In this document: piece after piece, positions 1 to 64,000 of the stretch
How the letters are laid out: each line of letters opens with the position of its first letter
Numbering within the stretch: position 1 is the first letter of the stretch
NCBI GenBank assembly: GCA_017511005.1
Contig: JAFWLP010000019.1
Location: forward strand, 1-64,000
Source of the DNA: Clostridiales bacterium
Lineage (GTDB): Bacteria > Bacillota > Clostridia > Saccharofermentanales > Saccharofermentanaceae
Length of the DNA stretch: 64,000 bases
Reading direction: 5' to 3'
Position numbers and translations under genes: made by a program
Notes under the pieces: model-generated
The model's input: only the letters and a program-made list of their open reading frames with translations
What the model was told of the DNA's origin: nothing
Databases searched by the model: none

Positions 1-3
1 CAT

Positions 4-79
4 TGGTGGAAACTACAGGGCTCGAACCTGTGACCCTCTGCTTGTAAGGCAGATGCTCTCCCAGCTGAGCTAAGCTTCC
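4..79 (-). tRNA. tRNA-Val (anticodon TAC)
   Basis: The minus strand folds as a complete 76-nt cloverleaf: acceptor GGAAGCT pairs with AGTTTCC (one G-T), anticodon stem TCTGC/GCAGA encloses loop CTTACAA giving anticodon TAC, and the T arm carries GGTTCGAGCC. The 3' CCA is encoded. It lies downstream of the metG-tatD run on the same strand. Confidence 0.97.
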
Positions 80-171
80 GTTAGCCACACCTTTATTCAA
101 AGCGCGAATGAATTATAAAACAAATACCGAAGATATGTCAACAACGAATTTGCAAAAAATCCGAAGAAGTA

Positions 172-645
172 TTATTTCAGCGAATAATACATGTACAGAT
201 AACCCTCGCCGTCGCCCTCAAGAGTAATGATATACACGATATTCTTGGTCGAATCCTGCTCAAGAGGAACACCGAGCACCCAGATAAATGAATCCGTTCT
301 CGGGTTCGGCCTTACCGATACCTTCTCCATAACATCGGCTTCGTACTGCTTATACTGATTATAATCGAAGAGCTGTCCGCTGCCGCCGTATGTCTCGGCT
401 ATGCTGATAATATAGTGATCCGTCTTTCCGTCCTTGATCCTGAGCTTGGCCTCATATCCGCCCCGCATAAAGAGAAAACCGTATTTGTTCATCTTTACGA
501 TCTCAAGGTTCTGGTCCTCGCTTACAGGAAACTGGTTGGTCCTCGCGAGCAATGCGCTGTTCCTGTCATAGACAAATCCGGCGATAAGGACGATGACCAG
601 GATCACCGTGACAACGATCAATATCAAATCAGTCTTTTTCTGCAT
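172..645 (-). CDS. Small membrane-anchored protein of unknown function
   Basis: I do not recognise a family. The 157-residue product has one N-terminal membrane helix (about residues 7-27, rich in Ile, Leu and Val) followed by a soluble, probably extracytoplasmic domain of about 125 residues with mixed beta-type sequence and many aromatic residues near the end. The start is supported by GGAG nine bases upstream. The tatD stop is one base away from the ATG, so it is the third gene of a metG-tatD run and is probably co-transcribed and translationally coupled. No catalytic motif or lipobox is visible. Function is open. Confidence 0.8.
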   Translation of the reverse strand: MQKKTDLILIVVTVILVIVLIAGFVYDRNSALLARTNQFPVSEDQNLEIVKMNKYGFLFMRGGYEAKLRIKDGKTDHYIISIAETYGGSGQLFDYNQYKQYEADVMEKVSVRPNPRTDSFIWVLGVPLEQDSTKNIVYIITLEGDGEGYLYMYYSLK

Positions 646-646
646 A

Positions 647-1492
647 TCAGTTCACTCCGTATAGCTTCTTGCCGTTATCATAGGTTATTTGGGCTGCTTC
701 ATCAATAGTAACACCTTTTATCTCAGCGAGCCTGGCGCACACAAAGGCGACGTGACAGGGCTCATTTATGAGGCCTCTGTTGGGTTCGGGCGTCAGGTAA
801 GGACTGTCCGTCTCGATCACGATCCTGTCCCACGGCGTGTTAAGAGCCACCTCAGGTGTCTTTTTGTTGTTCTTAAACGTCAGCGGACCGTCAAAGCCGA
901 TATAGAATCCCATCTTTATCAGTTCCTGCGAAGCCTCCAGAGAACACGAGCAGCAGTGACACACTCCGGGAACGCCCCTGAGTCTCCCTTCCCTGTAAAA
1001 GCGTCTCAGGATGTCAAGACAGTCGCCGGTCGCATCCCTCTCGTGAAGGATAATGGGGATATCATATTCATAAGCCAGCTCAAGCTGCCTTGCGAAAACA
1101 TCCCTTTGGACGCTTCTTTCGGAAAGATCATAGTAATAATCCAGACCGATCTCGCCCAGTGCCCTGATCTTTTGCTCTTTACGGCTCTCCAGACAGCTTC
1201 TGAGGTACTTCTCAGTGTCATCTGTATATGTTTTCGCTTCGTGCGGATGAACGCCCACAGAGGCGTACAGCGTGACGCCTTCACAGCCGTCATACTTATT
1301 TGCCATCTCAACGGCTATCCTGCTCGTCTCTTCGCTGTCCGCAGGGATGAGAACGCTTGTAACACCGGAAGCCCTGCATCGCTGCAGGATATCTTCCGTG
1401 TTTGTGTTACAGGTCTCAAATCTCCTATCGTAAATATGCGCGTGCGTATCGAAAAACTGAGCACTGCCGCTGTAATAAACGGGTTCTCTCAC
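647..1492 (-). CDS. tatD: TatD family metal-dependent DNase
   Basis: TatD enzymes are cytoplasmic metal-dependent 3'-5' exonucleases / deoxyribonucleases of the amidohydrolase fold. The 281-residue product shows the family signatures: metal-binding FDTHAHIYD near residue 13, GEIGLDYYYD (Glu ligand) near 118, IILHERDA near 148, CHCCSCSLE near 178 where the family normally has HcFsg, and IETDSPYLTP near 226. It starts at GTG (1492) five bases after the metG stop without a convincing SD, which suggests coupling to metG translation. The metG-tatD pairing is common in Bacillota. The Cys-rich HCCSCS stretch is slightly unusual for the family. Confidence 0.93.
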   Translation of the reverse strand: MREPVYYSGSAQFFDTHAHIYDRRFETCNTNTEDILQRCRASGVTSVLIPADSEETSRIAVEMANKYDGCEGVTLYASVGVHPHEAKTYTDDTEKYLRSCLESRKEQKIRALGEIGLDYYYDLSERSVQRDVFARQLELAYEYDIPIILHERDATGDCLDILRRFYREGRLRGVPGVCHCCSCSLEASQELIKMGFYIGFDGPLTFKNNKKTPEVALNTPWDRIVIETDSPYLTPEPNRGLINEPCHVAFVCARLAEIKGVTIDEAAQITYDNGKKLYGVN

Positions 1493-1497
1493 TTGTT

Positions 1498-3438
1498 TTA
1501 CGAAATATCGGAACCGGGCAATACAGAATCGTCAAACTCGACAACGCGGTAACCGTCACCGTACTTGACGGATAAGATCATGCCGTTGCTCTCAAGGCCC
1601 ATCATTTTACGGGGCTCAAGGTTGACGATCATCGCAAGAGTCTTGCCGATCAGATCTTCGGGCTTGTAGTACTTAGCAATACCGGAGAGCACCTGTCTCT
1701 CGCCGAATCCGTCATCGACCTTGAACTTCAGGAGCTTGTCGGACTTTTCGACCTTCTCGCAGGAGATGACCTTAACAGCTCTGAGGTCCAAAGCTGCAAA
1801 GTTATCGAACTTCGTAAGAGGCTTCAAAGGCTCAAGATCCTTGCCCTTCTCCTCTTCTGCCGAAGGGAACATCTTATTTAGCTCCTCGATCTCCTTGTCA
1901 ATGTCGATCCTCGGGAAGAGGACTTCGCCCTTTGTAACCGTTACGTCAGCGGCAAGCGCGTGTCTTTCCTTCGAAGCTTCCCATGTCGTGTTGGCCTCAT
2001 CTGCGCCGATCTGCTCAAAGATCTTGGGTGATGTATGAGGCATTACGGGCTCCAAGAGGATTGCCACACGTCTGATGGCGTCAAGCAGATTGTAAAGGAC
2101 AGCTGCAAGCCTCGGCTTTGCCGTCTCGTCCTTCGCGAGCTTCCAGGGCTCGTTCTCGTCGATATACTTGTTGGCTCTTGCGATAACGCTGAAGATCTTT
2201 GCAAGGCCTTCAGAGAAACGCATAGTCTCGAATGTCTCTGATACGAAGTCAGGAAGCGCATCCAGCTGCTCGAGCAGGTCGTTATCGGCATCGGTGAATT
2301 CCTTGTCCTCAGGAAGAGTACCGTCAAAATATTTGATGACCATCGCCGTCGTTCTTGAAACAAGGTTGCCAAGGTCATTCGCAAGATCCGAATTGATCCT
2401 TGCGAACATCTGCTCATTGGAATAAGGGCAGTCTGAACCGAATACCATCTCTCTTAACAGATGATATCTGAGAGCGTCAACGCCGTATCTCTCGCAAAGC
2501 ACGAAAGGATCGATAACGTTGCCCTTTGACTTACTCATCTTTCCGCCGTCAAACGTGATCCAGCCGTGGCCGTAGATCTTCTTAGGCAGCGGTTCGCCCA
2601 ATGCCATGAGGAATGCAGGCCAGATGAGCGAATGGAATCTTACGATCTCCTTCGCCATTACGTGCATGTCTGCAGGCCAGTATTTCTCATAATCATCATA
2701 GGTATCGTTCATGAAGCCGAGCAGCGAGATATAGTTCGTAAGAGCGTCCATCCAGACGTAAACGTAGTGACCCTCGTCAAATGTAACCGGGATGCCCCAC
2801 TTAACGCTCGTTCTGGATACGCAGAGGTCCTGCAGACCGGGCTCGATGAAGTTATTGATCATCTCATTGACTCTGGACTTGGGTTCGAGGAAATTCTTCT
2901 CAGGATCGAGCAGGAGCTCCTTGAGCTTGGGACCAAACTCCGAAAGCTTGAAGAAATAAGCCTCCTCGGAAGCCTCCGTTACTTCTCTTCCACAGTCAGG
3001 GCACTTGCCGTCAACTAGCTGGCTCTCTGTCCAGAAAGATTCACAGGGTGTGCAGTACTTGCCCTTGTATTCGCTCTTGTAGATGTATCCATCCTTGTAG
3101 AGCTTTTCGAACATGTTCTGAACTGTCTTGATATGGTAATCGTCAGTAGTTCTGACATATCTGTCATACTTGATGCCGAGTGTTGACCAGAGTCTCTTGA
3201 AATTGGCAACGATATCGTCAACATAGGCCTTAGGGGTAACGCCCATCTCAATAGCCTTCTTCTCGATCTTCTGACCGTGCTCGTCTGTACCTGTGGAGAA
3301 CATTACATCATAGCCCTGCATTCGCTTCATTCTCGCGATAGCGTCGCATGCGAGAGTCGAATAGCAATGTCCGATATGCGGATTGCCCGACGGATAATAG
3401 ATCGGTGTCGTGATGTAGAATGTCTTCTTTTCTGCCAT
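1498..3438 (-). CDS. metG: Methionyl-tRNA synthetase with C-terminal tRNA-binding domain
   Basis: Charges tRNA-Met in the cytoplasm. The 646-residue product has the class I HIGH motif (PHIGHC near residue 20), a zinc knuckle made of two CxxC pairs (CTPC...CPDC around 128-147) and KMSKSKG (near 300). The last ~110 residues form the Trbp111/EMAP-type dimerising tRNA-binding domain (LRAVKVISCEKVEKSDKLLK, ending near SNGMILS). The ATG has GGAGG seven bases upstream, and a good sigma-A promoter lies about 50 bases further upstream. No T-box leader was seen in front of it. First gene of the metG-tatD-172..645 run. Confidence 0.97.
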   Translation of the reverse strand: MAEKKTFYITTPIYYPSGNPHIGHCYSTLACDAIARMKRMQGYDVMFSTGTDEHGQKIEKKAIEMGVTPKAYVDDIVANFKRLWSTLGIKYDRYVRTTDDYHIKTVQNMFEKLYKDGYIYKSEYKGKYCTPCESFWTESQLVDGKCPDCGREVTEASEEAYFFKLSEFGPKLKELLLDPEKNFLEPKSRVNEMINNFIEPGLQDLCVSRTSVKWGIPVTFDEGHYVYVWMDALTNYISLLGFMNDTYDDYEKYWPADMHVMAKEIVRFHSLIWPAFLMALGEPLPKKIYGHGWITFDGGKMSKSKGNVIDPFVLCERYGVDALRYHLLREMVFGSDCPYSNEQMFARINSDLANDLGNLVSRTTAMVIKYFDGTLPEDKEFTDADNDLLEQLDALPDFVSETFETMRFSEGLAKIFSVIARANKYIDENEPWKLAKDETAKPRLAAVLYNLLDAIRRVAILLEPVMPHTSPKIFEQIGADEANTTWEASKERHALAADVTVTKGEVLFPRIDIDKEIEELNKMFPSAEEEKGKDLEPLKPLTKFDNFAALDLRAVKVISCEKVEKSDKLLKFKVDDGFGERQVLSGIAKYYKPEDLIGKTLAMIVNLEPRKMMGLESNGMILSVKYGDGYRVVEFDDSVLPGSDIS

Positions 3439-3489
3439 GATGTTCCTCCCCGCGCGTGTATATTAATATTCTAAGCGCGTAATTAAATG

Positions 3490-3518
3490 ATTATAGTTAT
3501 TTGTGCGTTTGTTTTCAA
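3490..3518 (-). promoter_or_regulatory. Sigma-A promoter for metG
   Basis: On the minus strand, -35 TTGAAA (3513-3518), a 17-base spacer and a consensus -10 TATAAT (3490-3495). The leader to the metG ATG is about 45 nt, too short for a T-box. Confidence 0.75.
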
Positions 3519-3559
3519 GAATGGGGGCGCGAATCTGATGCTTAACGCTATTTGAAGAG

Positions 3560-3652
3560 TTCAAATGTAACCCTGCGCTGTGCTTTTTGAGGTTTTCAAT
3601 TGTCAGCCCGCCCTCTGCGCTTTGTTTTTTCAACTACCACCCCGCATTTTAG
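3560..3652. repeat. Imperfect ~35-bp tandem repeat, about 2.5 copies
   Basis: Three consecutive units begin at about 3560, 3595 and 3629, each opening with TTCAA(A/T/C)TG-like sequence, then a C-rich core (ACCCTGCGC / GCCCGCCCTCTGCGC / ACCACCCCGC) and a T-rich tail. It sits in the 410-base gap between metG and the plus-strand gene at 3850 and has no coding potential that I can see. Confidence 0.5.
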
Positions 3653-3655
3653 TCA

Positions 3656-3693
3656 ACACTAGTGCACAAATCTTCATTTTCGTGCACTAGTGT
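3656..3693. repeat. Perfect 12-bp inverted repeat
   Basis: Left arm ACACTAGTGCAC (3656-3667) and right arm GTGCACTAGTGT (3682-3693) are perfect reverse complements around a 14-base spacer. No T-run follows on either strand, so it does not look like an intrinsic terminator. It could be an operator or a mobile-element end; it lies about 120 bases upstream of the -10 of the next gene. Confidence 0.7.
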
Positions 3694-3813
3694 CGCTTAT
3701 CTTTGGGGGTCTTAGTGCATTTTCAAGTTTTCCCGAAAATTGAGACCAGTCTCAAAATGTCCCTCTCAGTCTCAATCTGTCCCCAAAAACTGTTTTCGAG
3801 CAAACCAGGGCTA

Positions 3814-3819
3814 TATAAT
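3814..3819 (+). promoter_or_regulatory. Likely -10 box for the 3850 gene
   Basis: A consensus TATAAT (in CTATATAATC) lies 36 bases before the ATG at 3850. The -35 position holds only a weak TGTTTT, so an activator or an alternative arrangement is possible. Confidence 0.5.
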
Positions 3820-3849
3820 CCGGTCAAATGCATCAGGAGGACACCCGAT

Positions 3850-4635
3850 ATGACAAATGCAGTCTTAGACGTAATGCGTGCCCGTTATCGAGTGCTGATG
3901 CGTTCGATAGGCATGCTGGAAAAGCAATTGAACAAATATGGCACCGGCAGCATAAATATCAAACACCACAACGGTCGTCCGTATTACTATCTTCACACCG
4001 GAAACAAAGACAAATACCTTGGCAGAAATGACACTGAAGTCATCAGGCAGATGATCCAGAAGGACCTAATAAACAAAACTCTGACAGCGGCAAAAAACGA
4101 GGCCGAAGCCCTGAAAAGCAACATCATAGAATATCCCAAAAGAACTATGGAGGAAGTCTATGATTCACTCCCTGAAGACCGGAAACAATACGCTTCTCCC
4201 CTTATTCTCAGCAATGCGCAATACGCAAAGGAATGGCTCTCGATACCATTTAAACCGAAACCGCCCGCAAAGGATGCGCCGGAATTCTATACGATGAAGG
4301 GCGAGCAAGTAAAATCCAAGTCAGAGGTCATCATTGCTGACAGACTCTATGCAAAAGGCATACCGTACAAATATGAATGTCCGGTTCTTATAGGCGAAAA
4401 GGTTTTCCACCCGGATTTTACCATCTTAAGGCTCAGTGACAGAAAGATCCTTTATCATGAGCACTGCGGCAAAATGGGTGACTCAGGCTACGTAAACGAT
4501 ATGATTGGGAGAGTTAACGATTACGGCCGTACCGGGGTGTTCTGCGGTGACAGGCTGTTCTTCTCTTTTGAATCATCAGATCAGCCTATGGATATGAGCT
4601 GGCTTGATGATTTCATCGAAAAGAACTACAGATAA
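3850..4635 (+). CDS. Predicted PD-(D/E)XK-like nuclease-fold protein, unknown role
   Basis: A 261-residue protein. The start at ATG 3850 is chosen because AGGAGG stands nine bases upstream; an earlier in-frame start at 3703 has no ribosome site and would add an uncharged, unlikely leader. N-terminal half: helical and charged (MRARYRVLMRSIGMLEKQL, then KTLTAAKNEAEALKSN). C-terminal half: KSKSEVIIADRL, then FHPDFTIL, then YHEHCGKM and NDYGRTGVFCGDRL, an order like the E...PD...(D/E)xK nuclease core, although the last motif is EHC rather than ExK. Proteins of this type occur as lone hypothetical genes in Clostridia. It is the only plus-strand gene in the first 28 kb and is flanked by repeats at 3560-3693, so it may be acquired. 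Nuclease activity is inference. Confidence 0.75.
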   Translation: MTNAVLDVMRARYRVLMRSIGMLEKQLNKYGTGSINIKHHNGRPYYYLHTGNKDKYLGRNDTEVIRQMIQKDLINKTLTAAKNEAEALKSNIIEYPKRTMEEVYDSLPEDRKQYASPLILSNAQYAKEWLSIPFKPKPPAKDAPEFYTMKGEQVKSKSEVIIADRLYAKGIPYKYECPVLIGEKVFHPDFTILRLSDRKILYHEHCGKMGDSGYVNDMIGRVNDYGRTGVFCGDRLFFSFESSDQPMDMSWLDDFIEKNYR

Positions 4636-4704
4636 ATCTGGTGCTGCAGATCATTTTCACGGGACCGGTTTTCGCGATCCTGCATACACTTAATCCTGCA
4701 ACAA

Positions 4705-5523
4705 TCAACTTTCAGAAGCTATCTTATATGCTTCCTTCTTATTCATTCCCGTGTATTCTGATACCACGGCAGCTATATCCTTGGATGACATGCCCTTCTC
4801 CTTCAGCATTGCAATCAGATGCGCAGGATCTCCGCCCGCAGCGGATGATGTCTGTTCCAACGGTTCCAGACAGATGCAAAACTCGCCGCGGGGCTCGGTA
4901 GTCTTATAGTATTCGCGGCTCTCATCGACCGTCATTCTCAATACTTCCTCATACTTCTTGGTCAGTTCGCGGCACAGAGCGATTTTATGCGAGCCAAAGC
5001 CTGCTTCGCTTAACTCATCAAGGAGTTTTCTCAAACGGTGCGGAGCCTCGTATAACACGATCGTCTCACCGATCGAGGCCAGAGCTTTCAGCCGCTCGCG
5101 CCTTTTCGAGCCCTCCGACGGAAGGAATCCCTCAAAATGGAAATACCTGGTATCCAGTCCCGATATGCTCAATGCAGCCGTAACCGCCGACGGACCGGGG
5201 ATTACGCTGACTTCAATGCCGTTAGCGGCCGCAAGCGATGCAAGATCGGCTCCGGGATCACTTATCGCAGGCATTCCCGCATCGGACACTTCGGCGATAT
5301 TCAAACCCTGTTTGAGCATATCTATGATGCCGTTTCCGCTGGCAGCCTTATTATGCTCGTGGTAAGCGATGAGACGCTTTCCGGCAATTCCGAGCTGAGA
5401 GAGCAGGATTCCCGTAACTCTTGTATCTTCACACGCGATAACATCAACACTCCTGAGCACTTCGCATGCTCTGGGTGACATGTCATCGAGATTTCCGATA
5501 GGTGTTCCGACTAGATAAAGCAA
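4705..5523 (-). CDS. rsmI: 16S rRNA (cytidine-1402-2'-O)-methyltransferase RsmI
   Basis: RsmI uses S-adenosylmethionine to methylate the ribose of C1402 in the 30S decoding centre. The 272-residue product matches the SAM-dependent tetrapyrrole-methylase fold: N-terminal YLVGTPIGNLDDMSPRA, ACEDTRVTGILL, YHEHN, SDAGMPAISDPG near residue 80, and VIPGPSAV. Length is normal. It starts at TTG (5523), 13 bases inside the end of the upstream methyltransferase gene, with GAGGA just upstream, so the two are translationally coupled. The C-terminal tail ends in a small helical domain (MSSKDIAAVVSEYTGMNKKE) typical for the family. Confidence 0.95.
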   Translation of the reverse strand: MLYLVGTPIGNLDDMSPRACEVLRSVDVIACEDTRVTGILLSQLGIAGKRLIAYHEHNKAASGNGIIDMLKQGLNIAEVSDAGMPAISDPGADLASLAAANGIEVSVIPGPSAVTAALSISGLDTRYFHFEGFLPSEGSKRRERLKALASIGETIVLYEAPHRLRKLLDELSEAGFGSHKIALCRELTKKYEEVLRMTVDESREYYKTTEPRGEFCICLEPLEQTSSAAGGDPAHLIAMLKEKGMSSKDIAAVVSEYTGMNKKEAYKIASES

Positions 5524-6317
5524 TCGTCATGTTCCTCCTCATATATGTGAATGACTCTCTTCGTCAGAGCCGAAGACCCTTCCTCATTGATAAAGAGAGG
5601 AGGCAATACCTTGAACTCCGCAGAGGGCGAGCCTTTCTTTCCTGCGATAAGTGCCAGAAAAGCAGGCTTTGAAGCATTGGCGTGAACGGTAAGAAGTCTG
5701 ACAGGAGTCAGCTTGTATTTCTCATAAAGACCGAACACTTCCGGTACCCTGTCGGGGCATATGCACATCACCGCAAAGCCTCCGCTCGTACGGGTCCTCA
5801 GCGACTGTGCCCTGATAAAATCCTCCAGTCCGCCCTGCTCAGAAAAACGGGCTTTTGACTCATGCTCTGATTTAATGCCCGTATCCGTGACAGAACCTTT
5901 TGTTCCGTCATAGAACGGCGGGTTCATGAAGACGACATCGTAGGCCTTATTCCTGATCTCCGGCGGCAGTTCCCTCAGGTCGCAATTGTATGCGCAGATA
6001 CGGTCTTCAAGTTTATTGAGCCTGATGTTTTCGCAGAAGACCTTATACGCAAGCTCAACCAGTTCAACGCCGTCGATATGGGCATTTCCGCATCTTGCGG
6101 AAGCAAGCAGGGACACACCGCCTGTACCGCTTCCCAATTCAAGCATTTCGCAGGACTTGCCGGCGCGCGAAAACGAAGCGGCAAACCATGCAAGAAGAAC
6201 GCTTGCGGTATCAAGCTTATAACAGTCTTTATGCTGCAAAAGCTTTAACCCGCCGCGCCCCAGTTCCTCGGGCACGACAGTGTCGCCTTCGATATTTATC
6301 TTGAGATCATCATCCAT
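5511..6317 (-). CDS. tRNA1(Val) adenine-37 N6-methyltransferase-like protein
   Basis: A YfiC/TrmN6-type methyltransferase: predicted to methylate adenine in tRNA using SAM. Visible are the N-terminal GGLKLLQHKDCYKLDTASVLLAWF, the SAM loop LELGSGTGGVSLL, the acidic GVELVELAY and the catalytic MNPPFYDG motif (N-P-P-F) typical of N6-adenine methylases. I place the start at ATG 6317 (268 residues). A GTG 30 bases earlier (6347) is in frame, but it would lie at the expected transcription start of the promoter at 6354, so it would be leaderless. The gene is followed by an overlapping rsmI, a pairing found in many Bacillota. Confidence 0.88.
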   Translation of the reverse strand: MDDDLKINIEGDTVVPEELGRGGLKLLQHKDCYKLDTASVLLAWFAASFSRAGKSCEMLELGSGTGGVSLLASARCGNAHIDGVELVELAYKVFCENIRLNKLEDRICAYNCDLRELPPEIRNKAYDVVFMNPPFYDGTKGSVTDTGIKSEHESKARFSEQGGLEDFIRAQSLRTRTSGGFAVMCICPDRVPEVFGLYEKYKLTPVRLLTVHANASKPAFLALIAGKKGSPSAEFKVLPPLFINEEGSSALTKRVIHIYEEEHDDCFI

Positions 6318-6353
6318 GTCACCGCTCTCATTTTCCGTAAAACTCACAGTGAC

Positions 6354-6359
6354 ATTATA
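6354..6359 (-). promoter_or_regulatory. -10 box of the tRNA methyltransferase-rsmI pair
   Basis: Consensus TATAAT on the minus strand; the -35 region (TTTATT at 17 bases) is weak. Its position argues that translation starts at ATG 6317 rather than at the GTG at 6347. Confidence 0.45.
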
Positions 6360-6394
6360 CGCTTATGGAAGCACCGAATAAAACAGGCACGTTC

Positions 6395-6958
6395 CTAGTT
6401 ACCGGAAGTCTTTATCCGCTTCCAGTCTTCCCTGGTGATCACACTAACGTTGACATTGCGTTTCTCATGCATCATAGGGACGTCGACATTCTCCTTCTTC
6501 CCCTGAAAGGCGAATCCGATCTTTTCCTGGGCTCTCATGGACTTGGAATTGCCGTCATAGTAACCGCACCAGACCTTCTTCATGCCAAGGTCTTCAAAAG
6601 CGTGACGCAGGAGTTCTCTTGAGGCCTCAGGCATGATTCCCCTGCCCCAGAACGGCTTCCCAAGCCAGAACCCGAGTTCGCATTCATCATCGGCATTTGC
6701 AAGATCAGCGCGGCCTTTCAGTCTCAGCTCGATAGCCCCGATCGCTTTATTATCAGTCTTCAGGCAGATCGCATATGCCTCTTCGCCGTTCAGAACGTTC
6801 TCTATGACAAAGAGGCTTTCCTCAACGTTCTTATGCGGCGGCCATCCGGTGATAGGTCCGACATCAGGATCGGAAGCATATCTGAACATATCCTCAGCAT
6901 CGCCTGCTTCCCAGCGGCGAAGTATGAGTCTTTCAGTCTCGAGTATCTTTCCGGGCAT
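6395..6958 (-). CDS. GNAT family N-acetyltransferase (RimJ/RimL-like)
   Basis: Acetyl-CoA-dependent acetyltransferase of the RimJ/RimL type; the substrate may be a protein N terminus or a small amine and cannot be named from sequence. Family signs in the 187-residue product: ETERLILRRWEAGDAEDMF at the start, GAIELRL, ELGFWLGKPFWGRGIMPEASR (the acetyl-CoA pyrophosphate-binding loop, near 100-120) and SKSMRAQEKIGFAFQG. The ATG at 6958 has GGAG eight bases upstream; a GTG nine bases earlier overlaps that SD and is unlikely. It lies 13 bases after the end of the transporter/LytTR operon and may be its distal gene. Confidence 0.9.
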   Translation of the reverse strand: MPGKILETERLILRRWEAGDAEDMFRYASDPDVGPITGWPPHKNVEESLFVIENVLNGEEAYAICLKTDNKAIGAIELRLKGRADLANADDECELGFWLGKPFWGRGIMPEASRELLRHAFEDLGMKKVWCGYYDGNSKSMRAQEKIGFAFQGKKENVDVPMMHEKRNVNVSVITREDWKRIKTSGN

Positions 6959-6971
6959 AATAAGCACTCCG

Positions 6972-7436
6972 TTATTTGTTATATTTTTTCAAAGCCTCCT
7001 GCATCTTCTTATTCTCAGCTTTCTCCTCAAGACGCATCAGAAAGGAACTGAAAACGGCACAGACCGAGAACGATACAATGAATCCGATCCATGAACCCAT
7101 ATCATTGAGCGGGAACCAACCGAATACAGCCGCAAAGACCGTAGTCGTAACCATTATAACCGCGAAAAACAGTATATTGCGGACGATCAGCGGCATATTC
7201 TTAATCAGGATATCCGTATGGAACACATTGTCATCTATGGTAACTATTACGACCAGAACAAACAGTTCTATCAGCGTCTTTGTGGATAATCCCGTTGAAC
7301 CTAACGAGAAGAGGGTTGATACGCTCCCGGCCTCATTTCCGATTATAAGACTTATCGCAACAAAGATCGCGACAACGACACCGTAGATTGCAAACAGCTG
7401 ACTTATATAATTAAAAACTGTTTTCTTATCTTCCAT
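6972..7436 (-). CDS. DUF3021-type four-helix membrane protein
   Basis: A 154-residue protein with four predicted membrane helices (about 11-33, 57-72, 84-107 and 113-133) and a charged C-terminal coiled tail (RLEEKAENKKMQEALKKYNK). Small proteins of this shape, encoded directly after a LytTR regulator, belong to the DUF3021 group, and such pairs usually control a neighbouring ABC transporter. By analogy it could be a membrane partner that restrains the LytTR protein at 7436-7876. The ATG overlaps the LytTR stop by one base. Family assignment rests on topology and context more than on motif identity. Confidence 0.75.
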   Translation of the reverse strand: MEDKKTVFNYISQLFAIYGVVVAIFVAISLIIGNEAGSVSTLFSLGSTGLSTKTLIELFVLVVIVTIDDNVFHTDILIKNMPLIVRNILFFAVIMVTTTVFAAVFGWFPLNDMGSWIGFIVSFSVCAVFSSFLMRLEEKAENKKMQEALKKYNK

Positions 7437-7876
7437 TATCTTAACCCCAGCTTTCTTCTGAGTTCATCAGAATACATTCGCGAAACGACGATCTGCTCAC
7501 CGTTCTGCAAGGTGATCCTTATCTTGCGGTTAACGTCTGTCTTAAGACTTTTGATCTTTCTCAGATTCACGATGCTCTGCTTGCTTATGCGCAGGAAATC
7601 CCGCTCCACGAGTTCCTGCTCAAGCTCGTATAGCTTTAATTCCGACTCGTAGTTTTCGCTATTCGTATATACAAACGTTTTCCGGTCAACGGCTTCGATG
7701 TAAAGGATCTTATCCGTATCGAGAAGATAAGTCTCGTTATCTTTTCTCACGGCGATCTGCATGTCGATCATGCGCATCATCGCGACTATCCTCTCGATGT
7801 CGTTATTCAGATGCGGAGCTCTTATGATGACCTCGGTATCATCATACTTGCCGTCTATGTCAAGATTGATCTTCAT
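7436..7876 (-). CDS. LytTR-type DNA-binding regulator
   Basis: A 146-residue regulator without a receiver domain. Residues ~55-146 form the LytTR domain: KILYIEAVDRKTFVYT, then YELEQELVERDFLRISKQSIVNLRKIK (equivalent to the FxRihrsylVNl segment) and LQNGEQIVVSRMYSDELRRKLG. The first 50 residues are a short N-terminal segment seen in stand-alone LytTR regulators (LytTR/DUF3021 pairs). It overlaps the upstream permease gene by four bases and the downstream membrane gene by one, so all are made together. The likely binding site is the 21-bp-spaced direct repeat at 9505-9533 in front of the operon. Confidence 0.93.
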   Translation of the reverse strand: MKINLDIDGKYDDTEVIIRAPHLNNDIERIVAMMRMIDMQIAVRKDNETYLLDTDKILYIEAVDRKTFVYTNSENYESELKLYELEQELVERDFLRISKQSIVNLRKIKSLKTDVNRKIRITLQNGEQIVVSRMYSDELRRKLGLR

Positions 7877-8562
7877 CCTTCAAGTCCTTTTCTCCTGAAG
7901 ACCGCGAAAAAGAGTATCAATGCAAGCACCGCGTTTACTGCAACAACCGCAATGTTCTCCGGTCTTATTCCGTCAAGAGTCATGTTGTTCAGCAGCATCC
8001 TGATCTGCTGTGTATAGAAGATCTTTGCCACCTTCTCTATTTTATCATTGAACATGGCGAGCATGGGCGCAAATGAGAATACGAGCATCACCGGCATTAC
8101 CATCGATGTCGACACCATCTGGTTCGGAGCCGCTATCCCGACACATGCACCGACCGCAATGGAGATCAGGAATCCTGTTGCCATAACGCCCAGGAAGAAC
8201 GGTACATCTCCGGCAGGAAGTGACGTTGCCATAACGCCCGCACCTGCCATGCAGATCGTCCACACATAGATGCCGATACCTGCAAGATATTCCCACGGCT
8301 TTACATTGGCCATCATGAGAACGCGGAGAGTATTCTTTTCCTTCTCTTCTGATATGATCGCCGCAACGGCCGTAAGCGGTGCCATTCCCATGTACATGAC
8401 GGAGAAAAGTTTTGTGAAGAACAGTTCAGGCATGTCGGGAATGCTTATGGCATGCTCGAAGATCAGTGTCAGAACGGGAAACATCACAAACTGTATCAGA
8501 ACAGTCTTGTTCTTTATCGTATCCTTTAGCTGCTTCCTAATGATGACTCCTATGTTACGCAT
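7873..8562 (-). CDS. ABC-2 type transporter permease
   Basis: Membrane subunit of an ABC exporter working with the ATPase encoded immediately upstream. The 229-residue product has six hydrophobic segments (around 20-40, 52-72, 95-118, 125-150, 155-180 and the C-terminal 200-222) and the ABC-2 feature EEKEKNTLRVLMMANVKPWEYLAG between helices 2 and 3. The start is ATG 8562: GAGGAGG lies six bases upstream, and it overlaps the ATPase stop by eight bases. The next possible start upstream would overlap by 32 bases without an SD. Substrate unknown; such LytTR-linked pumps often export peptides or confer resistance. Confidence 0.9.
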   Translation of the reverse strand: MRNIGVIIRKQLKDTIKNKTVLIQFVMFPVLTLIFEHAISIPDMPELFFTKLFSVMYMGMAPLTAVAAIISEEKEKNTLRVLMMANVKPWEYLAGIGIYVWTICMAGAGVMATSLPAGDVPFFLGVMATGFLISIAVGACVGIAAPNQMVSTSMVMPVMLVFSFAPMLAMFNDKIEKVAKIFYTQQIRMLLNNMTLDGIRPENIAVVAVNAVLALILFFAVFRRKGLEG

Positions 8563-9418
8563 ACTGTGCCTCCTCACCGTTATCAAGTTTTCTACCCGTA
8601 AGCTCTATAAATACAGTCTCCAGTGTCGGTTCAGAAGAATGGATCGTCTCTATCTTTCCCTGCGACATAAGCTTTTCGAGCTCTTCCGCAGAACCTGCCT
8701 CATGCGCAAGTTCGATGTCTTCTCCGGATACAAGATGGATGTTTATTTTTTTCTGATGATTGTATCTGCGGCAGACCTGATCCGGTGCGCCTCTTTCAAC
8801 TATCTTTCCTTCATTAAGGAGCGCTACCTCATCACAAAGAACAGTGGCTTCCTCCATGTTGTGTGTCGTAAGAAAGACGGTACACCCTTTATCTTTTTGC
8901 TCTGTTATGAGCTTATGGATATATTTCATTGTCATGGGATCAAGGCCGCTTGTCGGTTCATCCAGAAATAAGATCTTTGGTGAGATCATAAGCACTCTTG
9001 CCAGATGAAGTCTTGCGCGCATGCCTTTGGAAAGTTTCATGGCAGGCGTCTTCGCCGCATCCCCCAGCCCGACTTCTTTCAGAGTCCTGCTGATCTCCGA
9101 ATAAGGCACTCCGTAGATATCGGCAAAGATCTTCAGGTTATCCGTGCATGACATGCGGTCATACATTCCGTGATTGTCCATCATTATTCCGATCTTTTTC
9201 TTATCTTCACCTGTAAGTTCAGAGACATTCCTGCCAAGCACATTCACTTCGCCGGAATCGGGAGCCAGCTGTCCCGTGATAATCTTGATAAGTGTTGTCT
9301 TTCCAGCTCCCGAAGGTCCAAGCAATCCGAAGATCATTCCCGGCTTGATATCGAGATCTATTCCGGATAGAACTTTCCTGTCAGAAAAACTCTTGCATAT
9401 TCCAATTGTTTTGATCAT
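8555..9418 (-). CDS. ABC transporter ATP-binding protein
   Basis: Nucleotide-binding subunit of the ABC-2 exporter. The 287-residue product has Walker A GPSGAGKTT (near 38), Q-loop in GIMMDNHGMYDRMSCTDN (with the usual Q replaced by D/N-rich sequence), signature KLSKGMRARLHLARVL, Walker B ILFLDEPTSGLD and the switch His in TTHNMEEA. The C-terminal ~70 residues are the accessory extension usual in drug/peptide exporters. ATG 9418 is chosen because AAGGAG is seven bases upstream; an ATG six bases earlier touches the SD. First gene of the operon 9418-6972. The signature LSKGM and missing Q are within the range of the BcrA/EcsA-like group. Confidence 0.93.
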   Translation of the reverse strand: MIKTIGICKSFSDRKVLSGIDLDIKPGMIFGLLGPSGAGKTTLIKIITGQLAPDSGEVNVLGRNVSELTGEDKKKIGIMMDNHGMYDRMSCTDNLKIFADIYGVPYSEISRTLKEVGLGDAAKTPAMKLSKGMRARLHLARVLMISPKILFLDEPTSGLDPMTMKYIHKLITEQKDKGCTVFLTTHNMEEATVLCDEVALLNEGKIVERGAPDQVCRRYNHQKKINIHLVSGEDIELAHEAGSAEELEKLMSQGKIETIHSSEPTLETVFIELTGRKLDNGEEAQYA

Positions 9419-9462
9419 GTGCATTCTCCTTCAGACTTGAACGTTGCTTTGTTGCTGGCACA

Positions 9463-9491
9463 AAACTAACAAAGTCCCCGGAGGTGTTCAA
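9463..9491 (-). promoter_or_regulatory. Promoter of the ABC/LytTR operon
   Basis: Minus-strand -35 TTGAAC (9486-9491), 17-base spacer, -10 TAGTTT (9463-9468). The -10 is poor, which fits a promoter that needs an activator bound upstream. Confidence 0.5.
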
Positions 9492-9504
9492 CAGCCCGAT
9501 GCAC

Positions 9505-9533
9505 AAGTTGCCGTTTACAGGTGATAAGTTGCC
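9505..9533 (-). promoter_or_regulatory. Two-turn direct repeat, probable LytTR operator
   Basis: GGCAACTT (minus strand) occurs twice, at 9526-9533 and 9505-9512, exactly 21 bp apart start to start, i.e. two helical turns. The proximal copy lies about 13 bases upstream of the -35 of the ABC/LytTR operon. LytTR regulators typically bind such direct repeats, so autoregulation by the 7436-7876 product is the natural inference. Confidence 0.6.
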
Positions 9534-9542
9534 AAAAAGGCA

Positions 9543-10727
9543 TCATTCATATACATGACGCGTTATTGTCAGAGTGTCGTTTACTGTAATGATCCCGATG
9601 AGATCCGTCCCGTACGAGACGACCGGAGGAACGAAAGCAATATCCCTGATCCTGAATCTTCCGTAGTCAGTCCTGATATCAGCTCTCATGAGATTGGTTA
9701 TGCTGATATCCCTCTTCTTTTTGCCGTAACACATGATGTCGGCAAACCTTGCCGTTGCTTTTGTATGGTATGCTCCGGCTGCCTCAAGACTGAGCGTGTC
9801 GACAAGCGTGGGATCAAGACTGCCGATCAGCCGGAGAACACTGTATTTCACCTTCGGATCGGCAAGTTTTCTCTTCATCAGCGAATTGATCTTAACGGCG
9901 TTCTCCATGACGGACTTATTCCGGTCATATCTGCAGTTTATGTGTATTCCCGTCGCGAAGTTGCCAATGGTCCGGCGGTCATCGAGCCTGCCGTCAACAG
10001 CATATCCGGCATCCGCTTTCCGCGTCATGTCCTTGATCCACAAAGCCGAAAGATAAGACGTCAGCGAACAGCCCGCCTCACGGCACTCTCTAAGCATTCC
10101 GTCAAGCTGTTCCTTGCCGTATGTGTCGATGACGGTGCGGGTCTTATGTGTCCGCCAGAAATCCACGTAAGCCTTATCCATGTCTTCGAAAAAGAACACG
10201 CGTCTCATCTTCGCCCAGCGCCTGTTCCAATGTCTTACGAAAAGACCGTAAAGATACGGCAGTCTGCTTTCTTCCGGCAGTGCTTCGACAGGCAGATTGG
10301 CGAACGGGATCCTGTCAGGGCATTTACCGTCAAGAATGCTCATGAAAGTCTCTATGAAAAAGAGCAATGATCTGCCGTCACCGCCCATATGATGCATCAG
10401 GAGGACCACTCCGTCCGGAGACAGAAATCCCCTGATATACTCGCCATTCTCGAGCCTGAAGCGGACTTTCTCATTTGCGTTTATCAGTTCTTCAAAGCTC
10501 AAGTCCGTCTTGGAGAAACTGCTCTGAGGATCGTCATTGTCCACATAAAAAGCGTCACCGTTCTCTTCGATCATCTTAGAATTGAGAATCTCATACGACG
10601 CGACTGCCTTGCTGAACGCTTTTTCGAGCTGCCCGAAAACCAACTCACCATCTATACGGACACGCATGGCGATCACCATGTTCACATCGAACAGCTCCTC
10701 GCGTTCCGTCCCGATCCTATGTCTCAT
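9543..10727 (-). CDS. Condensation/WS-DGAT-like acyltransferase
   Basis: A 394-residue protein of the condensation-domain superfamily (CoA- or carrier-dependent acyl transferases). The diagnostic catalytic motif is HHMGGDG (HHxxxDG, near residue 106), in LLMHHMGGDGRSLLFF. The N-terminal part (ELFDVNMVIAMRVRIDGEL...AFSKAVASYEILNSKM) matches the first CAT-like half, and a later segment (FATGIHINCRYD, IRDIAFVPPVVSYGTDLIGI) resembles the second half with the usual solvent channel. ATG 10727 overlaps the SDR stop as ATGA, so the two are coupled. A longer upstream reading (to 10823) would lie inside the SDR gene. Substrate unknown; ester or acyl-lipid formation is plausible beside the SDR. Confidence 0.85.
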   Translation of the reverse strand: MRHRIGTEREELFDVNMVIAMRVRIDGELVFGQLEKAFSKAVASYEILNSKMIEENGDAFYVDNDDPQSSFSKTDLSFEELINANEKVRFRLENGEYIRGFLSPDGVVLLMHHMGGDGRSLLFFIETFMSILDGKCPDRIPFANLPVEALPEESRLPYLYGLFVRHWNRRWAKMRRVFFFEDMDKAYVDFWRTHKTRTVIDTYGKEQLDGMLRECREAGCSLTSYLSALWIKDMTRKADAGYAVDGRLDDRRTIGNFATGIHINCRYDRNKSVMENAVKINSLMKRKLADPKVKYSVLRLIGSLDPTLVDTLSLEAAGAYHTKATARFADIMCYGKKKRDISITNLMRADIRTDYGRFRIRDIAFVPPVVSYGTDLIGIITVNDTLTITRHVYE

Positions 10728-11470
10728 ATGTATTGTCTGATCGCCCTTACCCACATCTTCATAGTGACACGGTGCGGCGTGACCTTGCTTAAGAAACGCA
10801 TATACCGGTAGTAGAAAGAACAAACGGAAACGTCTTTTCCCTTATGGCAGTCCCTGAGCGCAGACTCTACGACTTTTGCTGCCGTTACCATTCCCGGATA
10901 CCTGATCGATCCATTGCGGCCTGATTTCGGAAGCATCTTCGTATCGACCCAACCCGGACATACCGCCGTACAAGTGATCGCCTCGTTCTCGACGTTGAGA
11001 CTCCGCGTAAAAGAAAGCAGGTATGCCTTGCTCGCAGAATATAAAGCTATATAAGGATTGGGCTGGAAAGCTGATGCCGAAGCAATGTTGAGGATATATG
11101 AACCCTTAGCCATATACGGAAGACATGCCCTGCAGATGAGAGTGGCGGCTTTGTCATTGATATCGAGCATGTCACTCATCTCTTCAAGCGTGAACTCCGA
11201 TACAGGTGCCATTCTTGCGACACCTGCGTTATTGACGAGATATCCGATTTCGGGCCTGCTGTCCGCGATCTTCCTGCAGAATTCAAATATGTCTTCTTTG
11301 TCGGACAGATCAGCCTTAACGGGAACTATCTTCTCACCGTAGGTATCCTTTAGCGCGGCAAGCTTGCTCTCATTCCTGCCGACTGCCCATACGGAATCGA
11401 CTTCATTTATCAGCTTCTTAACGAACTCTTCACCGATGTCTCCGGTTGCACCTGTTATGATCGCTATCAT
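10724..11470 (-). CDS. Short-chain dehydrogenase/reductase
   Basis: NAD(P)-dependent oxidoreductase of the classical SDR family, 248 residues. Visible: cofactor loop TGATGDIGEE (near 6, TGxxxGxG), NNAGVARMAP (NNAG, near 82), the Ser in NIASASAF, and the YSASK active site (Y-x-x-x-K, near 155), followed by VCPGWVDTKM. Substrate cannot be read off. It overlaps the tetR gene by four bases upstream and the acyltransferase by four bases downstream, so the three proteins are made from one message and probably act in one small pathway under TetR-type control. Confidence 0.93.
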   Translation of the reverse strand: MIAIITGATGDIGEEFVKKLINEVDSVWAVGRNESKLAALKDTYGEKIVPVKADLSDKEDIFEFCRKIADSRPEIGYLVNNAGVARMAPVSEFTLEEMSDMLDINDKAATLICRACLPYMAKGSYILNIASASAFQPNPYIALYSASKAYLLSFTRSLNVENEAITCTAVCPGWVDTKMLPKSGRNGSIRYPGMVTAAKVVESALRDCHKGKDVSVCSFYYRYMRFLSKVTPHRVTMKMWVRAIRQYI

Positions 11471-12045
11471 TTCCTGTCCTCCAGAAGGACCCTCGCAAGG
11501 TCAGCTGAACTTATCATGGCTGCGTCAGCCGTATAAAGGCTCTTGACCGCATAAAGATAGACTATGCCCCAGTAGAACTCGGATAACTTGCGCGCGTTTC
11601 CCGCAACGACGGTACCCTCCTTCTGTCCCTGCTTAATGATCTTCTCGGTTGTTTTGTAGAACGACTGATCGGCTTCCCCTTCAAGAAGTCTCTGTGTGTA
11701 GAGCGCGATCCCCGCAACGAACATCTCGTCTTCCTTAAGGCTCCTGATAAGATAATCGGACATCTTCTTTATCTTCTGGTCAGCCGGAACCGGGAGCTTT
11801 GCAAGCATGGTCAGCTTATCATTTCCCGCGATCTTATCCGATATTGCGAAGATCTCATCGTAAAGCTCCTCTTTTGACTTGAAATAAATGTATATCGTTC
11901 CCTGTGCTATCCCGATATGCTTTGACAGATCACTGATCCTGGTTCCTGCAAAACCATTTCTCGCAAAGTACAATACTGACTTCTTCACGATCAGATTCCT
12001 GGTCTCTTCCCTTATCTCCTGACAGCGTTCCTGTGATTTCGGCAT
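11467..12045 (-). CDS. TetR/AcrR family transcriptional regulator
   Basis: A 192-residue repressor. The N-terminal helix-turn-helix is clear: FARNGFAGTRISDLSKHIGIAQGTIYIYFKSKEELYDEIF (residues ~27-65). The remaining ~125 residues are the helical ligand-binding and dimer domain. It is the first gene of the tetR-SDR-acyltransferase operon and has a strong promoter whose downstream edge carries a 22-bp palindrome, 14 bases before its ATG. This arrangement means autoregulation. The half-site TGAATGAAT resembles operators of fatty-acid-responsive TetR proteins such as Bacillus FadR, so a lipid-type inducer is a reasonable guess. Confidence 0.93.
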   Translation of the reverse strand: MPKSQERCQEIREETRNLIVKKSVLYFARNGFAGTRISDLSKHIGIAQGTIYIYFKSKEELYDEIFAISDKIAGNDKLTMLAKLPVPADQKIKKMSDYLIRSLKEDEMFVAGIALYTQRLLEGEADQSFYKTTEKIIKQGQKEGTVVAGNARKLSEFYWGIVYLYAVKSLYTADAAMISSADLARVLLEDRK

Positions 12046-12058
12046 ATTGACCTCTTTA

Positions 12059-12080
12059 TGAATGAATTTTTATTCATCCA
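12059..12080. promoter_or_regulatory. TetR-type palindromic operator
   Basis: Half-sites TGAATGAAT (12059-12067) and ATTCATCCA (12072-12080) are inverted around TTTT, with one mismatch. The palindrome starts one base after the -10 box of the tetR promoter, ideal for blocking initiation. Confidence 0.75.
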
Positions 12081-12081
12081 T

Positions 12082-12110
12082 AAAATACACGAACGGCTGC
12101 CGGCTGTCAA
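12082..12110 (-). promoter_or_regulatory. Promoter of the tetR-SDR-acyltransferase operon
   Basis: Minus-strand consensus -35 TTGACA (12105-12110), 17-base spacer and -10 TATTTT (12082-12087), followed at once by the palindromic operator and an AGAGG ribosome site. Confidence 0.8.
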
Positions 12111-12125
12111 TGGAGGGAATCCTTA

Positions 12126-12224
12126 AAAATGCCGTTAAGATTTCTGTGGAGTCACGGAAAAAGCAACGGCTTTTTTGAAGTTTTCGCGAAAATGCCGTCA
12201 ATCTTTCTGTGACCTCACGGAAAA
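12126..12224. repeat. Pair of 36-bp imperfect direct repeats with internal dyad
   Basis: Copies start at 12126 and 12189 (63 bp apart). Both begin AAAATGCCGT and end with a near-palindrome TTTCTGTG-(3-4 bases)-TCACGGAAA. They lie between the tetR promoter and the terminator of the next gene; role unknown. Confidence 0.6.
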
Positions 12225-12270
12225 CCTAACAGAATTTTTGAGCATCACGACTCTTCATCCCGAAGACATG

Positions 12271-12295
12271 AAAAAGGGCTGTCATTAGACAGCCC
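12271..12295 (-). terminator. Intrinsic terminator of the 12312 gene
   Basis: Minus strand: GGGCTGTC / GACAGCCC 8-bp perfect stem with a four-base loop, followed by TTTTT. Confidence 0.9.
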
Positions 12296-12311
12296 TTAAG
12301 ATATTAATTTG

Positions 12312-12881
12312 TTATTCTGACTGATCATTCCGATTATCGGGACGATCCAAGGTTATCGGATCACTATGCGGAGGTTCGGGTTCCGTAGGCGTAGGATCAG
12401 GCTCATCTGTAGGCGTAGGCTCCGCGGGCGTAGGACTAGGTTCATCTGTGGGCGTAGGACTAGGCTCATCTGTGGGCGTAGGACTAGGCTCATCTGTAGG
12501 ATCAGGTTCTGTCGGATCAGGTTCAGTCGGAGCCGGAGTATAGTAATTGTAGTATGTATTTCCGGAATCGTCGTCATCATCGTCATCGGCTTCAGTTTCC
12601 TGAGTCGGCTTGGGTGTTGGCGTCGGAGTATTGAGCTTTCTTCCCGGCTTAGGAGTCAGCGTGGGCAGAGGCTTCGTCGGAGTGGGTGTCGCTGTGTTCT
12701 TGGAAGGATCCTTGGGATCAGTTGCCGCAGAAGAGGTCTCAGCGGGCTCGGAACTTGCCACAGTGGCCTCTCCGTAAATATCAGCTGTTGTCCTGCGATC
12801 ATAATAAGACGCCATAACAAAAACTGATACCAGGACCAGCACCAAAGGGGCTACTATCATTATGATCTTCTTAGTTACCAC
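12312..12881 (-). CDS. Membrane-anchored Pro/Thr-rich envelope protein
   Basis: A 189-residue protein with one N-terminal membrane helix (about residues 6-25) and an extracytoplasmic part made almost wholly of Pro, Thr, Ser, Asp and Glu. It includes three exact TDEPSPTP units, an acidic stretch of seven Asp (near 98-105) and a short NTYYNYYTP segment. No folded catalytic domain is visible. It probably spans or decorates the cell wall. The start is taken as GTG 12881; AGGAG lies 11 bases upstream and is better placed for a short overlapping ATG mini-ORF, so the true initiation is not certain. Own promoter and terminator: monocistronic. Confidence 0.75.
   Translation of the reverse strand: MVTKKIIMIVAPLVLVLVSVFVMASYYDRRTTADIYGEATVASSEPAETSSAATDPKDPSKNTATPTPTKPLPTLTPKPGRKLNTPTPTPKPTQETEADDDDDDDSGNTYYNYYTPAPTEPDPTEPDPTDEPSPTPTDEPSPTPTDEPSPTPAEPTPTDEPDPTPTEPEPPHSDPITLDRPDNRNDQSE
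12427..12498. repeat. Three tandem 24-bp coding repeats
   Basis: Units at 12427, 12451 and 12475 are nearly identical (one or two changes) and encode the TDEPSPTP repeats of the 12312 protein. Being a multiple of three, copy number can vary without a frameshift. Confidence 0.85.
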
Positions 12882-12915
12882 CGTTCATAATTCTCCTATT
12901 ATTTGATTATTACAG

Positions 12916-12945
12916 ATTATACCAATAACAGCGAAAAATGTTCAA
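12916..12945 (-). promoter_or_regulatory. Promoter of the Pro/Thr-rich protein gene
   Basis: Minus-strand -35 TTGAAC (12940-12945), 18-base spacer, -10 TATAAT (12916-12921) preceded by TGG, an extended -10. Confidence 0.7.
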
Positions 12946-13019
12946 TCAAAAAATGGGCTGAATAATAAAAGTTATTAGTCATTCTGCTAAACCATAAACA
13001 CATCAAAAATAATTAACTT

Positions 13020-13193
13020 TTACATCTGATGCCTTACGGTCTTATACTCGTCGCCGTCTTTGTAAAAAGGACATTCCTTATACGTCCGTCCCGAGAATCT
13101 GACGATCTCATCCTCGTCAAGATCAAGGTCACAGACCGCCTCGCCCGTTTCCTCATCCATGAACGCATACTGGCATGTCTCACAGCTTGCCAT
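13020..13193 (-). CDS. 57-residue Cys-containing protein (DUF6472-like)
   Basis: A small acidic protein with CETC near the start, a single Cys at residue 21 and CPFY near 41, i.e. four cysteines that could bind a metal, plus the segments LDLDEDEIVRF and GDEYKTVRHQM. Very similar short proteins in Clostridia are annotated DUF6472; I assign this from memory of the pattern, so treat the family name as likely rather than certain. The ATG has GGGGAG eight bases upstream and lies five bases after the histidine kinase stop, so it is its operon partner. Function unknown. Confidence 0.8.
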   Translation of the reverse strand: MASCETCQYAFMDEETGEAVCDLDLDEDEIVRFSGRTYKECPFYKDGDEYKTVRHQM

Positions 13194-13198
13194 TTTTC

Positions 13199-15607
13199 TT
13201 ACTCCCCGTCTTCCCCGCCCGGAAGGAATTCCATGACATCATCATTGGGCGAATATTCGGTAATGTTATCGTTGTCGGGATCGAGCGCCGACTTGGGGAT
13301 CACGGAACGGATCACCGCGGTCATCAGTTCATATTCCTCCATCATGGAATCATGCTCAGTCTGAATGATCCCGGTCTCTACGGCGTTAGCGGCGGCCTCG
13401 AGCTTCGCGGCACGCATCGAAAGTGCCGAGGCACCGATCATTTTCGAAGAACTCTTGAGAGCGTGAACATAGATGGAATAATCGTGCCAGTTCCCGGCTT
13501 CAAAACTCTTCTGAAGGTTATGGGCTTTCTCGAGTTCTCCGTATGCGTATTCTGCAAGCATGGCACGGTAGAAGACCTCATCATCCTGGCAGTACTTAAG
13601 TCCTGTCTTAGGTTCGATGCCGACAGAACGGAGAGTTGCAAAGTATTCCTCTTCGTTGCCGTTCAGCCCGGATTCATCCGTTAACTCCTCGGTAACGTGT
13701 TCGACCTTGTCTTCGGGGAGGTATTTCATGAGCATCTTCTCAAGAGCAAAGTTGTCGATCGGCTTGGTAAGATAATCCGAGAATCCCTCCGAGAGATAAC
13801 GCTCCTTGGCCCCGATGACGGCATCTGCGGTAAGGCAGACGACGGGGACATCCCTGCTTGCGCCGTCAGGGGTGTTGCGGATATTGTGGAAAGCTTCCGT
13901 GCCGGTCATCTCAGGCATACGCTGATCCATAAATATCAAGTCATATCTGGTCTTCGATGCCATAGAGACGGCTTCGGCACCTGACGTCGCCGTGTCGATC
14001 TTCATCCTGGTATTCTTCAGCAGGTTGACCGCAACGGTTAGATTGATCCTTGTATCGTCAACGATGAGGATGGTTGCCTCAGGCGCACGGAATGACTCCC
14101 TGTACGGTCTGTCACCCGGCAGATTCTCTTTAAGACGCGTCTGGAAATCACCGATGGGCGTATCTGCAACGATCTTCTGGGGGATGTTAACGGTAAATAT
14201 CGATCCCTTACCGTATTCACTCTCAACATCGATCGTTCCTCCCATCAGTCCGATAAGAAGCTGGGTGATCGCAAGTCCGAGACCGGTTCCCTCCAAGGTG
14301 CTGTTGCGTTCCATCTCAAGGCGCTGGAACTTGGTAAACAGGATCTCCTTGTCCTCGGGCTTAATACCGATACCGGTATCCCAGACAACGATATTCAGAG
14401 TCAGGACGCCGTCACTCTGATTTTTCCCGCGGAGCTTGAGACTGACCGAACCCTTGTCCGTGTATTTGACCGCATTGTTGAGCAGATTCGTCAATATCTG
14501 GCGGATGCGGACCTCATCGCCCTGAAGCTCATCAGGAATTGACGGATCCACTTCAACGGTAAACTTCAGGCCCTTATCCTGAGCCTTGAAAAGTATCATG
14601 TTGTTGATATCGTTGATAAGGGAACTCAGCTGGTAAGGCGCTTCGATTATGTCCATCTGACCGGACTCGATCTTGGAAAAATCAAGGATGTCATTGACTA
14701 TCGCGAGCAGGTTGTGGCCTGCCTTCTTAACGTCTCCTGCGTAAACGCTGATATTCTCCAATGCACCCTGCACCGCGAGCGGATCTCTTTCCGCAATATC
14801 CAATGCCCTGTTGTCTTCCCTGATGATCATTTCGTTCATGCCGAGAACCGCATTTATCGGTGTTCTGATCTCATGCGACATGTTGGCAAGGAAATCGCTC
14901 TTGGCATTGTTGGCACTCTCAGCGCGCACTTTCTCTTCCAGAAGCTGGCCCTGTGCCCTTACGAACGGTCTCACCGTAAGCATAGACAAAACTGCCGCAA
15001 CCAGAAGCGAGAACAGAAGGATAATGATATAACTGATGACCGTGGATCTCGTCTGTTCGGTCAGCTGCCCTTCGAACCAGTCTGATGAGAAGTCCACTAC
15101 AACTATGCCGACCACCGCTCCGGTGGTATCGAAAACAGGACTGTAAGCACTGTAGAACTCACCCCACTGGTCCGTATACGGAACCTCATCCACAGCAGGC
15201 GTTCCCCTGCCGGCTTTCGCAAGAGCTTCGGTATATTCTACACTGTCACCGTAGCTGGCGGGGCTTACCTGGTCGAGGTCCATTGTGAAGATAAACCTTC
15301 CGGGCTCGGCTTCCCTGATACAGTAAACATATTCAAGTTCAACGTTGTCCCTGAAGACAGCAAGCGTGTCATATATCTTGTTGTAAGCGACACTTCCGAC
15401 CTGATCTTCCGTCAGGTTCTTCATTACTTCACCGTTTACAGAACCGGCTGCACAGTTGGCGATATCGAGCATACGCTGCTGTATGGCTTTGCGTATGCCG
15501 ACTCTGGCCCTGTAGATCGAGACTGAGCAGAAAAGGATACTGGAGATAAGCAGAATGAACTCTACCATCATGATGATCTTAGTAGACAGTCTGTTCCTTG
15601 CTGACAC
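13199..15607 (-). CDS. Hybrid sensor histidine kinase with receiver and HPt domains
   Basis: A BarA-like multidomain phosphorelay protein of 802 residues. Order: membrane helix (~10-32), extracellular sensor of ~150 residues of Cache/PAS type (VYCIREAEPGRFIFTMD...), second membrane helix (~188-210), HisKA with the phospho-acceptor His in MSHEIRTPINAVLG (~245), HATPase (NNAVKYTDKG, DTGIGI, GTGLGLAI), receiver with DD and the phospho-acceptor Asp in DLIFMDQRMPEMTG (~560), and a C-terminal HPt with His in YVHALKSSSKMIGA. All catalytic residues appear present. No DNA-binding output domain or cognate regulator is next to it. GTG start at 15607 with GGAGG nine bases upstream. Signal and target unknown. 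Confidence 0.95.
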   Translation of the reverse strand: MSARNRLSTKIIMMVEFILLISSILFCSVSIYRARVGIRKAIQQRMLDIANCAAGSVNGEVMKNLTEDQVGSVAYNKIYDTLAVFRDNVELEYVYCIREAEPGRFIFTMDLDQVSPASYGDSVEYTEALAKAGRGTPAVDEVPYTDQWGEFYSAYSPVFDTTGAVVGIVVVDFSSDWFEGQLTEQTRSTVISYIIILLFSLLVAAVLSMLTVRPFVRAQGQLLEEKVRAESANNAKSDFLANMSHEIRTPINAVLGMNEMIIREDNRALDIAERDPLAVQGALENISVYAGDVKKAGHNLLAIVNDILDFSKIESGQMDIIEAPYQLSSLINDINNMILFKAQDKGLKFTVEVDPSIPDELQGDEVRIRQILTNLLNNAVKYTDKGSVSLKLRGKNQSDGVLTLNIVVWDTGIGIKPEDKEILFTKFQRLEMERNSTLEGTGLGLAITQLLIGLMGGTIDVESEYGKGSIFTVNIPQKIVADTPIGDFQTRLKENLPGDRPYRESFRAPEATILIVDDTRINLTVAVNLLKNTRMKIDTATSGAEAVSMASKTRYDLIFMDQRMPEMTGTEAFHNIRNTPDGASRDVPVVCLTADAVIGAKERYLSEGFSDYLTKPIDNFALEKMLMKYLPEDKVEHVTEELTDESGLNGNEEEYFATLRSVGIEPKTGLKYCQDDEVFYRAMLAEYAYGELEKAHNLQKSFEAGNWHDYSIYVHALKSSSKMIGASALSMRAAKLEAAANAVETGIIQTEHDSMMEEYELMTAVIRSVIPKSALDPDNDNITEYSPNDDVMEFLPGGEDGE

Positions 15608-15687
15608 GAATCATTCCCTCCCCGTTCGTGCACTGTATATCTAAATTATAGTAACTTAAAGGATAAGTCTTATCAATGTCATCAAAA

Positions 15688-15722
15688 ATAAATGAGGGTT
15701 ATCCCCGAAAGGACAACCCTCA
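15688..15722 (-). terminator. Intrinsic terminator after the ferredoxin gene
   Basis: Minus strand: TGAGGGTTGTCC pairs with GGATAACCCTCA (one G-T) around a short TTTCGG-type loop, followed by TTTATTTTT. Also ends any transcription coming from the long tmk-PSP1 run. Confidence 0.88.
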
Positions 15723-15753
15723 TGTTCTGCTAATCGATTAACGCTTTACGTTA

Positions 15754-15924
15754 TCAGCCCTCAGCAATAGCGCCTGTAGGGCAAGAAGCTTCGCAAGCAC
15801 CGCATGATACGCAAACATCTGCATCGATGTTGTACTGTGTATCACCCTGGGAAATAGCTCCGACAGGGCAACCGTCAGCGCATGTTCCGCAAGAAACGCA
15901 AGCATCAGAAATTACATATGCCAT
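15754..15924 (-). CDS. 2[4Fe-4S] ferredoxin
   Basis: A 56-residue clostridial-type ferredoxin: two motifs CxxCxxCxxxCP (CVSCGTCADGCP near residue 9 and CVSCGACEASCP near 38) bind two [4Fe-4S] clusters for low-potential electron transfer. Length and acidic composition are those of the family. The ATG has GGAGG ten bases upstream. Codons ending in T dominate the Cys, Ala and Val positions, unlike neighbours, which fits a highly expressed gene. It probably has its own promoter (15956-15983) and a strong terminator. It supports an anaerobic lifestyle. Confidence 0.97.
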   Translation of the reverse strand: MAYVISDACVSCGTCADGCPVGAISQGDTQYNIDADVCVSCGACEASCPTGAIAEG

Positions 15925-15955
15925 AGTAAATTATCCTCCTATTCGGTTAGTGACT

Positions 15956-15983
15956 TGATTATTCCACAAAATACCGAAGTCAA
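15956..15983 (-). promoter_or_regulatory. Possible promoter of the ferredoxin gene
   Basis: Minus-strand TTGACT (15978-15983), 16-base spacer, TAATCA (15956-15961). The -10 is imperfect. Confidence 0.4.
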
Positions 15984-16027
15984 CAAGTATCAAATCGGAA
16001 TTGACTCAAAAGAACCTGATTTTTTGG

Positions 16028-16921
16028 TCATTCCTCATCATCGTCGTCATCATTGTAAGAGCCGTTCATGTCGGGATAATCCTTGAAACCCGCGCTGCCG
16101 GAAGGCTTGCGCTTCGACATATCCCTGTTGAGGTCTTCCAATTCCATCCAGGTATATTTGTTTATCTCGGTGTCGCTCTCAGAGACGAATTTGACGTTGA
16201 GCGTCTCCTCAATGTAATTCACATCGGTGACAACACCCATTCCGACCGGAGTCCTTACGCGTGCGCCCGGTTCCGGAAGCCTTCTGTGCGCATCGTCATA
16301 TGCCTCCTTCTCAAACTGCAGGCAGCACATGAGCCTTCCGCACGCACCGTTGAGCTTGCCGGGATTAAGCGACAGACCCTGTGATCTTGCAAGCTTAAGG
16401 TTAACGGGAGCAAACTTGTTCAGGAAAGAACAGCAGCAGAGTTCCCTGCCGCACATTCCGATGCCTCCGACGAGCTTTGCCTGATCTCTTGAACCGATCT
16501 GTCTCAACTCGATCCTCGTACGGAAAGTATAAGCGAGATCCTTTACGAGCTCTCTGAAATCCACCCTTCCGTCAGCCGTGAAATAGAATGTCAGCTTCCT
16601 CATGTCGAATGAATACTCACAGTCGACAAGGTTCATCTCGATATTCCTAGCCGCAATTAGTTCCTTGCACTTGAAGAATGCTTCTTTCTCTTTGGCGCAG
16701 ATGTCGTAGTATTTCTCGAGTTCCTTCTCGCTTGCCATACGCTTGATGGAGGGAATGTCCTCTTTCGAATCCTCGGCATAAGGTTCCTGTGCCACAAAAG
16801 CTATCTCTTCGCAAGCCTCGGTATCTATCATTACGGCATCACCGAGTTTGAGAGAGAATCCGTCACAACGGTATCTTAACGTTACGCCGGCATCTCTTGT
16901 TCTTAGATTTACGATCTTCAT
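16028..16921 (-). CDS. PSP1 domain protein (RicT/YaaT-like)
   Basis: A 297-residue member of the PSP1/YaaT family. In Bacillus the homologue (RicT) acts with RicA and RicF in mRNA processing by RNase Y and carries iron-sulphur clusters. Here the Cys-rich core is seen: CGRELCCCSFL (near 152) and GACGRLMCCLQFE (near 192). The C terminus is acidic (NDDDDDEE). It overlaps holB by four bases, and the order tmk-holB-PSP1 is conserved in Bacillota. Partner Ric proteins are not in this window. Confidence 0.9.
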   Translation of the reverse strand: MKIVNLRTRDAGVTLRYRCDGFSLKLGDAVMIDTEACEEIAFVAQEPYAEDSKEDIPSIKRMASEKELEKYYDICAKEKEAFFKCKELIAARNIEMNLVDCEYSFDMRKLTFYFTADGRVDFRELVKDLAYTFRTRIELRQIGSRDQAKLVGGIGMCGRELCCCSFLNKFAPVNLKLARSQGLSLNPGKLNGACGRLMCCLQFEKEAYDDAHRRLPEPGARVRTPVGMGVVTDVNYIEETLNVKFVSESDTEINKYTWMELEDLNRDMSKRKPSGSAGFKDYPDMNGSYNDDDDDEE

Positions 16922-17928
16922 TTCTTCAGCTCCTCATGTATCCGGAGAAGCATGGCGGAGGCAGAGGAATCAAAATTGGCATTGACTTCCATAGCCCTTA
17001 GGAAAGTATTCACCGCTTCAGTGCATCTTCCGAGTTTAAGTGTGGTTATATGTTTGTTGGCGGCAACGAATTCCTCTATTGCCTCTCTGTCCATCTCATT
17101 ATTTATCTTACGGCAGTCAGGATAATTGATCAGCCTTCCGCAGTCATCGAGAAACATAAGGATCGAAGACGCGATTATCTTATGATCATCCTTGAATCCC
17201 GTCAGCACCCCGCACTGATCCTCAAGCACGTCTATGTATGAGCTCGAAGGCATCGCGGTCATGATGCTGTTTATCTCATGTCTGATGCTTACACCGGAGT
17301 CCTCCTTTGCCAGGCTTATCGCCTTACCGGGATTCCTGCCGCTGTTGTATACCGCAGCTCTTACCTTGTCATCCTCAAGACCGGGGCAGTTCGCCCTTAC
17401 AATCTCTTCGAGTTCCTCGTCGGAATAGGGATCGAGCTTGATTTCGGTGACCCTTGACATTACGGTGTCGAGTACCGCATCGGTATTCGAACTCGTAAGG
17501 ATGAACACGACATCTTTTCCCGGTTCCTCCAAAGACTTGAGAAGCGCATTCTGGCTCTCCGCGCCAAGGTAATCAAAGTCTATGATGAATGTCTTCGTCC
17601 TTGCGAACTGGGGCTTGAGATAAGACTCCGCAACGACGCATTCCTTGATGAAATCGACCTTAACATTCTTTGTTTCCGAAGGTTCATATACTCTGGTAAC
17701 ATCGGGTGTCGTGAAATTATCGAAATACTTGCAGTTCGGGCACACGCCGCAGGCTCCGTCCGGGCCGCAGTCTGTACACATCAGCGCTTTTGCGAATTCC
17801 TCCGCGAGAAGCCTTTTGCCCATCCCTTCGGGACCTGAGAGCATGTACGCGGCACTGCCGCGCCTCTGCGCTTCGGCAGCCAGTCTGATCTTTATCTGTT
17901 TCTGTCCCGTGACCGCGGAAAACGCCAT
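16918..17928 (-). CDS. holB: DNA polymerase III delta' subunit
   Basis: Clamp-loader subunit of the replicative polymerase, 336 residues. Visible: AAA+ N-terminal region with SGPEGMGKRLLAEEFA (degenerate Walker A, as is normal for delta'), a four-Cys zinc module (CTDCGPDGACGVCPNC, near 49-64), TFIIDFDYLGAESQNALLKSLEEPG (DExx-like box and sensor) and TSSNTDAVLDTVMSRV (normally SRC; the Cys is Val here). The C-terminal collar domain is present. It directly abuts tmk and overlaps the PSP1 gene, giving coupled translation. Confidence 0.93.
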   Translation of the reverse strand: MAFSAVTGQKQIKIRLAAEAQRRGSAAYMLSGPEGMGKRLLAEEFAKALMCTDCGPDGACGVCPNCKYFDNFTTPDVTRVYEPSETKNVKVDFIKECVVAESYLKPQFARTKTFIIDFDYLGAESQNALLKSLEEPGKDVVFILTSSNTDAVLDTVMSRVTEIKLDPYSDEELEEIVRANCPGLEDDKVRAAVYNSGRNPGKAISLAKEDSGVSIRHEINSIMTAMPSSSYIDVLEDQCGVLTGFKDDHKIIASSILMFLDDCGRLINYPDCRKINNEMDREAIEEFVAANKHITTLKLGRCTEAVNTFLRAMEVNANFDSSASAMLLRIHEELKK

Positions 17929-18551
17929 CAGATCTTCCCTTCCAATGTTTTCATTACGGCATCGAAGATCTCTTCGATGCCGAGCGTGGCATCGACCGTT
18001 ACGATACGGCCGTTCGAGTTCTTTGCGAGCTCCAAGTAACCCGTTCTGACATCTTCCTGGAACCTCATGCCGGCAAGCTCTATCCTGTCGGATGCTTCGC
18101 CTCTCTTACCTCTTCTTGCCAGGGCTTCTTCAACGCTGATGTCAAAGAAGAACGTAACATCAGGCTCAAGGCCTCCGGTTGCCGCCATGTTAAGACCTGC
18201 GACAAAGTCCATTCCCATGCCTCTTGCCATTCCCTGATAGGCAGAAGACGAATCGAAGAACCTGTCACAGATAACGGTCTTTCCTTCCTCAAGAGCGGGT
18301 CTGATCACTTCTTCAGTGATCTGGGCTCTTGCAGCTTCGAAAAGAAGCAGCTCAGTCCTGGCAGTCATCTGCGTATTTTTTTTGTCGAGAAGGATCTCCC
18401 TGATGCGTTCACCGATAACGGTTCCACCAGGTTCCCTGACAAAGATGAAGTCTTTGCCGTTTGCCTTAAGGTAATCCTTAAGCAGTTCGCATTGCGTGCT
18501 CTTGCCGCATCCGTCAATGCCTTCGAAAGTGATAAACAAACCCTTCATCAT
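17928..18551 (-). CDS. tmk: Thymidylate kinase
   Basis: Converts dTMP to dTDP for DNA synthesis. The 207-residue product has the P-loop FEGIDGCGKSTQ (near 9), the DRx motif CDRFFDSSSAYQG (near 99) and the LID region ARRGKRGEASDRIE. Length is typical. Its ATG overlaps the stop of the Asn/Gln-rich gene by one base, and its own stop abuts the holB start, so all four genes to PSP1 form one transcript from the promoter at 19132-19160. Confidence 0.96.
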   Translation of the reverse strand: MMKGLFITFEGIDGCGKSTQCELLKDYLKANGKDFIFVREPGGTVIGERIREILLDKKNTQMTARTELLLFEAARAQITEEVIRPALEEGKTVICDRFFDSSSAYQGMARGMGMDFVAGLNMAATGGLEPDVTFFFDISVEEALARRGKRGEASDRIELAGMRFQEDVRTGYLELAKNSNGRIVTVDATLGIEEIFDAVMKTLEGKI

Positions 18552-19099
18552 CAGTTAAGATTGATATTCTTGAGAGATGCTATCTCAAGATATATCTCCT
18601 TGGTTATTCTGGCATTGTCACTTCTGATGTCATCGATCGTCTCGACCTTCTTGACATTCTTGGCAACTTCTTCACCGAGCTCTCTGGTGCGCTTGTTCTT
18701 CGGCTTGCGTTCGGAAGAGAACTGCTGGTTTCTCTTCTCCCCGCCCTGATTCTGCTCACGCTTGAAGTTATTTCTCTTGTTATCGCGGCCGTTTTGTCTG
18801 TCGGAACTGCGCTCGCGGTTCTGATTCTGGTTCTGATTAGGATTAGAATTCTGGTTCTGATTCTTATTCTCGGACTGCTGTGCGTCCTGATTGTCGCGTT
18901 TCTTATTGTCGTTTCCGCCCTGGCCCTGTCTCGGACCGTTATTCCTTCTTCTGTGGTTCGGATTGGAGTTGCGGTTACGGTTCCTGCCTCCATCCTGCTG
19001 CTTTGACGGATCAAATCTCTGGCGTCTGTTATCCCTGCCCTGTTCGTTATTGCGGTTATCCTGCTGCTGGACGGGCGCGCCCGAATTATTCTCTGACAT
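18551..19099 (-). CDS. Asn/Gln/Arg-rich low-complexity protein
   Basis: I do not recognise a named family. The 182-residue product has a disordered N-terminal ~130 residues dominated by Asn, Gln, Arg, Asp and Ser (NQNQN, RNRN runs), then a conserved-looking helical tail of ~45 residues (RELGEEVAKNVKKVETIDDI...EIYLEIASLKNI). Composition is that of an RNA- or nucleic-acid-associated disordered protein, which is inference only. Start at ATG 19099: GGAGG is five bases upstream; the ATG four codons earlier overlaps that SD. First gene of the promoter-linked run into tmk-holB-PSP1. Confidence 0.78.
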   Translation of the reverse strand: MSENNSGAPVQQQDNRNNEQGRDNRRQRFDPSKQQDGGRNRNRNSNPNHRRRNNGPRQGQGGNDNKKRDNQDAQQSENKNQNQNSNPNQNQNQNRERSSDRQNGRDNKRNNFKREQNQGGEKRNQQFSSERKPKNKRTRELGEEVAKNVKKVETIDDIRSDNARITKEIYLEIASLKNINLN

Positions 19100-19131
19100 A
19101 TTTTCCTCCATCTTCTCTTATATGACGCTTA

Positions 19132-19160
19132 ATTATAAACTCTGGCTCCCGATAACTCAA
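19132..19160 (-). promoter_or_regulatory. Internal promoter for the tmk-holB-PSP1 run
   Basis: Minus-strand -35 TTGAGT (19155-19160), exactly 17 bases, -10 TATAAT (19132-19137). It overlaps the last codons of the folB-folK gene, so this run can be expressed apart from the folate genes. Confidence 0.7.
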
Positions 19161-19972
19161 TTATCGCGCTTCCGATATAGGGACACTTCTTTGTAATCAG
19201 GATGATCTATGTCCACATCTTTAAGTTCCTTCAGGGGAACGGTGACAAAAGATCTGACATTCCACCTGGGATGCGGTACCGTAAGCTCAGGCTTCATTAT
19301 CACCTTATCCCCGTAGAAGATTATGTCGATGTCTATGGTCCTCGGACCCCAGTGAACTTCCCTTGTTCTCAGCAGATCGTTCTCAATGACGTGTATCCTG
19401 TCAAGCAGTTCAAAAGGTTCGATATCCGTATAGAAACCGACGCATGTATTCAGGAAATAAGGCTGATCTTCAAGGCCTACGGGTTCCGTCTCATAGATCG
19501 ACGCGTATCTGAAGCCCTCAGTTCCGGGGAGTTCCCTTAACGCCTGCTCGGCGGCGGCGATATTGGCTTCCCTGTCGCCCAGGTTGCTGCCCAGCGACAA
19601 TACGACGAATTCCTTGCGGAATCTCTCGATTGTTACTTCCATGGTCTCGAAAATACCCTTTACGGGAGCTTCCGGCTTCGATACGGTTACCCTTACCTTA
19701 CCGATCCTGTCATCAGCCTTCAGAACACCGTCAGCTATCTTCTGCGCAAGGCACTCGATGAGATTGCCTTTGTCTCCGGACACGATTTCCTTCGTCACGT
19801 CAAATATAGCGGCGTAGTCAACCGTATCTGCAAGCTCATCAGTGTAGCACCCCTTAATCCTGTCGATGAAGATGTCCAGTGAGACGATGAACTTCTGACC
19901 ATCGGCTTTCTCAAAATCAAGGCAGCCGGTATGTCCTTCAAATTCCATTTTCGAGAGAGTTATCTTATCCAA
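19157..19972 (-). CDS. folBK: Fused dihydroneopterin aldolase / HPPK
   Basis: Bifunctional folate enzyme of 271 residues. Residues ~1-120 are dihydroneopterin aldolase (FolB: MEFEGHTGCLDFEKADGQKF, DTVDYAAIFDVTKEIV, NLIECLAQKIADGVL, VRVTVSKPEAPV). Residues ~121-271 are 6-hydroxymethyl-dihydropterin pyrophosphokinase (FolK: VLSLGSNLGDRE, YETEPVG, YFLNTCVG, REVHWGPRTIDIDIIFYGD, VPHPRW). Together they make the pyrophosphorylated pterin used by FolP. The start is a TTG at 19972 with AAAGGA about ten bases upstream; the next Met is only nine codons in. folE-folP-folBK are consecutive. Confidence 0.95.
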   Translation of the reverse strand: MDKITLSKMEFEGHTGCLDFEKADGQKFIVSLDIFIDRIKGCYTDELADTVDYAAIFDVTKEIVSGDKGNLIECLAQKIADGVLKADDRIGKVRVTVSKPEAPVKGIFETMEVTIERFRKEFVVLSLGSNLGDREANIAAAEQALRELPGTEGFRYASIYETEPVGLEDQPYFLNTCVGFYTDIEPFELLDRIHVIENDLLRTREVHWGPRTIDIDIIFYGDKVIMKPELTVPHPRWNVRSFVTVPLKELKDVDIDHPDYKEVSLYRKRDN

Positions 19973-19993
19973 ATCCCCGTTATCCTTTCCATA

Positions 19994-20872
19994 TCACATG
20001 TCAGCAAAACAGTAGAACGTACTGTCGAAGCTGTTCAGAGCCATTCTCGTTGCGGCGACGTTATGGACCCTTACCATCGAAGCGCCCACTGATGCGGCGG
20101 TAAACGACAGTCCCGCGGTGACATTGTCGAGCTGCATCTCCGTAGCCTGATCGCCGCCTGCGAAGAGCCTCGTGAAACGTTTTCTGGAAGCTGCATACAG
20201 CACGGGATGCTTTCCCTGGAAACCGAGTGACAGCAAAGAAGCCGTAAGCTCAGCATCCTGTATTCTCGTCGTTCCGAATCCGATCCCCGGATCAGTCATG
20301 ATCATATCATCCGGGATGCCCGCTTTCCTTGCAATCTCTATGCTCTCGCCGAGTTCTCTCACGGCGCGCCTGCTGACCGGTTCGAATGCCGGGAAATCAT
20401 CTCCCTTCGTTCTGCAGTTGAACATCAGAACGCAGCCGACACCGTTGTCCGCAACGGTCTTAGCCATGTCGGGATCGCCCATGAAACCCGTAATGTCGTT
20501 GATTATGTCGCAGCCCGCGGTGATAGCCTGCCCGGCCACTTCAGACTTGAAAGTATCGACCGATAAAGGAATGTCGAATCTGTTCCTTATTGCTTCAAGA
20601 GAAGGCATGAGTCTCTCGAGCTCTTCTTCTGCCGTAACCTGAACCGCGTTGGGGCCGGTGGCTTCCGCGCCAAGATCGATGCAATCCGCACCTTCTTTTA
20701 TCATCACGGCGCATCTGTCGACAGCCGCGTCTTTATCATTGAATCTCCCGCCGTCGGAAAACGAATCGGGCGTGAGATTGAGTATGCCCATAATCAGGGT
20801 CTTCCTGCCCATGTTGAGCGACCTCGATCCGCACCTGTAAATTCCGCTGAATCTTCCGTCAGTAGCCTGCAT
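19994..20872 (-). CDS. folP: Dihydropteroate synthase
   Basis: Joins p-aminobenzoate to the pterin pyrophosphate; the target of sulfonamides. The 292-residue TIM-barrel product shows LIMGILNLTPDSFSDGGRF (near 25), ADCIDLGAEATGPNA (near 60), PLSVDTFKSEVA, INDITGF, MTDPGIGFG and VHNVAATRMAL (near 275). An oddity is the second loop: the family usually has ESTRPG, whereas here it reads EATGPN, without the Arg and the second Gly. All other motifs are standard. ATG 20872 is preceded by GGGGA. Coupled between folE and folBK. Confidence 0.95.
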   Translation of the reverse strand: MQATDGRFSGIYRCGSRSLNMGRKTLIMGILNLTPDSFSDGGRFNDKDAAVDRCAVMIKEGADCIDLGAEATGPNAVQVTAEEELERLMPSLEAIRNRFDIPLSVDTFKSEVAGQAITAGCDIINDITGFMGDPDMAKTVADNGVGCVLMFNCRTKGDDFPAFEPVSRRAVRELGESIEIARKAGIPDDMIMTDPGIGFGTTRIQDAELTASLLSLGFQGKHPVLYAASRKRFTRLFAGGDQATEMQLDNVTAGLSFTAASVGASMVRVHNVAATRMALNSFDSTFYCFADM

Positions 20873-20890
20873 AAAATATTTCCCCGTTTA

Positions 20891-21514
20891 TCAGATGCCC
20901 GCGCGCTGTCTGTTGATCAGAGCAAGGGCTTCGTTTCTTGTCCTCAGGTCAGATCTGCAGCCTCCGCGCATTGCGGAAGTGACAGTCTTGGAACCCGGTT
21001 TCCTTATTCCCCTCATAGTCATGCAGAGATGCTCAGCCTCGAGAACGACACATACGGATCTGGCATCGACTGCTTTCTCGATCTCGTCGGCTATCTCGGA
21101 TGTGAGCTTCTCCTGGAGCTGCGGTTTTCTGGAGAGCGTATCGACTATCCTTGCGACCTTGGAAAGACCGAATATCTTTCCGTCCCTGGGAATATAGACA
21201 ACATGCGCCTTGCCGTGGAACGGAAGCAGATGATGCTCGCACATCGAATAGAACGGTATGTCGCCTATCAGGATCATCTCGTCATTGCCTTCACCGTGGA
21301 AGACCTTGATGTCCTTGCTTATATCCCTGTGAAGACCCGCGAAGACTTCAGCATACATTCTTGCAACTCTCTGTGGTGTCTCCTGCAGTCCTTCCCTGTC
21401 AGGGTCTTCACCGATTGCTTCAAGGATCTCCCTTACCGCATGCTCAACCCTGGGAAGATCCATGTTCTTGCGGCTCTCCTCCGGTATCGAACTGTCATTT
21501 GCGTAATCGTACAT
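20891..21514 (-). CDS. folE: GTP cyclohydrolase I
   Basis: Opens the GTP ring to dihydroneopterin triphosphate, the first step of folate synthesis. The 207-residue product has [16 protein letters not shown], the zinc and active-site segment [19 protein letters not shown] (near 109), [13 protein letters not shown] and [18 protein letters not shown] (second His and Cys ligands). Length is normal. ATG 21514 has GGAG seven bases upstream and lies 18 bases after the araC stop, so the folate genes may be driven from upstream of the AraC pair. No THF riboswitch space exists here. Confidence 0.97.
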
Positions 21515-21532
21515 CTGATCTCTCCTTTATCC

Positions 21533-22528
21533 TCACAAATACTTCTTCCTGTATTCCATTGGTGTCATGCCCATCTGTTTTCTGAATGCGACATTGAACC
21601 GCTGCGGCGAAGAAAAGCCTGACTGCAAAGATATAGCCGAGACCTTTATCTCGTTGTTCTGCAGGAGCTGGCAGGCTTTCTCGATCCTCTTCTTCATCAG
21701 ATAGTTCATGGGGCTTATTCCGGTATCGTCCCTGAAAGCACGGGTGAAATACCCCTGACTCAGGAACACATAGGAAGCCGCCTCCGACACTGTTATTCCC
21801 TGATCGAAGTTCTCGTCCATATACTGCTTTGCGATCGCGACAAGTTCCTTGGCCTTGCCGTTCTTGACCCTGAGACTCTCTTCCCACTCGCCTCTTATCG
21901 CTCTCGAGAGTATGATCATGAGCTCTACCGTAAGCGTGTGGACCATGAGGTCTTTCGCGTAGAGATTCTTGGAATCCTCGAAAACTATGCGCTCGGCAAG
22001 CTGGTTGATCTCCTTCTTCTCGCTGCCCTTGATGATGAAGAAAGGCTGTCTCGTGATCTCGTTATCCTCGGTGATGCCGAGGTCTGCAAACTTGAGGAAG
22101 CTCTCAAGCGATATTTTCGCGAGAGACCCCGGGATGGAAACGCTCGGACCTGCGTTATTGCTCTTGCCGCGGTTATCGTTGTTGGACTTGCGCGATTCCT
22201 TCGTGAGCTTCAGATCGGACGTGTCGTGAACAAATCCGAAATACAGATTGAGCATGTCGGCTTTGCCGCTCCTGATCACTATCTTATGCCTTACGAGAGG
22301 CCTTATGACCACAATGTCCCCCTTGGTGAGAGTAACGGACTCACTGCCCAGGACGAGATCGATCTTGCCCTCTCTCAGGAAAAGCAGTTCATGGGAATTA
22401 TGCATGCTCTCATCAGGCAGGGAGTCCTTCTCGTCATAAGAATGCTCCAGACCTTCGATTACTATCGGAACCGATCCCTCGGACAGAAAAATATCATCTT
22501 CGATTGCGGAAAGAAGCTTGTTGGCCAT
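21533..22528 (-). CDS. AraC family regulator with cupin sensor domain
   Basis: A 331-residue regulator. Residues ~15-90 form a cupin-like sensor (HNSHELLFLREGKIDLVLGSESVTLTKGDIVVIRP). Residues ~105-125 are an unusual Ser/Asn/Lys-rich insert (KESRKSNNDNRGKSNN). The C-terminal ~100 residues carry the two AraC helix-turn-helices: VSEAASYVFLSQGYFTRAFRDDTGISPMNY and VSAISLQSGFSSPQRFNVAFRKQMGMTPMEYRKKY. Such cupin-AraC proteins usually sense sugars. It sits 16 bases after the degenerate esterase-like gene and 18 before folE; control of the former is the more natural inference. Confidence 0.92.
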   Translation of the reverse strand: MANKLLSAIEDDIFLSEGSVPIVIEGLEHSYDEKDSLPDESMHNSHELLFLREGKIDLVLGSESVTLTKGDIVVIRPLVRHKIVIRSGKADMLNLYFGFVHDTSDLKLTKESRKSNNDNRGKSNNAGPSVSIPGSLAKISLESFLKFADLGITEDNEITRQPFFIIKGSEKKEINQLAERIVFEDSKNLYAKDLMVHTLTVELMIILSRAIRGEWEESLRVKNGKAKELVAIAKQYMDENFDQGITVSEAASYVFLSQGYFTRAFRDDTGISPMNYLMKKRIEKACQLLQNNEIKVSAISLQSGFSSPQRFNVAFRKQMGMTPMEYRKKYL

Positions 22529-22544
22529 TTACGTCTTCCTCTTT

Positions 22545-24803
22545 TCAGATAAAATTGATTGAATCGATATAGATCTCACCGTTGCGTTCTTTGTCCTCGA
22601 TGTAGATCCTGAGCTTGTCGAGTCTGATCGGACCGTCTTCGGAATATTCGAGGGTGACCGTCTGCCAGGTGAGCTGCTGCCTGATCTCAGCCTCGCCGAA
22701 GTCTTCGACGATGAGCTTTTTCTTCTTCTGATCCGGATTGAATACCGACAGCTGTATGCCGGATTTCCCGTATATCACGATAGGCGCGAAAAGCGACGCA
22801 TACTCAAGGCAGGGTTCAAATCCGTACAGTGACTTGTCGGTCTCATAACGGATCCTCAGTGACGCACTTCCGGTGAGCTTGTGGATATTGTCCTGGGATA
22901 TTATTCCTTTGCCCTTGAACGTCCTGTATATCTCAAGTGTCTCAAACTCAGATTCGGGTGTCTTCTTTCCGACGAACTCGAGACTGTCGCAGCGTGTAAA
23001 TCCGAGATCCGGAGCGAAATAAGCCGGATCCCTGTCGAACCTGAACGGAAGGATCGGAAGGTCCTCACCGTTCTTCAGTGTGGCATCGTACGGGAAAGGC
23101 GTGAATCCGTAAGTGATGGATACGGGATCCTCGATATCGTCCCTCCATACCATGATGCACATTCCATAAAGGCTCTTCGCATGGGCCGGATAGAAGATAC
23201 GGTCGGGACCCGCAATGGCAAATCCCGTAATCTCTCCTGCCGAATCCTGAACACTGAGACCCGAGCCGAGATTGCTGAACTTGATAATCCTCTTGTTGCC
23301 CGCGATCTCGATGTCATTCGGTTCCGGTGATGACTTGCTCATCTTCGGGGAGAAATGGGTTCCCAATGCGATGGTCGCAAGCCTCAAGCCCAGGATAAAG
23401 CTGATGGTCTTATCGGGAAGCAGCATATCGTGCATGCTAACTATTCCAGAAGGCATGCTAAGCATCTTGGTAAACGCGGTGAAGTTCTCGTTGAACTCAA
23501 GGACGCCATACGGATTATCGAAGTCAACGTCCTCAGGATGCATCGACACGAAAAGGATCGACGGCATCAGCGAATCGTCATAGACTTCCTTCGGCTCGAA
23601 CACTTCGGCAAGAGTCGTAAGAAGTCCCATGAGGAAAAGGTCGTACCTGTCGAACAGGAGCTCACCCTTATCAGGCGAGAAACAGAATCCCCTGACCGCG
23701 AGATTCTTCAACGGCACGAGCTTCGTCCTGTAAAGGATCGACATCCTGTATTTGAGCTTTATGAATCTCTTCTCGTCTTCCTCACTGAGCTTTCCGGGAT
23801 TCTCCTTCTTATCGGGGATCATGTTGAAGTCAAGCTGGCTGGCGCTGGAGAAAGAGATATTCTCCTTATGGCCTTTCGCGCTGTTGAGCGAACTGTCATC
23901 CGATGTCGGGAAGTCTATATCAAGAGGCTTTATGTCGTCAGGGTCTTTTCCCTCGAGCATCTTGAGCTCGTCCTGCATGGAGATGTCGATATCACCTGTC
24001 TCCTTGGTCTTCTGGAATTCCTCCTTAAGCTGGACGACCTTCTTCTTGCGCTCATCTATCCACAGAAGTCTCTCATAAGCCTCCTTGTCAAGGTAGAGAC
24101 CCATTTCCTCAAGCACATCCTTAAGCGCTTCGACTCTGTCCATCGCAAAAGGCGCGATCCAGTTAAGTATCGTCGAATCCTTATATGCGAGATCGACAAC
24201 ACCGACAGGATAAGAGATCTGGTCACTCAGACGGTATGCGAACGCGAATACCGAGGATGAGACCTCTGCAAGCTTCTCTGTCTCGGTTACCTTGATCCAC
24301 TCGGCGTTCTTGTAATGTGTCTTATCATCAGCGGGATATACCTTCTCACCCTCTTCAAGACCTGATCTTGCAGGTGAGAAGAATCTCAGATAATTCATGA
24401 CCTTGCGCTTCAGCGGTGCCTTGGTCGCATTTGCTTCCTTCATCGGGATCGAGAGGAAGTCCGAACCAAGGAAAACCCATACGTCACCGCACCTGATGTC
24501 GGTGAGCTCGGTCTGATCCGTAAGGCATTTGAACGTGAATGTGTAAGCGTCTCCAGATGCCTTGTAAGGCGGTATCGTAAAGCTGAACCTTCCCTTGGAC
24601 GAAGTCGTTGTCTCACGGCTCAGGATGACACCGTAATCAGTATCGAGCTTACTGACCTTTCTTCCGTCAGTAGGGTCTTTGACGATCTCGAGAGTAATTG
24701 TCGCAGAAGGTGCCGCAACACCTTCGATCTTGATTTCGACGCCCTGCTGGAAAACACACTTGCTCGTGAGCCAGCTGGGTAAAATAATCGGATTGATCTG
24801 CAT
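22545..24803 (-). CDS. Sialate O-acetylesterase-like protein lacking catalytic residues
   Basis: A 752-residue protein with the layout of bacterial SASA-type esterases: N-terminal LTSKCVFQQGVEIKIEGVAAPSA beta domain, GRFSFTIPPY, DIRCGDVWVFLGSDF, FAYRLSDQISYPVGVVDLAY, and a late MHDMLLPDKTISFILGLRLATIAL. The catalytic spots are altered: the usual GQSNM reads GSDFL, and the usual DIHPxdK reads DMLLPDK, so the Ser and His of the SGNH-type triad seem lost. A charged linker (~245-330, rich in Lys, Glu, Asp, Ser) is inserted in the middle, and the C terminus is a jelly-roll-like module ending EIYIDSINFI. No signal peptide: cytoplasmic. Probably a binding or scaffolding pseudoenzyme. ATG 24803 with GAGG upstream; paired with the AraC gene. 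Confidence 0.7.
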   Translation of the reverse strand: MQINPIILPSWLTSKCVFQQGVEIKIEGVAAPSATITLEIVKDPTDGRKVSKLDTDYGVILSRETTTSSKGRFSFTIPPYKASGDAYTFTFKCLTDQTELTDIRCGDVWVFLGSDFLSIPMKEANATKAPLKRKVMNYLRFFSPARSGLEEGEKVYPADDKTHYKNAEWIKVTETEKLAEVSSSVFAFAYRLSDQISYPVGVVDLAYKDSTILNWIAPFAMDRVEALKDVLEEMGLYLDKEAYERLLWIDERKKKVVQLKEEFQKTKETGDIDISMQDELKMLEGKDPDDIKPLDIDFPTSDDSSLNSAKGHKENISFSSASQLDFNMIPDKKENPGKLSEEDEKRFIKLKYRMSILYRTKLVPLKNLAVRGFCFSPDKGELLFDRYDLFLMGLLTTLAEVFEPKEVYDDSLMPSILFVSMHPEDVDFDNPYGVLEFNENFTAFTKMLSMPSGIVSMHDMLLPDKTISFILGLRLATIALGTHFSPKMSKSSPEPNDIEIAGNKRIIKFSNLGSGLSVQDSAGEITGFAIAGPDRIFYPAHAKSLYGMCIMVWRDDIEDPVSITYGFTPFPYDATLKNGEDLPILPFRFDRDPAYFAPDLGFTRCDSLEFVGKKTPESEFETLEIYRTFKGKGIISQDNIHKLTGSASLRIRYETDKSLYGFEPCLEYASLFAPIVIYGKSGIQLSVFNPDQKKKKLIVEDFGEAEIRQQLTWQTVTLEYSEDGPIRLDKLRIYIEDKERNGEIYIDSINFI

Positions 24804-24843
24804 CTTCCTAACCTCATTTAAGCGAAAATGACTTTATCCGAAC

Positions 24844-24849
24844 ATTATA
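24844..24849 (-). promoter_or_regulatory. -10 box upstream of the esterase-like/AraC/folate run
   Basis: Minus-strand TATAAT preceded by TTG in a very AT-rich stretch; the -35 (TTCTTT at 17 bases) is weak. Likely start of a transcript that runs toward folE. Confidence 0.45.
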
Positions 24850-24946
24850 CAATAAAATTAAAAATAAAAGAAAATTTGATTGTTTTCTGACAACAATTTC
24901 GGTTATCCGTTATTGATTCTCCCGGTCAGCCGGTATTTGAGCAAGT

Positions 24947-25060
24947 TTTCCAAAATATTTCAAGAATGGCCGGATTCGGGAAATGTTTTCGGTAAAACCA
25001 CACAAAATTACCAAAATCATTTTCAATAATTGCAAGATCAGGAAATTTATAGGAAAGAGC
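24947..25060 (+). repeat. Dispersed intergenic inverted-repeat element, copy A
   Basis: Shares with copies at 44862 and 51964 the ordered blocks GAATGGCCGGAT, GGAAATG, TTTTxGGTAAAA, TTACCAAAATCATTTTC and TCAGGAAATTT. The central arms GGTAA / TTACC are complementary, so the element can form a hairpin. It fills most of the 333-base gap between the genes at 24803 and 25137; I see no gene in it. Confidence 0.65.
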
Positions 25061-25136
25061 GAAAATCAATCTTTGTAAATGCTGCGTAATTCCGGGAAGT
25101 CGGATATATCCTGAAACGCGGCCTGCAGACCCCGTA

Positions 25137-25913
25137 TCAGACGTCAGCAATAAGCACTTCTATGCCTTTCGCACGGCACATCGCGACTATCTCGGGATCG
25201 GCTCCGGAATCAGTTACGAGATAATCGATCCTGTCGGCGGGAATGAACGAAGATGCGGAATCTGCCCCGAGCTTGGTGGAATCGATCAGCGCGACGATCT
25301 TTTTCGCGCGCTCGGCACAAAGCCTCTTGAGCTCAAGTTCAAAGAAATTATCACCTGAAAGGCCTGCATCCGCGGAGAAGCCGTTTCCCGAAACAAAATA
25401 AAACTCAGCTGAAAGCCTGCCTATCATTTCCTTGGATGAAAGTCCCTCGATCGCGCCGGAATGCGGCCTGAGCATACCGCCCAATATGATGATCGATTTG
25501 AAGTTGCTGTTCCTCTGAAGCTCCATCGCGGTATGAATTCCGTTGGTTATGACAGTAACATCCTTAACTTTCTTGAGGTACGGTATCATATGAAACGTTG
25601 TCGAGCTGGCATCCATGAATATCGAGTTGCCGCTGCCGACTAGAGTGGCGGCCTTGGCGCCTATGGCATTCTTGAGATCAACATGGGTGATCGCCCTGAC
25701 CATATAGTTCTCGCCGCTGTATGAAGGCATCTTGTGCGGGAGCTTGATTCCCCCGTGAAACCTGACGATCGCGCCGTCACGCTCAAGAGCTCTTATATCG
25801 GTCCTTATGGTGGCGCCCGTCACGCCGAGCCTAGTAGAGAGAACGGTCGTATTGATCTCGCCCTCCTCCTCAAGTATGTCCAGGATCTGTTTTCTTCTGT
25901 CAGGAATTATCAT
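25137..25913 (-). CDS. DeoR family transcriptional regulator
   Basis: A 258-residue sugar-metabolism-type repressor. N-terminal DeoR helix-turn-helix: RRKQILDILEEEGEINTTVLSTRLGVTGATIRTDIRALERDGAIVRFHGGI (residues ~5-57). C-terminal DeoRC sensor: IGAKAATLVGSGNSIFMDASSTTFHM, VITNGIHTAMEL, ILGGMLRPHSGAIEG, DAGLSGDNFFELELKR and VALIDSTKLG, the usual phosphosugar-binding pocket. No carbohydrate gene is adjacent, so the target is unknown. A clear promoter and a 26-bp near-palindrome lie directly upstream, suggesting autoregulation. Confidence 0.93.
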   Translation of the reverse strand: MIIPDRRKQILDILEEEGEINTTVLSTRLGVTGATIRTDIRALERDGAIVRFHGGIKLPHKMPSYSGENYMVRAITHVDLKNAIGAKAATLVGSGNSIFMDASSTTFHMIPYLKKVKDVTVITNGIHTAMELQRNSNFKSIIILGGMLRPHSGAIEGLSSKEMIGRLSAEFYFVSGNGFSADAGLSGDNFFELELKRLCAERAKKIVALIDSTKLGADSASSFIPADRIDYLVTDSGADPEIVAMCRAKGIEVLIADV

Positions 25914-25919
25914 TCCAAA

Positions 25920-25948
25920 ATATTATCAAGTGAAAATCAGATAGTCAA
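25920..25948 (-). promoter_or_regulatory. Promoter of the deoR-type gene
   Basis: Minus-strand TTGACT (25943-25948), 17-base spacer, TAATAT (25920-25925). The -10 ends seven bases from the ATG, so the leader is almost absent; either the message is nearly leaderless or a downstream start is used. Confidence 0.6.
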
Positions 25949-25952
25949 TTAC

Positions 25953-25978
25953 CTTTCATTTGTCATGACAACTGAAAG
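25953..25978. promoter_or_regulatory. 26-bp near-perfect palindrome, candidate DeoR operator
   Basis: Arms CTTTCATTTGTCA and TGACAACTGAAAG pair with one mismatch pair. It begins five bases upstream of the deoR -35 and overlaps the last codons of the M15 peptidase gene. Confidence 0.6.
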
Positions 25979-26970
25979 TGCTGATAATCCTTGGGGCTCG
26001 ACCAGCTTCCGCCCCACGTCCAGCCGTAATCGGTGAAAAGATCGTACGCCCTGTCCGAAGTGGTAATAACGTGTTCAGTATCAGAAGACCTGCCGTAAAC
26101 ATAAGACGAGGCATTATCGTGTGAGTAGTGTGCGACGCCGTCGGAATCGTAGGTAACGTAAGGATTCTGCTGCGGATTGATGTCTATCGCCTTCCCGAGC
26201 GCATGCTTGGAGAGATTGCCTGATCCTGTCGCAGTCCTGTAGCAGAAGCAGGAAGTGTTGTTCGCATCTATCGAATACCAGTCGGAATCATCGGGATCAC
26301 CTGCCCAGTAATCATCGATGAGATGCATGGAATTGATCTCATAGCCTTCCGAGCAGAGCATCTCGAAAATCTCCAGAACTTCAGACGCAACATCAGCATT
26401 CACTATCATCTCACCAACCTGGTAATCGCCATCGAAATTGACGTGGAGCATCTTCAGGTATCTGAGATCATCAAGGCCGATGTTGTCATTATCAACATAA
26501 GATTTCCCGTAGATCCTGTCATAAACGCTGTCGCCCTCAACAATGGTCTGCGAAGTGAAATACTGCGAGAGATTATCCCTGTCGATCTTATCGCTGCTTA
26601 TGACCGTTCCCGCACTGTATCCCTTGATGCTCGTGAGTTTCTCAGGCACCGGAGAAGGTGTCGGAGTCGGTTCATCCGTCGGTGTCGGACTCAGCGTAGG
26701 CTCAGGTGTCGGTGTGTTCGTAACCGAAGCTGCAGATGATACGTCAGGGGATGCAATAGACGGTAACGAAGCCGGAGCACCGGTGCTTTCCGTGGTGTTT
26801 TCAAGTGAAAACCCCGTAGCTTCGGTCATTCCGGCAGTCAGCTGCATTACTTCGTCCTCATTCCTTGTCAGCTTTATGACGACAATGATCGTGGCGCCGA
26901 TAACGATGCACATTCCCGCAATAAGCAGGGCCGTGATTATATTCTCTCTGCGCCTTCTTCTGTCTGACAC
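25963..26970 (-). CDS. Membrane-anchored M15 (VanY-like) D,D-carboxypeptidase
   Basis: A 335-residue envelope peptidase expected to trim peptidoglycan stem peptides. N-terminal membrane helix (~13-35), Thr/Pro-rich linker (TPTPEPTLSPTPTDEPTPTPS-type, ~85-108), then the M15_4 domain with zinc-site residues in LSKHALGKAIDINP (H and D of HxxxxxxD) and the last His in DYQHFQ. A Trp/Gly-rich YGWTWGGSW precedes it, as in the family. Start GTG 26970: GAGGAG is seven bases upstream, whereas a TTG six bases earlier touches the SD. The linker is similar in style to the 12312 protein. Confidence 0.9.
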   Translation of the reverse strand: MSDRRRRRENIITALLIAGMCIVIGATIIVVIKLTRNEDEVMQLTAGMTEATGFSLENTTESTGAPASLPSIASPDVSSAASVTNTPTPEPTLSPTPTDEPTPTPSPVPEKLTSIKGYSAGTVISSDKIDRDNLSQYFTSQTIVEGDSVYDRIYGKSYVDNDNIGLDDLRYLKMLHVNFDGDYQVGEMIVNADVASEVLEIFEMLCSEGYEINSMHLIDDYWAGDPDDSDWYSIDANNTSCFCYRTATGSGNLSKHALGKAIDINPQQNPYVTYDSDGVAHYSHDNASSYVYGRSSDTEHVITTSDRAYDLFTDYGWTWGGSWSSPKDYQHFQLS

Positions 26971-27103
26971 CGGCAAACTCCTCTATTAAACACAATTTTT
27001 CATATTATCACGGTCAATATTATCACAGTTTTCTTTTTACCATTGCTCCGCGGGCCAAATGTCACAGACACGCAATTTGCACGACATTTAACTAACGAAG
27101 TGA

Positions 27104-27109
27104 TATAAT
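27104..27109 (+). promoter_or_regulatory. -10 box of tRNA-Leu
   Basis: Consensus TATAAT 13 bases before the mature tRNA 5' end; the -35 is unclear (TTGCAC lies 21 bases upstream). Confidence 0.55.
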
Positions 27110-27121
27110 ACACGCCGATAA

Positions 27122-27206
<85 letters not shown>

Positions 27207-27212
27207 GCAGAG

Positions 27213-27240
27213 ACCCCGTAGAAGAACCTTCTCGGGGTTT
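27213..27240 (+). terminator. Terminator of tRNA-Leu
   Basis: Stem ACCCCG ... CGGGGT with an inner AAG/CTT, followed by TTTATTGTT; T-run is short. Confidence 0.65.
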
Positions 27241-27250
27241 ATTGTTAAAT

Positions 27251-28540
27251 CTACTCTGCAGGCTTAATGATCCATTTCCGGGCACCGGGGCTTCTCCCGG
27301 AAAGCAGCAGCGCGTCCCCTTCCCTGTACACCGTGATAAAGCGTCCACTCTCTAAAACAGTCCGTATCAGATAGTTCCCTTTGCTGTCAGGAGTCAGTTT
27401 CCATCTCTGCGCATCGTAATACCCTGTATCCTTCCACAGCTTGACCGTGTTGCCCTCCGAATCACAGGCGTTCGAGAGATCTATCCTATGGGCAGGCATA
27501 TCATACGGAGAAAGAACAAAACGCCCCTTTCCGGAATACATTATGTTCCACCTGTCCGGGGCATCCGAAAGTGTAAGTGACGGTGTACCGGCCTGACCGG
27601 ACAGATAACCCCGTCCTTCCGCATCCTTTATCGTAAAGCTTCCGAGCCTGAGGGTGCTGCGCTTTGTAAGGATCCACATTTTCGGATAAATTCCGACATA
27701 CCTGGTGAACTTATCTCCAGAATACGGAACTCTTCCCGAAAGCACCTGTCTGTAGAATTCGAAGAAATCGTAATCGTTTTTGTCTGCTTCATATTTCATG
27801 TATCCAGGATACTTCTCCGGGCCCATGTATGAATGCGTAGGGGGATACTCAATATCTAACAGGGTCCCCAGATACTCAAGCTGGTGCATCCATTCGTGAA
27901 CAGCCACAGCCGTTGCGTACAATGACGGTTCTTCCGGATCTGCCAACGGAAATGTGCCGTATCGCGGTCTGTCCAGCTTGAAGGTCGAATACGGCATGGG
28001 TGCCGAGAGACCAGCCATGCAAAGACCCAATATGGCATAATGCGCACCGTAACAGCTTTTGAATGCGTTGCGTGTACGGTTCTCTTCACCTTCTGTCTGA
28101 ATGGTGGTAAACACTGTATCGTAATCACACTCATCCATATAGTTATCTATTACAGACTGAACAGTTTCCTGAGCCAGATAGAGCCAGTCCTCACCGTCAT
28201 ACAGGGTAAGCGGGAAAGCATCCTCGATAAAATGAAGATTAACAGTAATATCCAGATTATGCTCAGTTATGCACTCAACCGATTTCTCAAAGTTCAATGC
28301 AACAGCCTTGAGATATTCCCTGTCGGAAAGGTTCATGCGGAAATCCAGATCACCGAAAGTTACATGAGCAAAACCGAGCCACAGTACATTGTACTTTACG
28401 GGTTCGGAAAGAGGAGTATAATCTCCTGCACGGAACTGCTCCACAGCCTCTCCGATCATCCTGTCAATGTCTGCCGCGGCAGATTCAAAATAGGATGGCT
28501 CCTTACTTCTGGCTGTACTGTTCTTTAGAAATCCGATCAT
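27251..28540 (-). CDS. Zincin-type metallopeptidase with C-terminal ricin-type lectin domain
   Basis: A 429-residue protein. The central part carries HEWMHQLE (HExxH, near residue 212) in a context (TAVAVHEWMHQLEYLG, then DYDFFEFYRQVLSG) that suggests a zinc peptidase; no established family name comes to mind. The last ~130 residues look like a ricin B beta-trefoil (NTVKLWKDTGYYDAQRWKLTP, repeated QxW-like RWKL and KWII). No signal peptide is visible, odd for a lectin-tagged protease. ATG 28540 has no own SD; AAGGAG 17 bases upstream serves a five-codon mini-ORF that overlaps the ATG as ATGA, hinting at coupled initiation. Substrate unknown. Confidence 0.75.
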   Translation of the reverse strand: MIGFLKNSTARSKEPSYFESAAADIDRMIGEAVEQFRAGDYTPLSEPVKYNVLWLGFAHVTFGDLDFRMNLSDREYLKAVALNFEKSVECITEHNLDITVNLHFIEDAFPLTLYDGEDWLYLAQETVQSVIDNYMDECDYDTVFTTIQTEGEENRTRNAFKSCYGAHYAILGLCMAGLSAPMPYSTFKLDRPRYGTFPLADPEEPSLYATAVAVHEWMHQLEYLGTLLDIEYPPTHSYMGPEKYPGYMKYEADKNDYDFFEFYRQVLSGRVPYSGDKFTRYVGIYPKMWILTKRSTLRLGSFTIKDAEGRGYLSGQAGTPSLTLSDAPDRWNIMYSGKGRFVLSPYDMPAHRIDLSNACDSEGNTVKLWKDTGYYDAQRWKLTPDSKGNYLIRTVLESGRFITVYREGDALLLSGRSPGARKWIIKPAE

Positions 28541-28588
28541 TTAAAGTGAACCATTTACTCCTTAAAACTGTTAATAGGCTACGCTCTG

Positions 28589-28741
28589 TTACGTGCCTTT
28601 TGAACGATAATAAACAGCTGTTGCCTGATACATCAGATTATCCGATCTTTTGACAACATCTTCAACACTATACTTCGGATCACAGGAAGCATAACTCGTG
28701 GAGATATTATAAACGGAAGTGGCAACATCAACGTTATTTTT
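28589..28741 (-). pseudogene. Remnant of a GGDEF domain C terminus
   Basis: An open stretch of 50 codons to a stop at 28589 without a start; directly upstream is an in-frame TGA. The translation contains VYNISTSYAS, SVEDVVKRSDNLMYQA and YYRSKG, matching the end of a diguanylate cyclase (vsiGia...d.eelikrADkaMYqaK..gk). The rest of the domain is missing. It lies at the start of the AT-rich accessory patch, so it is likely a decayed gene. The remaining 280 bases of this gap, up to the promoter at 28976, show nothing I can name. Confidence 0.6.
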
Positions 28742-28975
28742 TCAAAATGAACGATGAAACAGGTTTGGCGGGTCGTACAGCTATAATCAAAGCTGAATTA
28801 TTCTATAATTCAAGTAACTAATACTCATAAAAATCTACATTATATCAGACACACCAGTAGAGTCCTCGCAAATGAAAGCATTACAGAGTCTCATTTCTAA
28901 GATGCAAAACACGGTTCTAGTTTTATTCATATTTTTATAGTAGTAACAATTGTGTTTTATTCCCTAATAGCATAA

Positions 28976-29017
28976 TTGCACAACCCAAACCAAAATCAAT
29001 TATAATGCTGATATAAT
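28976..29017 (+). promoter_or_regulatory. Promoter region of the type I toxin RNA
   Basis: TTGCAC (28976-28981), 19 bases, TATAAT (29001-29006); a second TATAAT follows at 29012-29017. Transcription would start near 29013-29024, just before the GAGTGCTACC element that recurs inverted downstream of the toxin. Confidence 0.6.
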
Positions 29018-29052
29018 TGTTGTGGAGTGCTACCAGTACGGTAGGCGGTTGT

Positions 29053-29091
29053 CCTCCTTAAATCCATGATTCAGTTCATGGTGAAAGGAGG
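29053..29091 (+). promoter_or_regulatory. SD-masking leader hairpin of the toxin mRNA
   Basis: CCTCCTT (29053-29059) is perfectly complementary to the ribosome site AAGGAGG (29085-29091), and an inner stem CCATGA/TCATGG (29064-29081) brings them together. In the RNA the ribosome site would be closed, as in known type I toxin messages. An 11-codon leader frame (29066-29101) also overlaps the toxin start as ATGA. Confidence 0.75.
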
Positions 29092-29097
29092 TGCAGT

Positions 29098-29187
29098 ATG
29101 ACTGATTATGAAATACTGAGCGAGATGCTCACAGTCGGTATATTGATAGTTTCGATTATTGCTCTTTGTTTCAAGGCAAAGAAATAA
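29098..29187 (+). CDS. Putative type I toxin, 29-residue holin-like membrane peptide
   Basis: Tiny peptide: a short acidic head (MTDYEILSEML), one membrane helix (TVGILIVSIIALCF) and a basic tail KAKK. Layout and the opening MTxYExL match the 'putative holin-like toxin' group of Bacillota, whose members kill from inside by membrane damage. The ATG has AAGGAGG six bases upstream, but that site is sequestered by CCTCCTT in the leader. A hairpin overlaps the stop codon, and an antisense promoter faces it from 29266-29293. The complete picture (masked SD, convergent RNA, hydrophobic peptide) supports a chromosomal type I toxin-antitoxin locus. Toxicity is inference. Confidence 0.8.
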   Translation: MTDYEILSEMLTVGILIVSIIALCFKAKK

Positions 29188-29259
29188 GCCGCCCTTCGTC
29201 CAAAAAGATGCGGCTTAACAATTAAGTTCTCTTGGAGGCAACCGTCTTCCGGTAGCACT
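29180..29259 (-). ncRNA. Predicted antisense antitoxin RNA
   Basis: Expected from the minus-strand promoter at 29266-29293 to the hairpin at 29185-29217, about 75-80 nt. It would overlap the 3' part of the toxin message, as antitoxins of the TxpA/RatA and BsrG/SR4 type do. Its 5' end repeats the 5' end of the toxin RNA (GAGTGCTACC ... CGGTTG ... CCTCC). Ends are estimates. Confidence 0.55.
29185..29217. terminator. Shared hairpin between toxin and antisense RNA
   Basis: TAAGCCGC (29185-29192) and GCGGCTTA (29210-29217) form a perfect 8-bp stem. On the minus strand it is followed by TTTCTTT, a fair terminator for the antisense RNA; on the plus strand the T-run is weak, so the toxin RNA may run on into the 29234-29260 element. 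Confidence 0.65.
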
Positions 29260-29260
29260 C
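29234..29260 (+). promoter_or_regulatory. 3' element complementary to the toxin RNA 5' end
   Basis: GGAGG-CAACCG-(6)-GGTAGCACTC is the reverse complement, with small gaps, of GAGTGCTACC (29025-29034) and CGGTTGTCCTCC (29046-29057). A read-through toxin RNA could pair its two ends, competing with the SD-masking hairpin. Confidence 0.65.
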
Positions 29261-29265
29261 TTTCT

Positions 29266-29293
29266 ACTATATTTTACCCTGTATCTGCCAAAA
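29266..29293 (-). promoter_or_regulatory. Promoter of the antisense RNA
   Basis: Minus-strand TTTTGG (29288-29293), 16-base spacer, TATAGT (29266-29271), with TAAAATATAGT giving further -10-like matches. Confidence 0.5.
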
Positions 29294-29419
29294 TGCAAAT
29301 TAGGTTCTCGTTATCTTCTTACCAACACACATCTGCAAATAATTGATATCTCACAAAGCCCGAAATTTAATACGACAAAATCACTACAAAAGGGTTTGTT
29401 AATCTAAATCATAAACTCT

Positions 29420-30970
29420 TCAAGTGGGAGTTGGCATAACTAAAAAAACTATAACGATAAGCATAAACCATACTCCTAACAAAATATGAGCAGAAATAAT
29501 ACGATGTCGCTTTATCCAACTTAAAAAGGGTACGGATGGTATCAATTTAGACAAAATGGGATTAATTATGATTACTTGGAGCGCACTGACAATTTGTGAA
29601 ACTATAGTAATCCCTATATCAGAAGCTTTGGTTGCATTAGGATAAGCTATGAACAACAGCAGAAAAAACAGCAATAAAACAATTGACACAATCCATCCCA
29701 TAACGTTTCCAGCAACGGATACGGTAGCTTTGGCTCCATTTTGAAATTTCTCTGAAAAATCATCTCGTTCTTTTTTCTTCTGTTCTAAAATAGCAGCCCA
29801 TCTTTCAGCTTCTTCCTTTTGCTTTTCCGCTTCAGCCTGATTATCGACTTGTGGATAATCAGCTAAATGATTATCCTCGAGATGTTGTTCTGATTCATTA
29901 TCAACTATTTCTAATTCTACATCTCTAAGTGAGAGCATATATGATTTGTAATTTTGATAAGCCTCGTCAATATTAGCTAGAGCATTATGATCAGAGGTTT
30001 CAAAATCTATTCTCAAACCTTCACCATAGACAAGAAGCAAACCATATAAACAAATGGGGATTTGCCTATTATTATTGAATCTCTTATCAGGTGAACCATT
30101 TGCATTAACGTATTGCCAAGTTTGATCCACAACTAAAGCATCACTGCACAGCTTCCCGCTTTCTACAAAATTAATAGTAGATGACACCAACTCAATCTGT
30201 TCATAAGAATATGCTCTTATTTTGCCAGCTTTCTTTACCAGTATCCCACCTGGGAAGAATAAAACTCGACATTTCTTACTGTTAAGAATAAATGTTGGCA
30301 CATCGACCTTAACTCTAAAACCAGTATGTGCATTGGCACTTAATAGTCTAGCAACTGCATTCCCTCTGGTAACACTGCGTTGCGCACCTGCATTAACTTT
30401 TACATTTCTGTTATTCAAAGACGTTTCGACAATCCACACCTTTTGACAGCAACTAACTTCGCATAAAACATCAGTCAACTTTTTCCACTCAGATTCAGCA
30501 TATTCATCTAAATCACAATTAATTGGTGCTGAAAAAAAACGCCAAAGGATTACACCTACTAAAACAGAAATAATAAGTCCCCAAACATTAATCCAAACTG
30601 AAATGACAATTGAAATAAAGAGCCACACAAAGAATATAAATCTTGATTTGGAAATGCTTTTCAAAATTTCTTTTCCTAATGCAGAATCTTGAGAAGCATC
30701 TGTAACTCTGATAGCATCTTCGCCTTCTTCAGTATCTATTGGAGGTTTATAAGCTTGTACTCTACCAGATTGGTTGTTTCTGATTCCATTTTTTCTGTTA
30801 CCAATTTTCTGTCGATAATAGAGACCATGTCTGCCGAGATGAACATAGGTACCTCTTGGACCAAAAGAAACTCTGGCTCCCTTAACTCCGGTAGATACCC
30901 CAACACCTGATTTAGAGAAATTGAGCCTGAAGGGACCAACCGATTTGCTTTTCCTGAAATATAAACCCAT
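29420..30970 (-). CDS. DUF4236 domain membrane protein
   Basis: A 516-residue protein. Residues 1-55 are a DUF4236 domain: MGLYFRKSKSVGPFRLNFSKSG, GVKGARVSFGPRGTYVHLGRHGLYYRQ. Two membrane helices follow at ~103-140, then a soluble domain of ~240 residues (VVDQTWQYVNANGSPDKRF resembles the restriction-endonuclease-free part of other DUF4236 proteins), a charged coiled coil (EAEKQKEEAERWAAILEQKK, ~370-395) and two or three C-terminal helices. ATG 30970 has GGGAGG six bases upstream; a TTG two codons earlier touches it. Base composition is clearly more AT-rich than its neighbours, which fits acquisition together with the toxin locus. Function unknown. Confidence 0.8.
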   Translation of the reverse strand: MGLYFRKSKSVGPFRLNFSKSGVGVSTGVKGARVSFGPRGTYVHLGRHGLYYRQKIGNRKNGIRNNQSGRVQAYKPPIDTEEGEDAIRVTDASQDSALGKEILKSISKSRFIFFVWLFISIVISVWINVWGLIISVLVGVILWRFFSAPINCDLDEYAESEWKKLTDVLCEVSCCQKVWIVETSLNNRNVKVNAGAQRSVTRGNAVARLLSANAHTGFRVKVDVPTFILNSKKCRVLFFPGGILVKKAGKIRAYSYEQIELVSSTINFVESGKLCSDALVVDQTWQYVNANGSPDKRFNNNRQIPICLYGLLLVYGEGLRIDFETSDHNALANIDEAYQNYKSYMLSLRDVELEIVDNESEQHLEDNHLADYPQVDNQAEAEKQKEEAERWAAILEQKKKERDDFSEKFQNGAKATVSVAGNVMGWIVSIVLLLFFLLLFIAYPNATKASDIGITIVSQIVSALQVIIINPILSKLIPSVPFLSWIKRHRIISAHILLGVWFMLIVIVFLVMPTPT

Positions 30971-31363
30971 CGTCAACCTCCCATATATCTGTTATATATG
31001 AACCTTTGTATTTCGTGAAACCAATAAACATTATCGAATAATAAAATTATATAGTATCGCCTCTGAAAAATGTTAGTTGGTAAATGAACAGACTTTTAAT
31101 TGATTCAAAACTTCTATGGTTAGTTCAAAGTCAAAACCACATATTCTTGAAGCCAAAGAAAAAAAGATGATATGTTTGAAATAAACAATTATCTAAAGCT
31201 AAACATATTATAATCAGGCAGGTGTACAATAAGGTCATTGCAAATTCTTGTTTTTCGAAACATCCTATGCAATTTCTTGTCCTTTTTGCTGACACTATTG
31301 CACAGATTCAGGCGCACCTAGTGCGTGCCTGGTTTGCCAGCAGTCAGTCTTTCGTCCCGCACA
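30971..31363. other. AT-rich gap without a recognisable gene
   Basis: About 390 bases. It holds a minus-strand TATAAT at 31046-31051 that may belong to the DUF4236 gene, and an imperfect GC-rich hairpin near 31312-31334 (CGCAC/GTGCG core) just after the ABC exporter stop, without a T-run. No coding potential seen. Confidence 0.5.
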
Positions 31364-33094
31364 TCATTCATTGAACTTATAAAGCGATGCATACACACCA
31401 TTCTTGCTCATCAGTTCGTCGTGGGTGCCGCTCTCTTCGATGCCGTTCTCAGTGAGGACGAGGATCCACTCGGCATTGCGGATCGTGGATAATCTGTGAG
31501 CGATGACCAGTGTTGTTCTGTTTTTCGCGAGCCTTTCGAGGGACTCCTTGACGATGTTCTCGCTCTCATTGTCGAGCGCGCTCGTGGCTTCATCGAAGAT
31601 AAGGATGGGAGGGTTCTTGAGGAACACCCTTGCTATCGAGATGCGCTGCTTCTGACCGCCGGAAAGCTTGACACCCCTCTGCCCTATGTCCGTAGCGTAT
31701 CCGTGCGGAAGCGACATGATGAAGTCATGTGCATTGGCAAGCTTTGCCGCCTCAATTATCTCTTCTTCCGAAGCGCCCGGTCTTCCGTAACTTATGTTGT
31801 CGTAGATCGTTCCCGCGAACATGTAGACATCCTGCTGAACGATTCCGATGTTGTCGCGGAGGCTCTTCAGGGTAACATCCCTTATGTCCTTGCCGTCGAT
31901 ACTAATAGTTCCGTCCGTAACATCGTAGAACCTCGGAATGAGGCTGCAGAGCGTCGTCTTGCCGCCGCCTGATGAACCTACCAGCGCAACATATGAGCCG
32001 GCGGGAACTTCAAGGTTGATGTGACGGAGGACCCTGTGGGCACCGTCTTTATATCTGAAGGATACGTCCTCGAATCTGATATCACCTTTAACATTTGTCA
32101 GCGGTTCGGCACCTTCTTTATCCTTGATATCAGGTTCTATGTTGATCATCTCAATAAAACGCTCGAATCCCGTATAACCGTTCTGGAACTGCTCGGTAAA
32201 ATCTATCAGCGTTCTGACCGGTTCCGTGAATACGTTTATGTAAAGAAGGAACGCGATAAAATCAGGAATCTCAACAAGCCCCTGTGTCATGAGAACGCCG
32301 CCCGCAATGATAACGATTATATTGATGAGGAGAGTGAAGGCGGTCATGCCCGAATGGAATATTCCCATGTTGAGATAGCTGGCTTTCTTGGCAACCAGGA
32401 AACCGTCATTTCCCACCTTGAACTTCTCGTTCTCTATCTCTTCGTTCGCGAAGGATTTTACCACTCTGATACCTGAGAGATTGTCTTCGATCTGCGTATT
32501 GATCTCAGCGATCTTCACCCTGTTCATCTTGAACGCTTTCCGCATCCTCCTGTTGAGTATGAATGCGAAAACAAACATCAGCGGAAGCATGATGAAAGCA
32601 GCAAGCGTAAGGTATCCGCTGATGCCTGCGAGGATAATGAACGCACCGGTTATCTTAATGAGTGAGATGATGATGTTCTCGGGGCCGTGATGCAAAAGCT
32701 CGGTGATCTCGAAAAGGTCATTTGTGATCCTGCTCATGAGCTGGCCGACCTTCTGATCGTCGTAGAACGAGAAAGAGAGCTTCTGGTAATGCGAGAATAT
32801 CTCGGCTCGCATGTCGTATTCCATTTTCGCACCCATGACGTGACCGACATAGGAGATGAAATAATTGGCGAAGAACTGTACGACCATGAGAACAATAAGG
32901 ATGATGCCCACGGTGATTATCCTTCTCAATCCCTCCTCAGACGTCATTTCAGGAATCTCAGAAGTGATCATCCTGACAACGAGCGGAATGACTAGTGCTA
33001 TGCCGGATGCTATGATCGCGAAAAACATATCCAGGAAAAACGTTCCCAGATAAGGCTTATAGTAACTCATCATCCTTTTAAGATTATCCCTCAT
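31364..33094 (-). CDS. ABC transporter, fused permease and ATPase (MsbA/LmrA type)
   Basis: A 576-residue half-transporter that would act as a homodimer exporter. Residues ~10-300: six-helix ABC type 1 membrane domain (e.g. FFLDMFFAIIASGIALVIPLV, AFIMLPLMFVFAFIL). Residues ~330-576: ATPase with Walker A GSSGGGKTT, Q-loop NIGIVQQDVYMF, signature LSGGQKQRISIARVF, Walker B ILIFDEATSALD and the His of VIAHRLSTI. All motifs are intact. ATG 33094 lies 4-6 bases after GGGGG; an upstream TTG has no SD. Substrate (lipid, drug or peptide) cannot be told. Confidence 0.95.
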   Translation of the reverse strand: MRDNLKRMMSYYKPYLGTFFLDMFFAIIASGIALVIPLVVRMITSEIPEMTSEEGLRRIITVGIILIVLMVVQFFANYFISYVGHVMGAKMEYDMRAEIFSHYQKLSFSFYDDQKVGQLMSRITNDLFEITELLHHGPENIIISLIKITGAFIILAGISGYLTLAAFIMLPLMFVFAFILNRRMRKAFKMNRVKIAEINTQIEDNLSGIRVVKSFANEEIENEKFKVGNDGFLVAKKASYLNMGIFHSGMTAFTLLINIIVIIAGGVLMTQGLVEIPDFIAFLLYINVFTEPVRTLIDFTEQFQNGYTGFERFIEMINIEPDIKDKEGAEPLTNVKGDIRFEDVSFRYKDGAHRVLRHINLEVPAGSYVALVGSSGGGKTTLCSLIPRFYDVTDGTISIDGKDIRDVTLKSLRDNIGIVQQDVYMFAGTIYDNISYGRPGASEEEIIEAAKLANAHDFIMSLPHGYATDIGQRGVKLSGGQKQRISIARVFLKNPPILIFDEATSALDNESENIVKESLERLAKNRTTLVIAHRLSTIRNAEWILVLTENGIEESGTHDELMSKNGVYASLYKFNE

Positions 33095-33167
33095 ATATCC
33101 CCCTGCATATCTCAAATACTGCTATTTTAGAATGCTATCATTATAATCATAAAGGTGAAACATACGA

Positions 33168-33200
33168 TATAATGCTTTATGCAAAAAATGTAAGCATTAT
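33168..33200 (+). promoter_or_regulatory. -10 box overlapped by an inverted repeat
   Basis: TATAAT at 33168-33173 overlaps ATAATGCTT (33169-33177), which pairs perfectly with AAGCATTAT (33192-33200). Placed between -10 and the ribosome site of the 33224 gene, it could be an operator or an RNA hairpin. Confidence 0.5.
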
Positions 33201-33223
33201 CATATAAATCTTTGGAGCAACTT

Positions 33224-34438
33224 ATGACCATTACCGCGATCAAATACAGATTCACGATGTTCAACAACAATTCAGACCATATAATGGAAACCGTTATACC
33301 GCTTGCCGGAGACGGCACCGCGATTACACAGATAACGAGAAGTTCTTATGAAACTACCGTAAAGACATACCCTCTTACGCAGGAAACGGCAAATCAGTTC
33401 CTTGCGTTAATCAACAGATACGGCATTACTGACTGGATCGGAAAGACTCCCGCCGCACCCGTGGTATATGACGACGGGAATCTGCACGAGACATCCGAAC
33501 TTACGATGGAATTTGATGACGGAACATATGCAGTCGTCACCTTCAGGGAAGTTCCCGGAGAGACTGGAAAAGAAGCTGCAGTTGAATTCAGGAAACTTGT
33601 TTTCGCATCCACCAAGATGGGTACGGAGCTGTCAGAGGAGAAACAGTATCCTGATCTGAAAGCATGCCGCGGGATGAGAGAATCACACGGTCCCGTCATT
33701 GCCGTCGAGACCGGTCACTTTTCCAGTGGAATGATGTATAACAGCAACGTTACGGTCAAACAGAAAGTCGAACAGATCCCCGGCAAAGAAGGCATGGTCC
33801 TGGTCACCGTCAGCAGGAAAGCAGGCAATCAGCCTGAGGTAACAGACAGCAAGGAATACGAATCGGACATCATCTCAAAAGTTCAGGAACTCTCTGATAA
33901 AGAGAACCTTCCCTGCTGGCATTATGCATGCACCGATCCGTCCATTCCCGTTGACAGTTCCATGATGCCTTTGGACTATTCATCCAATTCATGGCTGAAC
34001 ATTTATTATGACGATTCACTTGTCACGGGATGTCCGCGTGTCATGCGCACCATAGGCGAGAAAGCCTGTGAGATGGGCGGCCGCGAAGCCGACAAGGCTA
34101 TAACCGATATGGTTAATGAATGTGTACATGGTTCCGGAGCCAAGGTAGAAGCAAATGACCTCAATTCATATCTTGCTTCAGTTCCTCAGGACAATGCTCC
34201 CCAGCCTCAGCTTAACGGCTTCATTGGGATGGGCATGGGAATGTTCAAGATGCCCGGGTTTGTACAGCAGACTGCTAACGTTCAAGGGACGGCCGGTCAT
34301 AGCGCAGTTGATCAAGCAACTGTTGACAATGCTCAGCCAGCGCCCGCTTCCACCGGCCCGTGGGACTGCAACTGCGGAGCGAAAGGCCTTACCGGCAAGT
34401 TCTGTCCTGAGTGCGGCAATCCAAAAGCTAACCGATGA
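33224..34438 (+). CDS. Unknown protein with C-terminal zinc ribbon
   Basis: I do not recognise the main domain. The 404-residue product starts with a beta-rich ~130-residue domain (MTITAIKYRFTMFNNNSDH..., ELTMEFDDGTYAVVTFREVPG), has a middle part with MRTIGEKACEMGGREADKAITDM, then a Gly/Met/Pro-rich linker (GFIGMGMGMFKMPGF) and ends in a double-knuckle zinc ribbon WDCNCGAKGLTGKFCPECGNPK (CxC...CxxC). Similar linker-ribbon tails occur in SPFH/virion-core-like and other cytosolic scaffold proteins. Start ATG 33224: GGAG is six bases upstream; a TTG 12 bases earlier overlaps it. Monocistronic by spacing. Confidence 0.75.
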   Translation: MTITAIKYRFTMFNNNSDHIMETVIPLAGDGTAITQITRSSYETTVKTYPLTQETANQFLALINRYGITDWIGKTPAAPVVYDDGNLHETSELTMEFDDGTYAVVTFREVPGETGKEAAVEFRKLVFASTKMGTELSEEKQYPDLKACRGMRESHGPVIAVETGHFSSGMMYNSNVTVKQKVEQIPGKEGMVLVTVSRKAGNQPEVTDSKEYESDIISKVQELSDKENLPCWHYACTDPSIPVDSSMMPLDYSSNSWLNIYYDDSLVTGCPRVMRTIGEKACEMGGREADKAITDMVNECVHGSGAKVEANDLNSYLASVPQDNAPQPQLNGFIGMGMGMFKMPGFVQQTANVQGTAGHSAVDQATVDNAQPAPASTGPWDCNCGAKGLTGKFCPECGNPKANR

Positions 34439-34501
34439 TTATCACACCGAGTAGTTGTATAATTATCGGGTTTGAAGCAAGTTTTTCCGGAGGGGTTTTC
34501 G

Positions 34502-35659
34502 ATGATCGAGAAGATAGGGATTATTCTTTGGTATGTTGCGCTGGCGGCATTACTCTTTGCAGGTGTTAAGTTCAGCAAGAAAAAAGAGTGGAACACTGAC
34601 AATATGTCGTTCGACCAAACCAAGTGCTTTCTTGGCTTCTGCGCTGTCATAATTTGTTTCCATCACATCGCTCAGTTCACATGTGCGGGATGGCTCAATC
34701 CGAAGTACATCAGACACGGTCTGGATGTTTTCGTGACCGCAGGATATCCGATGGTTGCGATGTTCCTTTTCTGTTCCGGATTCGGTCTCTACAAGAGTGC
34801 CAAGGCAAAGCCGGATTTCTTCAAGAGATTCCTCCCTGTCAGAATCGTTCCTCTCCTGATCCCGACATTGCTTACGTACCTGGCATATATCTATTTAAGG
34901 CATTTAAGAGATATACCTATCACATTCAACAAGATCTTCTCCGTAGGCAACCATAATTTCCTGCACCCTTTCATCTGGTACATTCCCTGCATGATCGTGC
35001 TTTACATCGCTTTCTATGTTGGATTCGGACTTTTCAAAAAGGACTGGGCCGGAATACTTACGGTCGCGCTCGTGACCGCGGGCTGGATCGCATTCTGCAT
35101 CATATTCAGATACGGAACATGGTGGTTCAACACTGCGCACATGTTCCTCATCGGAATCCTCGTATCGAAGTATGAGCAGAAGTTCTTTGAGAGCTGCAAA
35201 AAGCTTTACGCATTAAGGCTCATCGGAACGATAATAATCTGTCCCATACTGTGGTACGTCGCAGATAATGCGGGCGGATATTATATCACGTCAAACAAGC
35301 TTGTCTGGAACGAGATCAACGGCTATAAGGGCGATCTTGTCGGATGCGTCTTCCAGATACTTTACACGCTCGCTTTCATGTCGCTTTACTATCTGATCAG
35401 CATGAAGATGAAGGTCGGAAATCCCGTGTCAAGATTCTTCGGCAAGTTCACGCTGGAGCTCTATCTCATTCATGGTATTTTCGTGAACATGTTCGGATTC
35501 TATATGATCCAGGAGCCCACGAAGCCTATCTATTACATTAAAAGTGTACCGCTGTATGTGCTCGTAGTACTGGCATGCGCAATACCGGTCTCGTTCGGAC
35601 TGAGCATACTCGACAAAAAGGCCGGAAAACTTTTCCGGCCCAAGAAAGCGAATAAATAA
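34502..35659 (+). CDS. Acyltransferase-3 family integral membrane protein
   Basis: A 385-residue protein with about ten membrane helices, of the type that O-acylates sugars or envelope polymers. Family features: DQTKCFLGFCAVIICFHHIAQF in the second helix region (the conserved R/K...H of helix 1), a GYPMVAMFLFCSGFGLYKS motif equivalent to the usual vpvFFfiSGf, RIVPLLIPTLLTY, HPFIWYIPCMIVLY, and FGKFTLELYLIHGIF near the end. ATG 34502 has GGAGGGG eight bases upstream; the in-frame Met 10 codons earlier has none. Its last codons contain the terminator of the convergent cyclase gene. Substrate unknown. Confidence 0.85.
   Translation: MIEKIGIILWYVALAALLFAGVKFSKKKEWNTDNMSFDQTKCFLGFCAVIICFHHIAQFTCAGWLNPKYIRHGLDVFVTAGYPMVAMFLFCSGFGLYKSAKAKPDFFKRFLPVRIVPLLIPTLLTYLAYIYLRHLRDIPITFNKIFSVGNHNFLHPFIWYIPCMIVLYIAFYVGFGLFKKDWAGILTVALVTAGWIAFCIIFRYGTWWFNTAHMFLIGILVSKYEQKFFESCKKLYALRLIGTIIICPILWYVADNAGGYYITSNKLVWNEINGYKGDLVGCVFQILYTLAFMSLYYLISMKMKVGNPVSRFFGKFTLELYLIHGIFVNMFGFYMIQEPTKPIYYIKSVPLYVLVVLACAIPVSFGLSILDKKAGKLFRPKKANK
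35615..35640 (-). terminator. Intrinsic terminator of the GGDEF gene, inside the opposite CDS
   Basis: Minus strand: GGCCGGAAAA / TTTTCCGGCC perfect palindromic stem followed by TTTTT. It lies within the last seven or so codons of the plus-strand acyltransferase gene, 30 bases beyond the stop of the cyclase gene. Confidence 0.88.
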
Positions 35660-35668
35660 TCAGACGGA

Positions 35669-36934
35669 TTACCCTCTGTACTTCCGCTCGGGATTCCTCT
35701 CGTAATAATCCTTCTTGTCGGCATACATCTTCTCGTCGGCGATGCGCATTGCCGTGCGTATGTCCTCGCCTTCGTGAACCACGTATGTTCCGACTGACAG
35801 ACTGACATTATCCTTGTCACTCTGCGCTTCAAGCCTCTTGATCTTTGCATCCGTTTTCTCCTCATCCATATCAGGTGCAATGATCATGAATTCGTCACCT
35901 CCGGCACGGTATACGTCGGCATCGAAGAAGACTCCGCTGAGGAGGTGCGCAGTCGTCTTGAGAAGATGGTCGCCTTCATTATGTCCGCTCTCGTCGTTGA
36001 CGCGCTTCAGACCGTTCAGGTCCGTGAAAATGACTGCATAAGGATATCTGATATCAGATTTGCCCGCGATGATATCACTGACGACATTATTCATGGCATT
36101 ACGGTTCTTGACTCCGGTAAGCATGTCCATCGTACTCAGCGTCTCGAGCTTCCTGAGGAGCTGGTAATTGGCGATCTCCGAAGCTATGAAGAAGGTCGTA
36201 AGCTCAAGCGTCTCCTTGATCTTGACGGTGTTTTCCTCATTAAAGTTCAGAGCCCACATATAGCCCAGAGTCCTGTCGTTATATACCAGCGGGAAAAGAA
36301 CGATATTATAAACTCCTGCTCCCGTAAGTGACTTGTACCATACGGGATTGACCGATTCGAGCCACTCCCTGTCCTGCTGATTCTTGACGATTACGCATGT
36401 GCTGCCGCCGATAGTATCATCCCACGTCTGCGTGATATCGAAAAAACCTTCATCGAGGAACGTGTCCATCGGAAGAACGTTGCTTTCCGGATTAATGGAT
36501 TCGCTGAAAGTGGTGCATGCACGGTTCTCTTTGTCAACAAGCAGGATACAGCAGTGATCGGATTCGCATATCTTCCTGATATCGTCTATGACTTCGCCCA
36601 ATGTTTCTTTTGTGTTGCCGGAAGCCCTAAGCTTGATGCATGTCTCAAGTACTGCGGCTGAAGTGTCCGCTGAGACACTTGCCCTCTGCTCCGCATCGGC
36701 TTTCGGTGTGACATCATACGAATACAGGCAGTATCCCGTATTCTCCTTATCGGATTCCAACGGCAGAAGGAACATGTTGAGCCAGAGATTCATGAAAGGA
36801 AGGCTTACATAGGTATGGAGAGGCTGACCCAGAACCGCGCTCCGGTAACAGAAATCCTCGAAATTCTTGTTCTGCGGAAAATACTCCTCATATGGTGAAC
36901 CAGGAACGAATTCCTTATGCATCGTGGCCATCAT
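35669..36934 (-). CDS. Diguanylate cyclase (GAF-like + GGDEF), remaining open part
   Basis: A 421-residue frame. The N-terminal ~230 residues contain YFPQNKNFEDFCYRSAVLG and a GAF-like domain (LETCIKLRASGNTKETLGEVIDDIRKICESDHCCILLVD). The C-terminal GGDEF domain has DMLTGVKNRNAM, FTDLNGLKRVNDESGHNEGDHLL and an intact RAGGDEF, so it should make c-di-GMP; the RxxD inhibitory site is absent (FFDA). The first Met used here has no good SD. Comparison with the paralogue at 53577 shows that the gene really begins at 37060 and is broken by an in-frame TAA at 36989. This entry may be expressed by restart or be a dead fragment. Confidence 0.8.
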   Translation of the reverse strand: MMATMHKEFVPGSPYEEYFPQNKNFEDFCYRSAVLGQPLHTYVSLPFMNLWLNMFLLPLESDKENTGYCLYSYDVTPKADAEQRASVSADTSAAVLETCIKLRASGNTKETLGEVIDDIRKICESDHCCILLVDKENRACTTFSESINPESNVLPMDTFLDEGFFDITQTWDDTIGGSTCVIVKNQQDREWLESVNPVWYKSLTGAGVYNIVLFPLVYNDRTLGYMWALNFNEENTVKIKETLELTTFFIASEIANYQLLRKLETLSTMDMLTGVKNRNAMNNVVSDIIAGKSDIRYPYAVIFTDLNGLKRVNDESGHNEGDHLLKTTAHLLSGVFFDADVYRAGGDEFMIIAPDMDEEKTDAKIKRLEAQSDKDNVSLSVGTYVVHEGEDIRTAMRIADEKMYADKKDYYERNPERKYRG

Positions 36935-36988
36935 GTCATCACAGTGCGCCTTATTTCCCGCGACTATGCGGATGTTTCCGAAACGGTC

Positions 36989-37060
36989 TTACGGAAGTAT
37001 GTCGACTGACATTATGCAGGCCTTGGATCTGTAAGCGGAAAGCACTTTATCAAAATCCAT
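36989..37060 (-). pseudogene. 5' fragment of the interrupted diguanylate cyclase gene
   Basis: ATG 37060 has AAAGGAG seven bases upstream and opens 23 codons (MDFDKVLSAYRSKACIMSVD...) ending at TAA 36989-36991. The same frame continues after the stop with RFGNIRIVAGN and then the 36934 frame. The paralogue at 53577 reads F.K....SPACIVSVE...DMRIVAGN across this point without a stop. So a single nonsense codon, not a frameshift, splits the gene. Confidence 0.8.
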
Positions 37061-37217
37061 GACGTTTCTCCTTTCACAGTCACCATAGGTTAAGAATAGC
37101 ATATAGATCCGGCACTTACATTTGAAAACGGCAACTGAAAAGAATTCTTTACAAAAACTGCGATTTTTCTTCATTTTCAACCCCGCCGTTCAGGCGGTCA
37201 AAGCAAATCAATTTTAA

Positions 37218-37247
37218 TTGACAAGAATTTGAGCGTTAGTGTATATT
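37218..37247 (+). promoter_or_regulatory. Promoter of the 37282 gene
   Basis: TTGACA (37218-37223), 18-base spacer, TATATT (37242-37247), then AAGGGG eight bases before the ATG. Confidence 0.75.
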
Positions 37248-37281
37248 TGGTAAGGAATAAGTAGAAAAAGGGGTAGTTTAT

Positions 37282-38868
37282 ATGGCTATTTGGGACAATC
37301 CTGCAAACAATGCGGGCAGGTTTGGCACATCAAAAATCAAGACATTCTCGGCAGATTCAGTAAAGTGTCCGAACTGTGCTTCGAACCTTGTTTTCGATAT
37401 TACTCACGGAGCAAGCATCTGCAGAAACTGCGGTGGCCTTTTCGATCCGGAGACGCTCGACAAGGTGGGTTCATTCGGACTGGCAAATCCCGAGAAGAAT
37501 TACGACGGAACGATAGAGATCAGCGAAGAGGACGCCACACGTATTGAGATCGTCTGCAATTCATGCGGTGCCGAGATCGTCACCGACAAGAATACATCTT
37601 CAACTTTCTGCGCATTCTGCGGTTCACCTGCCCTGGTAAGCAGAAGGCTTACACGTGAATTCAAGCCGGACTACATAATCCCTTTCAAGTTCGATCGTGA
37701 AAAGGCAATCAGCATTTTTGAAGAGTACTGCGCAGGCGTCGATCATTTACCCAAGGATTTCAAATCCAAGAAGACCCTCTCAAAGATGACGGGCCTCTAT
37801 GTGCCCACCTGGATAATCTCTTCCGAAGTCGAAGTAAATGTCGTCGGAAAAGGCAAAATGGGAAAGATGACCGATACCGCTTATGAAGCCAATCACTCGT
37901 CTAACCACGGCAACTATGCCACGCTCACATACGGCAAGGTCAAGTTCAGACTGAAGGATATTCCCTTCGACGGCGAGATTAAGATCGCAAACCGTCTGAT
38001 GGCAGCCGCCGAGCCTTTCGATTACTCCGAGCTTGTCAGATTCAGACCTGAATTCCTTCAGGGATTCTTCGCCGAGAAATACGACGAAATGCCTCTCGAC
38101 ATGACAGACAGGATATATAAGCGTTTCGACAAATATGCCCTGAAAGTCTGTGATGAAGTCACATTCGGATACGATGACTTCGTACCCGAAGCCGACGCAT
38201 GCGTTGCCAGATACAATAACCAGGAGATCAAGTATGCCCTTCTTCCCTGCTGGTTCTTAAGCCTTGATTACGACGGCAGGAACTATCAGTACATAGTTAA
38301 CGGCCAGACAGGCAAGGTCTCGGGCGAATTCCCTTACGCAAAAGGCTGGGAGACCATCGAGCGCACAGGAAGACGCGCAAGGATGGAAGCCGTCAGCTGG
38401 AACACGAGCATACGCGCGCTTCTTTATTTTGCGCCTGTCGCTGCCTGGGGAATCCTCAGAGTGATTGCAAGCTTCAGCAGATCCTCCTCATTCACGAGGT
38501 TCATCTTCAATCATCCGCTTGATCTGCCGCTCATTCTCCTAACACTTGGAGGAATTACTTATTTATGCGCCGAGATCCTGCCCAAAGTATTGCGCGGCAG
38601 AGAGAAGCACGATCTTGAGATCCTATCCCGTTCAAGCAGTCACGAGCTGGCTCCCGAACAGGGCGTCGAAGCATATTACGATCCCTCATTCCCGATAACG
38701 GCCTATGAGACGACAAAAGACTTTGTCTCTCTCGAATCAGGCTGGAAATACGGCGACAAGGAGAACTTCGACTTTAAGACCGCAATGCCCGAGATCGAAG
38801 ATGAAGGACTCGACGAAAATGCCACCGACTTCGAGAAACAGGGCTTCGACAGAAAGATGCTGCAGTAA
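37282..38868 (+). CDS. TFIIB-type zinc-ribbon membrane protein
   Basis: A 528-residue protein of a family often annotated as 'TFIIB-type zinc ribbon-containing'. Two N-terminal zinc ribbons: CPNCASNL...CRNCGGLF (~34-55) and CNSCGAE...CAFCGSPA (~90-113). They are followed by a large conserved domain (KPDYIIPFKFDREKAISIFEEYC, GLYVPTWIISSEVEVNVVG, YALLPCWFLSLDYDGRNYQYIVNGQTGKVSGEFP), and two membrane helices near 375-392 and 414-430, then an acidic tail. Its role is unknown. Strong promoter and SD; stands alone. Confidence 0.88.
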   Translation: MAIWDNPANNAGRFGTSKIKTFSADSVKCPNCASNLVFDITHGASICRNCGGLFDPETLDKVGSFGLANPEKNYDGTIEISEEDATRIEIVCNSCGAEIVTDKNTSSTFCAFCGSPALVSRRLTREFKPDYIIPFKFDREKAISIFEEYCAGVDHLPKDFKSKKTLSKMTGLYVPTWIISSEVEVNVVGKGKMGKMTDTAYEANHSSNHGNYATLTYGKVKFRLKDIPFDGEIKIANRLMAAAEPFDYSELVRFRPEFLQGFFAEKYDEMPLDMTDRIYKRFDKYALKVCDEVTFGYDDFVPEADACVARYNNQEIKYALLPCWFLSLDYDGRNYQYIVNGQTGKVSGEFPYAKGWETIERTGRRARMEAVSWNTSIRALLYFAPVAAWGILRVIASFSRSSSFTRFIFNHPLDLPLILLTLGGITYLCAEILPKVLRGREKHDLEILSRSSSHELAPEQGVEAYYDPSFPITAYETTKDFVSLESGWKYGDKENFDFKTAMPEIEDEGLDENATDFEKQGFDRKMLQ

Positions 38869-38965
38869 GATCAAAAACGCATTCCCGGCTCAGGTCCTCC
38901 GCGCGGGCATACCCGCTTGTGCGGAAGGGCCGGTGAATACGGTTTAAAAATTTTTGGGTGAAGTA

Positions 38966-40780
38966 TTACTCGTCATCGAGCTTCAGAACACTCATGAAGG
39001 CTTCCTGCGGAACTTCGACAGAACCAACCTGTCTCATACGCTTCTTACCTTCCTTCTGCTTCTCAAGGAGCTTCTTCTTACGCGAGATATCGCCGCCGTA
39101 GCACTTGGAAGTAACGTCTTTGCGGTATGCCTTTATGGTCTCACGGGCAATGATCTTGCCTCCGATGGCTGCCTGAACCGGGACCTCGAACTGCTGCCTC
39201 GGAATGTTCTCCTTGAGCTTCTCGCACATCCTTCTGCCGCGGCCGTATGCCTTGTCCGCATGTACGATAAACGACAGTGCGTCGACAGGATCGCCGTTCA
39301 GCAAAATGTCGAGCTTGACGAGCTTGGAGCGCATATATCCGGCTGGTTCATAATCCAATGATGCATAGCCTCTCGTGCGTGATTTGAGCGCATCGAAAAA
39401 GTCATAGATTATCTCATTCAACGGCATCAGGTAATGAAGCATTACACGCTTCTCGTCAAGATACTTCATGTCGGTATATTCACCGCGGCGTTCCTGACAG
39501 AGTTCCATGATGTTGCCGACATATTCCTTGGGGAGCATTATCGTGGCCTTAACGATCGGCTCTTCCATATAATCGATACTGGCGGGATCAGGCATGTTCG
39601 TCGGATTGGAACAGTCAATGACTGAACCGTCAGTAAGATAGATCTTGTAGATAACGGAAGGCGCGGTACTGATGAGATCGAGATTGAACTCGCGCTCAAG
39701 TCTCTCCTGGATAACCTCGTAGTGAAGGAGTCCGAGGAATCCGCATCTGAAGCCGAATCCGAGAGCGGCCGAAGTCTCCGCTTCGAAGGAAAGCGCGGCA
39801 TCGTTGAGCCTCAGTTTCTCAAGAGCGTCTTTGAGATCGCCGTATCTCGCGCCGTCAACAGGATACATTCCGCAGAATACCATCTGCTGGATACCCTTGT
39901 ATCCGATGAGCGGTTCTGCCGCGGGATCGTCAGCCAGAGTGACGGTGTCACCGGGCGCAGTGTCCCTGACGTTCTTTATGGAGGCGCAGATATAGCCTAC
40001 CTCGCCTGCTTTAAGCGTTTCAGTGGGAACAAGTTCACCGGGATGGAACATTCCGAGTTCGGTTACCGTGAACTCTTTTCCGGAGTGCATCATCTTTATG
40101 CGGTCACCGGTCTTTACCGTGCCATCCTTAACTCTGACGCTTACGATAACGCCTTTGTATGAATCATATTTGGAATCGAAAACAAGTGCCTTCAGAGACG
40201 CGTTCTCGTCGCCTTCAGGAGCGGGCAGATACTGAACGACCTTTTCGAGGACCTCCTCTATATTGATATCGCTCTTTGCTGAAATAAGCGGCGCATATGA
40301 GGCATCGATACCGATGTCATCCTCTATCTCCTGGCGGACCTCCTCAGGTCTTGCTGAAGGAAGATCGATCTTGTTGATTACCGGAAGGACCTCCAGATCG
40401 GCATCCACTGCAAGATAAACATTCGCGAGAGTCTGGGCTTCAACACCCTGGGAACTGTCGACTACAAGGATCGCGCCGTCACATGCGGCAAGCGATCTTG
40501 AGACCTCGTAGTTGAAGTCAACGTGGCCGGGAGTGTCGATCAGGTTGAAGAGATACGTATTCCCGTCTGACGCGGTATAAGGAAGCCTTACAGCCTGCGA
40601 TTTGATGGTTATGCCGCGCTCACGCTCGATATCCATGTTGTCGAGGATCTGGTCGGTCATCTCACGTTTCTCGCGCACGTGGGTATGCTCGATCAGACGG
40701 TCGGCCAGAGTGGATTTTCCGTGATCAATATGCGCGATAATGCAAAAATTCCGGATGTATTTTCTATAGTCGCCGCTCAT
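38966..40780 (-). CDS. lepA: Elongation factor 4 (LepA)
   Basis: Ribosome-bound GTPase that affects back-translocation and 30S assembly. The 604-residue product shows [16 protein letters not shown] (G1), [12 protein letters not shown] (G2), [10 protein letters not shown] (G3) and [10 protein letters not shown] (G4), then EF-G-like domains and the LepA-specific C terminus ([56 protein letters not shown]-type region, ~495-560). Start ATG 40780: AAGGA is nine bases upstream; an ATG nine bases earlier touches the SD. Last gene of hisS-aspS-lepB-lepA. Confidence 0.97.
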
Positions 40781-40797
40781 TAAGTCCATTCCTTTGT

Positions 40798-41610
40798 TCA
40801 GAGCACCTTCATCTCGTTAAAAGGGTAGACTCTGACTATGGCAACTCCCTTGATCCGGTCACTGGTAAAAGGTCCGAGGTAACGTGAATCGTTACTTACC
40901 GGTCTGTTGTCACCAAGAACATAATATTCGTCTTCGCCGAGAGTTACCTCGTCGTAACCCTTGTCAAGACCTGCGAGCATCATGATCGTTTTCGTTCCGG
41001 AAGGAAGATAATTCTCCTGGAGGAGATAGTACTCGTCGGCGTCTGCAGGCTTGATGTAGACATTGCCGTCAGCGATCCTGACTGACTCTCCCGGAAGTCC
41101 GATGACTCTCTTGATAAGGTATTCCTTCTTCGTATAACCTTCCATGTCATGGCCGTCAAGAACGACGATGTCGCCTCTCTTGTATGACTTGAAATAATTG
41201 GATATCTTCTGCGCGAAAACTGCATCACCGGAACTCAGCGTAGGCGACATGGAATCGCCGTAAACGTTGTCTTTCTGAACCAGGAAGACAACTATGAAGA
41301 TACCGGCAAGAACACCTATGCAGATCGTACGGACCCAGTCAAAGATCTCATATGCGGTAGTGCCCTTCTCGAGTTTAAAGCCTTTTGATGCCTTCTTACC
41401 TGAAGTCTCCGTCTCAGCTGCGGGAGTACTCTCAGCAGGTTTCTCCTCAGCAAAGCTCTCCGCTGCCGTATTCACCTCTGCCGTAATGCCTGCAACGTTC
41501 TTCTCCTCAGCCATGATATTGCCGAGTGTCTGAACCTCTGCTTCTTCTGCCTTGTCAGCCTCTTCCGAAGCTCCGTTTATCCCTAACTGCTTATTCTCGT
41601 CTTCCAACAT
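40798..41610 (-). CDS. lepB: Signal peptidase I with long acidic N-terminal extension
   Basis: Cleaves signal peptides outside the membrane. The catalytic part is complete: one membrane helix (~90-110, [19 protein letters not shown]), Ser in YGDSMSPTL, Lys in [15 protein letters not shown], and [18 protein letters not shown]. Unusual is the ~80-residue cytoplasmic N-terminal extension, rich in Glu, Ala and Thr ([30 protein letters not shown]). The start overlaps the aspS stop by one base. The lepB-lepA pairing is classic, and here aspS and hisS precede it. Confidence 0.95.
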
Positions 41611-43403
41611 TATTCTTCTCCACTATTATCCACGATTTCCCTGATTGATATTGCAAGCTCGTCGAGCTGCTTGTCCGCTACAGGTGCGGGCGCTTCCGTC
41701 ATGAGATCGGAAGAATTCTGAACCTTCGGGAATGCGATGCAGTCCCTGATGGAATTCATCTCTCCAAGGAGCATTACCATACGGTCGAGTCCGATAGCGA
41801 GTCCGCCGTGCGGAGGGACGCCGTAACGGAATGCATCCAAAAGGAATCCGAACTGTTCCTGGGCTGATTCTTCGGTAAATCCCAAAAGCTTGAAGATACG
41901 CATCTGAAGCTCCCTGTCGTGGATCCTTATGGAACCGCCGCCCAGTTCGCAGCCGTTCAATACGATGTCGTAAGCCCTTGATCTTACCGAGCCCTGATCT
42001 GATTCGAGCCTGTCGATATCCTCATACATGGGGCATGTGAAAGGATGGTGCATGGCCATGAACCTTCCCTCTTCGTCCGACCATTCGAACATCGGGAACT
42101 CCGTAACCCAGCAGAGCTTGAAATCGCCCTTCTTGATAAGGCCGAGCTTCTCTGCGGCAGCGATTCTTACCTGACCCAAGCTTCCAGATACTGTCTTGAA
42201 GTTATCAGCAACAATGCAGATAAGATCATCTGCCGAAGCACCGACCTTTGCTGCAAGAGCAGATATATCGTCAGGCTGCAGGAACTTGAGGAAAGATCCC
42301 CTGGGCTCCGCGGAAGGAACTACCCATGCCATTCCCTTTGCCTTGTAAAGCTTTGCGACTTCGCCCAGCGCATCGATCTCCTTGCGTGAGAAGGAAGCTC
42401 CGCCGGGAACTACTACTGCCTTAACGAATCCGCCTGCTTCAAGCGCACCCTTGAAAACGACGAAATCTATTGTCTTTGCCCAGTCAGAGATATCCTGGAG
42501 CTCCAGGCCGAATCTAAGGTCAGGCTTGTCGGAACCGTAACGCTCCTGTGCTTCCTGCCATGTTATGCGTCTGATCGGAGTGGGAATGTCTATTCCCAAT
42601 GTATCCTTGAACACCTTAACGATGAAGCCCTCGGTTACATCCATAACGTCATCGCAGTCAACGAAGCTCATCTCGAGGTCGATCTGCGTGAACTCGGGCT
42701 GTCTGTCAGCTCTCAGGTCCTCGTCTCTGAAGCACTTTGCGATCTGCATGTATCTGTCGTAGCCTGCGAGCATGAGGAGCTGCTTGTAGAGCTGGGGGCT
42801 CTGAGGCAATGCAAAGAATGAACCCTGCTTGACTCTCGAAGGAACGAGATAGTCTCTTGCGCCCTCAGGCGTGCTCTTGCCAAGCATCGGGGTCTCGATC
42901 TCAAGGAACCCCTTCTCATCGAAATAATCTCTTGCGCTCTTTGCGATCCTGTGACGGAGGATCATATTGCGCTGCATGTCAGGACGTCTTAAGTCAAGAT
43001 ATCTGTACTTGAGCCTTAACTGCTCGTTGGCCTCGCAGTCCTCATCGATATAGAACGGCGGAGTCTGGGACTCTGAAACTATGCGCAGTTCCGTGAGATT
43101 GACTTCGATCGTTCCGGTCTTCATTTTCGGATTCGGTGCCGATCTGAGGGCAACCTCGCCCTGAACGGCAAGAACAAACTCGGATCTTACCTTAACTGCC
43201 GCTTCTCTAACTGCTTCGGCACTGTCAGGGCCTGCAACGAGTTGGATCTCTCCTGTCCTGTCTCTCAATGTGATGAACGTGAGACCGCCCAGGTCCCTGT
43301 TCTTGTGGCACCAGCCCATAAGGGTAACGCTCTTGCCGATATCAGCCTCGGTAAGCTCGCCGCACATGTTGGTTCTCTTAAGTCCGTTGATCGTATCTGC
43401 CAT
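41610..43403 (-). CDS. aspS: Aspartyl-tRNA synthetase
   Basis: Class II synthetase charging tRNA-Asp; 597 residues, the bacterial length with the inserted GAD domain (~290-410). Visible: N-terminal OB anticodon domain (VTLMGWCHKNRDLGGLTFITLRDRTG), motif 2 (KCFRDEDLRADRQPEFTQIDLEMSF) and motif 3 (GGLAIGLDRMVMLL). Whether it also charges tRNA-Asn cannot be decided here. ATG 43403, 12 bases after the hisS stop; operon hisS-aspS-lepB-lepA. Confidence 0.97.
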   Translation of the reverse strand: MADTINGLKRTNMCGELTEADIGKSVTLMGWCHKNRDLGGLTFITLRDRTGEIQLVAGPDSAEAVREAAVKVRSEFVLAVQGEVALRSAPNPKMKTGTIEVNLTELRIVSESQTPPFYIDEDCEANEQLRLKYRYLDLRRPDMQRNMILRHRIAKSARDYFDEKGFLEIETPMLGKSTPEGARDYLVPSRVKQGSFFALPQSPQLYKQLLMLAGYDRYMQIAKCFRDEDLRADRQPEFTQIDLEMSFVDCDDVMDVTEGFIVKVFKDTLGIDIPTPIRRITWQEAQERYGSDKPDLRFGLELQDISDWAKTIDFVVFKGALEAGGFVKAVVVPGGASFSRKEIDALGEVAKLYKAKGMAWVVPSAEPRGSFLKFLQPDDISALAAKVGASADDLICIVADNFKTVSGSLGQVRIAAAEKLGLIKKGDFKLCWVTEFPMFEWSDEEGRFMAMHHPFTCPMYEDIDRLESDQGSVRSRAYDIVLNGCELGGGSIRIHDRELQMRIFKLLGFTEESAQEQFGFLLDAFRYGVPPHGGLAIGLDRMVMLLGEMNSIRDCIAFPKVQNSSDLMTEAPAPVADKQLDELAISIREIVDNSGEE

Positions 43404-43415
43404 TTCTATCTCCTT

Positions 43416-44678
43416 TTAGCGGATGTTTTCCGCACAATATTTAACTAATTCATCAAGCTTTACAGGGGTCTCGGACCCGTCGCCCATGTTCTTGACCTTT
43501 ACTTCGCCGTTAGTGAGCTCATCGTCGCCGATGACGGCAAGGAAAGGTATTCCCTGCTTGCCCGCATACTTCATCTGGGCCTTGAAGGATCTGCCGGCCA
43601 TGTCGGTCTCGCATCCGATGCCCTCATTCCTTAACGCGTAGCAGAGCTTGAGTGCCTCTATCTTCGCGTTCTCCGACATCGAAGCGATGTAGATCCTGAC
43701 ATAGGAAGGCTTCTCTTTGAGCACGCCCTGAGCCTCGGCTTCCAGCAGGAGTCTCTCGACGCCCATTGCAAATCCGATGCCGGGAGTCTCGGGGCCTTCC
43801 ATGAGTCCGACGAGTCCGTCGTATCTTCCGCCGCCGCAGATCGTGCCCTGCGTTCCGACATTCTCCGAAACGAACTCGAAAACGGTTCTCGTATAATAAT
43901 CCAAACCTCTGACGATATTCGGGTCGATTGTGTAAGAAATGCCAATGCCGTCAAGTCTCGCCTTAAGGCCCTCGAAATGCTCCCTGCACTCGTCGCAGAG
44001 GTGATCGATGAGCCTCGGCGCATTCTTAACGATATCCTTGCCGCCGTCGACCTTGCAGTCGATCATGCGCAAAGGATTCTTCTCGAATCTTGCCTGACAG
44101 TCCTCACACATTGTGCTCACGTGAGGTCTGAAGTAATCCTTGAGCAGTGTGTTATACGCATTGCGGCATACGGGGCATCCGATCGAATTGATGTGCAGTC
44201 CGATGTTCTTAAGACCCATCTTCCTGAAGAAGACATCAACAACGGAGATGATCTCAGCATCGATATCCGGTCCCTTTGCGCCGAAAGCCTCAAGTCCGAA
44301 CTGGTGGAACTCGCGGTATCTGCCCTTCTGCATCTTCTCATAACGGAAAGCCGTGATGTTGTAGAACATCCTTACCGGAAGAGGCAGACTCGTCATTCCG
44401 TTCTCGATATAGCTCCTGACGACACCTGCCGTGCCCTCAGGTCTTAAAGTGATGCTCCTTCCACCCTTGTCCTCAAAGGTGTACATCTCTTTGGTTACAA
44501 CGTCAGTGGTATCTCCCACACCTCTTGCGAACAGGTCCGTCTGCTCAAAAGTCGGGATCCTTATCTCCTCATAGCCGAAGGAATGGCAAACATCAGAGAA
44601 AGTCTTCTCCGCAAACTGCCAATTATGTATCTCTGAAGGAAGTATGTCCTTCGTACCCTTCTGTGCCGCGTATCTCAT
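43416..44678 (-). CDS. hisS: Histidyl-tRNA synthetase
   Basis: Class II synthetase, 420 residues. N-terminal GTKDILPSEIHNW, motif 1/2 region (RPEGTAGVVRSYIENG, FRYEKMQKGRYREFHQFGLEAFG), the histidine motif VRGLDYYTRTVFEF and GGGRYDGLVGLMEG, then the anticodon domain at the C terminus. ATG with GGGAG seven bases upstream. It starts the operon, and a promoter is recognisable at 44712-44740. A T-box leader was looked for in the 382-base gap and not found. Confidence 0.97.
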   Translation of the reverse strand: MRYAAQKGTKDILPSEIHNWQFAEKTFSDVCHSFGYEEIRIPTFEQTDLFARGVGDTTDVVTKEMYTFEDKGGRSITLRPEGTAGVVRSYIENGMTSLPLPVRMFYNITAFRYEKMQKGRYREFHQFGLEAFGAKGPDIDAEIISVVDVFFRKMGLKNIGLHINSIGCPVCRNAYNTLLKDYFRPHVSTMCEDCQARFEKNPLRMIDCKVDGGKDIVKNAPRLIDHLCDECREHFEGLKARLDGIGISYTIDPNIVRGLDYYTRTVFEFVSENVGTQGTICGGGRYDGLVGLMEGPETPGIGFAMGVERLLLEAEAQGVLKEKPSYVRIYIASMSENAKIEALKLCYALRNEGIGCETDMAGRSFKAQMKYAGKQGIPFLAVIGDDELTNGEVKVKNMGDGSETPVKLDELVKYCAENIR

Positions 44679-44711
44679 CGCAATTCTCCCACTCTAAAAA
44701 TAAACACGCGT

Positions 44712-44740
44712 ATTTTAATATTAAAGGGTGCAAAAAACAA
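44712..44740 (-). promoter_or_regulatory. Promoter of the hisS-aspS-lepB-lepA operon
   Basis: Minus-strand TTGTTT (44735-44740), 17-base spacer, TAAAAT (44712-44717), about 35 nt upstream of the ATG. Confidence 0.55.
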
Positions 44741-44861
44741 CCTTGGCTGTGCGGAAGAAATCAGGTATTTATGCTAAACCTCTTTTCCGGCTGCTCAGAC
44801 CAGCCCTGTTTTTTCGATTTTTCAGCAGGATATCTATTACAAAGCGCACTGATCACACATT

Positions 44862-44970
44862 TCCACAATTTTTTTTGAATGGCCGGATCCTGGAAATGAT
44901 TTTGGTAAAAACACGGAAAATCACCAAAATCTTTCCAAAAACAAGCAATTCAGGTAATTTTCAGGAAATG
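44862..44970 (+). repeat. Dispersed intergenic inverted-repeat element, copy B
   Basis: Best hairpin of the three copies: GGAAA-T-GATTTTGGT (44892-44906) pairs with ACCAAAATC-TTTCC (44923-44936) with one bulged T. Flanking blocks GAATGGCCGGAT and CAGGTAATTTTCAGGAAATGA match copies A and C. It occupies the 382-base gap between hisS and prmA; no gene seen there. Confidence 0.7.
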
Positions 44971-45002
44971 AGATTGCAAACCGGAAACGCACATAATAAT
45001 GA

Positions 45003-45054
45003 GCTTGCATTTCTGCACAAGCGAACGAAGTGAACGCGGATGCCCTATGCAAGC
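45003..45054 (-). terminator. Large hairpin after prmA, possible terminator
   Basis: GCTTGCAT and ATGCAAGC form a perfect 8-bp outer stem (45003-45010 / 45047-45054) around a GC-rich interior; on the minus strand it is followed by TCATTATTAT. It begins seven bases after the prmA stop. Confidence 0.5.
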
Positions 45055-45060
45055 GAATTG

Positions 45061-46092
45061 TTATGCGCGTTTAGCTATATACGCCATCCAGTCATTTTTG
45101 GACTGTTCGGCAATGATTTCCATCCCTGCGGCCTTCAGAGCCTCAATGACATGTTCCTTCTTGTTGCTGATGATGCCGGAGCACACGAAAATGCCGTCAT
45201 CGGCGAGGTCTGCGGGAATGTCGCATGCTATCTCCGCGATAACGTCAGCAATGATGTTGGCGACTATAAGATCATAAGGCGCATTCTCTACGCTCTTGAG
45301 CTCGCCCGTGTAGCATTCGACATTGGTGCAGCCGTTGATCGCACAGTTCTCTTCTGCAACCTTGACGGCCATGGAATCGATATCGACGGCATCAACGCTC
45401 TTTGCGCCCAGTTTGCTCGCGATGATAGCGAGGATACCTGAACCCGTACCAAGATCCAAAACGGACGTATCGGGTTTTATTACGCGGTCAAGGATCTCCG
45501 CGCACATGGCGGTCGTCTCATGAGTCCCCGTACCGAACGCGGAACCCGGGTCAAGAATGATCTTAACCGCATCCTTCTCGAGCTCTGCGTCACCTTCCTC
45601 TATCCACGAGGGACAGATGACTATCCTGTCGGAGAGCTTGAACTCCTCATAGTATTTCTTCCAGTTGTTCGCCCAGTCCTCATCGTCAACGTAACGGAAC
45701 CCTTCAAAACCGGTGCCCACATCAAGGAATTCCCCTATCTCGGCAAGCCTATCCTTGATAAAGTCCATCGCCTCTGCAGTGGGAAGCTCCTTGTCGGTGA
45801 TCGAACCGTATATCATGCCCACGCCGTCGGGATTTGCAAACTCCTCGCTCTTGGCACCCATGCGGATCACGCCGTCATCGGTCTCTGCGAAATATGCCTT
45901 GATAACGACATCCTGCCCGTAACTCTCGATCGTGCCGTCATCGCAGTAGCTCAGAGGGTCATTGTCAATGGTGTTCCTGAATTCCTGAGGATCCTGTGAT
46001 GCTATTCCGTCAGCACCCACCTGTGCGAGCATCTCGCAGATCGCTTCGGAAGCTTCTTCTGTGGTCTTGATCGTTATCTCTGCCCATCTCAT
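45061..46092 (-). CDS. prmA: Ribosomal protein L11 methyltransferase
   Basis: Methylates L11 on the large subunit using SAM. The 343-residue product has the N-terminal L11-recognition domain (MRWAEITIKTTEEASEAICEMLAQVGADGI), the linker WANNWKKYYEEFKL, the catalytic GSAFGTGTHETTAMC, SAM loop VLDLGTGSGILAIIASKLGA and DLIVANIIADVI (NxxA). Slightly longer than average through a ~35-residue insert (YCDDGTIESYGQDVVIKAYFAE...). Usual neighbour of dnaJ in Bacillota. ATG 46092 with GAGG eight bases upstream; a terminator separates it from dnaJ. Confidence 0.96.
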   Translation of the reverse strand: MRWAEITIKTTEEASEAICEMLAQVGADGIASQDPQEFRNTIDNDPLSYCDDGTIESYGQDVVIKAYFAETDDGVIRMGAKSEEFANPDGVGMIYGSITDKELPTAEAMDFIKDRLAEIGEFLDVGTGFEGFRYVDDEDWANNWKKYYEEFKLSDRIVICPSWIEEGDAELEKDAVKIILDPGSAFGTGTHETTAMCAEILDRVIKPDTSVLDLGTGSGILAIIASKLGAKSVDAVDIDSMAVKVAEENCAINGCTNVECYTGELKSVENAPYDLIVANIIADVIAEIACDIPADLADDGIFVCSGIISNKKEHVIEALKAAGMEIIAEQSKNDWMAYIAKRA

Positions 46093-46155
46093 AGTCTTGT
46101 CCTCTCTTTGCTGCCCGGCCCCGCAGGAAATACCGCATTTAACGGCCGTAGGAAT

Positions 46156-46189
46156 AAAAACGCGGGAACTCAGATACAGAATTCCCGCG
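46156..46189 (-). terminator. Terminator after dnaJ
   Basis: Minus strand: CGCGGGAA / TTCCCGCG perfect 8-bp stem, followed by TTTTTATT. Ends the heat-shock operon; read-through into prmA remains possible. Confidence 0.9.
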
Positions 46190-46207
46190 CAGGTTCATTG
46201 TCTTGTA

Positions 46208-47341
46208 TTACTTGAAAAGATTCTTTATCTTCTGAATAAACTGGCTTCTCTTCGCATAGTTGCGGTCTGTGAGCGTGTCATTGAACTGCTTGATCAGCTG
46301 TTTCTGCTCGCGTGAAAGTCCGGTCGGGACTTCGAGAACGAACTTAACGACATGGTCACCCTTCATCTTCGGGTTGTTCTTGTTCGGAATGCCCACGCTT
46401 CTCAATGTGATCGTGTCACCCGGCTGGGTACCTTCCTTAAGAGTGTACTTCTCCTTGCCGTAAATGGTCGGGACCTCGATCTCGCCGCCCAGAGCTGCCT
46501 GGGCAAACGTTATGGGCACACTGCAGGATGTATTGATCCCGTTGCGCTCGAAAACATCGTGCTTCTTCACCTTGAATTCGATATAGAGATCACCGTAGGG
46601 ACCGCCGTTAGTGCCGGGCTCGCCCTCGCCTCTTACAGGGAGCATGTCGCCCGTGTCAACACCGGCGGGAATTACTACCGACAGGTTCTTGATGGTCTTG
46701 AGTCTTCCTCTGCCCTTGCACTGCGTGCAGGGAGTCTTTATCACCGTTCCCCTGCCGTTACATGTGGGACAGGATTTGGTTACCATCGTCATGCCGAAAA
46801 GTGTCTGTGTCTGCTGCTGGACTCTTCCGGCACCGCGGCACGTAGGACACGTCTCCGGCGTCGTTCCCGGCTGTGCGCCCGAACCGTTACAGGACTTGCA
46901 GATATCCTCCTTGGTTATCTGGAAAGACTTGTTGCATCCGAAGGCTGCCTCCATGAACTCAAGAGCCATGTGATACTTAAGGTCAGCGCCTTTCTGGGGG
47001 CCTGTACGTCTTCTGGAGCTTCCTCCGAAGCCGCCGCCGAAGAATGAGCTGAAGATATCGCCGAAGTCGACATAATCACTGCTGTAGGCTCCGCCGCCAC
47101 CGCCGCCGAATCCGTTCGGATCAACGCCCGCATGACCGAATCTGTCGTATTTAGCTTTCTTATCAGGGTCAGACAGGATCGAATATGCTTCGTTGACTTC
47201 CTTGAACTTAGCCTCAGCCTCCTTATCGCCCGGATGAAGGTCCGGATGATATTTCTTGGCCTGCTGTCTGAAAGCCTTCTTTATCTCATCATCGGAAGCA
47301 CCTTTGGTGACTCCCAAAACCTCATAATAATCTCTTGCCAA
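46208..47341 (-). CDS. dnaJ: Chaperone DnaJ
   Basis: Hsp40 co-chaperone that delivers clients to DnaK. The 377-residue product has the J domain with YHPDLHPGD (HPD), a Gly-rich linker ([19 protein letters not shown]), four CxxCxGxG zinc repeats ([32 protein letters not shown], ~148-220) and the two client-binding beta domains. The start is a TTG at 47341 with GGAGGGG seven bases upstream. A hairpin without T-run lies between dnaK and dnaJ and may lower expression of dnaJ. Confidence 0.97.
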
Positions 47342-47398
47342 AGAGGAACCCCTCCGATCTTATTTTCGCGCTCCGCAAAGAAGCCTTACATACATTCA

Positions 47399-47426
47399 TC
47401 CGGCACATCAGATCAGACGTGCCGGA
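47399..47426 (-). other. dnaK-dnaJ intercistronic hairpin
   Basis: TCCGGCAC / GTGCCGGA perfect 8-bp stem with a 12-base loop, no T-run behind it. Could protect the 3' end of a processed dnaK message or attenuate transcription. Confidence 0.6.
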
Positions 47427-47450
47427 CTATTGTATCAGATATTTTTTGAA

Positions 47451-49316
47451 TTAGAAGTCGCCGCCGGCGCTCTTGAATCCGTCTCCGGAACCGCCGTTGT
47501 CGGGACCTGCAGACTCATTGCCGTATCCTGCGTAATCCTCAGGTGAAGGCTGACCCTGCGGGCCTGCAGCGCCCTGTGCGCCGCCTGCTGCCTGATAGAT
47601 CTTCTCGCCGAGCTTCATGAGAGCCTGCTGGAGATCTTCAGTACCGGTCTTCATAGCCTCGGTGTCATCCTTGGAAATGGCATCCTTGAGCTTTGTGATG
47701 CAGTCGTTTACCGGAGCCTTGTCGCTGTCAGAGATCTTGTCGCCTGCATCCTTCATGGTCTTCTCAGCCTGATATACTGCAGTCTCAGCCTGGTTCTTGA
47801 CTTCGACCTTCTCCTTGTTGGCCTTATCCTCAGCTGCGTGCATCTCAGCTTCCTTAACGGCCTTCTGGATGTCTTCCTCGCTCATGTTGGAAGAAGACTG
47901 GATTGTGATCTTCTGCTCACGGCCTGTTCCCTTATCCTTAGCGCTTACGTTAACGATACCGTTGGCATCGATATCGAATGTAACTTCGATCTGAGGAACG
48001 CCGCGGGGTGCGGGTGCGATACCGTCAAGGATGAAGTTGCCCAGTGTCTTGTTGTATGCAGCCATCTCACGCTCGCCCTGGAGTACGTGAACCTCAACCT
48101 GTGTCTGGCCGTCAGCAGCCGTTGAGAATACCTGGCTCTTCTTTGTAGGGATCGTCGTGTTGCGCTCGATCATCTTTGTGCATACGCCGCCCATTGTCTC
48201 GATACCGAGTGAAAGAGGTGTAACGTCGAGGAGAAGGAGGCCCTTGACGTCGCCCGTGAGAACTGCTGCCTGGATGGCCGCACCGATTGCAACGCACTCG
48301 TCAGGGTTGATGCCCTTGAAAGGCTCCTTGCCGAAATAATTCTTAACTGCATCCTGAACTGCAGGGATTCTTGTAGAACCGCCTACGAGGAGGATCTTGT
48401 CGATGTCAGAAGGAGATACTGAAGCATCGCTCATGGCGCGCTTGACAGGATCCATCGTCTTCTGAACGAGGTCAGCGGTAAGCTCATCGAACTTTGCTCT
48501 CGTGAGAGTGATGTCCATGTGCTTAGGACCTGTTGCATCAGCCGTGATGTAAGGAAGGTTGATGTTGGAAGAAGTAACGCCGGAGAGCTCGATCTTAGCC
48601 TTCTCTGCAGCTTCTCTGAGTCTCTGCATGGCCATACGGTCAGATCTCAGATCAACGCCATCAGATGTCTTGAATGACTCTACGAGGTAGTCGACGATCT
48701 TGTTATCGAAGTCGTCACCGCCGAGTCTGTTGTTACCTGCCGTTGCGAGAACCTCGAAAACTCCGTCTGCGATGTCGAGTACGGATACATCGAACGTACC
48801 GCCGCCCAGGTCGAATACGAGGATCTTCTGGTCGGATTCCTTATCAAGACCGTAAGCAAGTGATGCTGCCGTAGGCTCGTTGATGATTCTCAAAACCTCA
48901 AGGCCTGCGATACGGCCTGCGTCCTTTGTAGCCTGACGCTGTGAGTCAGTGAAGTATGCGGGAACCGTGATAACAGCCTGTGTAACAGTTGTTCCGAGAT
49001 AAGCCTCTGCATCGCTCTTGAGCTTGCTGAGGATCATTGCGGAGATCTCCTGAGGTGTGTACTGCTTGTCGTCGATGGATACCTTATAGTCGGAACCCAT
49101 CTCTCTCTTGATGGACTGGATAGTACGGTCAGGATTTGTTACTGCCTGTCTCTTAGCGACCTGTCCGATGAGACGCTCGCCTGTCTTAGTGAAACCTACA
49201 ACTGAAGGTGTTGTTCTGTTGCCTTCCGGATTCGGGATGACTACTGTCTCCGAACCTTCCATAACTGCAACACATGAGTTTGTTGTACCAAGGTCAATAC
49301 CAATTACTTTTGCCAT
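47451..49316 (-). CDS. dnaK: Chaperone DnaK (Hsp70)
   Basis: ATP-driven chaperone, 621 residues. Signatures: [17 protein letters not shown] (start), [15 protein letters not shown] (~170), [14 protein letters not shown] (~310), the linker [13 protein letters not shown] and the substrate-binding domain. The tail is Gly/Asn/Pro-rich and ends KSAGGDF. Like other Gram-positive DnaKs it lacks the ~24-residue insert of the proteobacterial form in the N-terminal lobe. Co-transcribed from the CIRCE promoter with hrcA, grpE and clpP. Confidence 0.98.
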
Positions 49317-49367
49317 TTTATTTTCCTCCCGGTCCTTTACGGACCAACAAATTTATCTATCTCTTAA

Positions 49368-49970
49368 TTATGCTTTCTTACTCTCAAGGATCTTGTCGAC
49401 GATACCGTATTCAAGGGCTTCCTTTGCCGTCATCCAGTGATCTCTGTCAGTATCCTTCATGAGGGTCTCAAGGTCCTTGCCGCAGTTGTCTGCGAGGATC
49501 TGGTTGAGTCTTACTCTCGTGTCCTTGATGTGATCTGCTGCGATGAGGATCTCCGTTGCCTGACCCTGAGCGCCGCCAAGAGGCTGGTGGATCATGACTT
49601 CCGCATTAGGAAGGATGCATCTCTTGCCCTTTGTTCCTGCCGAAAGGAGCACTGAACCCATTGATGCTGCCATACCCATGCAGATCGTCTGGATGTCAGG
49701 CTTGATCAGACGCATCGTGTCGTAGATCATGAGGCCGTCGGATACGGATCCTCCGGGGCTGTTGATGTAGAACTGAATGTCCTTATCTGGATCCTCTGCC
49801 TCAAGGAAGAGGAGCTGAGCCGTGATAAGGCTTGCAGTTACCGCGTTGACCTCTTCTGAAAGGATTACGATCCTCTCCTTGAGAAGTCTGGAATAAATGT
49901 CATAGGCGCGCTCACCGCGACCTGTGGTCTCGATTACTGTAGGCACCAAACTTGATCTTAAGTTATCCAT
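49368..49970 (-). CDS. clpP: ATP-dependent Clp protease proteolytic subunit
   Basis: Serine peptidase ring subunit, 200 residues. Ser in [14 protein letters not shown] (~98), His in [16 protein letters not shown] (~123) and the expected later Asp ([18 protein letters not shown]). N-terminal [26 protein letters not shown] is typical. Position is unusual: it stands between grpE and dnaK, so it falls under HrcA/CIRCE control instead of its normal place beside clpX or tig. No clpX or other Clp ATPase is in the window. Confidence 0.97.
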
Positions 49971-50004
49971 TTTCTGTCTCCTTTATTTTCAATTTGTTTT
50001 TTAC

Positions 50005-50625
50005 TTAGTTAGCCACCTGGACCTGGGCATGTCTTATTACCCTGTCCTTGTACTTATATCCCTTGGCGAATACCATCGCTATCTCCTGCTCGCCAAGATC
50101 GTCATCATCAACGTGCATCATGGCGTCATGCAGATTAGGATCGAACTTTGTTCCGCGCTCCGCGGGTATCTCTTCGACACCGATCTTAGTGAGGGTGTCC
50201 TGAGCCTGTCTTCCGACGAGTTCCATTCCCTGAATGACTTTGTCAAGCGAAGTCTCATCAGACTTCTTTGCTCCGTCGACCGCCCTGTCGAGATTATCGA
50301 TAAGCGTCAGGAACTCCTTTGTTACAGTGGCGATCGCGTCAGCGTAGAGGTTATCCTTCTCCTTCTGTGTACGTCTCCTGTAGTTGTCATACTCGGCATA
50401 GAGGCTCATGTATCTGGCTTCGAGCTCACTTGCGGCACTGTCGGATCCTGCCTCTTCAGCAACCTCTGCTTTTGTCTCTTCTTTGGTCTCCTCTTTTGCA
50501 GTATCAGCTGCAGTGCCTTCCGCGGAAGCCTTATCGGAAGCTGCGGCGTCTTCCACGGAGCTGTTACCGGCGTCATCCTTTACAGGTTCGTCGTCAGCCC
50601 CGAAAAATAACTCTTCATCTGCCAT
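50005..50625 (-). CDS. grpE: Nucleotide exchange factor GrpE
   Basis: Releases ADP from DnaK. The 206-residue product has an acidic, Ala/Glu-rich N-terminal ~65 residues (disordered), a long coiled coil (ELEARYMSLYAEYDNYRRRTQKEKDNL) and the C-terminal beta-wing (FDPNLHDAMMHVDDDDLGEQEIAMVFAKGYKYKDRVIRHAQVQV), all standard. ATG 50625 is preceded by AAAGGA eight bases upstream; an ATG nine bases earlier overlaps the SD. Confidence 0.97.
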   Translation of the reverse strand: MADEELFFGADDEPVKDDAGNSSVEDAAASDKASAEGTAADTAKEETKEETKAEVAEEAGSDSAASELEARYMSLYAEYDNYRRRTQKEKDNLYADAIATVTKEFLTLIDNLDRAVDGAKKSDETSLDKVIQGMELVGRQAQDTLTKIGVEEIPAERGTKFDPNLHDAMMHVDDDDLGEQEIAMVFAKGYKYKDRVIRHAQVQVAN

Positions 50626-50667
50626 TTTTATCATCCTTTCCCTTTTGTTTATTCTGCATTTAATGTG

Positions 50668-51717
50668 TCAGGTAAATCTTTGCATCTCTTTGTTGAGCTT
50701 CTTCTTAACAAAGTCGATCTGCGATATTACCTTCGAATAGAGCATTCTCTTCGGTCCTATTACTCCGATGTTGCCCGAGACGGAATCAGTAAGATTGTAT
50801 GTCGCGGTAATGAAGCTGCAGTCATCAAGACCTTCGAGGGCGATCTCCTGACCGATCCTGATCATGAAGGAATCATCCGTGCTGTGATCTCTGGAGTTCT
50901 CCATCTCGTTGACATAGCCTGCCACCATTCCGGAATCGGAAAGCGTTCCGAGAAGATCCCTTGCACGTCCGAGAGAACTGAAGTCAGGAAGCTCCAGGAT
51001 CCTGTGCTCACCTTCAAGATAGATATTGAGCTCATCGGCCTGCTTGATGGCCGCATAAGCTTCATACAGTACCTGCTTGAGGAGCGGCTCGGGTACTTCC
51101 GTTCCCTTGCCTGCAGTCTCAACCGTTACCAGCGTTATCTCATCCAGCGGCTTGCCGGTGAGATTCTTCTCGATGGCACCGGATATCTTCATGATCTGCT
51201 CATCACTGATGAAATTAGGGATCCTTACGACCTTGTCCTTGACGACGCCTGCGGAAAGAACCATGATCACGAGCGCCTTACCGGGCTCGATCATCAGGAT
51301 CTTGAGCTGCTTGAGAAAACTCTTCCTGAGCCTCGGACTCATCGCGAGCGATACGAAGCCCGTAGCCTCAGAAAGCGTATGCGTGGCGTTCTTTATGAGA
51401 TCAGTTACCTCATCAACGCTGGAATCTATCCTCTTCTCGATCTCGAGCTGCTCCCTGGGCGACAGTTCCTCAATGGTCATGAGTGAATTTACGTATTCAC
51501 GGTAACCTTTGTCCGAAGGGATACGGCCGGCCGATGTATGGGGCTTCTCGATGAGACCCATGTGCTCGAGTTCCGCCATGTCATTACGGAGCGTTGCGGA
51601 GCTGACCTGGAAATTGTGACGCTCGATCAAAGACTTCGAACCGACAGGCTCGTTTGTGGATACATAGTCGTCAACAATGGCGTGCAAGACTTCTTTTTTA
51701 CGGTTGTCCAACTGCAT
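50668..51717 (-). CDS. hrcA: Heat-inducible transcription repressor HrcA
   Basis: Binds CIRCE and represses this operon until unfolded proteins engage the chaperones. The 349-residue product has the winged-helix start (MQLDNRKKEVLHAIVDDYVSTNEPVGSKSL...FQVSSATLRNDMAELEHMGLIEKPHTSAGRIPSDKGYREYV-type order, residues 1-75) and the GAF-like sensor domain (YEAYAAIKQADELNIYLEGEHRILELPDF; IGQEIALEGLDDCSFITATY; GVIGPKRMLYSKVI). Start ATG 51717 with AAGGGAG about nine bases upstream; an in-frame GTG at 51747 lies inside CIRCE. First gene of the operon. Confidence 0.97.
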   Translation of the reverse strand: MQLDNRKKEVLHAIVDDYVSTNEPVGSKSLIERHNFQVSSATLRNDMAELEHMGLIEKPHTSAGRIPSDKGYREYVNSLMTIEELSPREQLEIEKRIDSSVDEVTDLIKNATHTLSEATGFVSLAMSPRLRKSFLKQLKILMIEPGKALVIMVLSAGVVKDKVVRIPNFISDEQIMKISGAIEKNLTGKPLDEITLVTVETAGKGTEVPEPLLKQVLYEAYAAIKQADELNIYLEGEHRILELPDFSSLGRARDLLGTLSDSGMVAGYVNEMENSRDHSTDDSFMIRIGQEIALEGLDDCSFITATYNLTDSVSGNIGVIGPKRMLYSKVISQIDFVKKKLNKEMQRFT

Positions 51718-51740
51718 CTTTTGGTCTCTCCCTTCTCCGA

Positions 51741-51767
51741 TTAGCACTCTATCCCTTCGAGTGCCAA
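51741..51767. promoter_or_regulatory. CIRCE element (HrcA operator)
   Basis: TTAGCACTC (51741-51749), nine bases, GAGTGCCAA (51759-51767); one base differs from the TTAGCACTC-N9-GAGTGCTAA consensus. It follows the -10 box directly and precedes hrcA. Confidence 0.95.
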
Positions 51768-51771
51768 CAAC

Positions 51772-51800
51772 AATATACTCTTAAAGTCAAAAATAGTCAA
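51772..51800 (-). promoter_or_regulatory. Promoter of hrcA-grpE-clpP-dnaK-dnaJ
   Basis: Minus-strand TTGACT (51795-51800), 17-base spacer, TATATT (51772-51777), four bases upstream of CIRCE. Confidence 0.85.
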
Positions 51801-51861
51801 ATGAATATTTGAGTGAAATCAGAGGCACCGGCATTGAGGCCGTAAAAAGCCTGTAAACACG

Positions 51862-51951
51862 CTGTTTTCGAGGCGCAGATAAGACTCAATAATTGCGCGG
51901 ATCATCTTGTTTTCGCGGTGCAAAATAATAATCAATGAGCGCGCAGATCAT
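51862..51951. repeat. Two imperfect ~45-bp tandem repeats
   Basis: Units 51862-51905 and 51906-51951 share C(T)TGTTTTCG(A/C)GG, CAAT(A/G)A and end in GCGCGGATCAT / GCGCAGATCAT; a third partial unit begins CTGTTTCC and runs into element copy C. Intergenic, upstream of the heat-shock promoter. Confidence 0.6.
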
Positions 51952-51963
51952 CTGTTTCCTAAA

Positions 51964-52072
51964 GTTTTTCTAAATTACCTGATTCAGGAAAAGATTTTAG
52001 TAAAATGTAGCATTATTACCAAAATGCTTTCCAAAAATCGACCAAACAGGTAATTTTCAGGAAATGATTAAA
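51964..52072 (+). repeat. Dispersed intergenic inverted-repeat element, copy C
   Basis: Has a perfect 10-bp outer inverted repeat AAATTACCTG (51972-51981) / CAGGTAATTT (52047-52056) enclosing the family core GGAAAAGATTTTAGTAA ... TTACCAAAATGCTTTCC, and ends CAGGAAATGA like copy B. Lies in the 400-base gap between the heat-shock operon and the HAD gene; no gene seen. Confidence 0.7.
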
Positions 52073-52112
52073 AAGCCTTTCCCCGTATAGCATATTATCT
52101 TACGAACCCGTC

Positions 52113-52141
52113 TTTATAAACACGACAATAGTTTATATAAT
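52113..52141 (+). promoter_or_regulatory. Promoter of the HAD hydrolase gene
   Basis: TTTATA (52113-52118), 17 bases, TATAAT (52136-52141); moderate -35. Confidence 0.5.
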
Positions 52142-52175
52142 ACATTGGTTTTTAAGACTGTTATCCGGAGGCACA

Positions 52176-52877
52176 ATGAGAGGGATCGTTTTCGACATCG
52201 ATGACACACTGTACTGCAGACAGGATCTGCTCGTAAAAGCAGCTGAGGACGTGCTTGGCGTCAGGATAGATGACTGGCGTGAGTTCATAAGGATCTTCTA
52301 CGAGAAGAGTGACGTCAACATGGCCGGACTGGAATCCGGTGAAGTAACGACAAGAGAGACCAACGGCTGGCGTTATGAAGAGACTTTCAGGATCATGGGG
52401 CTCCCCTTTAAACACGGTGACGGGTGCATTGCCGCTGACGTTTACCTTGAGCTTCAGAGTCATATGTTCCTGAGCGAAAATATGAAGAAGGCACTTGACG
52501 CGTTTGCTTCTGATCCGTACACCAGGCTCGCAATACTCACCGCAGGTGAATCAAAGCACCAGTGGCACAAGGTCGACATGCTCGGACTGGACAAATGGTT
52601 CGACCGTGCAAACATCATAGTCACCGGTGACACTGATTTCTCCAAACCCGATGTTAGACTGTGCAGGATGATAGAGGAGCAGTTAGGCCTGAAGCCGGAT
52701 GAGCTCTGGATGATAGGCGACAATTACGATAAAGACATAACGGCGGCCCTTGATGCGGGCTGGCATTCCGTATGGCTCAACAGAAGAGGTCTTCCGGAAC
52801 CGGAAAGAAGAGCAGACATCGAAGTCTTCACCGATGATGAGCTTACGGATATCCTTATCTCGAATAGACTCCGGTAA
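52176..52877 (+). CDS. HAD superfamily hydrolase
   Basis: A 233-residue small-molecule phosphatase of the HAD type. Motif I VFDIDDTLY (nucleophile DxDxT, residue ~7), motif II AILTAG (T), motif III Lys in DTDFSKPDVRL, motif IV LWMIGDNYDKDI (GDxxxxD). A helical cap lies between motifs I and II (~15-105). The pattern FDIDDTLY resembles YjjG/pyrimidine-nucleotidase and related phosphatases; the substrate is not clear. GGAGG is four bases before the ATG. Its last 23 bases overlap the 3' end of the convergent phosphoesterase gene. Confidence 0.93.
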   Translation: MRGIVFDIDDTLYCRQDLLVKAAEDVLGVRIDDWREFIRIFYEKSDVNMAGLESGEVTTRETNGWRYEETFRIMGLPFKHGDGCIAADVYLELQSHMFLSENMKKALDAFASDPYTRLAILTAGESKHQWHKVDMLGLDKWFDRANIIVTGDTDFSKPDVRLCRMIEEQLGLKPDELWMIGDNYDKDITAALDAGWHSVWLNRRGLPEPERRADIEVFTDDELTDILISNRLR

Positions 52878-53574
52878 GCACCTCTGTTTTGTAGGCTTCA
52901 CGGTTTGGCAGTGGGTACGCATCAGCGATCCTGGCTGCAAGCTCATTGTCATAGGGTATGCTCAGGATGTTCATGCTGACAGGCGATAATTCCTCAGAAC
53001 CGGGAATTCCTTCGATCAGGAGAGCGTGGCAGCGCGGAACACCGAGAGAATTGCCGATGCTTCCGGTATTTATCGCATATCCGAGATCAGTGGAACGTAT
53101 ATACGGCATGTGACAGTCTGCACTGATAAAGCCGCCGTGTGTTTTTCCTTGGGTATCCGTGAATCCGGGCTTAAGTTCATCCATCGAAAGATAAGAATGA
53201 TAATTATCATCAACGGGTCTTCCATGGAACAGCCTGAAACTGATACCGCTGATCAGCACCTCGTCTTCCAGAGGAAGTGATTCAAGCCAGTCAAGACGCT
53301 CCTGACCCAATTGTCCGCAGTAGAAAGCATTCGGTCCGGGATCCGTGCAGTCGGGTTTGGAGGCCCAGACACATCCGTCATCCCAGTTTCCCTTTATAAA
53401 ATGCCTGCAGTTGGCCCTGACCCAATCCAGAGTCTTATCACTCTCGGGGCCTTTCCCTACTGCATCGCCCAGAAACCAGATGTCATCAGGACAGATCCTG
53501 TCCAGTTCTTTCTCGAGCGCGAGCGTTGCAGGCATGTTGCCGTGAAGATCGGCAATAAAAAGTATCTTTGACAT
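52855..53574 (-). CDS. Metallophosphoesterase (YfcE/MJ0936-like)
   Basis: A 239-residue calcineurin-type phosphoesterase. Metal-site motifs: LFIADLHGN (~5), WFLGDAVGKGPE (~33), FIKGNWDD (~59), then SADCHMPYI and INTGSIGNSLG near the end. Cytoplasmic; substrate unknown. AAAAGGG precedes the ATG, and the gene begins one base after the GGDEF-EAL stop, so it is the last gene of the c-di-GMP operon. Overlaps the HAD gene tail to tail. Confidence 0.93.
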   Translation of the reverse strand: MSKILFIADLHGNMPATLALEKELDRICPDDIWFLGDAVGKGPESDKTLDWVRANCRHFIKGNWDDGCVWASKPDCTDPGPNAFYCGQLGQERLDWLESLPLEDEVLISGISFRLFHGRPVDDNYHSYLSMDELKPGFTDTQGKTHGGFISADCHMPYIRSTDLGYAINTGSIGNSLGVPRCHALLIEGIPGSEELSPVSMNILSIPYDNELAARIADAYPLPNREAYKTEVLTGVYSR

Positions 53575-53576
53575 TA

Positions 53577-55832
53577 TTATCCCTTTTCCGGTGAATTGAT
53601 GGAATCTGTTACGAGTTTCTCTGCATCCTCTGCGGACAACGGGCGTCCCCAGATGTATCCCTGGATATAATTACAGTTTATGCTCTTAAGTGTCTCAAGC
53701 TGCTCGATATCCTCGACACCTTCCGAAATGACGTCGAATCCCATGACGTGCCCGATCGAGATTATCGCGGCAACATACTCCCTGGATGAATCACTCGTAT
53801 TCATCTTATCGATAAAGGATTTATCGATCTTAAGGAGATTGGCCGGGAATCTGTGGAGATAGCTGAGCGATGAATAACCCGTACCGAAATCGTCGATCGC
53901 GATCTGAATGCCCATGCGCCTTAATTCATCAATGCAGTTAAGGGCCTTGTCAAAAGACTCGATCATGATGGATTCCGTGATCTCCACCTCAAGCTGTCCT
54001 GCGGGAATGCCGCTGTCATCGAGAAGTCCCTTTATCTCATCAAGGAAGTCGCTCTTCATCAGGTGACGGACCGAAGCATTGATGCTGAGTGTCAGTTCCG
54101 CACCGGTTTTGCGGAGGAGTTCACCGAAGAACAGTGAAGCTTTCCTGAAGACCATGCCGTCGACCCTGTCGATAAGGCCGACCTTCTCGGCAACCGGGAT
54201 GAACTCAGCCGGACTTATCACGTTGCCGTCGCTGTCCTTCATGCGTGCGAGAGCCTCAAAACCGCGCAGTCTGTGCTTTATATCGTACTGTGGCTGCAGA
54301 TTGAAATAGAACGTGTCATTCTCAAGCGCAGTTCTTATAATCTTCTCGATCTCAAGTATATGCTCGTCTCTGAACAGATCTGAAGTATATCTGAGAACAT
54401 GTTCACTGCTGTTGACCTTCTTTATTTCGTTCATTGCCGCATTCGCGCAGGATATGAGAGGATCCAGACCGTCTGCATCCGTCGGGTATTCCGCATAGCC
54501 GAAGCTAGCGGAGACATAAAGGTCATAACCGTCAACGGTCACGTTGCCGCCAAGGGCATCAACGTAACACATTATCAAGGATCTGACCTCTTCTTCAGTC
54601 TGATAACCGCTGATAACGATTATGAATTCATCACCGCTTACGCGGGCAAGGTATTCCTCATGTCCCGCGTCTTCCCTTACGGCAACGGCTTTCCACCGTT
54701 CGGTCACAGCGGTAAGAACACTGTTTCCGGCTTCAAATCCCAAGGTGTCATTAACGCTCTTGAAATTATTGAGATCGATCGAGACTACGGTAAACTTCTC
54801 TTTTCGGCTGATAAGACCGGAAATGTACTCGGTTCCGGAAAAGCTGTTCGGCAGACCGGTCAGCGCGTCGTAGTAACTCATATGCTCAAGGCGTTTAATG
54901 ACTTTGTAGCGCGCGATGTGGGATGAAAGGAAGAACGTCGTAAGCTGGAGTGTCTCCTTGATCCGTGTCGTGTTCTCGGTATCGAAATTGACCGCCCATA
55001 TAAATCCGAGCAATTCATTGCCCTGGCGGAGCGGGAACAGAACAACACTCTTAACACCCGCCTCGATCAGTGTCACATACCAGGGGTGATTGATCTTTCC
55101 GATGTGTTCCATCTCCTCATCATTCCTGATGATGATGCAATCCCCTTCATCGCCTATCATGTCTATCCATGATCTGGCGACATTGTAATATCCCTCAAAC
55201 TCGGTAACACGCTTGATCGTGCTGTTCGGAACATAATTTGTAGCAAGGATGGAGTATTCCTCTTCATCATTGTTCAGCAGGAGCACGGTGCATCCTTCCG
55301 CCTTGCAGATAAGACGGATCTCGGATATGACGCTTTCCATGGCTTCCTGAAGATTGTTGGCTTTATGGAGCTTTATGCAGGTCTTGAGAACGTCATTTGC
55401 GGTCTGTGAAGTATTGATCGTATCAAGCAGTGAATCCGCAGCGGAATTCGGAATGGCAATATAGGAACAATAGGATAAGTTTTCTTCTTCGTAATCCAAA
55501 GGCATGACATAGATGTCAAACCAGACATCTACGTTATGGATATGCGCATAGGTGTGTATCTCTTTTTTCTCTATGGCAGCACGGTAACATACATCCTCAA
55601 AATTCGTGTTCTGCGGGAAATAGTAAGTGTATAGCATATCCGGAACGAACGTATAAGTCTTTCCGGACTGACCTGAGCCGTCGTCAGGCATCACCCGCGC
55701 GGCAATGATATCTTTATATTTCGTGTTGCCGGCAACAATACGCATATCACCGTATCCGCCGTCATCCTTTTTTTCGACAGACACGATACAGGCCGGTGAG
55801 AATAAAGAATCAACAAATTTCTGAAAAACCAC
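53577..55832 (-). CDS. GGDEF-EAL protein, probable c-di-GMP phosphodiesterase
   Basis: A 751-residue signalling protein. N-terminal PAS-like part (SLFSPACIVSVE...DMRIVAGN, YYFPQNTNFEDVCYRAAIE), GAF-like domain (LKTCIKLHKANNLQEAMESVISEIRLICKAEGCTVLLL), then GGDEF (~330-490) in which the active loop reads RVSGDEF instead of GGDEF, so likely inactive or GTP-sensing, then an intact EAL domain (RGFEALARM, NASVRHL, EVEITESIM, IDDFGTGYSSLSYLHRFPANLLKIDKSF). Start chosen at GTG 55832, with AAAGGA six bases upstream and aligned to the start of the cyclase gene at 37060; the ATG at 55850 has a poor SD. Shares its N-terminal half with that cyclase. Confidence 0.92.
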   Translation of the reverse strand: MVFQKFVDSLFSPACIVSVEKKDDGGYGDMRIVAGNTKYKDIIAARVMPDDGSGQSGKTYTFVPDMLYTYYFPQNTNFEDVCYRAAIEKKEIHTYAHIHNVDVWFDIYVMPLDYEEENLSYCSYIAIPNSAADSLLDTINTSQTANDVLKTCIKLHKANNLQEAMESVISEIRLICKAEGCTVLLLNNDEEEYSILATNYVPNSTIKRVTEFEGYYNVARSWIDMIGDEGDCIIIRNDEEMEHIGKINHPWYVTLIEAGVKSVVLFPLRQGNELLGFIWAVNFDTENTTRIKETLQLTTFFLSSHIARYKVIKRLEHMSYYDALTGLPNSFSGTEYISGLISRKEKFTVVSIDLNNFKSVNDTLGFEAGNSVLTAVTERWKAVAVREDAGHEEYLARVSGDEFIIVISGYQTEEEVRSLIMCYVDALGGNVTVDGYDLYVSASFGYAEYPTDADGLDPLISCANAAMNEIKKVNSSEHVLRYTSDLFRDEHILEIEKIIRTALENDTFYFNLQPQYDIKHRLRGFEALARMKDSDGNVISPAEFIPVAEKVGLIDRVDGMVFRKASLFFGELLRKTGAELTLSINASVRHLMKSDFLDEIKGLLDDSGIPAGQLEVEITESIMIESFDKALNCIDELRRMGIQIAIDDFGTGYSSLSYLHRFPANLLKIDKSFIDKMNTSDSSREYVAAIISIGHVMGFDVISEGVEDIEQLETLKSINCNYIQGYIWGRPLSAEDAEKLVTDSINSPEKG

Positions 55833-55877
55833 TGGGGTTCCTTTCTGCATATTACATCTCAGATCAAATCTATTCTA

Positions 55878-56828
55878 TCAAAATCCTATGCGTTTGATTT
55901 CCCTGATCAGGTTCGACGCATACGTTTCCGTTCCGACACAGTTCGGATGGAGGTTATCAAGGTAATACTCTTCAAGGTGCGGTACGAGAGTCAGCCCGTC
56001 GATTACTTTAATGTTCGGATAACTGCCCGCTATGGCTTTGATGTTTTCGCAGTATCTGTAGAAAACAGGCAGCGCATCAATATTGTCGCCTCTCCAGATA
56101 GGTGATATGCAGAGGACCGGGATATCCTGACCGTATATTTCTTCAAGTGTCTCATAGTATTCCTCGACATCAGTCATTGTCTCCGCCCCGTACTGATTCG
56201 TACCGAGCGCGACAATGATCTTGTCGGGAGTGTAGCCAGGCATCTTCATCAGTGATTTTTTGTCATAGATATATCCGCCAATTCCCTGATTGAGGATGTC
56301 ATATTCAAGATAACGGTTTGCGATGCTTACATAGGATTCGGAAGAACGCAGCGGACCGTATCCCTGGGTTATCGAATCTCCGAGCCAAAGGACTTTTGTA
56401 TTCTTTACGGGTATCTGATAATCCGAATCTATCGAGAAGTTTCTTATGAGCAGGGTGGCATCTATGGCAAGGTAGATAACGACTTTGTGAGTTCCTTCAG
56501 GCAGGGAGAACCTTATGCTGCCTTCTTTCTTCATGTCTTTGACATAGACGATCTGATGTGCAAGGCCGTCAACATAGATCTCCACGGAATCCTCCGAGCA
56601 TTTCCATGTCATCCTGTATTCGAAAGACACTTCAGTCGCGTCAGTGGTGAATTCCAGTGTCTTGGCGGTCGAGGCGTCACATCTCTCATACCACATCTCA
56701 AGGGCTGACCGGAAATAATCCATCTGCTCAGCCGAATACTGGTTGGCCTTCAGGTAACCGTCAGCGGTCTCTTCGAATTCGTATGCCCCGAAATATATCT
56801 TCTTCAGTTCATCATTGGTCAATATCAT
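55878..56828 (-). CDS. SGNH esterase of CE2-like architecture
   Basis: A 316-residue carbohydrate-esterase-like protein. Residues ~1-135 are a jelly-roll module (FEYRMTWKCSEDSVEIYVDGLAHQIV, GSIRFSLPEGTHKVVIYLA); residues ~140-316 are the SGNH domain with VLWLGDSITQGYG (catalytic Ser), GIGGYIYD (Gly), VALGTNQYG (Asn) and DNLHPNCVG (Asp/His). This order is that of acetyl-xylan esterases of family CE2. No signal peptide is seen, so it would act inside the cell, perhaps on imported acetylated oligosaccharides. Overlaps the upstream LacI-GGDEF gene by 17 bases. Confidence 0.88.
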   Translation of the reverse strand: MILTNDELKKIYFGAYEFEETADGYLKANQYSAEQMDYFRSALEMWYERCDASTAKTLEFTTDATEVSFEYRMTWKCSEDSVEIYVDGLAHQIVYVKDMKKEGSIRFSLPEGTHKVVIYLAIDATLLIRNFSIDSDYQIPVKNTKVLWLGDSITQGYGPLRSSESYVSIANRYLEYDILNQGIGGYIYDKKSLMKMPGYTPDKIIVALGTNQYGAETMTDVEEYYETLEEIYGQDIPVLCISPIWRGDNIDALPVFYRYCENIKAIAGSYPNIKVIDGLTLVPHLEEYYLDNLHPNCVGTETYASNLIREIKRIGF

Positions 56829-58719
56829 TTTTGTGCGCTTCCCTCTTCATCTCATACATCGCTTCATCCGCCATACGGAAGTATTCCTCATTCTCAAGGT
56901 CATTTTCCGGATCGACCACCACGTATACTACACTGACACTTAACCTGAAAGGCATGTTCAGGTCTTCAGAAACCTGCCTTGACTTCTCTATTATCTCATT
57001 CTTTATGTCATTTACATCACCGGAAACATCGTAATCACCGATAATTACATATTCATCACCGCCGTACCTGACGGCTTTCCAGCTGAACGGAACGGTACTC
57101 TTGATCACGTTTGCAACGGTCTTGATCGCCATGTCGCCTCTGAGATGCCCGTGTTTGTCATTTATCTCCTTCATCTTGTTGATATCTGCAACCATGATGA
57201 CTGACCGTTTTTTTGACCTGCGGAGTTCATCCAGATAAGGGATGACGATCTTCTCATATCCCATTCTGTTATATAGACCGGTAAGCTCGTCCCTTACAGA
57301 GATGTCGGCAAGCACCTTGTTAAGACTTTCAAGCCTTATATTCTGATGTGCCCTCTCAAGTCCGTATGCCACATGTCTGATCAGGGAATTGAGATAGAAA
57401 TCCTTGATGATCTTCTGATTGTTCCTGCATACGAAATACCCGTAACTATCCGCTCCCATGTGAAGAGGCACTATGACGTATACGGATGTCTCAGCAGAAT
57501 CCCCGTCATAATACGGGACCAGGTCGGACAACTGAATATTATGTCTCGGAACCGTAACGCCGTCCTTCATTCCATAAATGACATCAATCTCATCACTGTA
57601 ACCTGAAGACTTGCAGCAGGCCTCATCTTCCATTGAATCAACAAAGTCCATGTCAAGGCAGACATAGAACTCTCCGCCTTCATAGTCATGGTTCTTTTCC
57701 CACATCTCTTTATATGCCAGGTGGATGTCCTGTGCAGATCTTACATGGGCGACCGCATCGTCAAGCTGTATCAGATGCCAGTCAAATATGGTTCTTTCAA
57801 CCGGAATGAGGAACGCTCTCTTTCTTGCTTCCTGCTGTATTCTTATTCCATCCGCTCCAAGAGAACATCCGCAGCTCTCGCCGAGATCGAACTTCGAATC
57901 ATAGATCATATCACCGAAGTCGGGGGCCCCGTTCATCAGGCCGGCAAGACTGTCCATTGCCTGATAGCTTCTCTCATCCCATCCGCGGTCCACCGATGTC
58001 AGAGCGGGAGAGAAATGATTGCCGCTCATAAGGTTATCGTAACCGGTAACGATTACGTCTCCCGGGACGTTTATCCCGGCCTTCTCAAGGACAACGCAGA
58101 CCGCCAGGGCCATATTGTCATTAGCGCACATAAAAGCATCGGGAAGCTCCGTCAGACCCGAGACCACAGCCGGGAACTGATCCTCAACTATTGCATAGCT
58201 CCAGTATCCGTTGAAAGATCTCTCCGGATCAACCGTAAGACCGTGTTCTTCCATGGTCCTGACCAGTGTCTCATATCTGACGTTATTATCTTCATTATCC
58301 TCAGGGCCGCTGATCCAGAAAACGTCTTTGACGCCGTGAACGGTTATCAGGTGCTCCACAAGCTCCTTCATGCCGTTGGTGTTCTCGGTCCTGATGCAGT
58401 TTATCCCCTCAAGATCAAATTCAAGGCATATTGCGGGAACTCCGGCCTTAAGGATCTTCTCCTTCAATATCATATTCTCGCCGGCATTGTTCAGCGTGTT
58501 GCCGAGAAGCAGAACTCCGTCGAATCTGTCAAGCTGCGGAAGGTTAAGGATATTCAGTTCCCCGGTTATCTCATCCTCCGTTTTGTCATAGGACGTATAG
58601 TCAAGGAAAATGAACACGTCGATGTTATCCTCGGCAGCGCGCCTTCTTATGCCTTCCAGCGCGAAGTCCAGATAATCATCATTCCAGCCATTAGTAAACA
58701 CAGCTACTTTCTTCTTCAT
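56812..58719 (-). CDS. LacI-type sugar-binding domain fused to GGDEF
   Basis: A 635-residue protein without a DNA-binding head. Residues ~1-280 are a periplasmic-binding-protein-like domain as in LacI/GalR regulators (VAVFTNGWNDDYLDFALEGI, RFDGVLLLG, KDVFWISGPEDN, PDAFMCANDNMALAVCVVLEKAGINVPGDVIVTGYDN, ALTSVDRGWDE). A central ~170-residue region and a short coiled linker lead to a GGDEF domain (DELTGLYNRMGY, MVADINKMKEINDKHGHLRGD) with intact GGDEY and no RxxD site. No membrane helix: a cytosolic cyclase expected to respond to a sugar ligand. Start ATG 58719 with GGAGG five bases upstream; the earlier reading to 58770 lacks one. Confidence 0.9.
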   Translation of the reverse strand: MKKKVAVFTNGWNDDYLDFALEGIRRRAAEDNIDVFIFLDYTSYDKTEDEITGELNILNLPQLDRFDGVLLLGNTLNNAGENMILKEKILKAGVPAICLEFDLEGINCIRTENTNGMKELVEHLITVHGVKDVFWISGPEDNEDNNVRYETLVRTMEEHGLTVDPERSFNGYWSYAIVEDQFPAVVSGLTELPDAFMCANDNMALAVCVVLEKAGINVPGDVIVTGYDNLMSGNHFSPALTSVDRGWDERSYQAMDSLAGLMNGAPDFGDMIYDSKFDLGESCGCSLGADGIRIQQEARKRAFLIPVERTIFDWHLIQLDDAVAHVRSAQDIHLAYKEMWEKNHDYEGGEFYVCLDMDFVDSMEDEACCKSSGYSDEIDVIYGMKDGVTVPRHNIQLSDLVPYYDGDSAETSVYVIVPLHMGADSYGYFVCRNNQKIIKDFYLNSLIRHVAYGLERAHQNIRLESLNKVLADISVRDELTGLYNRMGYEKIVIPYLDELRRSKKRSVIMVADINKMKEINDKHGHLRGDMAIKTVANVIKSTVPFSWKAVRYGGDEYVIIGDYDVSGDVNDIKNEIIEKSRQVSEDLNMPFRLSVSVVYVVVDPENDLENEEYFRMADEAMYEMKREAHKNDIDQ

Positions 58720-58774
58720 CCTGACCTCCGTTAAGCTGTCTCCATTACCATCTGCTTCGTCAACAAACAATCTC

Positions 58775-58788
58775 AGATATTAATATCT
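58775..58788. promoter_or_regulatory. Perfect 14-bp palindrome upstream of the LacI-GGDEF operon
   Basis: AGATATTAATATCT, 55 bases before the ATG at 58719. It may be an operator or simply an AT-rich symmetric stretch. Confidence 0.4.
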
Positions 58789-58861
58789 TCGCATTAAGGC
58801 GTGATTATTACTTTATTATTGAGTTAATCATCGGAAAACATATGAGGAATACGAGCCGGGA

Positions 58862-59629
58862 TCAAGAAGGCTGAACTTCCGGTTCTTTGTCAGGCTTCAG
58901 CTTTTTAAGCCTGAACACGAGCATCGCAAACAGCAGCGGCACCGTTATCTGAAGCAGGAAAATCCCTGCGTCAGCAAGCCGGGGATTTGCGAGGACGAGA
59001 TCAGCATACGCAATGTCACCCGTCAGCTTCGGTACAATAAATCCCCCGATCCGGTATATATAGACGTCATAAAGATTATAACTGCCGGCAATATACGGAA
59101 TGCCGATCATCAGGACTCCCTGTAACAGTACCGGCACAACCGGAAAAGCGAAAAGATAGAGCCAGAACAGCGAGATTGAATACATGGCGATCGAAGCCGC
59201 GCAATCAGTCACAAGTCTTGCAGCAAATGCTCCGGCCTGCTCTGCAGTGGTATGCGCACCGAGAACCAGCCCCATAAGTAATACCAGCAGCACCATAACG
59301 GCATAACACGCTATAAGGATGACGGAACCCGATATGAATCTGCTCATGACGCCGGCTGCTCTTCCCGTACCATGTTCCTCTGTCTGCAGAATGGAACTCC
59401 TTGTGTATTTTTTCCGGTAAACACTAAGGATCAGACTAAATCCCGCAAGAGGCGTGAACACGGTCGATATGTAGTTCTGCAACGCAAGGAAATACGTCAG
59501 GTCATTCCAGTATTTGTTCTTTGTTAACACTGCCGTGACAACGGCTCCGATAAAGGCGGCAGCCGTCAGTATGATGAATCTCTTCTTTTTGATCACGCTT
59601 AACAGTTCTTCTTTTATCAATCCGGTCAT
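58862..59629 (-). CDS. ABC-2-like membrane protein without a neighbouring ATPase
   Basis: A 255-residue protein with six predicted membrane helices (about 18-35, 48-68, 98-125, 140-165, 170-190 and 222-242) and an ABC-2-like RSSILQTEEHGTGRAAGVMSRFISGS between helices 2 and 3. No ATP-binding gene is adjacent; it lies nine bases after the M13 peptidase gene and is probably co-transcribed with it. The family assignment rests on topology and the loop sequence only. Charged C terminus with Glu/Pro. Confidence 0.7.
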   Translation of the reverse strand: MTGLIKEELLSVIKKKRFIILTAAAFIGAVVTAVLTKNKYWNDLTYFLALQNYISTVFTPLAGFSLILSVYRKKYTRSSILQTEEHGTGRAAGVMSRFISGSVILIACYAVMVLLVLLMGLVLGAHTTAEQAGAFAARLVTDCAASIAMYSISLFWLYLFAFPVVPVLLQGVLMIGIPYIAGSYNLYDVYIYRIGGFIVPKLTGDIAYADLVLANPRLADAGIFLLQITVPLLFAMLVFRLKKLKPDKEPEVQPS

Positions 59630-59638
59630 ATCAGCACC

Positions 59639-61726
59639 TCACCATACAAACACACGCTGTTCCGGAGGCAGATACATGCCGTCACCGGGCTTGATGCCGT
59701 AAGCCGCGTCAAACTCTTCGAACTGCATCAAAGTATAATTAACCCTCAGGTACATAAGAGGATGATGATCGTTCTTTATCGCATCCATCTGCTCCTGTTT
59801 GGAGTTCATCGATCTCCAATGCATCGCATAACTTCTGAAGAACAGATCATAATCAAAATCCTCATAATCTTCAGCGATCATCAGACAGACCTTTACACCT
59901 TCAATATCAGCGATCACCTCACCTGATACGCCGGATGACGCATCGTACTTGCCTGATCCCTCAAAAGCTTCAAATGTGGACAGGTGATTTATTATCGTAT
60001 TCTCCGCATCAGACCATTTAGACAATTCCTGCTCCGTTATCACTGTGGTGGGCAAGTAATCCGCATCCATGGAAATGTTATTGCTGTCAAATGCATGTGA
60101 CATCTCATGTCCCAGTACTGTTCCGTATGTGGCAAGCTTAACCTCGACCGGATCATCAGGAGAATAGATCGGAGCTCCAAGGACACCCATCTGAATGTAT
60201 ATTGTATTCTCCCCTCTGTAATAATTCGAATTGGTACTGGTGGTCGACAGTTTGCCGTCGTAGATATCCCAATAAGACTTGCCGGTCTTCATCTGAACCA
60301 TATCACCTATATGCTCATATTTGATCCGGCTCAATATGCACATCGCATCAAGATATGTTCCGCCATCTGCCTTGGACTTGAACTCAACACCCGAAAAATC
60401 AGCCATGTTGGAAGGTCTGATGATATTGAATCTCATTTTGTCGAGCTTATCCAAAACAGCCGTCTTGCTCTCATCAGAAAGATTCTCATTGGCATTGATA
60501 AGGATACGGTATTGTTCTCTGATCTCATTGAGAACTCTCTCAATCTCATCATAGGTTTCCTGATTAAAATAATAGTCCAGATAAGCCTGATCCATTGCAG
60601 CAGTCAATGATGACTGTTGTATCAGATAGAAAAATGAATAGTCCGGATCTTTGGTAGCAAGTTCAGCAAAGGGATTTGTACGGTCAATTTTGGACTCGAG
60701 AAAGCACCGGTACGCTCCTCCATCGAGATACAGGATCGATTCCAAAGCCAGACGCACTTTGAAATACGCCTTCATGTCCTCCACATTCTTTTGCGTATAT
60801 ATCTTCTCCAGATTATCAACATATACGGTATAACCCGAAAAAGCATTGCATGTGTCAATGGAATAATGTTCCAGCATATCCCTCAAAGGATAGTTCCCTG
60901 CCATTTCGAGTATCTCATCTCTGGTAACCACATCACGATAATCGATCGTCTCGACCATTCCGTCGAGATCATTCATCTTCGACTCAAACCGGAAACAACC
61001 GTCAAGGACATTTCTTATCTCTTTGTCAGAGTACCCGCACCTGTCCAAAAGATACTTAACCTTATACTCGACTTTTTCTTTTGCTTTATACGAATCCTCT
61101 GATATGTTGACATAATATCCGGAAGCTCCCAGCGTAGTCTCCGGCTTCTGTAAAGTGAGCACCTGATATCCGTCAGAGAAAATGTACGTGGCATTCTCGA
61201 GTTTTATAAGCGAGAACGCAAAAGGATTCTTCTCATTGTCCAGCATATAAGCGGTAACATCATCCAGTGTCTTAATACCGTCAATGAAATCCAGATATTT
61301 CTTTAAAGGCTCAACGCCGATCGAATCACGGTATTCCCAGTCACAGAACAGTTCATCCGCCGTGCGCAGCAGATCGATATTCTCATCCTGAAACGACTCA
61401 TCATCTAAAAGCGCTCTCTTGTTCTGAATAACATTCTTCTCGACTTCACCAAATGCTGACACATGGAAAGTCATATCCTCCGTCTGCTGCGATAACCATT
61501 CATAATTTATCGCAGATGCAAAATCATCCTTAAGATCTGCATCCGCCATCTTTCCGGCGTTCTCCAGAAGATTGGAATCGAGCCACTGATACGGCAGTCT
61601 TTCCGAGGTTGCCAATGAAGCTGAATCCTCATCACAACTGCATACCGTCAACATCATTGCCGCAACAAGAGACGCGGCAAGCATTTTCCTTACACTTCCC
61701 CTTCCGATCGTTCCATACCCTTTCAA
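59639..61726 (-). CDS. M13 family (neprilysin-like) metallopeptidase lipoprotein
   Basis: A 695-residue secreted zinc endopeptidase anchored as a lipoprotein. Lipobox LTVC at the end of a hydrophobic signal (ASLVAAMMLTVCSCDED, Cys near residue 28). The M13 N-terminal domain (DLKDDFASAINYEWLSQ, LSDESKTAVLDKLDKMRFN) precedes the catalytic TVLGHEMSHAFDSNN (HExxH) and GEVIADIEGVKV (ExxAD). The typical C-terminal GDGMYLPPEQRVFVW is present. Start is TTG 61726 (GGGAGG seven bases upstream); the ATG at 61756 overlaps nothing useful and lacks an SD. Likely degrades extracellular peptides. Confidence 0.93.
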   Translation of the reverse strand: MKGYGTIGRGSVRKMLAASLVAAMMLTVCSCDEDSASLATSERLPYQWLDSNLLENAGKMADADLKDDFASAINYEWLSQQTEDMTFHVSAFGEVEKNVIQNKRALLDDESFQDENIDLLRTADELFCDWEYRDSIGVEPLKKYLDFIDGIKTLDDVTAYMLDNEKNPFAFSLIKLENATYIFSDGYQVLTLQKPETTLGASGYYVNISEDSYKAKEKVEYKVKYLLDRCGYSDKEIRNVLDGCFRFESKMNDLDGMVETIDYRDVVTRDEILEMAGNYPLRDMLEHYSIDTCNAFSGYTVYVDNLEKIYTQKNVEDMKAYFKVRLALESILYLDGGAYRCFLESKIDRTNPFAELATKDPDYSFFYLIQQSSLTAAMDQAYLDYYFNQETYDEIERVLNEIREQYRILINANENLSDESKTAVLDKLDKMRFNIIRPSNMADFSGVEFKSKADGGTYLDAMCILSRIKYEHIGDMVQMKTGKSYWDIYDGKLSTTSTNSNYYRGENTIYIQMGVLGAPIYSPDDPVEVKLATYGTVLGHEMSHAFDSNNISMDADYLPTTVITEQELSKWSDAENTIINHLSTFEAFEGSGKYDASSGVSGEVIADIEGVKVCLMIAEDYEDFDYDLFFRSYAMHWRSMNSKQEQMDAIKNDHHPLMYLRVNYTLMQFEEFDAAYGIKPGDGMYLPPEQRVFVW

Positions 61727-61822
61727 GCTTATACCTCCCGACAGCATACCCGGCAACTGTCAAGATATTCTAACACAATGGAAAACAAAAGAAGAAATAT
61801 CAGTTTGAGTTCTCAGGTAATG

Positions 61823-63799
61823 TCAGTTATTTTGCAGTCTTTCTTTTTTCATCAAAGAAACTACTGCAAATGATAATATGCCGGCAGCAGCAAAGCATAG
61901 AAAAGCCAATCCTGCCGACATGCTTTCTGCCTCGCCCGTAGCCGGGATCGCGGCTTTGGCTGAGGAAGATTTTGTTCCACTCCCGGAAGCAGGTTTCATT
62001 CCGCTGTCCGAAGTATTTTTATTTCCGCCGGATGAAGCGGGTTTGCCGGAGGAAGATCCTGTTCCGCCTGCCGGAACATAACTGATCTCATCAGGGATCA
62101 CAATACCCGACACAGTGATGCTTATTTCATAAGACGTTGTCACGCCCTCATACGTGATGGTCAGCGTCTGACTTGCCGCAGGTGCGGAAGTATCAAAACC
62201 GGTGACCATCTCAGCGGTTACAGGTATGATATCCACGGTTCCGTCAGAATATTCGATACTGATCTCCATTCCGTCTACATCAAGTGTGTCCCCGACTTCA
62301 TAAGACGTCCTGCCGGGTGTCTCTACCGAAATGGAAGCAACGGTAACCGGCTCTTCCGGGATCTCATGAGATGAGCCGTTTCCAAGCGTATCCATCGGAT
62401 CGTTCATGGTCCTGTGACAAAGAGGAAAATGCTTATCGGGACACTTCGAAAAATCATCATCCACAGGCCAGTCATTCAGATCATCGATCTTGGTAGGTTT
62501 CATATAACAAAACTTCCAGTTTCCCAATGCTTTATATTCAGGAGTGGTCGGATCTTCATAATCATCATCCAGCCAAAGCGGATCCAGACCATACCACGTT
62601 CCGTCAATGCATATCTCATTCCAGGCATGCGCTCCTGGCTCGCCATCGCGATAGAAGGCATACCCCACTATCAGATAGACGTCAATTCCTGCATACTTGA
62701 GAAGAGTGTATTCGAGAGTGGAATAGTCATGACATACACCTGTCCCGACGTTAAGGCAAAAGTCCAGCGTAGTACCCTCGAAGTCCAAGCTGTCAGAATC
62801 TTCGCATCTCATGTTCAAAAGCACATATTCCGTTATCTTCTCGATCTTTTCCCAATCGTCGGCCTGTTCCGGAATATCAAGCGATTCAATGATGCTGTCC
62901 ACTTTCTCACGGGCATCTCTGTCAAATTGAGTATACCAGATCCCGTTTTCATCAAAAAAGGCTGCCATTGCGTCATCCACGAAGAGTTCGGTGTATGCTT
63001 CAAAGGTTATGCTTTCCAGATAAGGCATCTCATACAGAACATCCAGGTTGCTTACTCCCAAGGGAAGCACCACCCACTTCAAATTCTCAAGTTCTTTCAA
63101 AAACGAGATGTCATCAACATAAGTGCCGTACAGATTCAATCCTTCCAGCTCCTTCATGTATTCGGTAAGATATCCGGTATCCTTGTTCTGCAGGTTACAA
63201 CAGTAAAGGCTCAGTTCACGCACATGCTGTATCTTTTGGAAAAATACCTGATAATCATCAATCCTGTGCGAAGTAAGAGTCAGACCGGAAAGGCGGGATA
63301 ACCGGTCATAGTCTGCTGCGGAAAAACCTGTCACGTTGTCAACCGATAAATATTCAAGATTCTCAAATCCTACAACATCCGGGTAGTGTTCAACAGTATT
63401 CTCGCTCAAATACAACCAGGTAAGATCGGGATTATCAACACCCTCAAAATCGGCTGATCCCCATTGCAATGACAGTGTCAACGATTCAGCATTGGTTGAA
63501 AGCGCGTTAAAGAACTCTTTATCCAGTCTGAGGCCATCAACGCAAATTGATATATATTCGACATTGGTACACTGCGTTATCAGGTTAATGGTCTCCTCAG
63601 TCTCCTGATCACAATCAAACGCAACTGCAAATACTCCCAGCACCTGTGAAAGTGCCTCAGGGTCGTCCGCCAGTTCTGCCAGTCCGTCGAGATCAACATA
63701 AGAGTGATCCCCGTCTGCCATAACCGGCCTGCACGGCATAACAAAACCCATAAAGACAGCAATGATCAAAGCAATCGCCATAATTCTTCTGTTCATCAT
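61823..63799 (-). CDS. Wall-anchored transglutaminase-like protein with LRR and Ig-like domains
   Basis: A 658-residue surface protein. Signal peptide (~1-28, ending VMADGD); leucine-rich-repeat-like region (~90-270: LTWLYLSENTVEHY, LEYLSVDNVTGF, LSGLTLTSHRIDDY, LEGLNLYGTYVDD); transglutaminase-like core with Cys in GTGVCHDYSTLEYTLL and His/Asp in AHAWNEICIDGTWYGLDPLW; bacterial Ig-like domain (SISVETPGRTSYEVGDTLDVDG); Gly/Ser-rich linker; and a sorting signal IPATG, membrane helix and KKERLQNN tail. The anchor is a variant of LPxTG. AGGGGG precedes two adjacent ATGs (63799, 63796), either of which may be used. Confidence 0.9.
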   Translation of the reverse strand: MMNRRIMAIALIIAVFMGFVMPCRPVMADGDHSYVDLDGLAELADDPEALSQVLGVFAVAFDCDQETEETINLITQCTNVEYISICVDGLRLDKEFFNALSTNAESLTLSLQWGSADFEGVDNPDLTWLYLSENTVEHYPDVVGFENLEYLSVDNVTGFSAADYDRLSRLSGLTLTSHRIDDYQVFFQKIQHVRELSLYCCNLQNKDTGYLTEYMKELEGLNLYGTYVDDISFLKELENLKWVVLPLGVSNLDVLYEMPYLESITFEAYTELFVDDAMAAFFDENGIWYTQFDRDAREKVDSIIESLDIPEQADDWEKIEKITEYVLLNMRCEDSDSLDFEGTTLDFCLNVGTGVCHDYSTLEYTLLKYAGIDVYLIVGYAFYRDGEPGAHAWNEICIDGTWYGLDPLWLDDDYEDPTTPEYKALGNWKFCYMKPTKIDDLNDWPVDDDFSKCPDKHFPLCHRTMNDPMDTLGNGSSHEIPEEPVTVASISVETPGRTSYEVGDTLDVDGMEISIEYSDGTVDIIPVTAEMVTGFDTSAPAASQTLTITYEGVTTSYEISITVSGIVIPDEISYVPAGGTGSSSGKPASSGGNKNTSDSGMKPASGSGTKSSSAKAAIPATGEAESMSAGLAFLCFAAAGILSFAVVSLMKKERLQNN

Positions 63800-63888
63800 A
63801 TTACCCCCTGAAGATCCCGGTCTTATCACGCTTTTCCGACACGGTTATCATGAATTCGATTATATACCAGAATTACCGTAACTAATAA

Positions 63889-64000
63889 TCACACAAACCC
63901 GAATTTCTTCGCGGGTTCAGGCTTCTTAAGATTAAGTGGCAGCGAGAAATCTTCCGCATCCAGCAAAGCTTCGGGTACGGTATCGCATTCACCTTCAAAG
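63889..64000 (-). CDS. C-terminal end of a gene entering from the right edge
   Basis: The last 36 codons before a TGA at 63889-63891; the frame stays open to the window end. The visible tail is acidic then Lys/Pro-rich (EALLDAEDFSLPLNL, KKPEPAKKFGFV). Too short to name. It lies 90 bases upstream of the surface-protein gene. Confidence 0.6.
   Translation of the reverse strand, partial: FEGECDTVPEALLDAEDFSLPLNLKKPEPAKKFGFV

What the first reader, a model, noticed from the sequence alone, without database searches (positions are those of the whole stretch)
28976..29293. Probable new chromosomal type I toxin-antitoxin locus
Within 320 bases there are a plus-strand promoter, a leader whose CCTCCTT is perfectly complementary to the toxin ribosome site AAGGAGG, a 29-residue hydrophobic holin-like peptide, a hairpin at the stop codon and an opposing minus-strand promoter. 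Type I toxins of the TxpA, BsrG and holin-like groups share this layout. The copy sits in an AT-rich patch with a decayed gene and a DUF4236 gene.
Basis: partly seen in the sequence, partly recalled or inferred. Interest (0 to 1): 0.85.

Follow-up and report, generated by a model that had tools for sequence, protein, structure and literature searches.

The report
Compact BsrG-like type I toxin-antitoxin locus
A clostridial bacterium carries a tiny membrane-peptide gene whose messenger RNA is predicted to fold into a closed, silent loop and to be kept in check by a small antisense RNA; it looks like an uncatalogued branch of a known kind of bacterial self-poison switch.

Summary
The 29-residue peptide (29098-29187, +) is a near-hit to Pfam Hol_Tox (PF16935), in a predicted type I toxin-antitoxin locus of about 240 bases. 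Related loci occur in at least 30 of 85 genomes of the genus, and in Lachnospiraceae, Ruminococcus and Negativicutes.

Three features were missed. (1) The leader (29025-29056) is mirrored downstream (29234-29260). The arms can pair, closing the toxin RNA into a panhandle (fold z -7.3), and they co-vary: in 92 distinct loci arm identity is 0.89-0.92, against 0.77 with partners swapped. (2) The stop-codon hairpin qualifies as a terminator for the antisense RNA in 88 of 92 loci but for the toxin RNA in 24 of 92, so the toxin RNA probably reads through. (3) The antisense promoter is usually the better one (10 or more of 12 consensus matches in 97 versus 35 of 125 loci; in the window 9 versus 8).

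All 8 Bacilli holin-like toxin loci examined, 5 of them Rfam BsrG, have such arms. This is a compact clostridial variant of the TxpA/BsrG kind, not a new principle. No Rfam family reached threshold. Expression, toxicity and antitoxin action are untested.

The parts
29009..29017 (+). extended -10 (TGATATAAT) of the predicted toxin promoter; RNA start near 29024-29026
   Evidence: sequence; family-wide toxin promoter score 8.88 vs 7.17 shuffled, window 8 of 12
29025..29056 (+). 5' arm of the toxin RNA (block A GAGTGCTACC 29025-29034; block B GGCGGTTGTCCTC 29044-29056)
   Evidence: conserved leader; pairs with 29234-29260
29053..29059 (+). anti-Shine-Dalgarno CCTCCTT, 7 bp with the SD
   Evidence: MFE folds
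29065..29081 (+). small hairpin CCATGA/TCATGG inside the SD-sequestering stem
29085..29091 (+). Shine-Dalgarno AAGGAGG, predicted paired in short and long RNA
29098..29187 (+). 29-aa hydrophobic peptide (putative type I toxin), PF16935 near-hit
   Evidence: (21.8 bits, cut-off 23.3), coding conservation
29185..29217 (.). stop-codon hairpin TAAGCCGC...GCGGCTTA; predicted terminator of the antisense RNA, not of the toxin RNA
   Evidence: minus strand -14 kcal/mol with T run; no plus-strand terminator
29234..29260 (+). 3' arm GGAGGCAACCGTCTTCCGGTAGCACTC, complementary to the 5' arm; its complement is the 5' end of the antisense RNA
29172..29263 (-). predicted antitoxin RNA (about 85-92 nt): 5' hairpin then terminator
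   Evidence: fold (z -2.3, 6 of 200 shuffles as good); terminator
29271..29299 (-). predicted antitoxin promoter (TTTGCA-17-TAAAAT)
   Evidence: 9 of 12 in the window, family's commonest boxes TTGACA and TATAAT

Best explanation
The locus is a chromosomal type I toxin-antitoxin module of the TxpA/BsrG kind in compact form. The toxin RNA starts near 29025 and encodes a 29-aa membrane peptide. Its ribosome site is hidden from birth by the leader's CCTCCTT (inferred from folding). The RNA reads through the stop-codon hairpin, and its 5' leader pairs with a mirrored arm at 29234-29260 (supported by co-variation), closing it into an inert, probably stable panhandle. A convergent promoter, stronger than the toxin's in most relatives, makes an approximately 90-nt antisense RNA that begins in that arm and ends at the stop-codon hairpin. 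It is fully complementary to the toxin RNA's 3' region, opens the closing helix, and most likely triggers RNase III decay (inferred from txpA/RatA and bsrG/SR4). If antisense synthesis fails, the long-lived toxin RNA accumulates and is eventually translated; the peptide then disturbs the producer's membrane (not tested).
For: Peptide: PF16935 21.8 bits; 30 of 98 family peptides match PF16935, 10 match ComI and 7 match PepG1. Coding: pS/pN 7.3. Closing helix: z -7.3; 96.9% of cells paired vs 27-55% when slid, 25 double-change cells vs 7.9 shuffled, 0 of 500; 92 loci matched 0.887/0.916 vs shuffled 0.767/0.771; panhandle predicted in 112 of 116 long RNAs. Sense-strand identity: differences fit sense-strand G.U 79 vs antisense-strand 26, plus a column, left out of these figures, that is G in the leader and A in the antisense in 85 of 92, never reversed. 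Terminator: minus strand 88 of 92, plus 24 of 92, plus-strand shuffles 0 of 92. Promoter: antisense scores higher in 89 of 125, equal in 17, lower in 19. SD mean unpaired probability 0.16-0.28 in each isoform. Comparators: 8 of 8 Bacilli loci examined have complementary arms; 5 of 8 are Rfam BsrG, whose curated structure has an outer 5'-3' helix.
Against: No transcript, toxicity or antitoxin data. The window peptide is just under the Pfam cut-off. Rfam BsrG scores 10.7 against 55. No plus-strand terminator follows the 3' arm in the window, and one was found in only 15 of 92 loci (shuffled 4), against 8 of 8 Bacilli comparators, so the toxin RNA 3' end is unexplained. In 24 of 92 loci the stop hairpin could terminate the toxin RNA before the 3' arm. 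The minus-strand T run partly follows from C-terminal lysine codons (82 of 92 peptides end in K). The window's own promoters score 8 and 9 of 12, hardly apart. The wobble bias weakens against a conservative column null (expected ratio 1.5; p 8.8e-4, or 6.3e-3 for 70 clusters), and one column goes the other way (8 against 1). Two of five measures do not stand out from shuffles (pairs with double changes 6 vs 4.0, 33 of 500; pair types 17 vs 18.5, 478 of 500).
Confidence: 0.8

Rival explanations
1. par/Fst-like module: both RNAs end at the shared stop-codon hairpin (bidirectional terminator) and the repeats at the two 5' ends mediate contact between the RNAs.
For: Convergent promoters and a hairpin between them, as described for par (passages of PMC7472228). 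In 24 of 92 loci the hairpin qualifies on the plus strand.
Against: par uses DNA direct repeats, giving complementary RNAs; here the repeats are inverted, so the RNA 5' ends are alike rather than complementary. No plus-strand terminator in the window. The peptide's only Pfam matches at E up to 10 were PF16935 and a poor plant-domain match.
Confidence: 0.1
2. The mirrored arms are terminal inverted repeats of a small mobile element carrying the peptide gene, not an RNA structure.
For: Inverted ends, patchy distribution (4 of 391 class genomes by exact pattern, own genome and two of its genus included), tandem copies.
Against: No target-site duplications seen by eye in the loci printed (not tested systematically). 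Similarity begins near the predicted RNA starts. Differences favour sense-strand G.U pairs, which DNA repeats would not require. The element keeps promoters, terminator and coding constraint.
Confidence: 0.04
3. A small membrane peptide with a physiological (non-toxic) role, controlled by antisense RNA and mRNA structure.
For: No toxicity evidence. NCBIfam ComI (competence inhibitor) matches 10 of 98 family members.
Against: Layout, family and hidden ribosome site are those of type I toxins.
Confidence: 0.12

Closest known systems
bsrG/SR4 and bsrE/SR5 of Bacillus subtilis (Rfam RF01412 BsrG)
   Same: Small hydrophobic toxin, SD hidden in GC pairs, antisense at the 3' end (passages); Rfam BsrG relatives have an outer 5'-3' helix and a stop-region hairpin
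   Different: No Rfam match above cut-off here; toxin RNA terminator after the 3' arm usually missing; antisense about 90 nt (inferred) instead of 163-180 nt and starting inside the closing arm
txpA/RatA (Rfam RF01776)
   Same: Convergent antisense, decay-type antitoxin; the RatA model has a CCG-loop-CGG hairpin like the antisense 5' hairpin here (by eye)
   Different: RatA is about 220 nt; no Rfam match here
SprG1/PepG1 and ComI peptides (NCBIfam NF041589, NF052249)
   Same: 7 and 10 of 98 peptides carried by the same RNA element match
   Different: The window peptide itself matches neither at E up to 0.01 (weak ComI 0.011)
aapA/IsoA (Helicobacter) and hok/Sok
   Same: Full-length toxin mRNA locked by a 5'-3' interaction (passages of PMC6733600)
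   Different: For aapA the 3' element is described as occluding the ribosome site; here the SD is hidden by the leader itself and the closing helix sits beside it
par/Fst of pAD1
   Same: Convergent RNAs around a hairpin after the toxin gene
   Different: Direct, not inverted, repeats (passages); different peptide family

Membership tests
TxpA/BsrG-type type I toxin-antitoxin systems | Small hydrophobic peptide with charged C-terminus | tested here: met
   29 aa, hydrophobic core, ends KAKK; coding constraint
TxpA/BsrG-type type I toxin-antitoxin systems | Ribosome site sequestered by mRNA structure | tested here: met
   by prediction only: CCUCCUU:AAGGAGG in both isoforms; family SD unpaired 0.16-0.28
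TxpA/BsrG-type type I toxin-antitoxin systems | 5'-3' closing helix as in the Rfam BsrG structure | tested here: met
   conditional on read-through of the stop hairpin
TxpA/BsrG-type type I toxin-antitoxin systems | Convergent antisense RNA overlapping the 3' end | tested here: inconclusive
   promoter and terminator predicted and conserved; RNA not observed
TxpA/BsrG-type type I toxin-antitoxin systems | Toxin mRNA terminator downstream of the 3' arm (seen in 8 of 8 Bacilli comparators) | tested here: not met
   none in the window; 15 of 92 relatives, shuffled 4
TxpA/BsrG-type type I toxin-antitoxin systems | Peptide toxic; antitoxin lowers toxin mRNA or translation | not testable with these tools
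   needs expression experiments
Rfam RF01412 BsrG (strict RNA family) | Score above gathering threshold | tested here: not met
   10.7 bits vs 55; no BsrG hit in 15 sampled loci at gathering; best 22.5 among 11 loci searched laxly, at a contig end
Pfam PF16935 Hol_Tox | Score above gathering cut-off 23.3 | tested here: inconclusive
   window 21.8 bits, E 1.7e-4; same-genus homologues above cut-off
par/Fst | DNA direct repeats making the two RNA 5' regions complementary | tested here: not met
   repeats are inverted

The most novel reading that the evidence does not exclude
A widespread, uncatalogued clostridial RNA chassis for type I toxins. The antitoxin's first ~28 nt are a locus-specific copy of the toxin leader, so antitoxin and leader compete for the same downstream arm, and a conserved G.U weakens the leader's side of that contest. 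The toxin RNA mostly has no terminator of its own, so its 3' end is set by the closing helix or by antitoxin transcription. The chassis carries several dissimilar membrane peptides in Clostridia and Negativicutes.
Probability: 0.35. Interest if true: 0.6.

Novelty: new variant of a known kind. Interest (0 to 1): 0.42.

Why it matters
It would add a large uncatalogued branch (no Rfam family reached threshold in the loci searched) of a known regulatory RNA class in Clostridia and Negativicutes, with cultured hosts in which it can be tested. The co-varying arms give sequence evidence for a closed toxin mRNA and pose a defined question: how is the 3' end of a toxin RNA made when the antitoxin promoter abuts it? 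It also shows one RNA control element carrying different peptides.

Tried and rejected
Direct-repeat (par) reading: rejected because the repeats are inverted. Mobile-element ends: no target duplications by eye. Idea that the panhandle frees the SD: folding does not support it as a rule; mean SD unpaired rises only from 0.16 to 0.28 (genus) and 0.18 to 0.27 (wide) and stays 0.06 in the window's long RNA. It rose by more than 0.2 in 26 of 116 loci and fell by more than 0.2 in 4. Idea that leader GGCGGTT pairs with CCGCCC after the stop: plausible by eye, not tested. Phage or plasmid copies of the window peptide: no tblastn match at E up to 1. Leader pattern with up to 2 mismatches in relatives: 5 of 59 genomes, but only the window's own match is a toxin locus by eye. 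First covariation attempt kept only 22 loci because of alignment truncation; replaced. The arm test used too lax a gap penalty; replaced by duplex energies. Exact-stem search for the stop hairpin (64 of 135) replaced. Alignment A2 used wrong slices and was ignored.

Rows dropped: one search found 110 candidate ORFs at 135 pattern matches in 131 loci (25 loci had none). 144 loci entered after six wide-set duplicates of genus loci were left out by name; 9 failed; 135 remained (38 genus, 97 wide); 8 of 135 failed; 127 collapsed to 92 distinct. The failures include real loci with truncated or diverged arms (for example Ruminococcus bromii L148) and chance hits. Two more duplicates (L166 and L173 repeat G031 and G089 contigs) fell out only at de-duplication, so the 135-row count and the 116-row count may hold a few repeats. 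The middle's output was cut from view.

Full report
OBSERVATION. A promoter-like match on its own means little here: the simple scan found 15 in 2.5 kb against 7.7 in shuffles. The conserved start of the RNA near 29025 points to the second -10 box (29012-29017, preceded by TG) rather than the one cited. The peptide matches Pfam Hol_Tox with E 1.7e-4 and 21.8 bits, just below the cut-off of 23.3. The genome has a second, diverged copy on another contig.

RELATIVES. PF16935 hits 8 of 59 genomes searched (own genome included), 7 over the cut-off, all in the same genus. A short leader motif occurs in 50 of 85 genomes of the genus. About a third of its 78 matches may be chance: I count 23 matches of the reversed control pattern in that table. 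Reading the loci gave 41 distinct toxin loci with the leader, which by my count lie in 30 of the 85 genomes. Eighteen of the 119 are outside Bacillota by title (Streptomyces, Acidobacteria and others): 16 have no candidate ORF and the other two failed the arm test, so they look like chance. Of the 101 others, 97 have a candidate hydrophobic ORF, though not all pass the arm test. Carriers with such an ORF include Eisenbergiella tayi, Ruminococcus bromii, Pseudobutyrivibrio, Hungatella hathewayi, Schwartzia succinivorans, Anaerovibrio lipolyticus and a Phascolarctobacterium MAG; that the last three are Negativicutes is recalled. In an even draw from the class 4 of 391 genomes carry the exact pattern: own, two of its genus and one other.

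ANATOMY. In the alignment of 12 loci of the genus the order is constant: leader, SD, peptide, hairpin starting at the stop codon, mirrored arm; promoters lie outside on both sides. The mirrored arm is the reverse complement of the leader, so the predicted antisense RNA begins with a near-copy of the toxin RNA's first ~30 nt. Read as sense RNA, the two arms can pair: the 238-nt window RNA folds at -93 kcal/mol (shuffles -60.1, z -7.3, 0 of 200), with a closing helix of 22 pairs and the CCUCCUU:AAGGAGG stem intact inside it. The version ending at the stop hairpin keeps the same SD stem (z -4.1). The antisense RNA folds into a 5' hairpin and a terminator (z -2.3).

IS THE CLOSING HELIX REAL? On the 12-locus alignment 96.9% of cells pair against 27-55% when slid; 25 cells have both sides changed against 7.9 in shuffles; covariation 0.348 against 0.209, 0 of 500. 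Two measures do not stand out: pairs with double changes 6 against 4.0 (33 of 500) and further pair types 17 against 18.5 (478 of 500). The structure was derived from one of these rows, so the slid control leans its way. On 92 distinct loci the leader and its own antisense 5' end agree in 88.7% (27 genus loci) and 91.6% (65 wide loci) of 18 compared columns, against 76.7% and 77.1% with swapped partners (maxima 81.3% and 79.7% of 1000 shuffles). Where they differ, the difference is a G.U pair on the sense strand 79 times and on the antisense strand 26 times (48 others). A nineteenth column, left out of these figures, is G in the leader and A in the antisense in 85 of 92 loci and never the reverse. 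Against a column-composition null (expected ratio 1.5) the bias has p 8.8e-4, and 6.3e-3 on 70 cluster representatives. Column A6 goes the other way, 8 to 1. Relatedness of loci is only partly controlled. Together this favours pairing within the sense transcript over a DNA-level repeat. ViennaRNA forms the panhandle (block B over 50% paired to the arm) in 112 of 116 long RNAs.

DOES THE TOXIN RNA REACH THE 3' ARM? The stop-codon hairpin qualifies as an intrinsic terminator on the minus strand in 88 of 92 loci and on the plus strand in 24 of 92 (plus-strand sequence shuffled once each: 0 of 92). In the window only the minus strand qualifies. Lysine codons at the peptide's end supply part of the minus-strand T run (82 of 92 peptides end in K), so the asymmetry is partly a coding by-product. 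Still, the hairpin looks chiefly like the antisense RNA's terminator, and the toxin RNA would usually read through it. A plus-strand terminator after the arm was seen in only 15 of 92 (4 in shuffles) and not in the window, so the toxin RNA's 3' end remains unexplained. The antisense promoter matches 10 or more of 12 consensus bases in 97 of 125 loci against 35 of 125 for the toxin promoter; it scores higher in 89, equal in 17, lower in 19. In the window the scores are 9 and 8.

PEPTIDES. Of 98 distinct family peptides (of 126; near-duplicates left out), 30 match PF16935, 10 match ComI and 7 match PepG1; members may match more than one. The others match no toxin family in those two libraries at E 0.01, so one RNA element carries several dissimilar hydrophobic peptides. 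The 29-aa form is under coding constraint (25 distinct CDSs, pS/pN 7.3).

COMPARISON WITH KNOWN SYSTEMS. I examined 8 of 33 plasmid and phage hits to one family peptide, loci L221-L228 of Bacilli, several of them related to each other. All 8 have complementary leader and downstream arms (z -2.9 to -5.3; 7 of 8 beat all 200 shuffles; family median z -5.5, 132 of 135 beat all 50). Five of the eight are Rfam BsrG above threshold and one has RatA. The BsrG consensus structure printed by cmscan has an outermost 5'-3' helix. A review reports that SR4 pairs with the 3' part of helix P1 of bsrG RNA and that txpA, bsrE and bsrG hide their ribosome sites in 4-5 GC pairs (PMC6562991, passages and sections 7-8); another that RNase III degrades bsrG mRNA when SR4 binds (PMC7430163, passages). 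I therefore read the clostridial element as a compact relative of these. All 8 comparators have a toxin terminator after the arm and 6 of 8 an antisense terminator at the stop hairpin; the clostridial loci usually lack the former. In the window and the sampled relatives no Rfam family reached threshold over the element.

MECHANISM. Shown by sequence comparison: conserved parts, co-varying arms, strand bias of the terminator, usually stronger antisense promoter. Inferred: SD hidden co-transcriptionally (predicted unpaired 0.17-0.19 in nascent RNA), stability of the closed RNA, antisense invasion of the 3' arm and RNase III decay, membrane toxicity. Folding did not decide whether the closing helix raises or lowers translation: mean SD accessibility goes from 0.16 to 0.28 in genus loci and from 0.18 to 0.27 in wide loci.

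LITERATURE. Searches for Hol-Tox terms, for type I systems with Lachnospiraceae (no paper), in Clostridia, with TxpA and with TxpA plus gut clostridia (349 papers, 20 listed) showed no account of this element in the listings. The Clostridia review (PMC6563280, outline and section 5) says C. difficile toxins lack sequence homology to the earlier ones. The library holds only open-licence papers and several lists were capped, so absence there is weak evidence.

VERDICT. A real, predicted type I toxin-antitoxin locus: a compact clostridial variant of the TxpA/BsrG kind. Interest 0.42.

Noticed in passing
G000:C5:18442-18630 (L002): Second copy in the same genome whose leader has an extra hairpin-like segment between the two arm blocks.
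   Followed up: partly
L025, L028, L037, L056, L073, L077, L078: Leaders with an extra segment of about 15-23 nt, hairpin-like by eye, inserted at the same place between block A and block B; the arms still match.
   Followed up: no
L134 (Megasphaera sp. NM10): Leader, stop-type hairpin and mirrored arm are present but no peptide ORF was found between them: the RNA frame seems to have outlived its toxin gene.
   Followed up: no
L004, L016, L049 (three copies), L064, L194: Tandem or clustered copies of the module within about 0.3-1.1 kb.
   Followed up: no
L014 (G011:C11): Copy beside an intact one that by eye has lost its leader and start region: a decaying module.
   Followed up: no
L094, L113, L119 and other Lachnospiraceae/Veillonellaceae loci: Longer leaders with chained GGAGGG/CCCTCC segments (leader CCCTC, GGAGGG, CCCTCC, SD GGAGGG) that could form alternative hairpins before the SD.
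   Followed up: no
window 29420-30976 (-): 518-aa ORF with an N-terminal DUF4236 domain and a weak, below cut-off DUF2207-like C-terminus beside the module.
   Followed up: partly
window 27122-27203 (+) and 27251-28540 (-): tRNA gene next to a gene with a ricin-type lectin domain (PF14200) at its C-terminus.
   Followed up: no
L209, L210, L211, L213, L216, L218, L220: The leader plus a small hydrophobic ORF occurs in 7 of 12 viral contigs that hit the pattern, so some copies may travel with prophages.
   Followed up: partly
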